A stretch of DNA of 42,133 nucleotides, taken from contig JAAZEL010000029.1 of NCBI GenBank assembly GCA_012512325.1, forward strand, positions 1-42,133. Reading direction: 5' to 3'. The stretch is from Candidatus Fermentithermobacillaceae bacterium (GTDB lineage Bacteria > Bacillota > Sulfobacillia > Fermentithermobacillales > Fermentithermobacillaceae). Below, one piece after another: positions 1-42,133 of this stretch (positions are counted from its first letter, which is position 1; each line of letters starts with the position of its first letter). The notes below the pieces were generated by a model. That model had not been told where the DNA came from. It saw only the letters and a list, made by a program, of their open reading frames with translations, and did not search any database. The translations under genes and the position numbers were made by a program.

Positions 1-667
1 CTACCACTGCGCCAACGTTGGAAAACCCGGACTTGCCTATATGTGATTTGCCTAACTCATCCACATACCGGGCCACCTTTTCTCCAAGAGTCTCCCTGGG
101 GCCGTCAGGGGTATCCCACACCCGGAGGTCTTGAAATGCATGAGACCCTGGGTTTGACGTCTTTACCAGCACGAACAGCCCACAGCCGTTGCTACCTGCC
201 ATGTCCATGAAAGGTTGTAGGGCGTCAGGGCCGAGATAGGGATTTACTGTAAGTGCGTCTGCGAAGAATTCAGAGTCGGGATCCAGATACGCTTTAGCGT
301 AAGCCCTTGCAGTGTGGCCTATATCTCCCCTCTTTGCGTCGAGGATCACGGGGATGCCATGCTGACGGGCATTTTGTATGCACCGCGACAGGGCGTTCCA
401 CCCAAGGAGCCCCATGCTTTCGAAGAAGGCTGCCTGGGGCTTGATCGCACAGGCGTAAGCCTTAGCCACTTCGGACACGGTGGCACAGAAAGCGTCCAAC
501 AGGTATGCGTCTGGTTTGCCGGGGAAAGCCGCCCTGAATTTCGAGTCCGTCCCCAAGATTCGCTTTGGGTCGGGGTCAACCCCGATTACAAGCCTTGACC
601 CGATCGCATCGATCCTATCGGTAAGCCTGTCGGCAAAATGCATCCTGCATACCCCCAAATCAGCCAT
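1..667 (-). CDS. pyrF: Orotidine 5'-phosphate decarboxylase (type 2 PyrF), truncated at window edge
   Basis: Reverse strand reads MADLGVCRMHFADRLTDRIDAIGSRLVIGVDPDPKRILG...VILDAKRGDIGHTARAYAKAYL...DALTVNPYLG...GSNGCGLFVLVKTSNPGS...; the DAKRGDI and VNPYLG motifs fit OMP decarboxylase. Open at position 1, so absent from the ORF track. Confidence 0.9.
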   Translation of the reverse strand, partial: MADLGVCRMHFADRLTDRIDAIGSRLVIGVDPDPKRILGTDSKFRAAFPGKPDAYLLDAFCATVSEVAKAYACAIKPQAAFFESMGLLGWNALSRCIQNARQHGIPVILDAKRGDIGHTARAYAKAYLDPDSEFFADALTVNPYLGPDALQPFMDMAGSNGCGLFVLVKTSNPGSHAFQDLRVWDTPDGPRETLGEKVARYVDELGKSHIGKSGFSNVGAVV

Positions 668-796
668 TCCCGTTAAACATCTCAGTTCCAGTTAACCATT
701 TCACGAATGTGCCCTTGTGTCAATATCCCTTGACGTAAGTGGCGGCAACAGGTGCGCGGCGATGAAACCTTTGGCACTGCCCGGGATGTTTCAGGG

Positions 797-802
797 TATA
801 AT
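797..802 (+). promoter_or_regulatory. Candidate -10 box (TATAAT) of a tsaD promoter
   Basis: TATAAT 27 nt upstream of the tsaD ATG; no well-spaced -35 seen. Confidence 0.4.
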
Positions 803-828
803 TGGGATAAGCTTTGAGAGGTGATGGC

Positions 829-1860
829 ATGTTCATACTCGGAATCGATACGTCTTGCGATGATACATCCTGCGCTGTGGTCAGAGACGGGCGGCAGGTC
901 TTGTCGAATATCGTTTCTTCCCAGACCAAGCTCCACGAGAAATTCGGAGGGGTTGTACCTGAGATCGCTTCCAGGAGGCATCTGGAGGTACTCATCCCCG
1001 CTTGCAGTGAAGCTCTCGAGCAGGCAGGTGTCACCTTGAAACAGATCGACCTTATAGCCGTGACAAACGGCCCCGGCCTGCTGGGGTCGTTGCTGGTAGG
1101 GGTTGGTTTTGCCAAGGGTATGGCCCATGCTGCCCAGGTGCCCTTGATCGACGTCCACCATATCGCTGGGCACATCTACGCCAACTTCCTTGGGGAGGAA
1201 CTCCCTGAGTTCCCCGTGCTCAACCTGGTGGTGTCAGGAGGCCATTCTGAGCTGATCCTTATGGAAGCCCATGGGCATTTCACCTTGCTGGGTGAAACCA
1301 GGGATGATGCCGCCGGTGAAGTGTTCGACAAGGTTGCCAGGGAAATGGGGCTCGGCTTTCCGGGAGGTCCTTATCTGGACCGGTTGGCCGAGACAGGTGA
1401 TCCTGGCAAGATCCCTTTCCCCTTGCCGAAAATCCGGGGTTCCAAATATGACTACAGCTTCTCGGGGATTAAGACCAGGGCTTTGCTGGAGTTTGAGGCG
1501 GGAGACAAGAGCGAAGGATTCAAGGCTGACCTGGCTGCGGGTTTCAGGAAGGGCGTGGTGAACCAGCTGTTGAATCCGGTGGAGGAATTGCTTAAAGAAA
1601 CGGGTGCCAGGAGTTTCGCCCTTTCAGGCGGGGCTGCGGCTAATGCGCTCCTCAGGCGGAAAAGCCGGGAACTGGCGACGAGGCTGGGTATCCCATTGTT
1701 CATCCCCCCGATGGAACTGTGTACAGACAACGGAGCCATGATAGCCGCAGCGGGTTACTACAAATACAAGCTGACAGGGGGAGGCTGGTCTGAAACCGAA
1801 AGTTCCATGATGGAATGCTCAGCCGGCCTTGAGCTCCGGTCGTGGGAGGAGACTGCCTGA
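829..1860 (+). CDS. tsaD: tRNA N6-adenosine threonylcarbamoyltransferase TsaD
   Basis: MFILGIDTSCDDTSCAVV..., HHIAGHIYANFL, NLVVSGGHSELIL; ATG at 829 preceded by GAGAGGTG. Confidence 0.95.
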   Translation: MFILGIDTSCDDTSCAVVRDGRQVLSNIVSSQTKLHEKFGGVVPEIASRRHLEVLIPACSEALEQAGVTLKQIDLIAVTNGPGLLGSLLVGVGFAKGMAHAAQVPLIDVHHIAGHIYANFLGEELPEFPVLNLVVSGGHSELILMEAHGHFTLLGETRDDAAGEVFDKVAREMGLGFPGGPYLDRLAETGDPGKIPFPLPKIRGSKYDYSFSGIKTRALLEFEAGDKSEGFKADLAAGFRKGVVNQLLNPVEELLKETGARSFALSGGAAANALLRRKSRELATRLGIPLFIPPMELCTDNGAMIAAAGYYKYKLTGGGWSETESSMMECSAGLELRSWEETA

Positions 1861-3206
1861 TGCTTCCGCGTACACCGCCCCCGTCCATGGAAGCGCTGCT
1901 CTATCATGCCCAGATGGAAGGGATACTGCCTCTTACGTCCCGCTGCAATATGCAGTGCGTTTTTTGTTCCAACGCCTACAATCCCGAAACCTGCGAGGTG
2001 TTTACCATACCTCCCAGGCCCCTTGCAGAGATCGAAGACAGCATATTATGGCTCACAGGGTCCCGGGGTCCTATCGTCATAGGAGAGTCGGTCACCAGGA
2101 TTATAGAGGGGGAGCCTCTTACCCACCCTGAATTTCCCGAAATCCTCAAGCTCCTCCGCAAGCACTACCCTGATCGGATCATCAGGGTTACGACCAACGG
2201 GTCCTTGCTTACCCCCGAACTCATCCGCCTGCTTTCACAACTCCGGGTTGAACTTATGGTATCCCTTAACACGGTAGGTTACAGGAAACAGGTCATGGGC
2301 GACAAACAGCCGGAGAGCACTTTGCGCAATGTGGAAGCCCTGGGCGGCAAAGCCAGGTTTGAAGGAAGTATAGTCGCATTGCCCTTTATCACCGGATGGG
2401 AGGATGTGGCGGATACCGCGAAGTTCCTGAAGGATTCAGGAGCATGGTCGGTAAGGATAATGGCGCCGGGGTTTTCCCGGTTCCACCCTCTGGCCAAAGA
2501 CGCTGCTTCCTTCGACCTGGACGAAGGCAGGTGTTTCAGCCGGGACCTCCAGAGGCAGCTCAAGATCCCGGTGCTGTTTGAGCCTCCCGGGATTACGACG
2601 GTAACCCCTGTTGTGGAATATGTGTTGCCCAGGTCTCCGGCGAGGAAGGCTGGAATCAGGCCTGGTGACGTAATTACCCAGGTACTGAGGCGTTCCGTCA
2701 TGACGCGGACAGAAGCTTTTGAGCGCATAAGGGACCATGAGAAGCCACGGGCGGTATACGACAGGCAAGGGGTCCTGTACGAGACGGTGATCAACAAACA
2801 GAGGTTTGAAGCGTCAGGGCTTGTGATGTATGACGATCTGGATCCTAAGGCGTGGTTTGGGTGGGAGCGGGAATCCAGGGTGAAACGCAGGCGGGTGTTG
2901 GTGCTCACTTCCGCCCAAGCCAAACCCTTGATTGAGCACGCGCTGGAATTGCGCGGGCTGAAGGCAACGGTTGAGGCGGTACCTTCGGTGTTTTTCGGAG
3001 GCAATATCGGTGCTGCGGGCCTTCTTACCGTGAGGGATTTCATCGCCAGGTACGGTGAGATCGCCGGCAAGGATTCGGAGGAGGATTCTGAGTTTGACAT
3101 CGTGACCCTCCCCAGGCGGGCTTTTGACCCTTGGGGCAGGGATCTTGAAGGGGTTAGTTACAAGGCTTTTGAGGAGATCGCCGGAAAACCCGTTGTGCTG
3201 GCTTAG
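1860..3206 (+). CDS. Radical SAM protein with internal PDZ-like segment and C-terminal DUF512-like region
   Basis: CNMQCVFC (CxxxCxxC) near the N-terminus; PDZ-like VLPRSPARKAGIRPGDVITQV; C-terminal VLTSAQAK...SVFFGGNIGAAGLLTVRDF resembles DUF512. ATG overlaps the tsaD stop. Confidence 0.75.
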   Translation: MLPRTPPPSMEALLYHAQMEGILPLTSRCNMQCVFCSNAYNPETCEVFTIPPRPLAEIEDSILWLTGSRGPIVIGESVTRIIEGEPLTHPEFPEILKLLRKHYPDRIIRVTTNGSLLTPELIRLLSQLRVELMVSLNTVGYRKQVMGDKQPESTLRNVEALGGKARFEGSIVALPFITGWEDVADTAKFLKDSGAWSVRIMAPGFSRFHPLAKDAASFDLDEGRCFSRDLQRQLKIPVLFEPPGITTVTPVVEYVLPRSPARKAGIRPGDVITQVLRRSVMTRTEAFERIRDHEKPRAVYDRQGVLYETVINKQRFEASGLVMYDDLDPKAWFGWERESRVKRRRVLVLTSAQAKPLIEHALELRGLKATVEAVPSVFFGGNIGAAGLLTVRDFIARYGEIAGKDSEEDSEFDIVTLPRRAFDPWGRDLEGVSYKAFEEIAGKPVVLA

Positions 3207-3375
3207 GCAGCGGTATGGGGAATCGATCGTCGTTGTCCAGGTAATCTGCCACCACCTGGTTGTGCTGGCTTAGGCACAGGTATGAGGAGCTCACAGGAAA
3301 ACTTGTTGGGCTGGCTTGAGCACCCGTATGAGGAGATCACCGAAAACTTGTCGTGCTGCCTTAGGCACCGGCAGG
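3171..3375 (+). repeat. Degenerate ~46-bp direct repeats copying the 3' end and stop codon of the preceding CDS
   Basis: 3171 gaggagatcgccggaaaacccgttgtgctggcttaggcagcggtat; 3284 gaggagctcacaggaaaacttgttgggctggcttgagcacccgtat; 3330 gaggagatcaccgaaaacttgtcgtgctgccttaggcaccgg; partial copy ggttgtgctggcttaggcacaggtat ending 3283. Confidence 0.85.
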
Positions 3376-3437
3376 ATTGTTAGCCGTTCCAAAGAATGTT
3401 AATCATACAACAAAGGTCGGTTAGGAGGGTAAGGCCA

Positions 3438-4499
3438 TTGGACTTGAAAGAGTTCCTGACGAAGGCGTCCTTGGCCCATGGGGTATCAGGTTTTGAGTTC
3501 ATGGATGTTGCCTCATTGGTGCGGGATGCCATGGACGGCCTGGTGGATGAAGTCAAGGTGGATTTACTGGGCAACGTTGTAGGAGTGAAATACGGCGAAG
3601 GAGCCCAGCCCAGGCCCAAGATAATGCTGGCAGGCCATATGGACGAAATCGGCCTGATCATCACTAAGATCGAAGAAGGCGGCTTTCTGAGGTTCGCCCC
3701 TGTAGGCGGGGTGGACCAGCGGGTGCTGCCTGCCCATGAAGTGATAGTGTACGGCAGGAGGCCCCTTACGGGTGTAATAGGCGTCAAGCCGCCCCATCTC
3801 ACCTCACCGGAAGAGGCTAAAAAGGCCTACAAGATGGAAGACCTATTCATCGACGTAGGATTACCTGAGGAAGAAGTGCGAGAACTGGTCCGCGTGGGCG
3901 ACGTGGCGACCTTCAAGCGCCAGGTGAGCGAGCTCATGGGCGACAGGTTTTCAGGCAAAGCCCTCGACGACAGGGCGGGGGTTGCGGTTATCCTGGTTTG
4001 CCTCGAAGAGCTGCGCAAGTACAAAGTAGATGCAGATGTGTATGCAGTAGCTACCTCCCAAGAGGAAATAGGTTGCAGGGGCGCTGTTGTCTCGACCTAC
4101 GGCATCGAGCCTGACATCGGTATAGCTATCGACGTGTGCCACGGTGAGACGCCGGGGGTGCCTGAGTGGAGGACTTCGTCGGTGGGGAAGGGGCCGGCCC
4201 TGGCCCAAGGGGGTAACATCCATCCTAAGGTATTTGCCGCCCTCGAAAAAGCAGCTAAAGAGATTGGCATAAAAGCGCAGAAGGAGATTGCTCCTGCAGC
4301 CACAGGCACCGACGCATGGGTCATGCAGATCTCCCGGGCAGGGGTAGCAACCGGCCTGATTTCAATTCCTTTGCGGTACATGCACACATCCGTTGAGACC
4401 CTCGCGATCAGCGACGTGGAGGATGCAGGCAGGCTGTTGGCCAGGTTCATTGCGTCTGTTGACGCAGGCTTTGTGAAGGAGCTGAAGTCATGGATCTGA
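3438..4499 (+). CDS. M42 family metallopeptidase (paralog 1)
   Basis: AGHMDEIGLIIT, GFLRFAPVGGVDQRVLPA, ALDDRAG, SQEEIGCRGA, RYMHTSVET; TTG start at 3438 after AGGAGG. Confidence 0.88.
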   Translation: MDLKEFLTKASLAHGVSGFEFMDVASLVRDAMDGLVDEVKVDLLGNVVGVKYGEGAQPRPKIMLAGHMDEIGLIITKIEEGGFLRFAPVGGVDQRVLPAHEVIVYGRRPLTGVIGVKPPHLTSPEEAKKAYKMEDLFIDVGLPEEEVRELVRVGDVATFKRQVSELMGDRFSGKALDDRAGVAVILVCLEELRKYKVDADVYAVATSQEEIGCRGAVVSTYGIEPDIGIAIDVCHGETPGVPEWRTSSVGKGPALAQGGNIHPKVFAALEKAAKEIGIKAQKEIAPAATGTDAWVMQISRAGVATGLISIPLRYMHTSVETLAISDVEDAGRLLARFIASVDAGFVKELKSWI

Positions 4500-5509
4500 A
4501 AACTCTTACATCCCTTTCAGGGGTTTCAGGAAACGAATATGAAGCCCGGTCTGCTATAATCAAGCAACTTGAGTCCATGGGCATTTCATACGAATGCGAC
4601 GTAATGGGGAATGTGATCGCCAAGAAGGGCGACAGGGGTCCAAAAGTGCTGCTTGATGCCCATATGGACGAAGTAGGCCTCATGATAACCCACGTTGAAA
4701 AGAACGGGTTCTTGAGGTTCGCCCCTGTGGGCGGTATAGATCCGCGGGTATTGGTTTCCAAGCGCGTGCTTGTAGGCAAGGAGAAGATTCCGGGTGTGAT
4801 AGGGGCCAAGGCCATTCACCTCCAGGAACGAGATGAACGCACCCAGGTGATACCCATAGACCGGCTGTTTATCGATATCGGAGCGGAATCCGGTGAGCAG
4901 GCTCAAGGCAAGGTGAAGGCAGGAGACTACGTGGTTTTTGACACCGAGTACCAAGAGCTGTCCCCGGGGATCATAAAGGCCAAGGCTCTGGATGACAGGG
5001 TTGGGTGCGCCCTTCTGTTTGAAGTGCTGAAACAGGACTGGAAAGAGATACAGCTTTATGCCGTGTTTGCAGTGCAGGAAGAAGTAGGGCTGAGGGGTGC
5101 AAGGGTGGCCGCTTTTGCCGTCGAGCCTGATATGGGCATAGCCCTTGAAGGCACGGTTTGCGCCGACATACCCGGGACGGACAAGGAATTCCAGGCGACC
5201 AGGTTAGGCAAAGGGGTTGCCCTGAGCATAATGGACAGGGGCTCCATACCCGATCGCAAGATGCTCAACCAGCTTGTGAAACTTGCCGAGGACGAGGGGA
5301 TACCCTACCAGTTCAGGGAAGCAACTTCAGGGGGCAATGATGCCGGCGCCATCCAGCAAACCAAGGCAGGTTGCCCTGTGGCTTCAGTATCGGTACCTTG
5401 TCGCTACATACATACCCCCTGTTCCCTGATGTCAACGTCAGACTTTGAAGCTGCGCGTAAACTGCTCATCAAGTTCCTAGAGAGTGTTGAGGGAGGTTTC
5501 AGACCGTGA
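4490..5509 (+). CDS. M42 family metallopeptidase (paralog 2)
   Basis: DAHMDEVGLMITHVEKNGFLRFAPVGG, ALDDRVG, VQEEVGLRGA, RYIHTP. Confidence 0.88.
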   Translation: MDLKTLTSLSGVSGNEYEARSAIIKQLESMGISYECDVMGNVIAKKGDRGPKVLLDAHMDEVGLMITHVEKNGFLRFAPVGGIDPRVLVSKRVLVGKEKIPGVIGAKAIHLQERDERTQVIPIDRLFIDIGAESGEQAQGKVKAGDYVVFDTEYQELSPGIIKAKALDDRVGCALLFEVLKQDWKEIQLYAVFAVQEEVGLRGARVAAFAVEPDMGIALEGTVCADIPGTDKEFQATRLGKGVALSIMDRGSIPDRKMLNQLVKLAEDEGIPYQFREATSGGNDAGAIQQTKAGCPVASVSVPCRYIHTPCSLMSTSDFEAARKLLIKFLESVEGGFRP

Positions 5510-6501
5510 AAGACCTTATCAAGAGATTGACAGAAGCTTTCGGGCCTTCAGGCTCAGAGGGGCCGGTGAGGGAAGTCATCACGAAAGAAGTCGAACCATA
5601 TGTGGACGAGATCAGAGTAGATGCTTTGGGTAACCTTATATGTCTCAAGAAGGGCAGCGGCGGTGGCAAGAAGGTAATCCTTGACGCCCACATGGATGAA
5701 ATCGGGGTTATTGTGACCCATATTGACGAAAAGGGTTTCCTGCGATTTGCCAGTGTCGGTGGAGTATACCCTGTGGTCACCCTGGGGCAACGGGTGTATT
5801 TTGAAAACGGCACCTTCGGCGTTATCGGTTCCGAAAAGCTCGATGACATAAAAGACCTGAAACTGGACAAGTTGTTTATCGACATCGGTGCCGCCAACAG
5901 GGAAGAAGCTTCCCAGAAAGTCAAGGTAGGCGACATGGGTGCTTTCTTCCAGCCTGCAGTTGACCTGGGCAACCGCGTGGTAGCCAAAGCCATGGATGAC
6001 AGGATCGGTTGCGTAGTGGTAATTGAGGCTTTGAAGCGCCTGAAGCAAACCCAGCATGATATCTATGCGGTGTTTGCGACCCAGGAAGAGGTCGGACTTA
6101 GGGGCGCCAGAGTGGCTGCTTACGGCATAGAGCCGGATGTGGGCATAGCTTTTGACGTTACAAGCACGGGAGATACGCCCAAGGCCCGCACCATGGACGT
6201 CTCCCTTGGCAAAGGCGCGGCTATCAAGGTCAAGGATTCCAGCCTTGTCTGCCATCCGGGGCTCAGGGACTATCTTGTGAAGCTTGCCGAGGCAAAGGGC
6301 ATCCCGTACCAGATGGAAGTACTGGAGTGGGGAGGCACTGACTCAGGTGCCATCCAGCTTACCAGGGCGGGAGTACCGGCTGCGGTCATATCCATTCCGT
6401 CCAGGTACATCCACAGCCCCAGCGAGATGGTGGACATTGGAGACGTAGAAGCTTGCGTCAAGCTTTGCGTAGCCGCATGTGAAAGCCCGCTTGATTTCTA
6501 A
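5506..6501 (+). CDS. M42 family metallopeptidase (paralog 3)
   Basis: DAHMDEIGVIVTHIDEKGFLRFASVGG, AMDDRIG, TQEEVGLRGA, RYIHSPSE. Confidence 0.88.
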   Translation: MKDLIKRLTEAFGPSGSEGPVREVITKEVEPYVDEIRVDALGNLICLKKGSGGGKKVILDAHMDEIGVIVTHIDEKGFLRFASVGGVYPVVTLGQRVYFENGTFGVIGSEKLDDIKDLKLDKLFIDIGAANREEASQKVKVGDMGAFFQPAVDLGNRVVAKAMDDRIGCVVVIEALKRLKQTQHDIYAVFATQEEVGLRGARVAAYGIEPDVGIAFDVTSTGDTPKARTMDVSLGKGAAIKVKDSSLVCHPGLRDYLVKLAEAKGIPYQMEVLEWGGTDSGAIQLTRAGVPAAVISIPSRYIHSPSEMVDIGDVEACVKLCVAACESPLDF

Positions 6502-6562
6502 CATGGTGATGAGGCTAAGGGTTGTTGGACTGGGGTGGTGAATTGGCTTCAAGGCCAGAGCC

Positions 6563-6641
6563 GGCCACATAGGTCGCAAGGCCACACAGGTCACATAGGG
6601 CACATAGGCCACGTAAGCCACATAGGTCACATAGGTCGCAA
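6563..6641. repeat. 9-bp tandem repeat array (GGYCACATA), ~9 units
   Basis: ggccacata|ggtcgcaa|ggccacaca|ggtcacata|gggcacata|ggccacgta|agccacata|ggtcacata|ggtcgcaa. Confidence 0.85.
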
Positions 6642-6660
6642 CCCGCGCTTCGAAATGCGC

Positions 6661-6696
6661 AGGGCGTTTCCCCCTGATAATAGGGGGAAATGCCCT
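6661..6696. other. Strong hairpin (15-bp stem, 6-nt loop)
   Basis: agggcgtttccccct-gataat-agggggaaatgccct; one G/T wobble; no following T-run. Confidence 0.7.
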
Positions 6697-6763
6697 CTAC
6701 GCTTCTAGCATTCTAATACCTGTACAGACTGCACTAGGGGACTGTGGAGAAGTGTGTCTGCGG

Positions 6764-7127
6764 AGTGCACCACATGCACCATTTAGGAGTGATTTCCGCC
6801 TAGCCAGTCCAACATGGTGCACCATGTGCATCAATCCAGTGCCCAACAGCAGCACAATGGCTCACCACATGTACCGATCTTGTCCGGAAGGACACTTGAT
6901 CGCCGCAAAATGGCCCACCAGATGTACCAAACCAGTGCTCAACAGTAAGAGAATGGCTCACCACATGTACCATTCTTGTCTGGAAGGACACCTGATCACC
7001 GCAAAATGGCACACTACGTGCGCCATACCGGCCTCCAACAGCTGCAGAATGGTACATCAGGTGCACCATTCTGACCGATAATCCGCTTGTCAAAAGATAA
7101 AACGGTGCACCTGGCGCACCGTTTATC
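6764..7127. repeat. Array of ~8 imperfect ~23-bp palindromes separated by two alternating linker types
   Basis: Palindromes at ~6764, 6812, 6855, 6909, 6951, 7004, 7047 and 7096; e.g. gaatggtacatcaggtgcaccattc and gaatggctcaccacatgtaccattc. Same-type units recur every ~96 bp. Confidence 0.85.
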
Positions 7128-7268
7128 GAGAATTGCTGCATGGCTACCGACGAGTATTCTGCTAAGCCTTGTGACCCAACTCAGAAGGTGCCGACATGGT
7201 CAAATCGCTGCAGGGCTAGCAAGGATTAGTCTGGTCAGCCTGCTATATTCCTCTGTCTCCGATCCCTC

Positions 7269-9485
7269 TCAGCCTGACGCAGGAGAGAAGTACTCCTCAA
7301 GCGCCCTAAAAATGCCCCTGGCTGCCGCCTCTTGGATGTAATCTTGCCTGAGCAAGTTCTCTTCCCTTGGGTTGGACAAGTACATCACTTCCACCAAGAC
7401 CGAAGGGCAAGCGGATTCCCTGTTGACGAAGAAATTCGAGTCTTTGACTCCCCTGTCAACGGTGCCGAGGCTTGCAGTCAGGTGTTTCTGGATTAGTGCA
7501 GCCAGCCGTCTTGACTCACACGTGTTCAAAGTCTGGCTGCAGATGTAAGAGGTTGTGCCGGCAGTCTGGGGGTTGCTGTGCCAATCGTTATGGATCGAGA
7601 CGAAGGCGTGGGCTTTATGGGACCATGCGGCCCTCTTGGCCAGATCTCCTGAATATTCGTCGATATCAGGCTTCCAATCTTCAGGGGGAGTGGCATCCTC
7701 AAACTCGCCCAGCCTGGTCAGAATCACCGCCGCTCCCGCCGCCTCGAGCATGTCACGGAGCTTAACTGCGATTCTCCAGTTTACCGTGCGTTCCTGGTAG
7801 CCTGTGGGACCAGATGCTCCTGGATCGTTGCCCCCGTGTCCTGGGTCGACCACGATCACCTTGCCCGCGAGTCCCGGGTTGGGGAAGAAGGCCTCCAGGG
7901 AATTGGCGTTTTTCTTAAGCAGGTAAGTGCCGCTCAAGGATGCGTCCAGCGACAAGCTAACCCCGTCGTTTGTGGTACCTATATTCACCTGTCGGACCAG
8001 GTCGCCGCTGACCAGGGAAGCTTGTCCCGAGTAAGAAGCGCCTGGCAGGAACATTGTGACCGAGCTGCCGTTCCTGGTGACAGTGGGCCAGGTATACCCC
8101 AGGGTGTGAACCGTTAGCACTTCCCCGTCGTCTTCACGTCTCACCTCTACTCCGGTAATGGTAGGTGCAAAACCCAGCACCACTTTTCCCGGTGACTGTT
8201 CCTGCACCACATACGAAGGTGTTTCGGAGAACTTAATGGTCACGTCGCTTCCTTCGATCCGAACCGATTCGAACTCGTATGCGTTTATGTCAAGCCTTCC
8301 CGCCGTCCTGAAAAACTCAGAGGTGCTTATTATTAGCGTATTACCTTCATTGCGAATAAGCCGGCAGGTTTCGAACGGCCCCTGTAGGGTAAGGGTGCGC
8401 ACGCTTGAGCTGGCGTCAAGGGCCACCGAAAAGCTGGGGGAGGTCCCGGCAGGAGCGCCGGTGGTCAGCCATGATGCCACCCAGCCTACCACGCCTTTGG
8501 GGGAGATTCCCCTGATCCAGCGGTCCCGCACTTCAAGCACGCGTATTATGTCGCCCTTCTGTACCATGGAGATTGCAGGATAATTGGTGCCAGGACCTGC
8601 CCTGAAGTTTACGTCTGTGGCGTTTACCGTAGTTGAACTGTATTTTCCAAGGGACCACGAAGTCTCGGATACCCCGAAGGAAAGGGCAGGGTCATCTACT
8701 GCGGAAATCACTGAGTCAGGGCCGTACACCCAGCCTCTTATCCCCGCTGAAGTCTGGACTGCAATCCAGGCTCCTCGTGAAGTGATGTATTTTGCAGAAT
8801 CCCCGGATTTCAAGGTGACCATGACAGGGGAGCCTTTGATAGGCCGCTGGTATACAGTCACCGAACCGCTCCTGGGGCCCACCACCATGTCACCGGCCAC
8901 AGGGATGGTTTCCTCGATGACAGGGAGGGTGAGTTGGAGGAGCTCTTCAAATATCCACGCTGTTCTGCCGCCACCAATAGACACCCTGATCCAGTCGTTC
9001 CGTTTGGCTTCGGCAGGATATGTATGGCCCCTCTGGGTCATGCCCAACACCGGGTAGTCTGCGCCCGGTCCCTGGCGCATGTTTACGTCGGTCCTGGTTA
9101 TGACCGCTGTTATGCCCCCGGAACTCAGGTCTATGTCAACGAGCCACGCGGCAATCCACGCCTCTTTGCCTTTGTATGAGATCTTGAGCCAATCATTCTG
9201 GATGGCCAGTATGTCCAGCCAGGTACCTTCGAGCACCGTCCCTAAGACGCTGTGGCTGGTTCCAGGGCCCGACCTTAGATTACACACATCTCCCACTACA
9301 ACACCTTTGAACCCTGAGAAATCAGCAGGTGTAAGAGGGGCGTTGCCAGCGGATAAAGCGGTTACAGGATGCAATACCCCGCTCAGGGCCACAGCCAGGA
9401 GGAGGGTCCCCAGCAAGACCCGGCGGGGTGCTCTTGACAAAGGTTTTGTCGAATTGATCGAAATATGTCGGATATGTTTGGCCAT
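7269..9485 (-). CDS. N-acetylmuramoyl-L-alanine amidase with multiple SH3b domains, AMIN-like domain and amidase_3 domain
   Basis: Signal peptide; repeated VNMRQGPGADYPVLGM / VNFRAGPGTNYPAISM SH3b motifs; IVVDPGHGGNDPGASG, FVSIHNDWHSNPQTAGTTSY, VLVEVMYLSNPREENLL. Confidence 0.93.
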   Translation of the reverse strand: MAKHIRHISINSTKPLSRAPRRVLLGTLLLAVALSGVLHPVTALSAGNAPLTPADFSGFKGVVVGDVCNLRSGPGTSHSVLGTVLEGTWLDILAIQNDWLKISYKGKEAWIAAWLVDIDLSSGGITAVITRTDVNMRQGPGADYPVLGMTQRGHTYPAEAKRNDWIRVSIGGGRTAWIFEELLQLTLPVIEETIPVAGDMVVGPRSGSVTVYQRPIKGSPVMVTLKSGDSAKYITSRGAWIAVQTSAGIRGWVYGPDSVISAVDDPALSFGVSETSWSLGKYSSTTVNATDVNFRAGPGTNYPAISMVQKGDIIRVLEVRDRWIRGISPKGVVGWVASWLTTGAPAGTSPSFSVALDASSSVRTLTLQGPFETCRLIRNEGNTLIISTSEFFRTAGRLDINAYEFESVRIEGSDVTIKFSETPSYVVQEQSPGKVVLGFAPTITGVEVRREDDGEVLTVHTLGYTWPTVTRNGSSVTMFLPGASYSGQASLVSGDLVRQVNIGTTNDGVSLSLDASLSGTYLLKKNANSLEAFFPNPGLAGKVIVVDPGHGGNDPGASGPTGYQERTVNWRIAVKLRDMLEAAGAAVILTRLGEFEDATPPEDWKPDIDEYSGDLAKRAAWSHKAHAFVSIHNDWHSNPQTAGTTSYICSQTLNTCESRRLAALIQKHLTASLGTVDRGVKDSNFFVNRESACPSVLVEVMYLSNPREENLLRQDYIQEAAARGIFRALEEYFSPASG

Positions 9486-9525
9486 ATGTATTTTCCTCTC
9501 GCTCTGGTATGGAGTCCGGAGATTG

Positions 9526-9579
9526 CTGATTGACTGCCTGATACTGACTGCTTGCCTATTACTGATTGCTTACCTGATA
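9526..9579. repeat. 18-bp tandem repeat x3 upstream of the amidase gene
   Basis: ctgattgactgcctgata / ctgactgcttgcctatta / ctgattgcttacctgata. Confidence 0.75.
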
Positions 9580-9841
9580 TAGTAATCGTAACACTCTTTT
9601 TGTTGACGAATTTTCCAATGCCTATGTTCCATCTCGACAATTCTGGCAGCAAATGCGACATGGAGGGGATAGACGGGAAAAACAGCAGAAGGACAAGAGA
9701 AAAGCAGCAAGAAACCCCGTGCACCCGAACTCGTGCACCCAAGACAGCCGGCTATACCGGCACACAGATGATGACAAGGCTGAAGAACGGACAGAGTCGA
9801 CGGTCCGACCGACGGATCAACCCATGGATTTGGTCTTCCCG

Positions 9842-10053
9842 CATCTGCCGGCATCCGTTGGGATCTGGAAGCATCCGTCGGCATCTGCCGGCATCGTTGG
9901 GATCTGGAAGCATCCGTCGGTATCTGCCGGCATCGTTGGGATCTGGAAGCATCCGTCGGTATCTGCCAGCAACCGTCAGGATCTGCCGGCATCCGTTAGG
10001 ATCTGGCAGCATCCGTCATCACATATCAGCATCTGTGACCATCTGTCATCATT
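9842..10053. repeat. 20-bp (39-bp higher order) minisatellite, ~10 units, decaying toward nifU
   Basis: catccgttgggatctggaag / catccgtcggcatctgccgg / catcgttgggatctggaag / catccgtcggtatctgccgg ... Confidence 0.9.
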
Positions 10054-10082
10054 CGTTATGTGCCCTGTCTTCTTCTTCGTCG
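10048..10082. repeat. Degenerate copy of the nifU 3' terminus (true terminus 10119-10152)
   Basis: tcattcgttatgtgccctgtcttcttcttcgtcg vs tcattcgttgtgtgctatgttttcttcttcctcg: 29/34 identical by eye. Confidence 0.75.
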
Positions 10083-10118
10083 AGGAAGATGATACCCTGG
10101 CACCACAGAGTTAAGGAA

Positions 10119-10568
10119 TCATTCGTTGTGTGCTATGTTTTCTTCTTCCTCGTGCCCGCGGTCGTGGTGATGGTCTTCGTCTATCTCGATGTCTGTGCCG
10201 ATTCCTTGTTTCTCGTAATAATCCTTAATGGCGGCACGTACCGCGTCCGCAGCCAGGTTCGAGCAATGGAGCTTCTGCGGGGGCAATCCGCCCAGAGCCT
10301 CCGCCACGTGCTTGTTTGAGACTTCCAGCGCTTCTTCCAAAGTCAGTCCTTTGACCAACTCGGTGACCATTGAGCTGGTAGCGATTGCAGCTCCGCACCC
10401 GAAAGTCCGGAACTTGATATCTTCAATCCTGTTGTCCTTGATCTTCAGGGTTATCCTCATCATGTCCCCGCAAATCGGGTTTCCCACCTGGCCCACGCCG
10501 TCGGGATTTTCTACTTCTCCCACGTTCCTGGGATTGAAGAAGTGGTCCATTACCTTGTCATTGTACAT
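10119..10568 (-). CDS. nifU: NifU/IscU-type Fe-S cluster assembly scaffold
   Basis: MYNDKVMDHFFNPRNVGEVENPDGVGQVGNPICGDMMRITLKIKDNRIEDIKFRTFGCGAAIATSSMVTELVKG...PPQKLHCSNLAADAVRAAIKDY. Confidence 0.95.
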   Translation of the reverse strand: MYNDKVMDHFFNPRNVGEVENPDGVGQVGNPICGDMMRITLKIKDNRIEDIKFRTFGCGAAIATSSMVTELVKGLTLEEALEVSNKHVAEALGGLPPQKLHCSNLAADAVRAAIKDYYEKQGIGTDIEIDEDHHHDRGHEEEENIAHNE

Positions 10569-10611
10569 GTGCTATCCCCGCCTTATACATCATAAACCCG
10601 TACTCTTCCTG

Positions 10612-10630
10612 CGTACGCCCCTGGCGTACG
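10612..10630. other. Short hairpin (8-bp stem, 3-nt loop) between nifS and nifU
   Basis: cgtacgcc-cct-ggcgtacg. Confidence 0.7.
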
Positions 10631-10639
10631 TCTCTTGCA

Positions 10640-11830
10640 TCACAAACCGCTGCCTGGGCCTATCGGCGACATGGCGCGGAGCTTTTCCACTATCGGTGGC
10701 AGTACTTCCAGAACATAGTCGATATCCTCTTCCGTATTGGACATGCCCAAGGCGAATCTCAAGGATCCATGGGCGGTTTCATGGGTCAGCCCCATTGCCA
10801 GTAGTACATGGGAGGGTTCCAAGGAGCCTGAAGTACAAGCTGAGCCCGATGAGGCGGCTACGCCCATGCGATCCAGGTTGAGTAAGATTGACTCGCCCTC
10901 AAGATACTTGATGCTTACGTTGACGTTGTGGGGCAGCCTGAGCACCGGGTGCCCGTTGAGGATCACATCAGGGATCTGCCTGAGGATCCCCTCAATCAGC
11001 TTGTCGCGGAGCTTGGTAAGCCTCCGGGATTCCTCTGGAAGCTCCGCTTTGGCCAAGCGGCATGCTTCTCCGAAACCCACTATCCCAGGCACGTTTTCAG
11101 TGCCTGCACGCATCCTTCTTTCGTGGGCACCGCCGGTCAGCTGGGGGGTAAGCCTTACGCCCCTCTTTACGTACAGCGCGCCCACTCCTTTGGGTCCGTA
11201 TATCTTGTGGCTGGACAGGGTAAGCAGGTCGATGTTCATATCATTGACGTTGATGGGAACCTTGCCCACGCTCTGGACTGCGTCGGTGTGGAACAAGACC
11301 CCGTGTTCCCGGGCTATTGCCCCGATTTCCTTCACCGGCTCAATTGTGCCCACTTCGTTCTGGCCGTGCATTACTGAAATCAGGATGGTATCCTTCCTGA
11401 TGGCTTTTCTCACGCCGTCCGGATCGATCAAGCCGTACTTGTCGCACGGTACGAAAGTAACGTCAAATCCTTCCTTTTGAAGGGCTTCAAAGGTATGAAG
11501 CACCGCATGATGTTCGATCTGGCTGGTTATCAGGTGGTTTCCCTTTGATTTCCTTGCGCGTGCGACACCCCTTATGGCAAGGTTGTCCGATTCAGTACCT
11601 CCTGACGTAAACAATATCTCATTGGGAGCGGCTTCAATCAGGGAGGCCACTTTTTCACGGGCGTCGTTGATGGCTTCCCTGGCTTCATATCCCCAACTGT
11701 GAACGCTTGAGGCGTTGCCGAACTTGCCCGCGAAATACGGCAACATGGCAGCCAGCACCTCGGGCCTCACCGGGGTGGTTGCCGAATGGTCAAGGTAGAC
11801 TTGTCTTCGAGCGTTTGGCTGACTACTCAC
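10640..11830 (-). CDS. nifS: Cysteine desulfurase (NifS/IscS)
   Basis: YLDHSATTPVRPEVLAAMLPYF, TSGGTESDNLAIRG, LLTLSSHKIYGPKGVGALYVKRGV, SSGSACTSGSLEPSHVLLAMG; GTG at 11830 preceded by AGGAGG on the minus strand. Confidence 0.95.
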   Translation of the reverse strand: MSSQPNARRQVYLDHSATTPVRPEVLAAMLPYFAGKFGNASSVHSWGYEAREAINDAREKVASLIEAAPNEILFTSGGTESDNLAIRGVARARKSKGNHLITSQIEHHAVLHTFEALQKEGFDVTFVPCDKYGLIDPDGVRKAIRKDTILISVMHGQNEVGTIEPVKEIGAIAREHGVLFHTDAVQSVGKVPINVNDMNIDLLTLSSHKIYGPKGVGALYVKRGVRLTPQLTGGAHERRMRAGTENVPGIVGFGEACRLAKAELPEESRRLTKLRDKLIEGILRQIPDVILNGHPVLRLPHNVNVSIKYLEGESILLNLDRMGVAASSGSACTSGSLEPSHVLLAMGLTHETAHGSLRFALGMSNTEEDIDYVLEVLPPIVEKLRAMSPIGPGSGL

Positions 11831-12269
11831 TGTTTGAGTCCTCCTTCTTTCCGGTGTGTGAGGCCCCCTCAATCAAGTCCCGCAAAGTTATGGAATTGAG
11901 GACGCCCTCGATGGCATTCCCGACTTTTTCCCAAACCAGCCTCGCCCTGCAATCATCAGGGCAGTCGTGGTCGGAGAAATCTTCGTGCATGCATTTGACC
12001 GGTGCGACAGGGCCTTCGGCCACCTTAACGATCTCACCTACGGTGATCCTGTCCGCCGGCCTTGCGAGCTTGTAGCCACCGCCGAATCCCCGTTTGCCCC
12101 GCACCAGTCCGTGCTCCCTAAGGGGGATCACGATCTGTTCAAGGTAGCCCTGGGACACTCTTTGGGCAGCGGAGATTTCGGCCAGGGACATGTATTCATC
12201 TTCCGACCTGGCCAATTCATACATGAGCAAAACGGCGTAATGCCCTTTGGTTGACAGCGAAAAAGACAG
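11823..12269 (-). CDS. Rrf2 family transcriptional regulator (IscR-like); start probably CTG at 12269
   Basis: STKGHYAVLLMYELARSEDEYMSLAEISAAQRVSQGYLEQIVIPLREHGLVRGKRGFGGGYKLARPADRITVGEIV; three Cys in CMHEDFSDHDCPDDC. Confidence 0.9.
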   Translation of the reverse strand: MSFSLSTKGHYAVLLMYELARSEDEYMSLAEISAAQRVSQGYLEQIVIPLREHGLVRGKRGFGGGYKLARPADRITVGEIVKVAEGPVAPVKCMHEDFSDHDCPDDCRARLVWEKVGNAIEGVLNSITLRDLIEGASHTGKKEDSNSE

Positions 12270-12335
12270 TTTTCCTCACCTCAATCGGGCCCTGACGGGT
12301 TCGTGCCCGTCCCGGTCCCGTTTCCCATCTCAATC

Positions 12336-12371
12336 TAATCCTATTATTCTACTAGGATTACAACAAGTCAA
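12336..12371 (-). promoter_or_regulatory. Promoter of the Rrf2-nifS-nifU operon with overlapping 8-bp inverted repeat (candidate Rrf2 operator)
   Basis: Minus strand TTGACT-17 bp-AATAAT (12371-12343) with TAATCCTA-N9-TAGGATTA (12336-12360) covering the -10. Confidence 0.65.
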
Positions 12372-12383
12372 GCACATATCGTT

Positions 12384-12599
12384 GGTTTTGAATGGATTTC
12401 GAAAAGCGGCGGTTTTGAACTGATTGGGAGAATACCTCAGGGGGCTTTGGATGGATTTCCAAGAACATCTTGGCAGTCTTCTTCCGGAGAATATATGGGT
12501 GGTCTTGTACTGCTTTTGGGGAACCTCTCAGAACCTTCGGCTTGATCCCGGAGGACATCTCGGAAGTGTTGAATCGGTTTTGGAGAACGCCTTGGAGGA
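12384..12599. repeat. Highly degenerate ~33-bp tandem repeat, about 6-7 units
   Basis: ctttggatggatttccaagaacatcttggcagt (12445) vs cttcggcttgatcccggaggacatctcggaagt (12535): 23/33 identical by eye; related units at 12384, 12411, 12503, 12568. Confidence 0.55.
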
Positions 12600-12674
12600 G
12601 GTATTATAACGGTAGAAAGCGAAGAACAAGGTATGAATGTCGACCATATCCTATGAGTATCGTGAGGGGTTAAC

Positions 12675-14132
12675 GTGGCTAACATGAACATCGATGAGAA
12701 GTCCCTCCGGGCAATAATAAGCAACCTTGAAAAAGACGTTGCAAGACGGCCGAAAGATATCGCTACGCGACTACAGCTGGCTTTGTCGTATATGAGGCTT
12801 GCAGAACACGACAGCGCCCGGGAACATCTGGAGAAAGTGATTGAACTGGACAAGCGCAATGTTGAGGCCCATTACTACCTTGGGATCCTTTGGGCCGATT
12901 CAGGGAATGTGGAAGAAGCCAAACGGGCATGGATGAAAGCCGTTTCCCTGAACAAGTCCCACGGGCCCTCCCACTACTTCCTGGGCAAGCTCTACGCGAT
13001 TGAGGGAGACTTGGATGCAGCCATCGCTTCAACCGAGAAGTCCAGGGATGCAAATCCGGGCAACGTGCTGGCCAGATCCCAACTTGGGGAACTGTACCTG
13101 GCTAAAGGCAGGATCAGGGATGCCTTGAACGAATGGCTTGAGGTCCTGAAACTGGAACCTGCCAACCTTCAAGGGTTGCACAACGTAGGCGCCATATACA
13201 CCGATCTGAAGATGTACGATGAGGCCATTGAAGTGCTTGAGCGAGCAGAACGGTTGGGTTCAGAGGCTCCCCTGGTGTTCTACAACAAAGGCCTTTGCTA
13301 CATGGCCAAAGGTGAGCACACCAAGGCTATAGAAGCGCTGCTCAAAGCTAAGGAACTGGCGCCTGAAGACACTGTGACCATGATTTCCCTGGGTGAGGCT
13401 TACGCCATGTCAGGAGACGTTGACTCGGCCATAGCTCAATGGGAGGAAGTACTCCAATCCAGCCCGGACAATTTGTTTGCTACGTACAATCTGGGCCTCG
13501 GTTACCTTGAGAAAGGCGAGCGGGACAAGGCGGTGGAAATGTGGGAAAAGTGCAAGGCCCTGAATCCCGCGTACCTTCCCCCGCGGCAAAACCTTGCCAC
13601 CTTGGCAATCAACGCGGGGGATTTCGGCAAGGCAATAGATGAATGGCGCGCCATAAGCCGGCTGGATCCTCAAAACCCCCAGCCGTGGATGGTGTTGGGA
13701 GATCTGTATTACAGGTCAGGAAACCTGGCTGAAGCCAGGCGTATAACGGAGGAACTCCTGGATAAGTTGGCTCAAGCCGAGCCTCAAGACAAGGATTCGC
13801 GTAAACTGAGGTCAGACACTGAGTTCCTGTATGGAACAATCCTGCTTGCGTCAGGCAACCCAGGGGACGGCCTTGACCATTGGGTGAGAGCCATGAAGTA
13901 CAATCCCAATTTCGCCTTTGAGGCCGGCGGGTTCATTTCCAGGGCGATCTGGCCTGAGCTCACCCAGTTTGCCGAAGAACACGCCAAGACTGAAGACCAC
14001 AAGAAAGTACTGAGCCTGGTCAAGAGCTTCGTCAAAGAGGACACCCGGCCTCCTGAGGGCATACGGGCGGTCCCCGAATTGGATGAAAGAGGGAAGGCAG
14101 GTTTCAGGTGGTTCTTTCGGGGAAGGAAGTAG
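12675..14132 (+). CDS. Tetratricopeptide repeat protein
   Basis: Repeated TPR motifs such as NVEAHYYLGILWADSGNVEEAKRAWMKAVSLN; GTG start after GAGGGG. Confidence 0.9.
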   Translation: MANMNIDEKSLRAIISNLEKDVARRPKDIATRLQLALSYMRLAEHDSAREHLEKVIELDKRNVEAHYYLGILWADSGNVEEAKRAWMKAVSLNKSHGPSHYFLGKLYAIEGDLDAAIASTEKSRDANPGNVLARSQLGELYLAKGRIRDALNEWLEVLKLEPANLQGLHNVGAIYTDLKMYDEAIEVLERAERLGSEAPLVFYNKGLCYMAKGEHTKAIEALLKAKELAPEDTVTMISLGEAYAMSGDVDSAIAQWEEVLQSSPDNLFATYNLGLGYLEKGERDKAVEMWEKCKALNPAYLPPRQNLATLAINAGDFGKAIDEWRAISRLDPQNPQPWMVLGDLYYRSGNLAEARRITEELLDKLAQAEPQDKDSRKLRSDTEFLYGTILLASGNPGDGLDHWVRAMKYNPNFAFEAGGFISRAIWPELTQFAEEHAKTEDHKKVLSLVKSFVKEDTRPPEGIRAVPELDERGKAGFRWFFRGRK

Positions 14133-14968
14133 CAACCGGAACCGGTTTGCAGGATATCGAAGTGATTGCTTTGGTTGGGCCGAGTGGCACGGGCAAGTCC
14201 CACCATGCAATGTGGGTGGCCCAGGAATACGGCTGCGGGGCAATCATCGATGATGGCTTGCTCATTTCAGGTTCAAGGATTGTGGCAGGCAGATCGGCCA
14301 AGAGGGAGGAGACCAAAACCGCGGCGGTGAGAAGGGCTGTGTTTACCTCTGCTGGCCATGCCCTGGAAGTCCGGTCTGCCCTTGAGGACCTTAACTTACA
14401 ACGGCTTCTGGTGCTTGGCACGTCAGTGTCAATGGTCCAGCGCATCGTTTCCAGGCTGGGCCTGTCTCAACCTTCGGTTATACTGGACATAAGGGACTTG
14501 GCCAGTGAAGAAGAAGTAAGGGAGGCATTGTGGAGGCGGAGGCAAGAAGGCAAGCACGTGATCCCGGCTCCGGTTTTCGAGGTCAAGAAAACTTTCTCGG
14601 GGTATCTGGTGGACCCCCTCAAGATTTTTGTGAAGGCCCGGGAGAAGAAACCTGCCGTTTTGGAAAGAAGCGTGGTCAGGCCCACATACAGCTACTTCGG
14701 CAACTTCTACATTGCAGACAACGTCGTGATGCAGATAGCCACCAAGATCTGTTACGAGATCGAAGGAGTCAAACGGGTGCTCAGGGTGTTGGTGCTGACC
14801 ACCGGCGACGGTGCTATGCTCCAGGTTGAACTGGTGCTGAACTACGGCGCGGAAGTGTTTTCCGTGATGAGACAAGTCCAATCGAGACTCAAACAGAAGC
14901 TTGAGTACCTTACTGGGATTTACCTGCTAAGTGTGGATGTGATTACCAAGAAAATCGGGTTTGATTGA
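14108..14968 (+). CDS. P-loop NTPase domain fused to C-terminal Asp23/Gls24-like domain; exact start uncertain
   Basis: Walker A GPSGTGKSH; C-terminal YFGNFYIADNVVMQIATKICYEIEGVKRV...VELVLNYGAEVFSVMRQVQSRLKQKLEYLTGI resembles Asp23. Confidence 0.7.
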   Translation: MVLSGKEVATGTGLQDIEVIALVGPSGTGKSHHAMWVAQEYGCGAIIDDGLLISGSRIVAGRSAKREETKTAAVRRAVFTSAGHALEVRSALEDLNLQRLLVLGTSVSMVQRIVSRLGLSQPSVILDIRDLASEEEVREALWRRRQEGKHVIPAPVFEVKKTFSGYLVDPLKIFVKAREKKPAVLERSVVRPTYSYFGNFYIADNVVMQIATKICYEIEGVKRVLRVLVLTTGDGAMLQVELVLNYGAEVFSVMRQVQSRLKQKLEYLTGIYLLSVDVITKKIGFD

Positions 14969-15026
14969 GCTTGGCCGGAGCAAGCGACGGGCAACGTTGA
15001 AATACTAATGATAGGGGAGGGGAGCC

Positions 15027-16400
15027 ATGAAACCGGCCTACGGGCTCGAACTGGTTCAGACACAGAAGCTCGTCTTAACACCTGAACTGCATCAAGCCAT
15101 CATGATCTTGCAGATGAACGTTCAGGAGCTGTCTGGCCTGATCCTGGAGGAAGTCCAGAAGAACCCTCTCCTGGAATTGGTTGAAGAGACCACGGAAAAG
15201 CTGCGTGACGACGAGGATGAAGAGGATTGGATGGCATATTTCTTTGATTCTTCAGACCTGGGCCTCGGGGGGAGCGCTAGGGGTGGTGCTTCAGCCGGGC
15301 TCAGGGGCGAATATGACCCGTTACGTTACACGTCCGCACAAGCCAACACTTCAATCAGAGAATATCTCCTGTCCCAACTGGGTGTCACACGCCTTGAGGA
15401 TAAGGACCGGGCCATTGCCCGCTTCATCATCGAAAGCATAGATGACAACGGGTACTTGCAATCCAGCGTGGGTGAAGTTGCCTTAGCCACGGAAAGCTCC
15501 CCGGAACAGGTTGAAAGGGTGCTCAAGCTGGTCCAGAAGTTCGATCCCCCGGGGGTTGCCGCCAGGAACCTTAGAGAATGCCTTGAACTGCAGGCGGAAG
15601 CCAAGGGCCTCGCTCCCCTTGCCTTGGAAATCATCAGGCACCATCTCGATGATCTCGCCCAGGGCAGGTACACCAAGATATGCCAAAGCACCAATGCGTC
15701 CCTCCAGCAGGTCTTGAGAGCCAGGGACTCTATCGTGGAGCTTCAGCCCAAACCCGGGGCGGCGTTTTCAGGAGGCCATGTCACCTTCATAGTGCCCGAT
15801 ATTGCCGTGAGGAGGATCGGAGACGACTTTGTGGTGATTTTGAACGACAACGCTTTGCCCTCCATTAGGTGGAATCCATATTACAGGAAACTGCTTGCGG
15901 CCGGCGACAAGGACGCCAGGAGTTACTTGGTCAAGCAAATGAAGAGAGCCCGTTTCCTGTTGAGAAGCATAGAGCAAAGAAGGATAACCATATCCAGGGT
16001 AATGGAGACCATTGTGGCACGGCAGCGCAGGTTTTTCCTGGAAGGACCGGGGCATCTTGAGCCTCTGACCCTCAAGGATGTTGCCGACGAACTCAACATA
16101 CACGATTCCACGGTATCCCGGGCAGTATCAGGGAAATACGTTGACACGCCTTTCGGGGTGTTTCCGTGTAAGATGTTCTTCACCCCCGGAGTGGAGTCTT
16201 ACGGACAAGAGGTTTCCCAGTACAACATAAAGAGGATGATTGAACAGATTGTGCGCGATGAAGACCCAAGGGCTCCATTGACTGACGGCCAGATCGCCGA
16301 AGAACTTAGATCCCAGGGCGTGCAGGTAGCCAGGCGTACGGTTGCCAAGTATCGCTCCCAACTGGGAATCCTCCCTTCAAACCGCAGGAAGAAACTGTGA
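15027..16400 (+). CDS. rpoN: RNA polymerase sigma-54 factor
   Basis: LELVQTQKLVLTPELHQAIMILQMNVQELSGLILEEVQKNPLLEL; HDSTVSRAVSGKYVDTPFGVFPCKMFF; RpoN box ARRTVAKYR. Confidence 0.96.
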   Translation: MKPAYGLELVQTQKLVLTPELHQAIMILQMNVQELSGLILEEVQKNPLLELVEETTEKLRDDEDEEDWMAYFFDSSDLGLGGSARGGASAGLRGEYDPLRYTSAQANTSIREYLLSQLGVTRLEDKDRAIARFIIESIDDNGYLQSSVGEVALATESSPEQVERVLKLVQKFDPPGVAARNLRECLELQAEAKGLAPLALEIIRHHLDDLAQGRYTKICQSTNASLQQVLRARDSIVELQPKPGAAFSGGHVTFIVPDIAVRRIGDDFVVILNDNALPSIRWNPYYRKLLAAGDKDARSYLVKQMKRARFLLRSIEQRRITISRVMETIVARQRRFFLEGPGHLEPLTLKDVADELNIHDSTVSRAVSGKYVDTPFGVFPCKMFFTPGVESYGQEVSQYNIKRMIEQIVRDEDPRAPLTDGQIAEELRSQGVQVARRTVAKYRSQLGILPSNRRKKL

Positions 16401-16519
16401 TTTCAGTTACCCTTTTTTCAGATGCAAAGCCTTCGAACCAAGGCGTGTTATTTGACGTTTGGGCGGTTAGGCACTACAATTATCACTGTATGACACTTGA
16501 TCTGAATTGTCTGTAAACT

Positions 16520-16534
16520 AGGCATTCCGGCTGC
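16520..16534 (+). promoter_or_regulatory. Candidate sigma-54 -24/-12 promoter upstream of rnfC
   Basis: aGGcattccggctGCa: GG-N10-GC spacing, imperfect match to TGGCAYRNNNNTTGCW. Confidence 0.3.
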
Positions 16535-16561
16535 ATACTTAGCTGCAATGAGGTGGAGAAA

Positions 16562-17908
16562 GTGATCACAATCATAAAGAAGATGATCGGAGGAGTGTCG
16601 GTTCCTGACAAGAAGGAACTGTCGGAAAGCTCTCCGATAGAGTTCGCCGGGCTCCCCGGGGAACTCATACTTTTTTTGTCTCAGCATATAGGTGCTCCGT
16701 CTGTGCCTTTGGTGAAACCAAAAGACACGGTCAAGCGGGGGCAGGTGATAGCTGAACCCTGTGGGTTTGTAAGCGTCCCTTTGCATGCACCCACATCAGG
16801 GGTGATAAAAGCTATCGAGCCCAGGTATCATCCGGGCCAGGCCCGCATGTGTGAAGCCATCATACTTGAGCCTGACGGCAAACACGAGCCGGCGGAAGAG
16901 CTTTCTCCGGCAGCCTCTGATCTGGATGGCATTTCGCCTGACGAGATTAGGGAATTGGCCAGGCAGGCCGGTATCGTGGGGCTTGGGGGTGCGGCTTTTC
17001 CCACTTCGGTGAAGCTTGCTCCTCCGGAGGACAAGCCTATAGACACATACCTTCTCAACGGCTCTGAATGTGAACCTTATCTCACGGCGGATCACAGGCT
17101 TATGCTAGAACAAGCTGACAAGGTCATGTTCGGGTTTAAGGGCTTGATGAAGGCGGCGGGAGTCCGGCGCGGGATCGTGTGTATAGAAGACAACAAACCT
17201 GATGCCATTGAGGCCATGAAGCAGGCTTTGTCAGCCTACGACGGCTTGGAACTTGCCGTGCTTAGCACACGGTATCCCAGGGGCGGGGAAAAGCAGCTTA
17301 TCCAGGCTGTCTTAGGCAGGGAAGTACCTCCTCCGCCGGGACTGCCTTACGATGTGGGAGTGTTGGTATCCAACGTAGGCACCGCCTATGCCCTGGCCGA
17401 CGCTGTACTTACCGGGGTTCCCCTGGTGGAAAGGGTTGTAACCGTTACAGGGGAAGGTGTGGCTAAGCCGTCGAATTTTAGGACTCTTATCGGTACCCCC
17501 GTGTCCTACTTGATAGAAAAGGCAGGTGGGTTCAAGGGCACTCCGGGCAAGGTGATACTGGGCGGCCCCATGATGGGCTGTTCCCTCAGGAGCCTGGACG
17601 TCCCGGTGTTCAAAGGCGCCTCGGGGATACTGGTGCTTACAAAGGAGCAGGCAGTGGAAGAACCCATCCTCCCTTGCGTAAAATGCGGTAAATGCGTTGA
17701 TGTGTGTCCCATGGGGCTTCAACCCCTGTGGATCTCCGCCTATGCCGAACGGGAGCTCATGGAAGAAGCTGAAACCTTCAGGGCTATGGATTGCATCGAA
17801 TGCGGATGTTGTGCTTATATCTGCCCTGCAAAGAGGCCTTTGGTGCAGTGGATAAAGATGGCGAAAGCAGACATAAGTTCGAGGCGGAGCGCTCAAAAGA
17901 AGAGCTAG
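16562..17908 (+). CDS. rnfC: Rnf electron transport complex subunit C
   Basis: GLGGAAFPTSVKL, CVKCGKCVDVCPMGLQP, CIECGCCAYICPAKRPLV; GTG at 16562 (or 16553). Confidence 0.94.
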   Translation: MITIIKKMIGGVSVPDKKELSESSPIEFAGLPGELILFLSQHIGAPSVPLVKPKDTVKRGQVIAEPCGFVSVPLHAPTSGVIKAIEPRYHPGQARMCEAIILEPDGKHEPAEELSPAASDLDGISPDEIRELARQAGIVGLGGAAFPTSVKLAPPEDKPIDTYLLNGSECEPYLTADHRLMLEQADKVMFGFKGLMKAAGVRRGIVCIEDNKPDAIEAMKQALSAYDGLELAVLSTRYPRGGEKQLIQAVLGREVPPPPGLPYDVGVLVSNVGTAYALADAVLTGVPLVERVVTVTGEGVAKPSNFRTLIGTPVSYLIEKAGGFKGTPGKVILGGPMMGCSLRSLDVPVFKGASGILVLTKEQAVEEPILPCVKCGKCVDVCPMGLQPLWISAYAERELMEEAETFRAMDCIECGCCAYICPAKRPLVQWIKMAKADISSRRSAQKKS

Positions 17909-17936
17909 GCCTGTTTGGAGATACGGAGGTATTAGC

Positions 17937-18923
17937 ATGAAGGACAAGCTGCTGGTGACACCACCACCTCACGTGAAGAGCCCCAAGGCGGTGCAGGGAA
18001 TCATGCTTGATGTGGTGATAGCGCTGCTACCCGCTGCCATAGCCGGAGCGGTATTGTTTGGTTTCAGATCGTTGCTGATCATTCTGGCTTCGGTGGCGTC
18101 TGCGGTGGCTTCAGAGGCGATTTATCAAAAGGCAGTGAAAAAGCAAGTCACGGTGAACGATTTTTCCGCTGTGATTACAGGTCTTCTGATGGCATTGACA
18201 TTGCCGCCTGATGTGCCTGTATGGATGCCGGTGATCGGATCGGCGTTCGCCATTGTAATTGCCAAGCAGGTATTCGGCGGCTTGGGGTACAACTTCGTCA
18301 ACCCTGCCCTTGCAGCCAGGGCGTTCTTGCTTGCTGCCTGGCCTTTGCACATGACGAGGGATTGGCTTAACCCCATGACCTATGAGGCGCTTTCTACCGC
18401 GACACCGCTGGTTGGGTTCAATGTCACAGGGCAGTCCGGTTTGACCCTGACCCAAATGCTCCTTGGCCAAAGGCCCGGGTCAATTGGGGAAACCTGCATA
18501 TTGGCGCTGCTGTTGGGAGGAGTCTACCTCATAGCCAGGGACGTGATAGACTACCGGATCCCAGTGGGTTACCTGGGCACTCTGGCAGTGGGTACGTGGA
18601 TCTTCGGGAAGCCCGGGGCACTCTTCCAAGGGGATCCCTTGAGTGGGATACTCCTGGGCGGGGCGTTCATCGGGGCGTTTTTCATGGCAACCGATTACGT
18701 GACGTCCCCTGTAACTCCAAGGGGCAGGTTATTCATGGGAATAGGTGCCGGGCTGATCACTTTGATGATTAGGTTGTGGGGCGGCTACCCTGAAGGCGTC
18801 ACCTATGCCATTTTGTTCATGAATCTCGTTACACCGTTGATTGACAGGTATGTGGTACCAAGGTATTACGGTTCCGGCCATGATGCCGTGGCGCGGAAGG
18901 CAGCCGGAGGTGAAACCAGGTGA
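17937..18923 (+). CDS. rnfD: Rnf complex subunit D
   Basis: Multi-TM; flavinylation-like ALSTATPL at 18390-18410; FMATDYVTSPVTPRGR. Confidence 0.95.
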   Translation: MKDKLLVTPPPHVKSPKAVQGIMLDVVIALLPAAIAGAVLFGFRSLLIILASVASAVASEAIYQKAVKKQVTVNDFSAVITGLLMALTLPPDVPVWMPVIGSAFAIVIAKQVFGGLGYNFVNPALAARAFLLAAWPLHMTRDWLNPMTYEALSTATPLVGFNVTGQSGLTLTQMLLGQRPGSIGETCILALLLGGVYLIARDVIDYRIPVGYLGTLAVGTWIFGKPGALFQGDPLSGILLGGAFIGAFFMATDYVTSPVTPRGRLFMGIGAGLITLMIRLWGGYPEGVTYAILFMNLVTPLIDRYVVPRYYGSGHDAVARKAAGGETR

Positions 18924-19567
18924 ACGAGAACAAGACATTTCTGGGTTATGATTTTGTAAAAGGATTCATAAAGGAAAACCCGACTTTCGCATTGGCTGTG
19001 GGCATGTGTCCGACCTTGGCGGTTACAACGTCCTTGGTAAACGGGTTTTGGATGGGTGTGGCCGTGATCTTTGTGCTCACCTTCTCTAACGTGTTTGTTT
19101 CTCTGTTGCGGAAGTTCATCCCTGACGAAATCCGTATCCCTGTGTTCATCATTCTCATTGCAACTCCGGTTGTGATAGTTGAACTGGTGATGAAGGCGTA
19201 TTTGCCTGCGATGTACGACATCTTGGGGATCTTTGTGCCGCTTATCGTGGTTAACTGTATAATCATCCATCGCGCTGAAGCGTTTGCATACAGAAACCGG
19301 GTGCTCAATTCAGCAATGGATGCCTTGGGCTCGGGCATGGCTTTTACGTTGAACCTGATGGTGATTGGAGCCATACGGGAATTCCTGGGGACAGGCCAGA
19401 TTGCCTTCGGGAGCGCCGTATTTCCCAAGGCTCCGTTGTTTGAACCTGCAGCCGTGATGCTGACGCCTCCCGGCGGGTTCATAACCCTGGGAGTCCTCAT
19501 GGCTTTGCTCAATATCGCAGTGGCACGGGTGAGTAAGCGCAAGACGACCCAGTCGCAGTCAGGCTAG
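18920..19567 (+). CDS. rnfE: Rnf complex subunit E
   Basis: ENPTFALAVGMCPTLAVTTSLVNG...VNCIIIHRAEAFAYRN; GTG start overlapping the rnfD stop. Confidence 0.93.
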   Translation: MNENKTFLGYDFVKGFIKENPTFALAVGMCPTLAVTTSLVNGFWMGVAVIFVLTFSNVFVSLLRKFIPDEIRIPVFIILIATPVVIVELVMKAYLPAMYDILGIFVPLIVVNCIIIHRAEAFAYRNRVLNSAMDALGSGMAFTLNLMVIGAIREFLGTGQIAFGSAVFPKAPLFEPAAVMLTPPGGFITLGVLMALLNIAVARVSKRKTTQSQSG

Positions 19568-19594
19568 GGCCACCGCCGGAAGGAGTGATTGTGC

Positions 19595-20182
19595 ATGGAA
19601 ATACTGGGGATGATTTTGGCAGGCGTGCTGATCAATAATTTCGTGTTCATGCAGTATCTGGGGTTGTGCCCCTTTCTCGGGGTTTCAAAAGGCCTCGATA
19701 TGGCTACAGGCATGTCAGGAGCGGTGATCTTCGTCATGACTGTGGCCTCAACGGTGACGGCTGCCCTTGAACAATTTATCCTGAAGCCTCTGGAACTGGA
19801 ATACCTGAGGACAATTGCATATATCCTGGTCATCGCTTCCTTTGTGCAATTGGTGGAAATATTCATGAAGAAGACTTTGCCGGGCTTGTACCAGGCTCTG
19901 GGAATATACCTGCCGCTGATAACCACCAACTGCGCTGTGCTGGGTGCGGCCATGTTGAACGTCACCAAGTCGTACGGAATTGCATTGGGCACCCTCAACG
20001 GGTTCGCAGGAGCCGTTGGTTGGAGCTTGGCCATCATAATCTTCGCGGGGATACGGGAAAGGTGGAAGCTAATGGACATACCCGCCACTTTGGACGGCTT
20101 CCCACTGGCCTTGATTTCAACAGGCCTCATGTCCCTTGCGTTCTTGGGCTTTTCAGGTCTGTTCGGCAACCTGCTTAAGTGA
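19595..20182 (+). CDS. rnfA: Rnf complex subunit A
   Basis: LINNFVFMQYLGLCPFLGVSKG...ITTNCAVLGAAML. Confidence 0.94.
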   Translation: MEILGMILAGVLINNFVFMQYLGLCPFLGVSKGLDMATGMSGAVIFVMTVASTVTAALEQFILKPLELEYLRTIAYILVIASFVQLVEIFMKKTLPGLYQALGIYLPLITTNCAVLGAAMLNVTKSYGIALGTLNGFAGAVGWSLAIIIFAGIRERWKLMDIPATLDGFPLALISTGLMSLAFLGFSGLFGNLLK

Positions 20183-20194
20183 GGAGGAGCATAA

Positions 20195-21007
20195 ATGCTG
20201 AGTGCAATTGTGACCCTGGGTGCGGCGGGCCTTGTGTTCGGCGGGTTCCTGGCTTTGGCCGCCCAGAAATTCAAGGTGGAAGAAGATCCCAAAGTAGCTG
20301 AAATCCTTGAGGTGCTGCCCGGCGCCAATTGCGGTGCATGCGGTTTCCCGGGATGTGCTGGTCTGGCTTCGGCAATAGTCAAGGGCGAAGCTCCTTGCAA
20401 CGCTTGCATACCGGGAGGGGACGCGGTTGCCGATAAGATTGCTTCTATCATGGGCGTAGTGTGCGAAGGGGTTGAGCCCATGGTAGCCGTGGTATGCTGT
20501 CAAGGCGATGATGACCGTGCGGAGCTTGTGGCGCAGTACCACGGAGTGATGGATTGCCATGCGGCTAACCAGCTGGGCGGTTCCAAGGGATGCCCATACG
20601 GCTGCCTTGGGCTTGGAAGTTGTGTAAGGGCGTGTCCCTTTGATGCCATGTACATGTCACCCGAGGGACTGCCTGTGGTTATCAAAGAGAAATGTACCGG
20701 ATGCGGCGCTTGTGTGAGAGCGTGTCCCAGGGGTATAATTGACCTCGCGCCTTGCGACAAGCATGTACATATACTGTGCAGCTCTTACGATAAAGGGCCT
20801 CAGGTGCGGAAGTACTGCCGGGTGGGCTGCATTGCATGCCGCATCTGCGTCAGATCTTGCCCTCAAGAGGCAATATCGATGGACAGGGATACCTTGGCCA
20901 AGATCGACTATTCCATCTGCGACAATTGTGGGGTTTGTGTGGCCAAGTGCCCCATGAAAACCATCGTTGACACCAGGCTGCCGGAGGCGGAGAAGCAGGT
21001 ATCCTAG
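20195..21007 (+). CDS. rnfB: Rnf complex subunit B (ferredoxin-type)
   Basis: LPGANCGACGFPGCAGLASAIVKGEAPCNACIPGG; CTGCGACVRACP; CDNCGVCVAKCP. Confidence 0.95.
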   Translation: MLSAIVTLGAAGLVFGGFLALAAQKFKVEEDPKVAEILEVLPGANCGACGFPGCAGLASAIVKGEAPCNACIPGGDAVADKIASIMGVVCEGVEPMVAVVCCQGDDDRAELVAQYHGVMDCHAANQLGGSKGCPYGCLGLGSCVRACPFDAMYMSPEGLPVVIKEKCTGCGACVRACPRGIIDLAPCDKHVHILCSSYDKGPQVRKYCRVGCIACRICVRSCPQEAISMDRDTLAKIDYSICDNCGVCVAKCPMKTIVDTRLPEAEKQVS

Positions 21008-21102
21008 AGCATACACTATTGAAAGACACATTTGTAGCTTATACCGGGCCGCGGGTTCCCTGACCGCTGCTGCGTCCCACTCTGGCGCCTAGGAGGTACG
21101 AC

Positions 21103-22161
21103 GTGTCTAAGCAGGCTAACAGGCAGACGGCTGTTTTTTTGGAGAGTGAGCGCGCTGGGAACATACTGATTCCCATTGCGCTTATTTCTATCGCCCTGGT
21201 TGTGGCCCTAAGCGGCTGTTCGCTTCTTAGCCGCAAAGGCCAAGTCGTGGAGAAGCAAGCCTTCGACATAATGGACACATATGTAAGTGTCATGGCATAC
21301 GGCGCCAAGGCCGAAGAGGCCATAGAACAGGCCATAGCCGAGATGAGGAGGCTTGACTCGCTCCTCAGTGCGTACGACCCTGATTCTGAAGTGTCGGCGA
21401 TAAACCGTATGGCCGGGGAAGCCCCGGTCAAGGTTTCAGATGATACCCTGGCGGTGATACAAACAGCCTTATACTTCGCCGAGATCTCAGGCGGAGTGTT
21501 TGATCCCACTATCTTGCCTGTATCACGACTGTGGGCCGCTGCACGGGAACAGGCGCAATTACCTGCAAGGGAAGAGGTGGCAGCAGCCCTTGAGCTTGTA
21601 GATTACAGACTGGTGCAGCTTGACCCGGATGCAGGGACAGTGTTCCTTCCGGCCAAGGGAATGGGCTTGGATCTTGGTGCCATAGCCAAGGGATATGCAG
21701 TTGAAAAGATGGCGGAAATCCTTCGCGCCTCAGGAGTGGAGTCTTTCCTCATTGATGCCGGCGGAAACGTTTATGTAGGTGGCAGGAAACCCGATAATTC
21801 CCTTTGGCGTGTAGGTGTCACCGACCCGAGGAATACCGCGGATATCCTCGGTGTGATGTCCGCAGAAGATATGGCGGTTGTGAGTTCCGGCGATTACAGG
21901 AGATATTTTGTGGTGGATAACACAGTGTACCACCACATCATAGATCCCAGGACAGGGTATCCTTCTGACACCAACCGCGGAACTACCGTGTTCTCGCCGT
22001 CGTCTGCAGAGGCAGATGCTTTGTCTACCATTACGTTTATCCTCGGGCCTGATGACGGCGAAGGCATCCTTTCGCAATTTGACGGGATCGGGGTTATTTT
22101 CGTCAGGCAAGACGGAAGTGTTGTCACCAAAGGGCTTGTAGACGCTTTTGAGTTCAAATAG
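21103..22161 (+). CDS. apbE: FAD:protein FMN transferase (ApbE), lipoprotein
   Basis: Lipobox LSGC; MDTYVSVMAYG; LDLGAIAKGYAVEKMAEIL; FLIDAGGNVYVGG; HIIDPRTGYPSD. Confidence 0.93.
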   Translation: MSKQANRQTAVFLESERAGNILIPIALISIALVVALSGCSLLSRKGQVVEKQAFDIMDTYVSVMAYGAKAEEAIEQAIAEMRRLDSLLSAYDPDSEVSAINRMAGEAPVKVSDDTLAVIQTALYFAEISGGVFDPTILPVSRLWAAAREQAQLPAREEVAAALELVDYRLVQLDPDAGTVFLPAKGMGLDLGAIAKGYAVEKMAEILRASGVESFLIDAGGNVYVGGRKPDNSLWRVGVTDPRNTADILGVMSAEDMAVVSSGDYRRYFVVDNTVYHHIIDPRTGYPSDTNRGTTVFSPSSAEADALSTITFILGPDDGEGILSQFDGIGVIFVRQDGSVVTKGLVDAFEFK

Positions 22162-22221
22162 TATTGATTGCAGGCAGCATGAAACTGGCACATGCTTGAG
22201 CCGGTATGAATGGGGAGGAAT

Positions 22222-22473
22222 ATGGCAATGAGGAGACAATCCCGCGCCTGGGTCTGGGTAGTAGCTTTGCTTGCCGGGGCAATCGTAGGCAGCGTCATAG
22301 GTGAAGTGCTTTCAGACGTGGCGCCGATACTCTCCAGGGGGTTTTCCTTCGGGTTGAGCCCTCCTTTCCATCTGGATCTCAATGTGGTTTCCTTCACCTT
22401 TGGGTTCAACATCCGCCTCAACTTGGCAGGGGCAATCCTTATCCTGCTGCTGGTGCTGATACTTGGAAGGTGA
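22222..22473 (+). CDS. Small DUF4321-like membrane protein
   Basis: GAIVGSVIGEVLSDVAPILSRGFSFGLSPPFHLDLNVVSFTFGFNIRLNLAGAILILLLVLILGR; located directly before maf. Confidence 0.7.
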   Translation: MAMRRQSRAWVWVVALLAGAIVGSVIGEVLSDVAPILSRGFSFGLSPPFHLDLNVVSFTFGFNIRLNLAGAILILLLVLILGR

Positions 22474-22478
22474 ATTGA

Positions 22479-23069
22479 TTGAGGTTAGTGCTTGCATCCC
22501 GGTCTCCCCGGAGGAAGGCCTTGTTGGAAGCCATCGGCGTACAACCCCTGGTGGTACCTTCCAAGTTTGACGAAGGGCGTTTTGACACCGACGGGCTAAA
22601 CCCCAGGGAGCTGGCCATTGCCCTTGCCAGGGGGAAAACAGCCGCAGTGGCTCGGGAATACCCGGGGGATGTGGTTTTGGGCGCCGATACCATCGTGGTG
22701 CTTGACGGCAAAGTAATCGGCAAACCCCAAAGCCCTGAGGAAGCCGGCAGTATGCTGCAAGAGCTTTCAGGAAGGACCCACCGGGTATATACAGGCATTG
22801 CCCTTTACCGGCCGGGCTCGGGAGAAATACTTACCGATGCCGACTGTACCCTTGTGACCATGCGGGAACTTGACCCCCGCGAGATCCGATGGTATGTGAG
22901 CACCGGGGAACCCATGGGAAAGGCGGGAGGCTACGGCATCCAGGGAAAGGCCGCTTTGTTTGTCGCCTCTATAAATGGGGATTATACTGGTGTAATAGGG
23001 CTTCCATTATCGAGATTTTATGAGATACTAAAAAGGGCGGGACTGTCCATCACAAGCTTTTTTGTTTAG
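22479..23069 (+). CDS. maf: Maf-like nucleoside triphosphate pyrophosphatase
   Basis: MRLVLASRSPRRKALLEAIG; VLGADTIVVLDGKVIGKP; GKAGGYGIQGKAALFV. Confidence 0.94.
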   Translation: MRLVLASRSPRRKALLEAIGVQPLVVPSKFDEGRFDTDGLNPRELAIALARGKTAAVAREYPGDVVLGADTIVVLDGKVIGKPQSPEEAGSMLQELSGRTHRVYTGIALYRPGSGEILTDADCTLVTMRELDPREIRWYVSTGEPMGKAGGYGIQGKAALFVASINGDYTGVIGLPLSRFYEILKRAGLSITSFFV

Positions 23070-23164
23070 CGTGGTTTTCGTTTAATGTATATTGAAAGGT
23101 ACATAAATGTTTCGTGTTTCAGGGTTGGCTGCGGAGGGGAATATAGGAGGAGGTAGCCATAACC

Positions 23165-23881
23165 CTGAACCGGTTAACAATAAAAGACTGGCCTGAACAC
23201 GAAAAACCCAGGGAAAGGTTGTTTAGAACGGGGGCCCAAGCTCTGTCCGATGCAGAGCTGGTAGCGATTCTGCTAGGCACGGGAACCTCCAGTGAAACAG
23301 CTCTTGATCTCGCCAAGCGGCTGATACATTGGGGTGAGGCCAACTACGGCCCGGGGCTTGGTTTCCTACAAGAAGCATCTAAACAAGAGCTCATGTCCCT
23401 TTCAGGGATTGGGATGGCGAAGGCGGCCAGGCTCAAGGCGTGCGCCGAGATTCACAGGCGGTTGCTCAAGCCCGAACAGTACATGACACCGCGGGTTACG
23501 ATAACTTGCGGGCGCGATGTGTACGAACTGCTGAAGGGCGATATGGAGCGACTGGACAGGGAACAGGTTTGGGTCCTGATGCTCAATGTGAGGAACCACC
23601 TGATCCACCGGGAAGTAATATCTGTGGGGAGCCTGGACACGTCGGTGGTACATCCCAGGGAGATATTCAAGAATTGCATAAGAAGGAGCGCGGCTGCCGT
23701 GATCCTTGCCCATAACCATCCCAGCGGCGATGCGGCACCAAGCGACGACGACATAAGGATGACCAAGAGAATAATAGAAGCAGGCAAAATCGTGGGAATT
23801 ACCGTGTTGGACCATGTGATAATAGGACGGGGGCAGGACATCAGCCTGAGGGAGTCTTTCGCAGGATGGTTTACTTGGTAA
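23165..23881 (+). CDS. radC: RadC family protein; non-canonical start (CTG 23165 or ATA 23159)
   Basis: [59 protein letters not shown]-type motif. Confidence 0.9.
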
Positions 23882-23918
23882 GTCTTTACGGTTTGAGCTA
23901 AGAGGGGAGTGGCAGAAG

Positions 23919-24947
23919 GTGCAGTGGCTTTTCAAGTACGTTACCAGGGACATCGCTATAGATCTGGGTACCGCTAACACTCTTGTGCATGTCAGGGGAA
24001 AAGGGATAGTGTTAGTCGAGCCCTCGGTGGTTGCCATCCATGCAGAAACCAAGGAGCTCCTGGCTGTGGGTACAGAAGCCAAGCAGATGATAGGCAGGAC
24101 TCCTGGCAACATCATCGCTATCAGGCCCATGAAAGACGGAGTCATCGCAGATTTCGACGTTACCCAGATGATGATGCACCACTTCATCAGCAAGGCTTAC
24201 CGGCGCGGGCTGCTGAAGCCAAGGGTTATCGTGGCCGTTCCGTCAGGCTGTACGGAAGTTGAGCGAAGGGCCGTATTGGACGCAGTGCTCAGAGCGGGTG
24301 CCAGGGAAGCCTATACCATCGAAGAGCCCATGGCTGCCGCTATCGGCGCCGGACTGCCTGTGGATGAACCTACGGGCAACATGATAGTTGACATCGGCGG
24401 CGGGACAAGCGAAGTGGCTGTGATCTCCCTGGAAGGGATTGTCGCATCCCGGTCTATCAGGGTAGGCGGTGACGAAATGGATGAAGCGGTGGTCAACTAC
24501 GTGAAGCGGGCCTACAACCTGCTCATAGGTGAACGCACCGCCGAGGAAGTGAAGACCACCATAGGGTCAGCTTCCGAACTTGAGCAAGAAGAGACCATGG
24601 ATATAAGAGGACGAGACCTGGTTACAGGTTTGCCCAGAACCATAACGGTTGACTCGCGGGAAATCCGCAAGGCCCTGTCCGAGCCTGTGAACGCCATCCT
24701 GGAAGCTGTCAAAGAGACCCTTGAGAACACTCCCCCTGAGCTTGCCGCGGATATCATGGACAGGGGCATAGTCATGACAGGCGGCGGCTCCATGCTTAAG
24801 GGGCTGGACAGGCTGATCAGTTCAGAAACGGGCATGCCTGTCCACACCGTGGACGAGCCGCTGTATGCAGTGGTGAGAGGAGCTGGAAAAGCTCTCGAAG
24901 AAATCGATACTCTTAGGAAAGTGCTGGCTTCTTCCAAGCGTCGTTGA
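23919..24947 (+). CDS. mreB: Rod shape-determining protein MreB
   Basis: [66 protein letters not shown]. Confidence 0.97.
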
Positions 24948-24967
24948 AAGAGGAAGGATGACATTCT

Positions 24968-25780
24968 TTGAGGCGGCTGTTTCCATATAAGAAGTTGATT
25001 ATCCTTGTGCTTCTTGTGGCCGCCTCAGTGTTTTTGATGAACATCACAGGGAGCTCCGGAGACACCCCTTCGCTCTGGGAGAAGATCCTATGGAAGGGGA
25101 TGCAACCCTTTCTCGATGGCCTGCTGGCTGTCAAGGACAAATTCGGTGAGTACAGCGCCTTATTCCAGCAGAAGGAAGCCCTCTTGCAGGAAAACCGTGA
25201 GCTTAAGAGCAGGTTGGAATCTCTCGAATCGCTCTTGACCAGGCTAAAGGAGATTGAGAACGAGAACCGGAGGCTCAAGGAACTTCTTGGGTTCAGGGAA
25301 CAGCTTGAACAGGAGTACAAGGCAGCCGATGTGATAGGGCGAAGCCCGAGCAAATGGTTTTCGACCATAACCATCTCCCTTGGCAGTGCTGACGGCGTCA
25401 CCGTAGATGCCCCTGTGATTTCCAGAAAAGGGCTTGTTGGCAGGGTTATCAAGGTGGATGCCCGCAGCGCCCAGGTGCTTATGCTTACTGACCCGGAAAG
25501 CGGTGTAGGCTCACTCATATCCAGATCCAGGGACTACGGAGCGGTAGTCGGGGGAAGCGGGTCTGAGGCTCTGGTGATGCGTTTTTTCTCAAGGGATGCT
25601 GACGTGCGCGTGGGCGATGAAGTGCTTACTTCCGGCGTGGGCAGCGTGTATCCCGCAGGCTTGTTGATTGGGTACGTTACCGAGGTTTACGTCCCTCAAC
25701 CAGGCCTGGTGAAGGAGTGTTACGTGAGGCCGGCCGTTGATTTTGCACATCTGGAAGAAGTGCTAGTGATGATAGAATGA
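24968..25780 (+). CDS. mreC: Rod shape-determining protein MreC
   Basis: N-terminal TM plus coiled coil; ADVIGRSPSKWFSTITISLGSADGVTVDAPVISRKGLVGRV; DPESGVGSLISRSRDYGAVVGG. Confidence 0.93.
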   Translation: MRRLFPYKKLIILVLLVAASVFLMNITGSSGDTPSLWEKILWKGMQPFLDGLLAVKDKFGEYSALFQQKEALLQENRELKSRLESLESLLTRLKEIENENRRLKELLGFREQLEQEYKAADVIGRSPSKWFSTITISLGSADGVTVDAPVISRKGLVGRVIKVDARSAQVLMLTDPESGVGSLISRSRDYGAVVGGSGSEALVMRFFSRDADVRVGDEVLTSGVGSVYPAGLLIGYVTEVYVPQPGLVKECYVRPAVDFAHLEEVLVMIE

Positions 25781-26325
25781 ACGGGAAAAGAATGAGCATT
25801 TTCATCGCATATGCATTGCTGACTCCGTTGCTGCTGCTCATCCAGTATGTTTATCTGGGAAGTGCCAAAGGATTGGACTTAGCCATGGTAATGGCGTGTT
25901 CTGCAGGTTGGCTGATTCCTTTGCCTGGGAGCTGGGTGACGGGGTTCTGCATTGGGCTTATCCAGGATGTATTTACAGGGAGGGCCCTGGGTTTCTCCGC
26001 TTTGTCGTTATCGGTGATATCCATAGTGACGTCCCAGGTCCGGGGATTCCTGAACCCCGGGATGCCTTTTGCTGACAACATTGCAGCGGTGATCTCGGCA
26101 GGGGTCGGCGACTGCGTGTCATATGCAAGCTTGCGCCTACTTAACATGGCCGTTACTTGGGAGTTTTTCGCCAGGGATGTGTTGCCTTACAGTCTAATAT
26201 GGTCTTTCGCTTTGATAATACCTGTCAATCTGATGGTAAGCGGCGTTGCAGGCATTATAGCCATGGTGTGGCCGGACAAGAAGGGGAAAGGGGTAGGTAT
26301 TGCCAGCCATGAACCGCGGCTATAG
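25777..26325 (+). CDS. mreD: Rod shape-determining protein MreD
   Basis: Multi-TM, GFCIGLIQDVFTGRALGFSALSL, between mreC and mrdA. Confidence 0.85.
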   Translation: MNGKRMSIFIAYALLTPLLLLIQYVYLGSAKGLDLAMVMACSAGWLIPLPGSWVTGFCIGLIQDVFTGRALGFSALSLSVISIVTSQVRGFLNPGMPFADNIAAVISAGVGDCVSYASLRLLNMAVTWEFFARDVLPYSLIWSFALIIPVNLMVSGVAGIIAMVWPDKKGKGVGIASHEPRL

Positions 26326-28180
26326 GAGCAGGGAAAACGCTCAGAGCAATTTGCCTGTCCGCGAACTGAAGCGGATAAGGGATTGGGTGTTGGTCCTGGT
26401 GATAGCTTGTTTCGCCGCGATAGTGGCCCAACTGTTCAACCTCCAGCTTGTCCAGGGAGAGAAATACAGGTCCCTTTCTGAAGAAAACTATCTCAGGATC
26501 ACGCCCATCCCCGCTCCCAGGGGCGAGATACTTGACAGGAACGGGAAACTACTTATCACATCCAGGCCTGCTTTTACCGTGTTTTACTGGTACCTGGATG
26601 AAAAGGAAGCTGCGGCCACCTTGCCCCGCTTGGCTGAAATCCTCGGGATGGAAGCTGAGGAAGCAGAAGAGAAGGTCAGGAAATATGAAGGCAGGTACTT
26701 CGAACCTGTCCCCATCGCAAGAGATATCTCACCTGAGGTTTATACAAAGCTCGTTGAGGATGCCCCCAATCTCCCCGGCGTCTTCATAGATCCCCAGCCC
26801 ATCCGATACTATCCCCAGGGTGACCTTCTCAGCACCACACTGGGGTATGTGGGTGAAATCACCCAAGCGCAACTGGATGACCCCGATTGGAAGGATTACA
26901 AGATGGGAAGCATCGTGGGCCAGCAAGGCTTGGAGCTGTATTACGAGACCGTTCTCAGGGGGAAAAGCGGTGGATACCAGGTTGAGGTGGATTACAGGGG
27001 AAGGCCTACAGGCAATGCGGGTCCCGGGATTGACCCCGAACCCGGCAAGTCTATCCAGCTTGAGATCGATCTGGAACTCCAGACGGCCGTAGAGCGCGCT
27101 TTGAGAAGCGCCTTGGAAGACAACCCCCAGGCCAAGGGAGCCTCAGCAGTGGTGCTGGACGTAAAGACAGGCGGAGTCCTGTCCATCGCTTCAGTGCCCG
27201 GGTTCGATCCAAACGTTTTGATCTCAGGGATAAGCTACAAGGACTTAAGCGAAAAGATCAGTTCAGGGGAATGGAGGTTTGCAAATCTGGCTACCACCGG
27301 ATTATACCCTCCCGGTTCAGCTTTTAAGATAGTTACGGCTGTAGCGGCGCTTGCCGAGGGCAAGACAGACCGGGCTGAAGAGTTTTTCGACCCGGGCTAT
27401 CATCCTTCCGCTCCCACTTTGGTGTGTCACAGGCGGGGAGGCCACGGCTATGTCAACATGGAAGAAGCCTTGGAAGTTTCGTGCAACACGTATTTCTACG
27501 AGATGGGCCGGCGGCTTGGGGTAGACGTCCTTGGAGAGTACTGTCGTGCCTTGGGGTTGGGCATGAAGACGGGAATAGACTTGGGTGGTGAAAACTACGG
27601 CACCGTTCCCAGTACCGAATGGAAAGCCAAGGCATACGGCGAAGGCCGGGTGGCCCAGCCTGAATTCTTGTTTTCCGAGCACATGATGGTGGCCATGGGC
27701 CAAACCTTTCACCTGTACACTCCAATCCAGATGGCTTCGGTGGCCCAGGCGATCGCCAACGGAGGAGTAAGGATGAAGCCCAGACTGGCGTCTAGAATCC
27801 TGGATTCTGACGGCAATGTGGTCCAAGAATTCTTGCCTGAAGTATCCGGTGAACTTGTGGTGGATCCGGAAGTTTTTGATGTTGTTAAGTCGGGGATGCT
27901 CAGAGTGACAACTGAGCCCGGAGGAACCGCATATTGGACATTCTATGATTGTCCCATAGAAGTGTGTGGCAAAACAGGAACTGCCCAGAACCCCCTTGGG
28001 GATGACCACTCGTGGTTTGTGGGATTCGGGCCTTACGAGGACCCGGAGATTGCCTTGGCAGTGGTTGTGGACCAAGGAGGTTCGGGCTCTGCTGTGGCGG
28101 CCCCTGTGGCCAGACAGATATTCGATGCGTTCTTGGCGATTACACAGCCCCAAGAGGCGGAGGAGGCAAGGGCGGACTAA
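26309..28180 (+). CDS. mrdA: Penicillin-binding protein 2
   Basis: PAPRGEILDRNGKLLITSRPAF; YPPGSAFKIVTAVAAL (SxxK); VCGKTGTAQNP (KTG). Confidence 0.93.
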   Translation: MNRGYRSRENAQSNLPVRELKRIRDWVLVLVIACFAAIVAQLFNLQLVQGEKYRSLSEENYLRITPIPAPRGEILDRNGKLLITSRPAFTVFYWYLDEKEAAATLPRLAEILGMEAEEAEEKVRKYEGRYFEPVPIARDISPEVYTKLVEDAPNLPGVFIDPQPIRYYPQGDLLSTTLGYVGEITQAQLDDPDWKDYKMGSIVGQQGLELYYETVLRGKSGGYQVEVDYRGRPTGNAGPGIDPEPGKSIQLEIDLELQTAVERALRSALEDNPQAKGASAVVLDVKTGGVLSIASVPGFDPNVLISGISYKDLSEKISSGEWRFANLATTGLYPPGSAFKIVTAVAALAEGKTDRAEEFFDPGYHPSAPTLVCHRRGGHGYVNMEEALEVSCNTYFYEMGRRLGVDVLGEYCRALGLGMKTGIDLGGENYGTVPSTEWKAKAYGEGRVAQPEFLFSEHMMVAMGQTFHLYTPIQMASVAQAIANGGVRMKPRLASRILDSDGNVVQEFLPEVSGELVVDPEVFDVVKSGMLRVTTEPGGTAYWTFYDCPIEVCGKTGTAQNPLGDDHSWFVGFGPYEDPEIALAVVVDQGGSGSAVAAPVARQIFDAFLAITQPQEAEEARAD

Positions 28181-28201
28181 CCGTGGGGAGGAGCACCGAA
28201 G

Positions 28202-28924
28202 ATGGCTCGGAAACAAGATGTGATTTTCAGAGGCAGCAAAGAAGGCCTCCATCTGATATTCAATGACCAGCAAGATTACGACGTGCTGAAAGACAAGCTA
28301 AAAGCCCACCTGCAGAGGGCCGAAATGTTCTTCCAAGGTGCCGATGTGGTGCTGGATATAGGGAATCTTGATTTCTCCATCGATCAGATTTTGGAGATCC
28401 AGAACATACTTGCGTTTCCTCATGGGCTACGGCTGAGGAAGGTGATCCGCGGCGGCAGGGAGCCCAGGCCGGTAGCGAAAACTGTCAAAAGGCAGAGGAC
28501 ATCGGAACCGGAAAAGCGAAACATAGATCAAAGGCAGCATGTTGTCGAAAACAGGGCCTCGATGCTGAAACGGGCAGATACCTACTTGCACAAGGGAACC
28601 TTGAGATCCGGGCAGCGCATTACATACGAGGGAAACGTGGTGATAGTGGGAGATGTCAACCCCGGAGCTGAAATAAGGGCCGGTGGGGACATAATCGTAA
28701 TGGGTACTCTCAGGGGGCTTGCCCACGCAGGTGTAGGAGGCGCCACAGACGTGTCCATCGTTGCCTTCAAGCTGGAGCCTACCCAAATCAGGATCGGAGA
28801 TGTGATCGGGCGGCCTCCCGAAGGTGATTCGGGCGCTCCAAGGGAACCGGAGGTTGCGAGGCTGAAAGACGGCGTGATTTTGGTTGAACCGCTGGATGTA
28901 AGTCGTTGGGAGGGAGAACGGTGA
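28202..28924 (+). CDS. minC: Septum site-determining protein MinC
   Basis: TLRSGQRITYEGNVVIVGDVNPGAEIRAGGDIIVMGTLRGLAHAG. Confidence 0.93.
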   Translation: MARKQDVIFRGSKEGLHLIFNDQQDYDVLKDKLKAHLQRAEMFFQGADVVLDIGNLDFSIDQILEIQNILAFPHGLRLRKVIRGGREPRPVAKTVKRQRTSEPEKRNIDQRQHVVENRASMLKRADTYLHKGTLRSGQRITYEGNVVIVGDVNPGAEIRAGGDIIVMGTLRGLAHAGVGGATDVSIVAFKLEPTQIRIGDVIGRPPEGDSGAPREPEVARLKDGVILVEPLDVSRWEGER

Positions 28925-29718
28925 GTGAAGCAATAGTAATAACATCTGGAAAGGGTGGGGTCGGGAAGACCACAGCCTGCGCTAATCTGGGAGTGGCCCT
29001 TGCATCCCTGGGACACAAAGTGGTCCTTGTGGATGCAGACATAGGACTCAGAAACCTGGACGTGGTAATGGGCCTTGAAAACCGGATAGTGTACGATCTC
29101 GTGGATGTAGTCGAAGGGTTCTGCAGGCTCAGGCAAGCTCTCATAAAGGATAAGCGTCTCGACGGGCTTTTCCTGCTGCCGGCAGCCCAGACCAAGGACA
29201 AGACGTCTGTAACTCCCGACCAGATGAAGCAACTGGTAGAACAGTTGAAGGAAGAATATGATTACATACTGGTTGACTGCCCGGCAGGTATTGAGCAGGG
29301 CTTCAAGAACGCAATTGCAGGTGCCGACAGAGCCCTCATAGTAACAACCCCTGAAGTGGCAGCAGTCCGCGATGCAGACAGGATAATCGGGCTCCTTGAA
29401 TCCTCGGGGTTTGATGATCCCGGATTGATAGTGAACAGGATTAGGCCTAAAATGGTGGCTAAAGGGGACATGATGGACATACCTGACATCATAGACATCC
29501 TGGCCATCCGGCTCATGGGTGTCGTACCCGATGATGAGTACATAGTCGTCTCCACCAACCGCGGGGAGCCTGCGGCGTTGGCCGCCAATAAGTCAAAGGC
29601 CGGGCAAGCTTTCATGAACATTGCGCGCCGCATCTTGGGAGAAGAAGTGCCTTTCCTGGATCTTAACGAACAAGAAACGTTTTGGGAAAAACTGCTTAGG
29701 TTGATCAAGACAGGGTAA
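28921..29718 (+). CDS. minD: Septum site-determining protein MinD
   Basis: SEAIVITSGKGGVGKTTACANLGVALASLGHKVVLVDADIGLRNLDVVMGLENR. Confidence 0.97.
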   Translation: MSEAIVITSGKGGVGKTTACANLGVALASLGHKVVLVDADIGLRNLDVVMGLENRIVYDLVDVVEGFCRLRQALIKDKRLDGLFLLPAAQTKDKTSVTPDQMKQLVEQLKEEYDYILVDCPAGIEQGFKNAIAGADRALIVTTPEVAAVRDADRIIGLLESSGFDDPGLIVNRIRPKMVAKGDMMDIPDIIDILAIRLMGVVPDDEYIVVSTNRGEPAALAANKSKAGQAFMNIARRILGEEVPFLDLNEQETFWEKLLRLIKTG

Positions 29719-29730
29719 GGGGGTATAGGC

Positions 29731-29994
29731 TTGTTTGGATGGTTTAGCAGGAAACAACAGTCTAAGAACGTAGCCAGGGACAGGCTGAAACTCGTGCTTA
29801 TGCAAGACAGAATGGCCCTTGCCCCCCATACAATGGAAGAGATGAAAGACGCCGTGATAATGGCGATTTCCAGGTTTGTTGAGATAGATGAAGAGGGACT
29901 CGAGTTCGAGTGGAAAGGCAATGAAAGAAACAAGGCCCTGGTCGCCAACATACCTGTAAGGTCTGTACGAAGGAGGGCAAAAGCCATCGATTGA
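29731..29994 (+). CDS. minE: Cell division topological specificity factor MinE
   Basis: ARDRLKLVLMQDRMALAPHTMEEMKDAVIMAISRFVEIDE; adjacent to minD. Confidence 0.93.
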   Translation: MFGWFSRKQQSKNVARDRLKLVLMQDRMALAPHTMEEMKDAVIMAISRFVEIDEEGLEFEWKGNERNKALVANIPVRSVRRRAKAID

Positions 29995-31129
29995 ACTGCC
30001 CAACATCAGGATTGAGAGCAGGGCGGTACGGCGCATAGACTTCTGGCTGCTAGGCGCGGTGCTGTTCCTTAACATTCTGTCACTTCCGCTCATAGACAGC
30101 GCCACCCATTCAGCTGACGGACACTATTATCTGAAGAGGCAGCTCCTATTGATAGTGGCGTCTTTGCTGATTATGGGCATAGCCACATTCATTGACTACC
30201 GCGATCTGGTGTGGCTGTCCCCCTGGATACTGGGGCTGAACGTGTTGCTACTGGTAGCGGTGTTGTTTGTGGGCAGGACTGCAGGCGGGTCCACACGGTG
30301 GATTTCCCTTGGGTTTTTCGACTTGCAGCCTTCGGAGTTGTTCAAGCTTACGGCCATTTTGTTTGCCGCCAGGATACTGTGTTCCCTGGACCATCCTCTT
30401 GAGTCTATCTGGCAGGTGATTGCCTTTTACTCCTGGTTGGCGGTTCCCGCCATCCTCATCCTCAAGCAACCCGACCTCGGCACCACTTTGGTGATAGTTG
30501 CTACAGTCACAGGGGTACTGTATTTTTCGGGAACCCCGGGTAAGGTTATCTTCATCCTTTTTCTCGCAGGGGTGCTCTTAGTTGGGGTTCTGTTGTGGCT
30601 TTATCTTTACGTAGGCGTGCCTTTGCCCATTGAGGAGCACTGGGTGGACCGGCTTGTCACCGGGTTTAGCCCGGAAAAGGATCCCCTGGGCAAGGGTTAT
30701 CAGGTACTGCAATCGAAAATAGCCATAGGTTCCGGCACACTGTGGGGCAAAGGCCTGGGCAAGGGCACCCAGAACCGGTTGGACTTCATCCCCCATCAGG
30801 AAACGGACTTCATTTTTTCAGTTGTAGGCGAGGAACTTGGGTTTGTGCGCACAACCCTAGTGCTCGGCGTGTATGTGCTTATCCTGTGCCGATGCCTCAT
30901 AGCCGCGGTCAACTCAGCTGACCGGGAAGGCACGTTGATTGCCGGCGGGGTTCTGAGCATGCTTTTGTTCCAGAGCATGGTGAATATAGGGATGACCATG
31001 GGTATCATGCCCGTCACCGGTATCCCTCTTCCGTTTTTGAGCTACGGGGGCACCGCCTCCATGGTAAATTCCTTTGCAATCGGGCTTGTGCTCAATGTAG
31101 GCTGGAAGCGGCACAAGATATTATTCTGA
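29990..31129 (+). CDS. rodA: RodA/FtsW family peptidoglycan polymerase; start probably ATT at 29990
   Basis: RRIDFWLLGAVLFLNILSL...GRTAGGSTRWISLGFFDLQPSELFKL...HQETDFIFSVVGEELGF...MVNIGMTMGIMPVTGIPLPFLSYGG. Confidence 0.92.
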   Translation: MELPNIRIESRAVRRIDFWLLGAVLFLNILSLPLIDSATHSADGHYYLKRQLLLIVASLLIMGIATFIDYRDLVWLSPWILGLNVLLLVAVLFVGRTAGGSTRWISLGFFDLQPSELFKLTAILFAARILCSLDHPLESIWQVIAFYSWLAVPAILILKQPDLGTTLVIVATVTGVLYFSGTPGKVIFILFLAGVLLVGVLLWLYLYVGVPLPIEEHWVDRLVTGFSPEKDPLGKGYQVLQSKIAIGSGTLWGKGLGKGTQNRLDFIPHQETDFIFSVVGEELGFVRTTLVLGVYVLILCRCLIAAVNSADREGTLIAGGVLSMLLFQSMVNIGMTMGIMPVTGIPLPFLSYGGTASMVNSFAIGLVLNVGWKRHKILF

Positions 31130-31148
31130 AGGATTTGGGGGAAGTCCG

Positions 31149-31571
31149 GTGAAGGAGATAGGGACAGTCATCTCGGTCAAAGAGCGTTCGGTGATAGTGA
31201 ACGTGAAACGGAAAGATGCCTGCAGCAGCTGTGGGCGCTGCGGCGGGCACTTGTCCCTCGCCGGAGATTCCATGATCGTGGAGGCCCTCAAGACCGGTGA
31301 CCCGAAGCCGGGGGATCAGGTCATATTGGAACTCCCTGACGTTGATTTCCTGAGGCTTTCGTTCCTCGTGTATATGCTACCCCTGTTGTGTTTGGGCCTG
31401 GGATATGCAGGCGGATGGTTCCTCGGCAGCCTTCTGGGCAACCCTTCACTGTGGGCGGGGGTGTTCGCTGCCGGAGCATTGGTGGGTTGTTTTGCATGGC
31501 TCAGAAGTTACGATGCTTCCTCCAGAAAGTCGGGGAAATATATGCCCCTCGCCAAGCCTCTAGATGACTGA
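31149..31571 (+). CDS. RseC/MucC-like positive regulator family protein
   Basis: EIGTVISVKERSVIVNVKRKDACSSCGRCGGH...GDQVILELPDVDFLRLSFLVYMLPLLCLGLGY. Confidence 0.8.
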   Translation: MKEIGTVISVKERSVIVNVKRKDACSSCGRCGGHLSLAGDSMIVEALKTGDPKPGDQVILELPDVDFLRLSFLVYMLPLLCLGLGYAGGWFLGSLLGNPSLWAGVFAAGALVGCFAWLRSYDASSRKSGKYMPLAKPLDD

Positions 31572-33140
31572 CTGTTCTGTGGCAAGACGGGTGCTGGGCT
31601 TGACTTTGGGCATATAGCCTTCTTCTGACAGGGCTGCAACCAAGTCTTGATAAGACTCTCTGTCCACCACGATATAACACGGGCCCACTTGCTTCTTGAG
31701 GAAAGGCTTGATCTTAGGTGACAGCATGAGTTCGTGGGCAAGTTCCTCCGAGTCACATTTCAACAGGATCACATCCTCGAATTCTATGCGGCCGTAGGAC
31801 ATCCCCCACTGTGAAATTGAATAACTCACGTTCTGAGGCAGGGGGATCCTGGAGTGATCCTGGAGGAACTTCTCGATGGTCTCAGGGGTATACCCATGGA
31901 GCATCGCACGGTATACCGAGTCCTTGGAGAGCTTGTACACCAGCATCTGGTCGACCTTTATTATCTCAGCAAAGGCGTCAATGGACCACAGTATCCTGGG
32001 TTCAATGGTACACGGAACCAGCGCTTCGAAGTTAGGCTGGACGTAGATGTCAGTGTCAAACTTCTCTTCAGGCCATGGTGTCAGTCCGAACAGCGCCCTT
32101 CCTATGGGGGTTACCTTGATGAGGGTGTCGTTTCTCGATTCGCAAACTTCCAGGGCACCCAGGTATTCCAACATGTCTACAAGGTTTTTTTCAACCCTGA
32201 GGTTCAGCCCGTGGGATGAATGGCTGGTTGACAGGGCGTTCATTTCCTCCAGCAGGCCTGATACGGACAAGACGGTGTCCTCAGGGGATTTTTCAATCAG
32301 CCACAAAAGCGTCTGGAGGTCGGAATCCTGCTCAATAAAGGTTTGTTTCCAGTAATCATAAAGGGTTTGTCGCCACTGTGAGTACGGGGTTTCCAGCCAC
32401 TTGTTTGCTTCAGAGCCCAACCTCAGGGAGCTGTTTCGTTCTTCGCACAAGCTGTGGGATTTTGCGAAAAACAGCAGGAAGGCAAGGCGTGGCGGATACC
32501 TTACAGGGAAAAACGATTCTTCAAGGTTCTTCTCGTCCTCTTCAATGATAGTAACCAGGTCATCCTGGCATTTCTTGAACATGGAGCCTGCCTGGGTAAC
32601 CCGCACTTCATTCTTCCTCATGTATGACAAAAGCAGACATACATGCCTCAGGGGGGCCGCGAAGTCGAAGCGATAGCGCGGGGAGAAATGGGCCGGGTCA
32701 ATGCTGACCCTTTGATAAATCGCCGAGAGGAAGAAGTCCGAAAGCACCTGCCGCAAATCAACCGGCACGAAGTACACTTGCCGGTATCCTTCTCTCCTTG
32801 TAAACACCAGGCCCCTGGCGATCAAGCCTTCTATCACTTTAAACCCGTTCCTGCGCCACTTGCGGGAGAGCTGGTTAAGCTTCTGGTGGCACTGCTCAAC
32901 GATTACGCCGCTTCCTCCGCCTGCAACGGTGATCATCCGCAATGCCAGGATTTCTTCTTCATTGAGGCCGTTCATGGCAACCAGCACATTGGCAGGGATC
33001 AGGAGATGACTTGAGACAAGCTCGGCCAGCTCTTGGGAGTAATTCCCATCCTGGCAGTCGGGCACAGGGATGCCGTAGAAGTACGCTATGGAATTGAGGC
33101 GCTCAACGGGAAGTGCAACAAGAGCGTCTATGAGCTTCAT
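31560..33140 (-). CDS. Helicase-associated (Helicase_C_3/XPB-N-like) protein, partner of XPB helicase
   Basis: IYVQPNFEALVPCTIEPRILWSIDAFAEIIKVDQMLVYKLSKDSVYRAMLHGYTPETIEKFLQDHSRIPLPQNV; overlaps the downstream end of the XPB-like CDS by 4 bp. Confidence 0.75.
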   Translation of the reverse strand: MKLIDALVALPVERLNSIAYFYGIPVPDCQDGNYSQELAELVSSHLLIPANVLVAMNGLNEEEILALRMITVAGGGSGVIVEQCHQKLNQLSRKWRRNGFKVIEGLIARGLVFTRREGYRQVYFVPVDLRQVLSDFFLSAIYQRVSIDPAHFSPRYRFDFAAPLRHVCLLLSYMRKNEVRVTQAGSMFKKCQDDLVTIIEEDEKNLEESFFPVRYPPRLAFLLFFAKSHSLCEERNSSLRLGSEANKWLETPYSQWRQTLYDYWKQTFIEQDSDLQTLLWLIEKSPEDTVLSVSGLLEEMNALSTSHSSHGLNLRVEKNLVDMLEYLGALEVCESRNDTLIKVTPIGRALFGLTPWPEEKFDTDIYVQPNFEALVPCTIEPRILWSIDAFAEIIKVDQMLVYKLSKDSVYRAMLHGYTPETIEKFLQDHSRIPLPQNVSYSISQWGMSYGRIEFEDVILLKCDSEELAHELMLSPKIKPFLKKQVGPCYIVVDRESYQDLVAALSEEGYMPKVKPSTRLATEQSVI

Positions 33141-34849
33141 CTCTGGTTTCTCCTTTTCCAGTGATCAAGAAACACTTGGCTTTCCCAAATGGTATACTTA
33201 TATCCTTGTTCGGTCAAAAACAACTGCCGTTTTTGGGAAAATTCTTGATCTTTGGTGTTACGCGTAACCAAAGTGTAGAACGTTGCACTTTCGCCTTGAG
33301 GTTTGGGGCGGAGGATTCTGCCAAGGCGCTGTGCTTCTTCCTGGCGGGAACCGAAGGTGCCTGATACCTGTATGGCCACGCTTGCATCGGGAAGGTCTAC
33401 GGCGAAATTGGCCACTTTGGACACAACGAGCACTTTGATTTCGCCGGCCCTGAATTTTTCGTAAAGCTCTTCCCTGGTGTTGTTGGGGGTTTGGCCGTAA
33501 ATCATGGGGGCGTCCAGCATGTTAGCGATGTGTTCCAGCTGATCGATATATTGTCCCAACACCAATATCTGATCTCCAGAGTGCCGCTTTACGATCTCTT
33601 CCACCAAGGGTAATTTCTCAGGGTTAGTTGCTGCTATCCTGTACTTGTCCCTCTCTCCGGCGACATGGTATTCAAGCCGCTTGTCCTGGGGAAAGTCCAC
33701 CCTGATCTCATGGCAGTGGGCTGCTGCGATCCAGTTCTGGGCCTCAAGTTCTTTCCACGGCTTGTCGAACTTCTTGGGGCCGATCAGGCTGAACACGTCG
33801 TCTTCCCGACCGTCTTCCCGAACCAGGGTGGCTGTAAGCCCTAACCTTCTCCTGGCCTGCAGGTCTGCGGTAATTCTAAACACAGGCGCAGGCAAGAGGT
33901 GCACTTCGTCATAGATTATAAGGCCCCAGTTGCGCCTGTTGAACAAGTCGAAATGGGGATAGATCTCCTCGGAAGTGCCCCGCTTCCTGTAAGTGAGGAT
34001 CTGGTATGTTGTGACGGTTACCGGGCCCACTTCCTTCTTGTCCCCGCTGTATTCCTTGACCACATCTTCAGTCAGGTTGGTCTTGTCGAGGAGTTCGTTT
34101 ATCCACTGCCTCAGGGCCACCACGTTGGTTGTGAGGATTAGGGTTTGTGTGCCTACAAGTTCCATGACACCCATGCCTACGATGGTCTTGCCGGCCCCGC
34201 ACGGCAGCACGATCACGCCGCTGCCGCCCCGTACGCTGCCTCCCGCCCAAAACGCATCCCTTGCGTCTTTTTGATAGGGCCTGAGGCTGAAAGGCAAACC
34301 TTCCTTTGTGACGACGGCAAGCGATATGTCCAGGGGATCCCCTTCAACGTAACCTGCCAGGTCTTCGCAAGGGTAGCCCATCTTGATAAGGGTCTGCTTC
34401 ACCAATCCCCGTGAATACGGCTTTATTATCAAGGAGTCTTCTCCGGCGGTCCCCTCGATGTGGGGCTGCATCTTGTCCGACCGCTTTATCTCTTCCAGGA
34501 TGAACGGGTCTGAGCAGGTCAGAATCAGGTTCCCGTCTTCATGGGTAAGCTTGGCGATGCCGAATTTGCCCATGGTGTCCTTGATGTGGACTATGATGTT
34601 TTCGGGCAAGGGGAATCTGGAGTAACTGCTGAGCCCGTCTATCACTTCCTCGGGTGTAAACCCGCAGGAAGCGGCGTTCCATAATGACAGCACTGACAGC
34701 CTGTAGGTATGGATGTATTCGGGGCTCTTGACCAGATCGGCGAACCGCATTATGACATCGCGGGCCTCTTCGTAATCCGGGTTGTTAACCTCCAGCAATA
34801 TTGTGCCGTCGCTCAATACAGTAGCGGGCAAATTCCTCGACAAAAGCAT
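33137..34849 (-). CDS. Bacterial XPB/Ssl2-like DNA helicase
   Basis: GGSGVIVLPCGAGKTIVGMGVM, IYDEVHLLPAPVFR, RLGLTATLVREDGRE, GTFGSRQEEAQRLGRILRPK. Confidence 0.93.
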   Translation of the reverse strand: MLLSRNLPATVLSDGTILLEVNNPDYEEARDVIMRFADLVKSPEYIHTYRLSVLSLWNAASCGFTPEEVIDGLSSYSRFPLPENIIVHIKDTMGKFGIAKLTHEDGNLILTCSDPFILEEIKRSDKMQPHIEGTAGEDSLIIKPYSRGLVKQTLIKMGYPCEDLAGYVEGDPLDISLAVVTKEGLPFSLRPYQKDARDAFWAGGSVRGGSGVIVLPCGAGKTIVGMGVMELVGTQTLILTTNVVALRQWINELLDKTNLTEDVVKEYSGDKKEVGPVTVTTYQILTYRKRGTSEEIYPHFDLFNRRNWGLIIYDEVHLLPAPVFRITADLQARRRLGLTATLVREDGREDDVFSLIGPKKFDKPWKELEAQNWIAAAHCHEIRVDFPQDKRLEYHVAGERDKYRIAATNPEKLPLVEEIVKRHSGDQILVLGQYIDQLEHIANMLDAPMIYGQTPNNTREELYEKFRAGEIKVLVVSKVANFAVDLPDASVAIQVSGTFGSRQEEAQRLGRILRPKPQGESATFYTLVTRNTKDQEFSQKRQLFLTEQGYKYTIWESQVFLDHWKRRNQR

Positions 34850-34953
34850 GTGCCTCCTGAACCCTTAGTAGTACCTGTAAAATAGGCAAAAACCCAGAGA
34901 TCTTTATTCTACGTCATAAGCCCGAGTTCCTTCAACAGCGGGTCTTCAACCTT

Positions 34954-34983
34954 TTGCCCGGCAGTGAGCATATCCGTTATAAT
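34954..34983 (+). promoter_or_regulatory. Sigma-A-type promoter upstream of pcrA
   Basis: TTGCCC-18 bp-TATAAT. Confidence 0.6.
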
Positions 34984-35021
34984 CTAGATGTTCAATCATT
35001 CCCGATGGCGGTGTATGGATT

Positions 35022-39344
<4,323 letters not shown>

Positions 39345-39357
39345 GCAGAAGAGGTGT

Positions 39358-40875
39358 GTGGCAATGGAATTATGGGATATGCCCGTGAAAGACATTTTGG
39401 AACACATATCGTCAGGTGAAATCTCCGCAACTGAGGTGTTAGAACACTACCTACATGCAATAAGGGAGAAGGACTCCCAAGTTAATGCGCTCATCGAGGT
39501 CTTGGAACCCATGGCGCGCATGGATGCATCCAGGGTAGACGCGCTGCTCAGGGAAGGCCAGTCCCCAGGGGCTTTGGCTGGATTACCCGTGGCCGTCAAA
39601 GACAACATCTGCGTCAAAGGCGCAGGCTGCACCAGCGGGTCCAAGATCATGGAGAACTGGGTTTCCCCTTATGACGCTACGGCCATAAAGAGGCTGCGGG
39701 ACCGGGGTGCGATCATCATCGGTAAGACCAACATGGACGAATTTGCCATGGGTTCTTCCACTGAGACTTCGGCTTTCGGAATTACGAAAAACCCGTGGGA
39801 TTTGACCCGGGTTCCGGGCGGTTCAAGCGGCGGGTCCGCGGCAGCGGTTGCTTCCGGGATGGCCCCTTTGGCTTTGGGGACCGATACGGGAGGTTCCATA
39901 AGGCAGCCTGCAAGCTTCAACGGGATTTGCGGGCTGAAACCTACTTACGGATTGGTATCCAGGTATGGCGTCACTGCGTACGCTTCCTCTCTGGATACGG
40001 TGGGGCCTTTCGGAGAGACTGTATGGGACTGCGCCCTGCTTCTGGAGGCCATCGCCGGGCACGATCCCATGGATGCCACCTGTGCCTTGAGAGAAGCTGT
40101 GGCATACACTAAACGCTTGGACGGCAGTGTGGAGGGCCTCCGGGTGGGAGTACCCAGGGAATTGCTCCACGGCGTGGCTGCCCCGGTTAAGGCTCAGTTC
40201 CACAACACCCTCAGCGCTATGGAAAACATGGGTATGATCGTGGAGGAAACCGGCTTGCCCTCGCTGGCCTATGGGGTTGAAGCTTACTACGCGATTGCAT
40301 CTGCTGAAGCTTCGTCTAACCTGGCCAGATTTGACGGGGTAAGGTTTGGCCGCAGAGCTGCCGCAGACACGTTGGATGAGATGTACACCCGGTCGCGAGG
40401 CGAGGGGCTTGGCAGGGAAGTCATCAAGCGGATACTCCTTGGCACTTTCGTGCTGGAGCCGGGCAACAAGGACAGGTATTTCATGCAGGCGGCTCGGGTC
40501 AGGACCCTTATCAAGCGTGAATTTGAAAAGGCGTTTGAAAATTTCGACCTGATCGTTTCACCTGCTTCCCCCGATGTTGCCTTCAAGATAGGGGACAGGA
40601 TTCGGGATCCCCTGACCATGTACCTTGCTGATCTGATTACGATCCCCGTCAACATGGCAGGTGTGTGTGCCCTTTCCATGCCCATGGGATTTGTGGATTG
40701 TGGCGGTTCTACCCTTCCGTGCGGATTACAGATAATCGGCAAGCCCTTTGACGAGCCCACCGTGCTCAGGGCAGGCCATTGCTTGGAGCAAGAAATCGGG
40801 GCAGGGATCCGTGAAGAGATGCGCAATATGCGGCGTAAGCTGGGCCCTGTCAGGGAGTGTGAGTTGGTTGACTAA
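39358..40875 (+). CDS. gatA: Asp-tRNA(Asn)/Glu-tRNA(Gln) amidotransferase subunit A
   Basis: AGLPVAVKDNICVKGAGCTSGSKIMENW; RVPGGSSGGSAAAVASGMAPLALGTDTGGSIRQPASFNG. Confidence 0.97.
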   Translation: MAMELWDMPVKDILEHISSGEISATEVLEHYLHAIREKDSQVNALIEVLEPMARMDASRVDALLREGQSPGALAGLPVAVKDNICVKGAGCTSGSKIMENWVSPYDATAIKRLRDRGAIIIGKTNMDEFAMGSSTETSAFGITKNPWDLTRVPGGSSGGSAAAVASGMAPLALGTDTGGSIRQPASFNGICGLKPTYGLVSRYGVTAYASSLDTVGPFGETVWDCALLLEAIAGHDPMDATCALREAVAYTKRLDGSVEGLRVGVPRELLHGVAAPVKAQFHNTLSAMENMGMIVEETGLPSLAYGVEAYYAIASAEASSNLARFDGVRFGRRAAADTLDEMYTRSRGEGLGREVIKRILLGTFVLEPGNKDRYFMQAARVRTLIKREFEKAFENFDLIVSPASPDVAFKIGDRIRDPLTMYLADLITIPVNMAGVCALSMPMGFVDCGGSTLPCGLQIIGKPFDEPTVLRAGHCLEQEIGAGIREEMRNMRRKLGPVRECELVD

Positions 40876-42133
40876 TCAATATGAGATGATGATTGGGCTG
40901 GAAGTCCACGTAGAGCTGGCAACAGATACCAAGATGTTCTGCCGGTGTTCATCCAGGTTCGGCGACCCGCCCAATACAAACATATGCCCTGTGTGCCTTG
41001 GGATGCCTGGGGCTTTGCCTCAAGCTAACGTGGAAGCGGTGAGGCTGGCTGCCAGGGCTGCCATGGCGCTTAACTGCTCTATCAATCCTGTGAGCAAGTT
41101 TGACCGCAAGAATTACTTCTATCCTGATTTGCCCAAGGGGTACCAGATTACCCAGTTCTTCGAGCCGATTGCTCAAAACGGGTATATCGTGATAGACGAC
41201 CCCCGCAAGAAGATACGGATAAATAGGGTTCATATCGAAGAAGATGCGGGCAAGTCGGTCCACGCCGGGGACGAGATCATAACCGCCGAGTATTCGCTGG
41301 TAGACTGCAACAGGGCAGGGGTCCCCCTCATTGAGATTGTGTCCGAGCCGGACATGTCGTCTCCTGAAGAAGCCAGACAATATCTTGAGAAACTCCAGAG
41401 GATACTCAAGTTTGCCCGTGTGTCCGACGTCAAAATGGAAGAAGGTTCCATGCGGGTTGACTGCAATATATCCGTGAAGAGAAAGGGCAGTCAGGAGCCC
41501 GGACGGCCAGTGGAGATGAAGAACCTGAGTTCCTTCAGGGCGGTGGTAAGGGCCCTGGCGTATGAATTCGAGCGGCAAGTTAAGGTGCTGGAGGCCGGAG
41601 GGGAGATCGTCAGGGAAACTAGGCATTGGGATGAAACTGAACAGGTTACCAAGGTGCTGCGCACCAAGGAATCAAGCGACGATTACCGGTACTTCCCCGA
41701 TCCCGATCTGCCCATGCTTGAGCTGAGCCAGGATTTCATTGAGCGGGTAAGACGGGAAATGCCGAAACTCCCCGATGAGCTTGTGGCCTATTACGTAGAT
41801 GTACTTGGCCTTCCCGAATACGATGCGCAGGTACTTACCGCTGATCCTTCCCTGGCTGGATTCTTCGACGCATGCGCGTCCCTCGGGGCCGATCCCAAGA
41901 CCGCCTCCAACTGGATCATGGTAGAACTCCTGGGGTACATGAAGGCGCAGAACATTCCATATGAAAGCATACCTCTGTGTCCTGAATACCTTGTATCAAT
42001 GCTCGAACTTATTAACGAGGGCGTAATCAGCGGCAAGATAGCCAAAGATGTGCTGGTTATTATGATTGAGACCGGGCAGGATCCGCGTACAATAGTTAAA
42101 GAGCGCGGCTTGGAACAGATCTCGGATGACGAA
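40868..42133 (+). CDS. gatB: Asp-tRNA(Asn)/Glu-tRNA(Gln) amidotransferase subunit B, truncated at window edge
   Basis: TTG ACT AAT CAA TAT GAG ATG ATG ATT GGG CTG GAA GTC CAC...: MTNQYEMMIGLEVHVELATDTKMFCRCSSRFGDPPNTNICPVCLGMPGALP; no stop before the window end. Confidence 0.95.
   Translation, partial: MTNQYEMMIGLEVHVELATDTKMFCRCSSRFGDPPNTNICPVCLGMPGALPQANVEAVRLAARAAMALNCSINPVSKFDRKNYFYPDLPKGYQITQFFEPIAQNGYIVIDDPRKKIRINRVHIEEDAGKSVHAGDEIITAEYSLVDCNRAGVPLIEIVSEPDMSSPEEARQYLEKLQRILKFARVSDVKMEEGSMRVDCNISVKRKGSQEPGRPVEMKNLSSFRAVVRALAYEFERQVKVLEAGGEIVRETRHWDETEQVTKVLRTKESSDDYRYFPDPDLPMLELSQDFIERVRREMPKLPDELVAYYVDVLGLPEYDAQVLTADPSLAGFFDACASLGADPKTASNWIMVELLGYMKAQNIPYESIPLCPEYLVSMLELINEGVISGKIAKDVLVIMIETGQDPRTIVKERGLEQISDDE

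Follow-up and report, generated by a model that had tools for sequence, protein, structure and literature searches.

Phased palindrome arrays in Bacillota and their association with genes for a putative MarR-type/homing-type nuclease

Eight palindromes in an intergenic region of a Candidatus Fermentithermobacillaceae genome form one of a dozen or more arrays in this bacterial chromosome whose units are separated by whole turns of the DNA helix. Such arrays recur in other Bacillota next to genes for an undescribed MarR-type/homing-type nuclease, predicted as such from sequence alone, an association which suggests, although it has not been shown by experiment, a previously unrecognized repeat-plus-nuclease system. 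A literature search, limited to open-access text, found no description of it.

The array and its distribution

The window, that is, the entire stretch of 42,133 nucleotides that was analyzed (contig JAAZEL010000029.1 of assembly GCA_012512325.1), is contig 9 of a 1.66-Mb assembly in 92 contigs, denoted here as G000. Other genomes compared are likewise given G numbers, their contigs C numbers, and individual loci L numbers. The closest relatives by the M42 gene are recorded as Candidatus Fermentithermobacillaceae, Bacillota. The eight 23-bp palindromes follow each other at steps of 52, 43, 53, 43, 53, 43, and 53 bp (Table 1), so that the composite period is 96 bp, and two types of linker alternate between them. 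The original prediction, which described about eight imperfect palindromes with two alternating linkers and a period of about 96 bp between the convergent 3′ ends of an M42 peptidase cluster and an amidase gene, is thus confirmed as an observation. Between the M42 genes and the array lie a terminator-like hairpin and, as seen by eye, a short degenerate tandem repeat.

Table 1. Positions of the array, its component parts, and associated features
Sequence	Positions	Strand	Feature
Window	6761..7123		Whole array of eight 23-bp palindromes, centers alternately 43 and 52-53 bp apart (about 4 and 5 helical turns)
Window	6761..6783		Palindrome 1, CGGAGTGCACCACATGCACCATT (left arm degraded)
Window	6813..6835		Palindrome 2, CATGGTGCACCATGTGCATCAAT
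Window	6856..6878		Palindrome 3, AATGGCTCACCACATGTACCGAT
Window	6909..6931		Palindrome 4, AATGGCCCACCAGATGTACCAAA
Window	6952..6974		Palindrome 5, AATGGCTCACCACATGTACCATT
Window	7005..7027		Palindrome 6, AATGGCACACTACGTGCGCCATA
Window	7048..7070		Palindrome 7, AATGGTACATCAGGTGCACCATT
Window	7101..7123		Palindrome 8, AACGGTGCACCTGGCGCACCGTT
Window	6836..6855		Short 20-bp linker (type B); further copies at 6932-6951 and 7028-7047
Window	6879..6908		Long 30-bp linker (type A); near copy at 6975-7004; 7071-7100 has the same length but another sequence
Window	6568-6640		Short degenerate tandem repeat (CACATAGGTC-like, units of about 9-10 bp) between the last M42 gene and the terminator-like hairpin
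Window	6661..6696	+	Terminator-like hairpin (inverted repeat) after the M42 genes, upstream of the array
Window	5506..6501	+	Third M42 peptidase gene, left neighbor (3′ end faces the array)
Window	7269..9485	-	SH3-domain N-acetylmuramoyl-L-alanine amidase (SH3/Amidase_3) gene, right neighbor (3′ end faces the array)
G000 contig 19	6025-6792	-	wHTH-nuclease gene beside another array of the same motif
G012 contig 123 (L205)	399-688 and 4492-4833		Two similar arrays near the two ends of one 4.9-kb contig, with the nuclease and a UDP-sugar-dehydrogenase-like gene between them
G008 contig 13 (L241)	about 1005-1200		Regular palindrome array with 59-bp steps beside a nuclease homologue
G037 (L275)	22 onwards		Nine copies of a short motif at 74-75-bp steps near a nuclease homologue; could be a CRISPR array

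The array is far beyond chance expectation and is not a local duplication. The pattern TGGYNCAYNNNRTGNRCCA, with at most one mismatch, occurs 92 times in the genome against 4 occurrences of the reversed control pattern, and the sites cluster in arrays on at least a dozen contigs. These arrays are intergenic and lie in convergent, divergent, and co-directional gaps, which argues against a role tied to convergent genes or termination. Three other genomes of the genus have 76, 80, and 150 sites and a fourth has 19, whereas most other relatives are near their control level. With a stricter pattern of two palindromes at 53 bp, applied to 154 genomes of the class, multiple matches are confined to this family; they include a genus (g4) with a shifted motif (AGTGGCTCA-N5-TGAGCCACT) and G002 with another, and four distant genomes have one weak match each. 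The absence of copies elsewhere in the genome or in relatives, with no covariation, had been set beforehand as the finding that would reduce the array to a decayed local tandem duplication, but copies are observed both elsewhere in the genome and in relatives. All genomes compared in the genus are draft assemblies in many contigs. Counts per genome are probably low, as contigs often end inside or near an array (for example, G003 C95, C104, and C32 and G000 C81 and C43). In the other direction, the 53-bp array on the 4.9-kb contig 43 of G000 (L154) should not be counted for this genome, because the proteins of that contig are 99% identical to those of G003 contig 100 while other orthologues are about 80-90% identical, so that it is probably misbinned from a G003-like species.

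Arrays occur at orthologous gaps in different species. Examples are the window array with G003 contig 104; G000 C92 with G003 C25 and G001 C1; G000 C55 with G003 C95; G000 C65 with G001 C9; and G004 C14 with G003 C73 and G001 C10. A close relative (L042), by contrast, has the same convergent gap as the window without an array. Linkers at orthologous arrays are mostly unrelated, with the exception of G004 C14 and G003 C73, which are up to 87% identical, so that the arrays appear mostly inherited in place while their linkers turn over. In G003, many linkers are shared between arrays at different loci (169 pairs at 70% or more, 0 in shuffles), so copying between loci also occurs.

Helical phasing and symmetry of the sites

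In 327 sites and 286 spacings from this genus and its nearest relatives, spacings fall at 53 bp (218), 42-43 bp (42), 52 or 54 bp (15), and 63-64 bp (4), with few others. They are quantized in steps of about 10.5 bp (R = 0.96; best period, 10.55 bp). Linkers are unrelated between most arrays, yet A/T tracts recur at about positions 1-2, 9-11, 20-22, and 29-30. The amplitude of this signal at 10.5 bp is 2.8 in G001, where almost all linkers are unrelated, and 3.5 in G003, against shuffled maxima of 1.06 and 0.65, respectively.

Within genomes, mirrored positions of the palindrome arms vary independently of each other. No excess of complementary pairs was found except for pair 8/16 in G001, C.A mismatches are about as common as T.G, and the center (positions 11/13) is anti-complementary. 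This is the pattern given by a two-fold-symmetric protein site in double-stranded DNA rather than by a hairpin, and it argues against structured RNA and single-stranded DNA hairpins as explanations.

The neighboring gene family

In G012, an array lies directly 3′ of a gene for a winged-helix protein, and the best matches to this gene in G000 (C19) and G003 (C95) also lie directly 5′ of an array. In another family, G015 and G016 have a homologue (35-38% identical) accompanied by 22 and 12 palindromes of a different sequence (AGTGCCAAC-N3-GTTTGCACT) at 42-bp steps. Phylum-wide, 29 of 399 genomes hold the gene family. With coding regions masked, a motif-free detector found arrays at 26 of 46 nuclease loci and at none of 88 control loci. 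Curation reduced the positive loci to 21 by setting aside L234, where an 18-bp repeat outscored the true array, L250 (a 33-bp repeat), L275 (75-bp spacing, possibly CRISPR), L279 (GC-rich), and L257 (a near-duplicate of L260). As the nuclease loci are partly related to each other and the controls come mostly from other genomes, this contrast is descriptive. The motifs differ by clade, and the spacings (32, 41, 52, 63-64, 73, 84, and 105 bp) again follow a whole-turn rule with a best period of 10.45 bp, although the associated Rayleigh p-values overstate significance because units within an array are not independent. The 59-bp array at L241 and the 66-bp steps at L263 do not fit whole turns well.

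In three further lineages the motif beside the gene is also dispersed genome-wide. It occurs at 84 sites in G015 and 65 in G016 (control, 0 in each), whereas G014, of the same genus, has 1 site and no family member by single-sequence or profile search. In G274 and G525, TGGTC-N7-GACCA occurs 217 and 226 times against 9 and 7 for controls, and in G487 33 times against 3. In G015 and G016, 198 palindromes in 14 arrays repeat the 42-bp rule, the lack of compensation between arms, and the conservation of orthologous positions. In G016, moreover, a dispersed array on contig 14 is followed, collinearly, by 39 residues of the 3′ end of the nuclease gene (67% identical; DNA, 73-80%), indicating that array and gene end were once copied together.

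The encoded proteins have about 260 residues. The N-terminal part matches MarR-family structures by profile (1.6e-5). For the C-terminal part, no Pfam or NCBIfam model scores above cut-off, and searches of PDB and Pfam recognize only the wHTH, plus a weak DUF2726 match in three members. All 28 members tested nevertheless match phage (PHROG) families named homing, HNH, or intron-encoded nuclease (best, 2.5e-13). Over 45 members, P129, D144, G158, Q160, H161, D181, and K184 are invariant and E142, E155, and R180 nearly so, and this E-D-H-D pattern of putative catalytic residues recalls, as a lead only, the EDxHD/Vsr-type enzymes. Matches to defense systems in PADLOC are weak and of the size expected from the wHTH. 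A phage or plasmid origin is likewise not supported, as no relative was found in the viral contigs and phages searched and only two weak partial matches were found in plasmids.

The association between gene and array is not without exceptions. G001 (93% complete) and G007 (92%) have arrays but no intact cognate nuclease in their assemblies, and G004 (80%) has only fragments; in G001 the orthologous site holds a single perfect palindrome and no gene. Because arrays seem to break short-read assemblies, such absences are uncertain. About half of the nuclease loci show no detectable array, and G010 and G002 have nuclease paralogues without arrays beside them. Further complicating the picture, G487 has the same motif near two paralogues of different clades. 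In G000 contig 78 (L249), G003 contig 52 (L246), and G001 contig 61 (L237), a paralogous nuclease, broken by stops in G000, carries its own array of a second motif (CTGGTC-type, 32/41/64/73-bp steps) in the same genomes.

Interpretation and comparison with known systems

The explanation that best accommodates these observations, and which is held with moderate confidence, is that the arrays are rows of double-stranded, two-fold-symmetric binding sites. In this view, each palindrome would hold one dimer of a MarR-like winged-helix protein, and whole-turn spacing would place the dimers on one face of the DNA so that they could occupy the row cooperatively and bend or bridge it, with bending aided by the phased A/T tracts of the linkers. 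The most likely binder is the product of the wHTH-nuclease gene on contig 19 of the same genome. The arrays probably began beside that gene and spread to other intergenic loci by nuclease-provoked copying and tandem amplification, with those now seen mostly inherited in place. Spread by nuclease-provoked repair copying would be the most economical account of the dispersal, the sharing of linkers between arrays, and the gene remnant. The arrays may benefit the host, through chromosome structure or regulation, or may be selfish; conserved positions with intact palindromes hint at selection. What the analysis itself establishes is the palindromes, their phasing and dispersal, their orthologous positions, and the association of genes and arrays with clade-specific motifs, whereas binding of the sites by this protein, cleavage of DNA, propagation of the arrays by cleavage, and any use to the host are inferences.

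The original prediction is partly supported in its interpretation. It had likened the array to REP/BIME elements of enterobacteria, of a sequence not recognized, and had left mobility, protein binding, and structured RNA as options. A repeated, dispersed, BIME-like organization, unrecognized by sequence, is indeed found, but membership in REP/BIME is not supported. Among the three options, a protein-binding array fits best, and copying between loci is also indicated.

A broader reading remains possible but tentative, somewhat less likely than not on present evidence. A homing-type nuclease with a MarR-like DNA-reading domain may have given rise, in several Bacillota lineages, to its own class of chromosome-wide, helically phased palindrome arrays, a second and independently evolved counterpart of REP-RAYT that would work on double-stranded DNA, with motif and protein changing together and arrays possibly kept for a chromosome-structuring role. 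If true, this would add a second kind of bacterial repeat-plus-nuclease system beside REP-RAYT and give Bacillota, where the tagged REP families were not reported (PMC3733652), their own class of dispersed extragenic palindromes. Because many protein-array pairs with different motifs exist, the specificity and co-evolution of a DNA reader with hundreds of sites would be open to direct test, and the arrays would offer a natural series of cooperative binding arrays with 3-, 4-, 5-, and 6-turn spacings.

Among alternative explanations, the one that survives best, although it is considered unlikely, is that the arrays are binding sites of some other dimeric protein, such as a partition, nucleoid, or regulatory protein, and that the nuclease genes lie next to them for another reason, for example because arrays or their neighborhoods attract homing-type genes. 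The persistence of arrays in G001 and G007 without the nuclease in the assembly, the resemblance to F-plasmid sopC, the conserved positions, and the common type of the N-terminal domain are consistent with this possibility. Against it, the adjacent motif changes with the nuclease lineage and matches the dispersed motif in the same genome, nuclease and arrays are both missing in G014, and none of the 88 control loci carries such arrays.

A transcribed structured RNA, attenuator, or mRNA-stabilizing element is very unlikely. The strand does fold better than shuffles (z = -3.7), as any set of palindromes would, but there is no match in Rfam and no covariation at the arms, the array lies beyond a terminator-like hairpin, the orientation of flanking genes is mixed across arrays, and RNA folding gives no reason for 10.5-bp steps. 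Classical REP/BIME elements mobilized as single-stranded hairpins by a RAYT (HUH Y1) transposase are also very unlikely despite the dispersed mosaic arrays with alternating linkers and the units shared between loci in G003. No Y1_Tnp gene (PF01797) was found in the five genomes of the genus (G000-G004), with one hit in G007 only; among 327 sites, the GTAG and CGTC tags occur at 2 and 17, against about 13 expected for any tetramer; the arms show no compensatory changes; and tagged REPs are reported from other phyla (PMC3733652). A decayed local tandem duplication or a CRISPR-like array without function of its own, suggested by the near identity of many units within an array, is contradicted by the dozen or more arrays per genome with positions conserved and spacing conserved across genera, by degenerate repeats and repeated linkers unlike those of CRISPR, and by the absence of any Cas family among the annotated neighbors.

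Comparison with known systems illustrates both parallels and differences. REP/BIME with RAYT (TnpA-REP), the "REPtron," also consists of dispersed extragenic palindromes in mosaic arrays with alternating linkers and a linked nuclease gene accompanied by its own palindrome type, motif and gene changing together (PMC2817692, PMC3733652), but here the predicted enzyme is a MarR-wHTH/homing-type nuclease rather than HUH, the GTAG/CGTC tag and compensatory arm changes are lacking, and the units are phased by whole turns. The F-plasmid sopC (parS-F) centromere is a row of twelve 43-bp repeats, each with a 16-bp palindrome bound by a dimer, downstream of the gene of its binder (PMC9178275), and rows of palindromes at about 43 bp are a feature of the present arrays as well; in the present case, however, no ParA/ParB genes were seen by Pfam annotation among the array neighbors examined in G000, many arrays lie on one chromosome, steps of 42/43, 53, and 32 bp are mixed, and a nuclease-like gene takes the place of ParB. 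Free-standing homing endonucleases (EDxHD/PD-(D/E)XK type) share the matches of the C-terminal domain, the patchy distribution, and degraded copies (G000 C78 and G004), and the gene remnant beside a dispersed array is only indirect evidence for cleavage of a target and copying into it, whereas the present family is chromosomal in Bacillota, was not found in the phage or viral collections searched, is fused to a MarR-like wHTH, and is accompanied by phased palindrome arrays. Finally, as in MarR-family operators, a winged-helix dimer would be expected to bind a palindrome of about 16-23 bp, but the sites described here form long rows of 4-22 at whole-turn spacing, dispersed and not promoter-linked.
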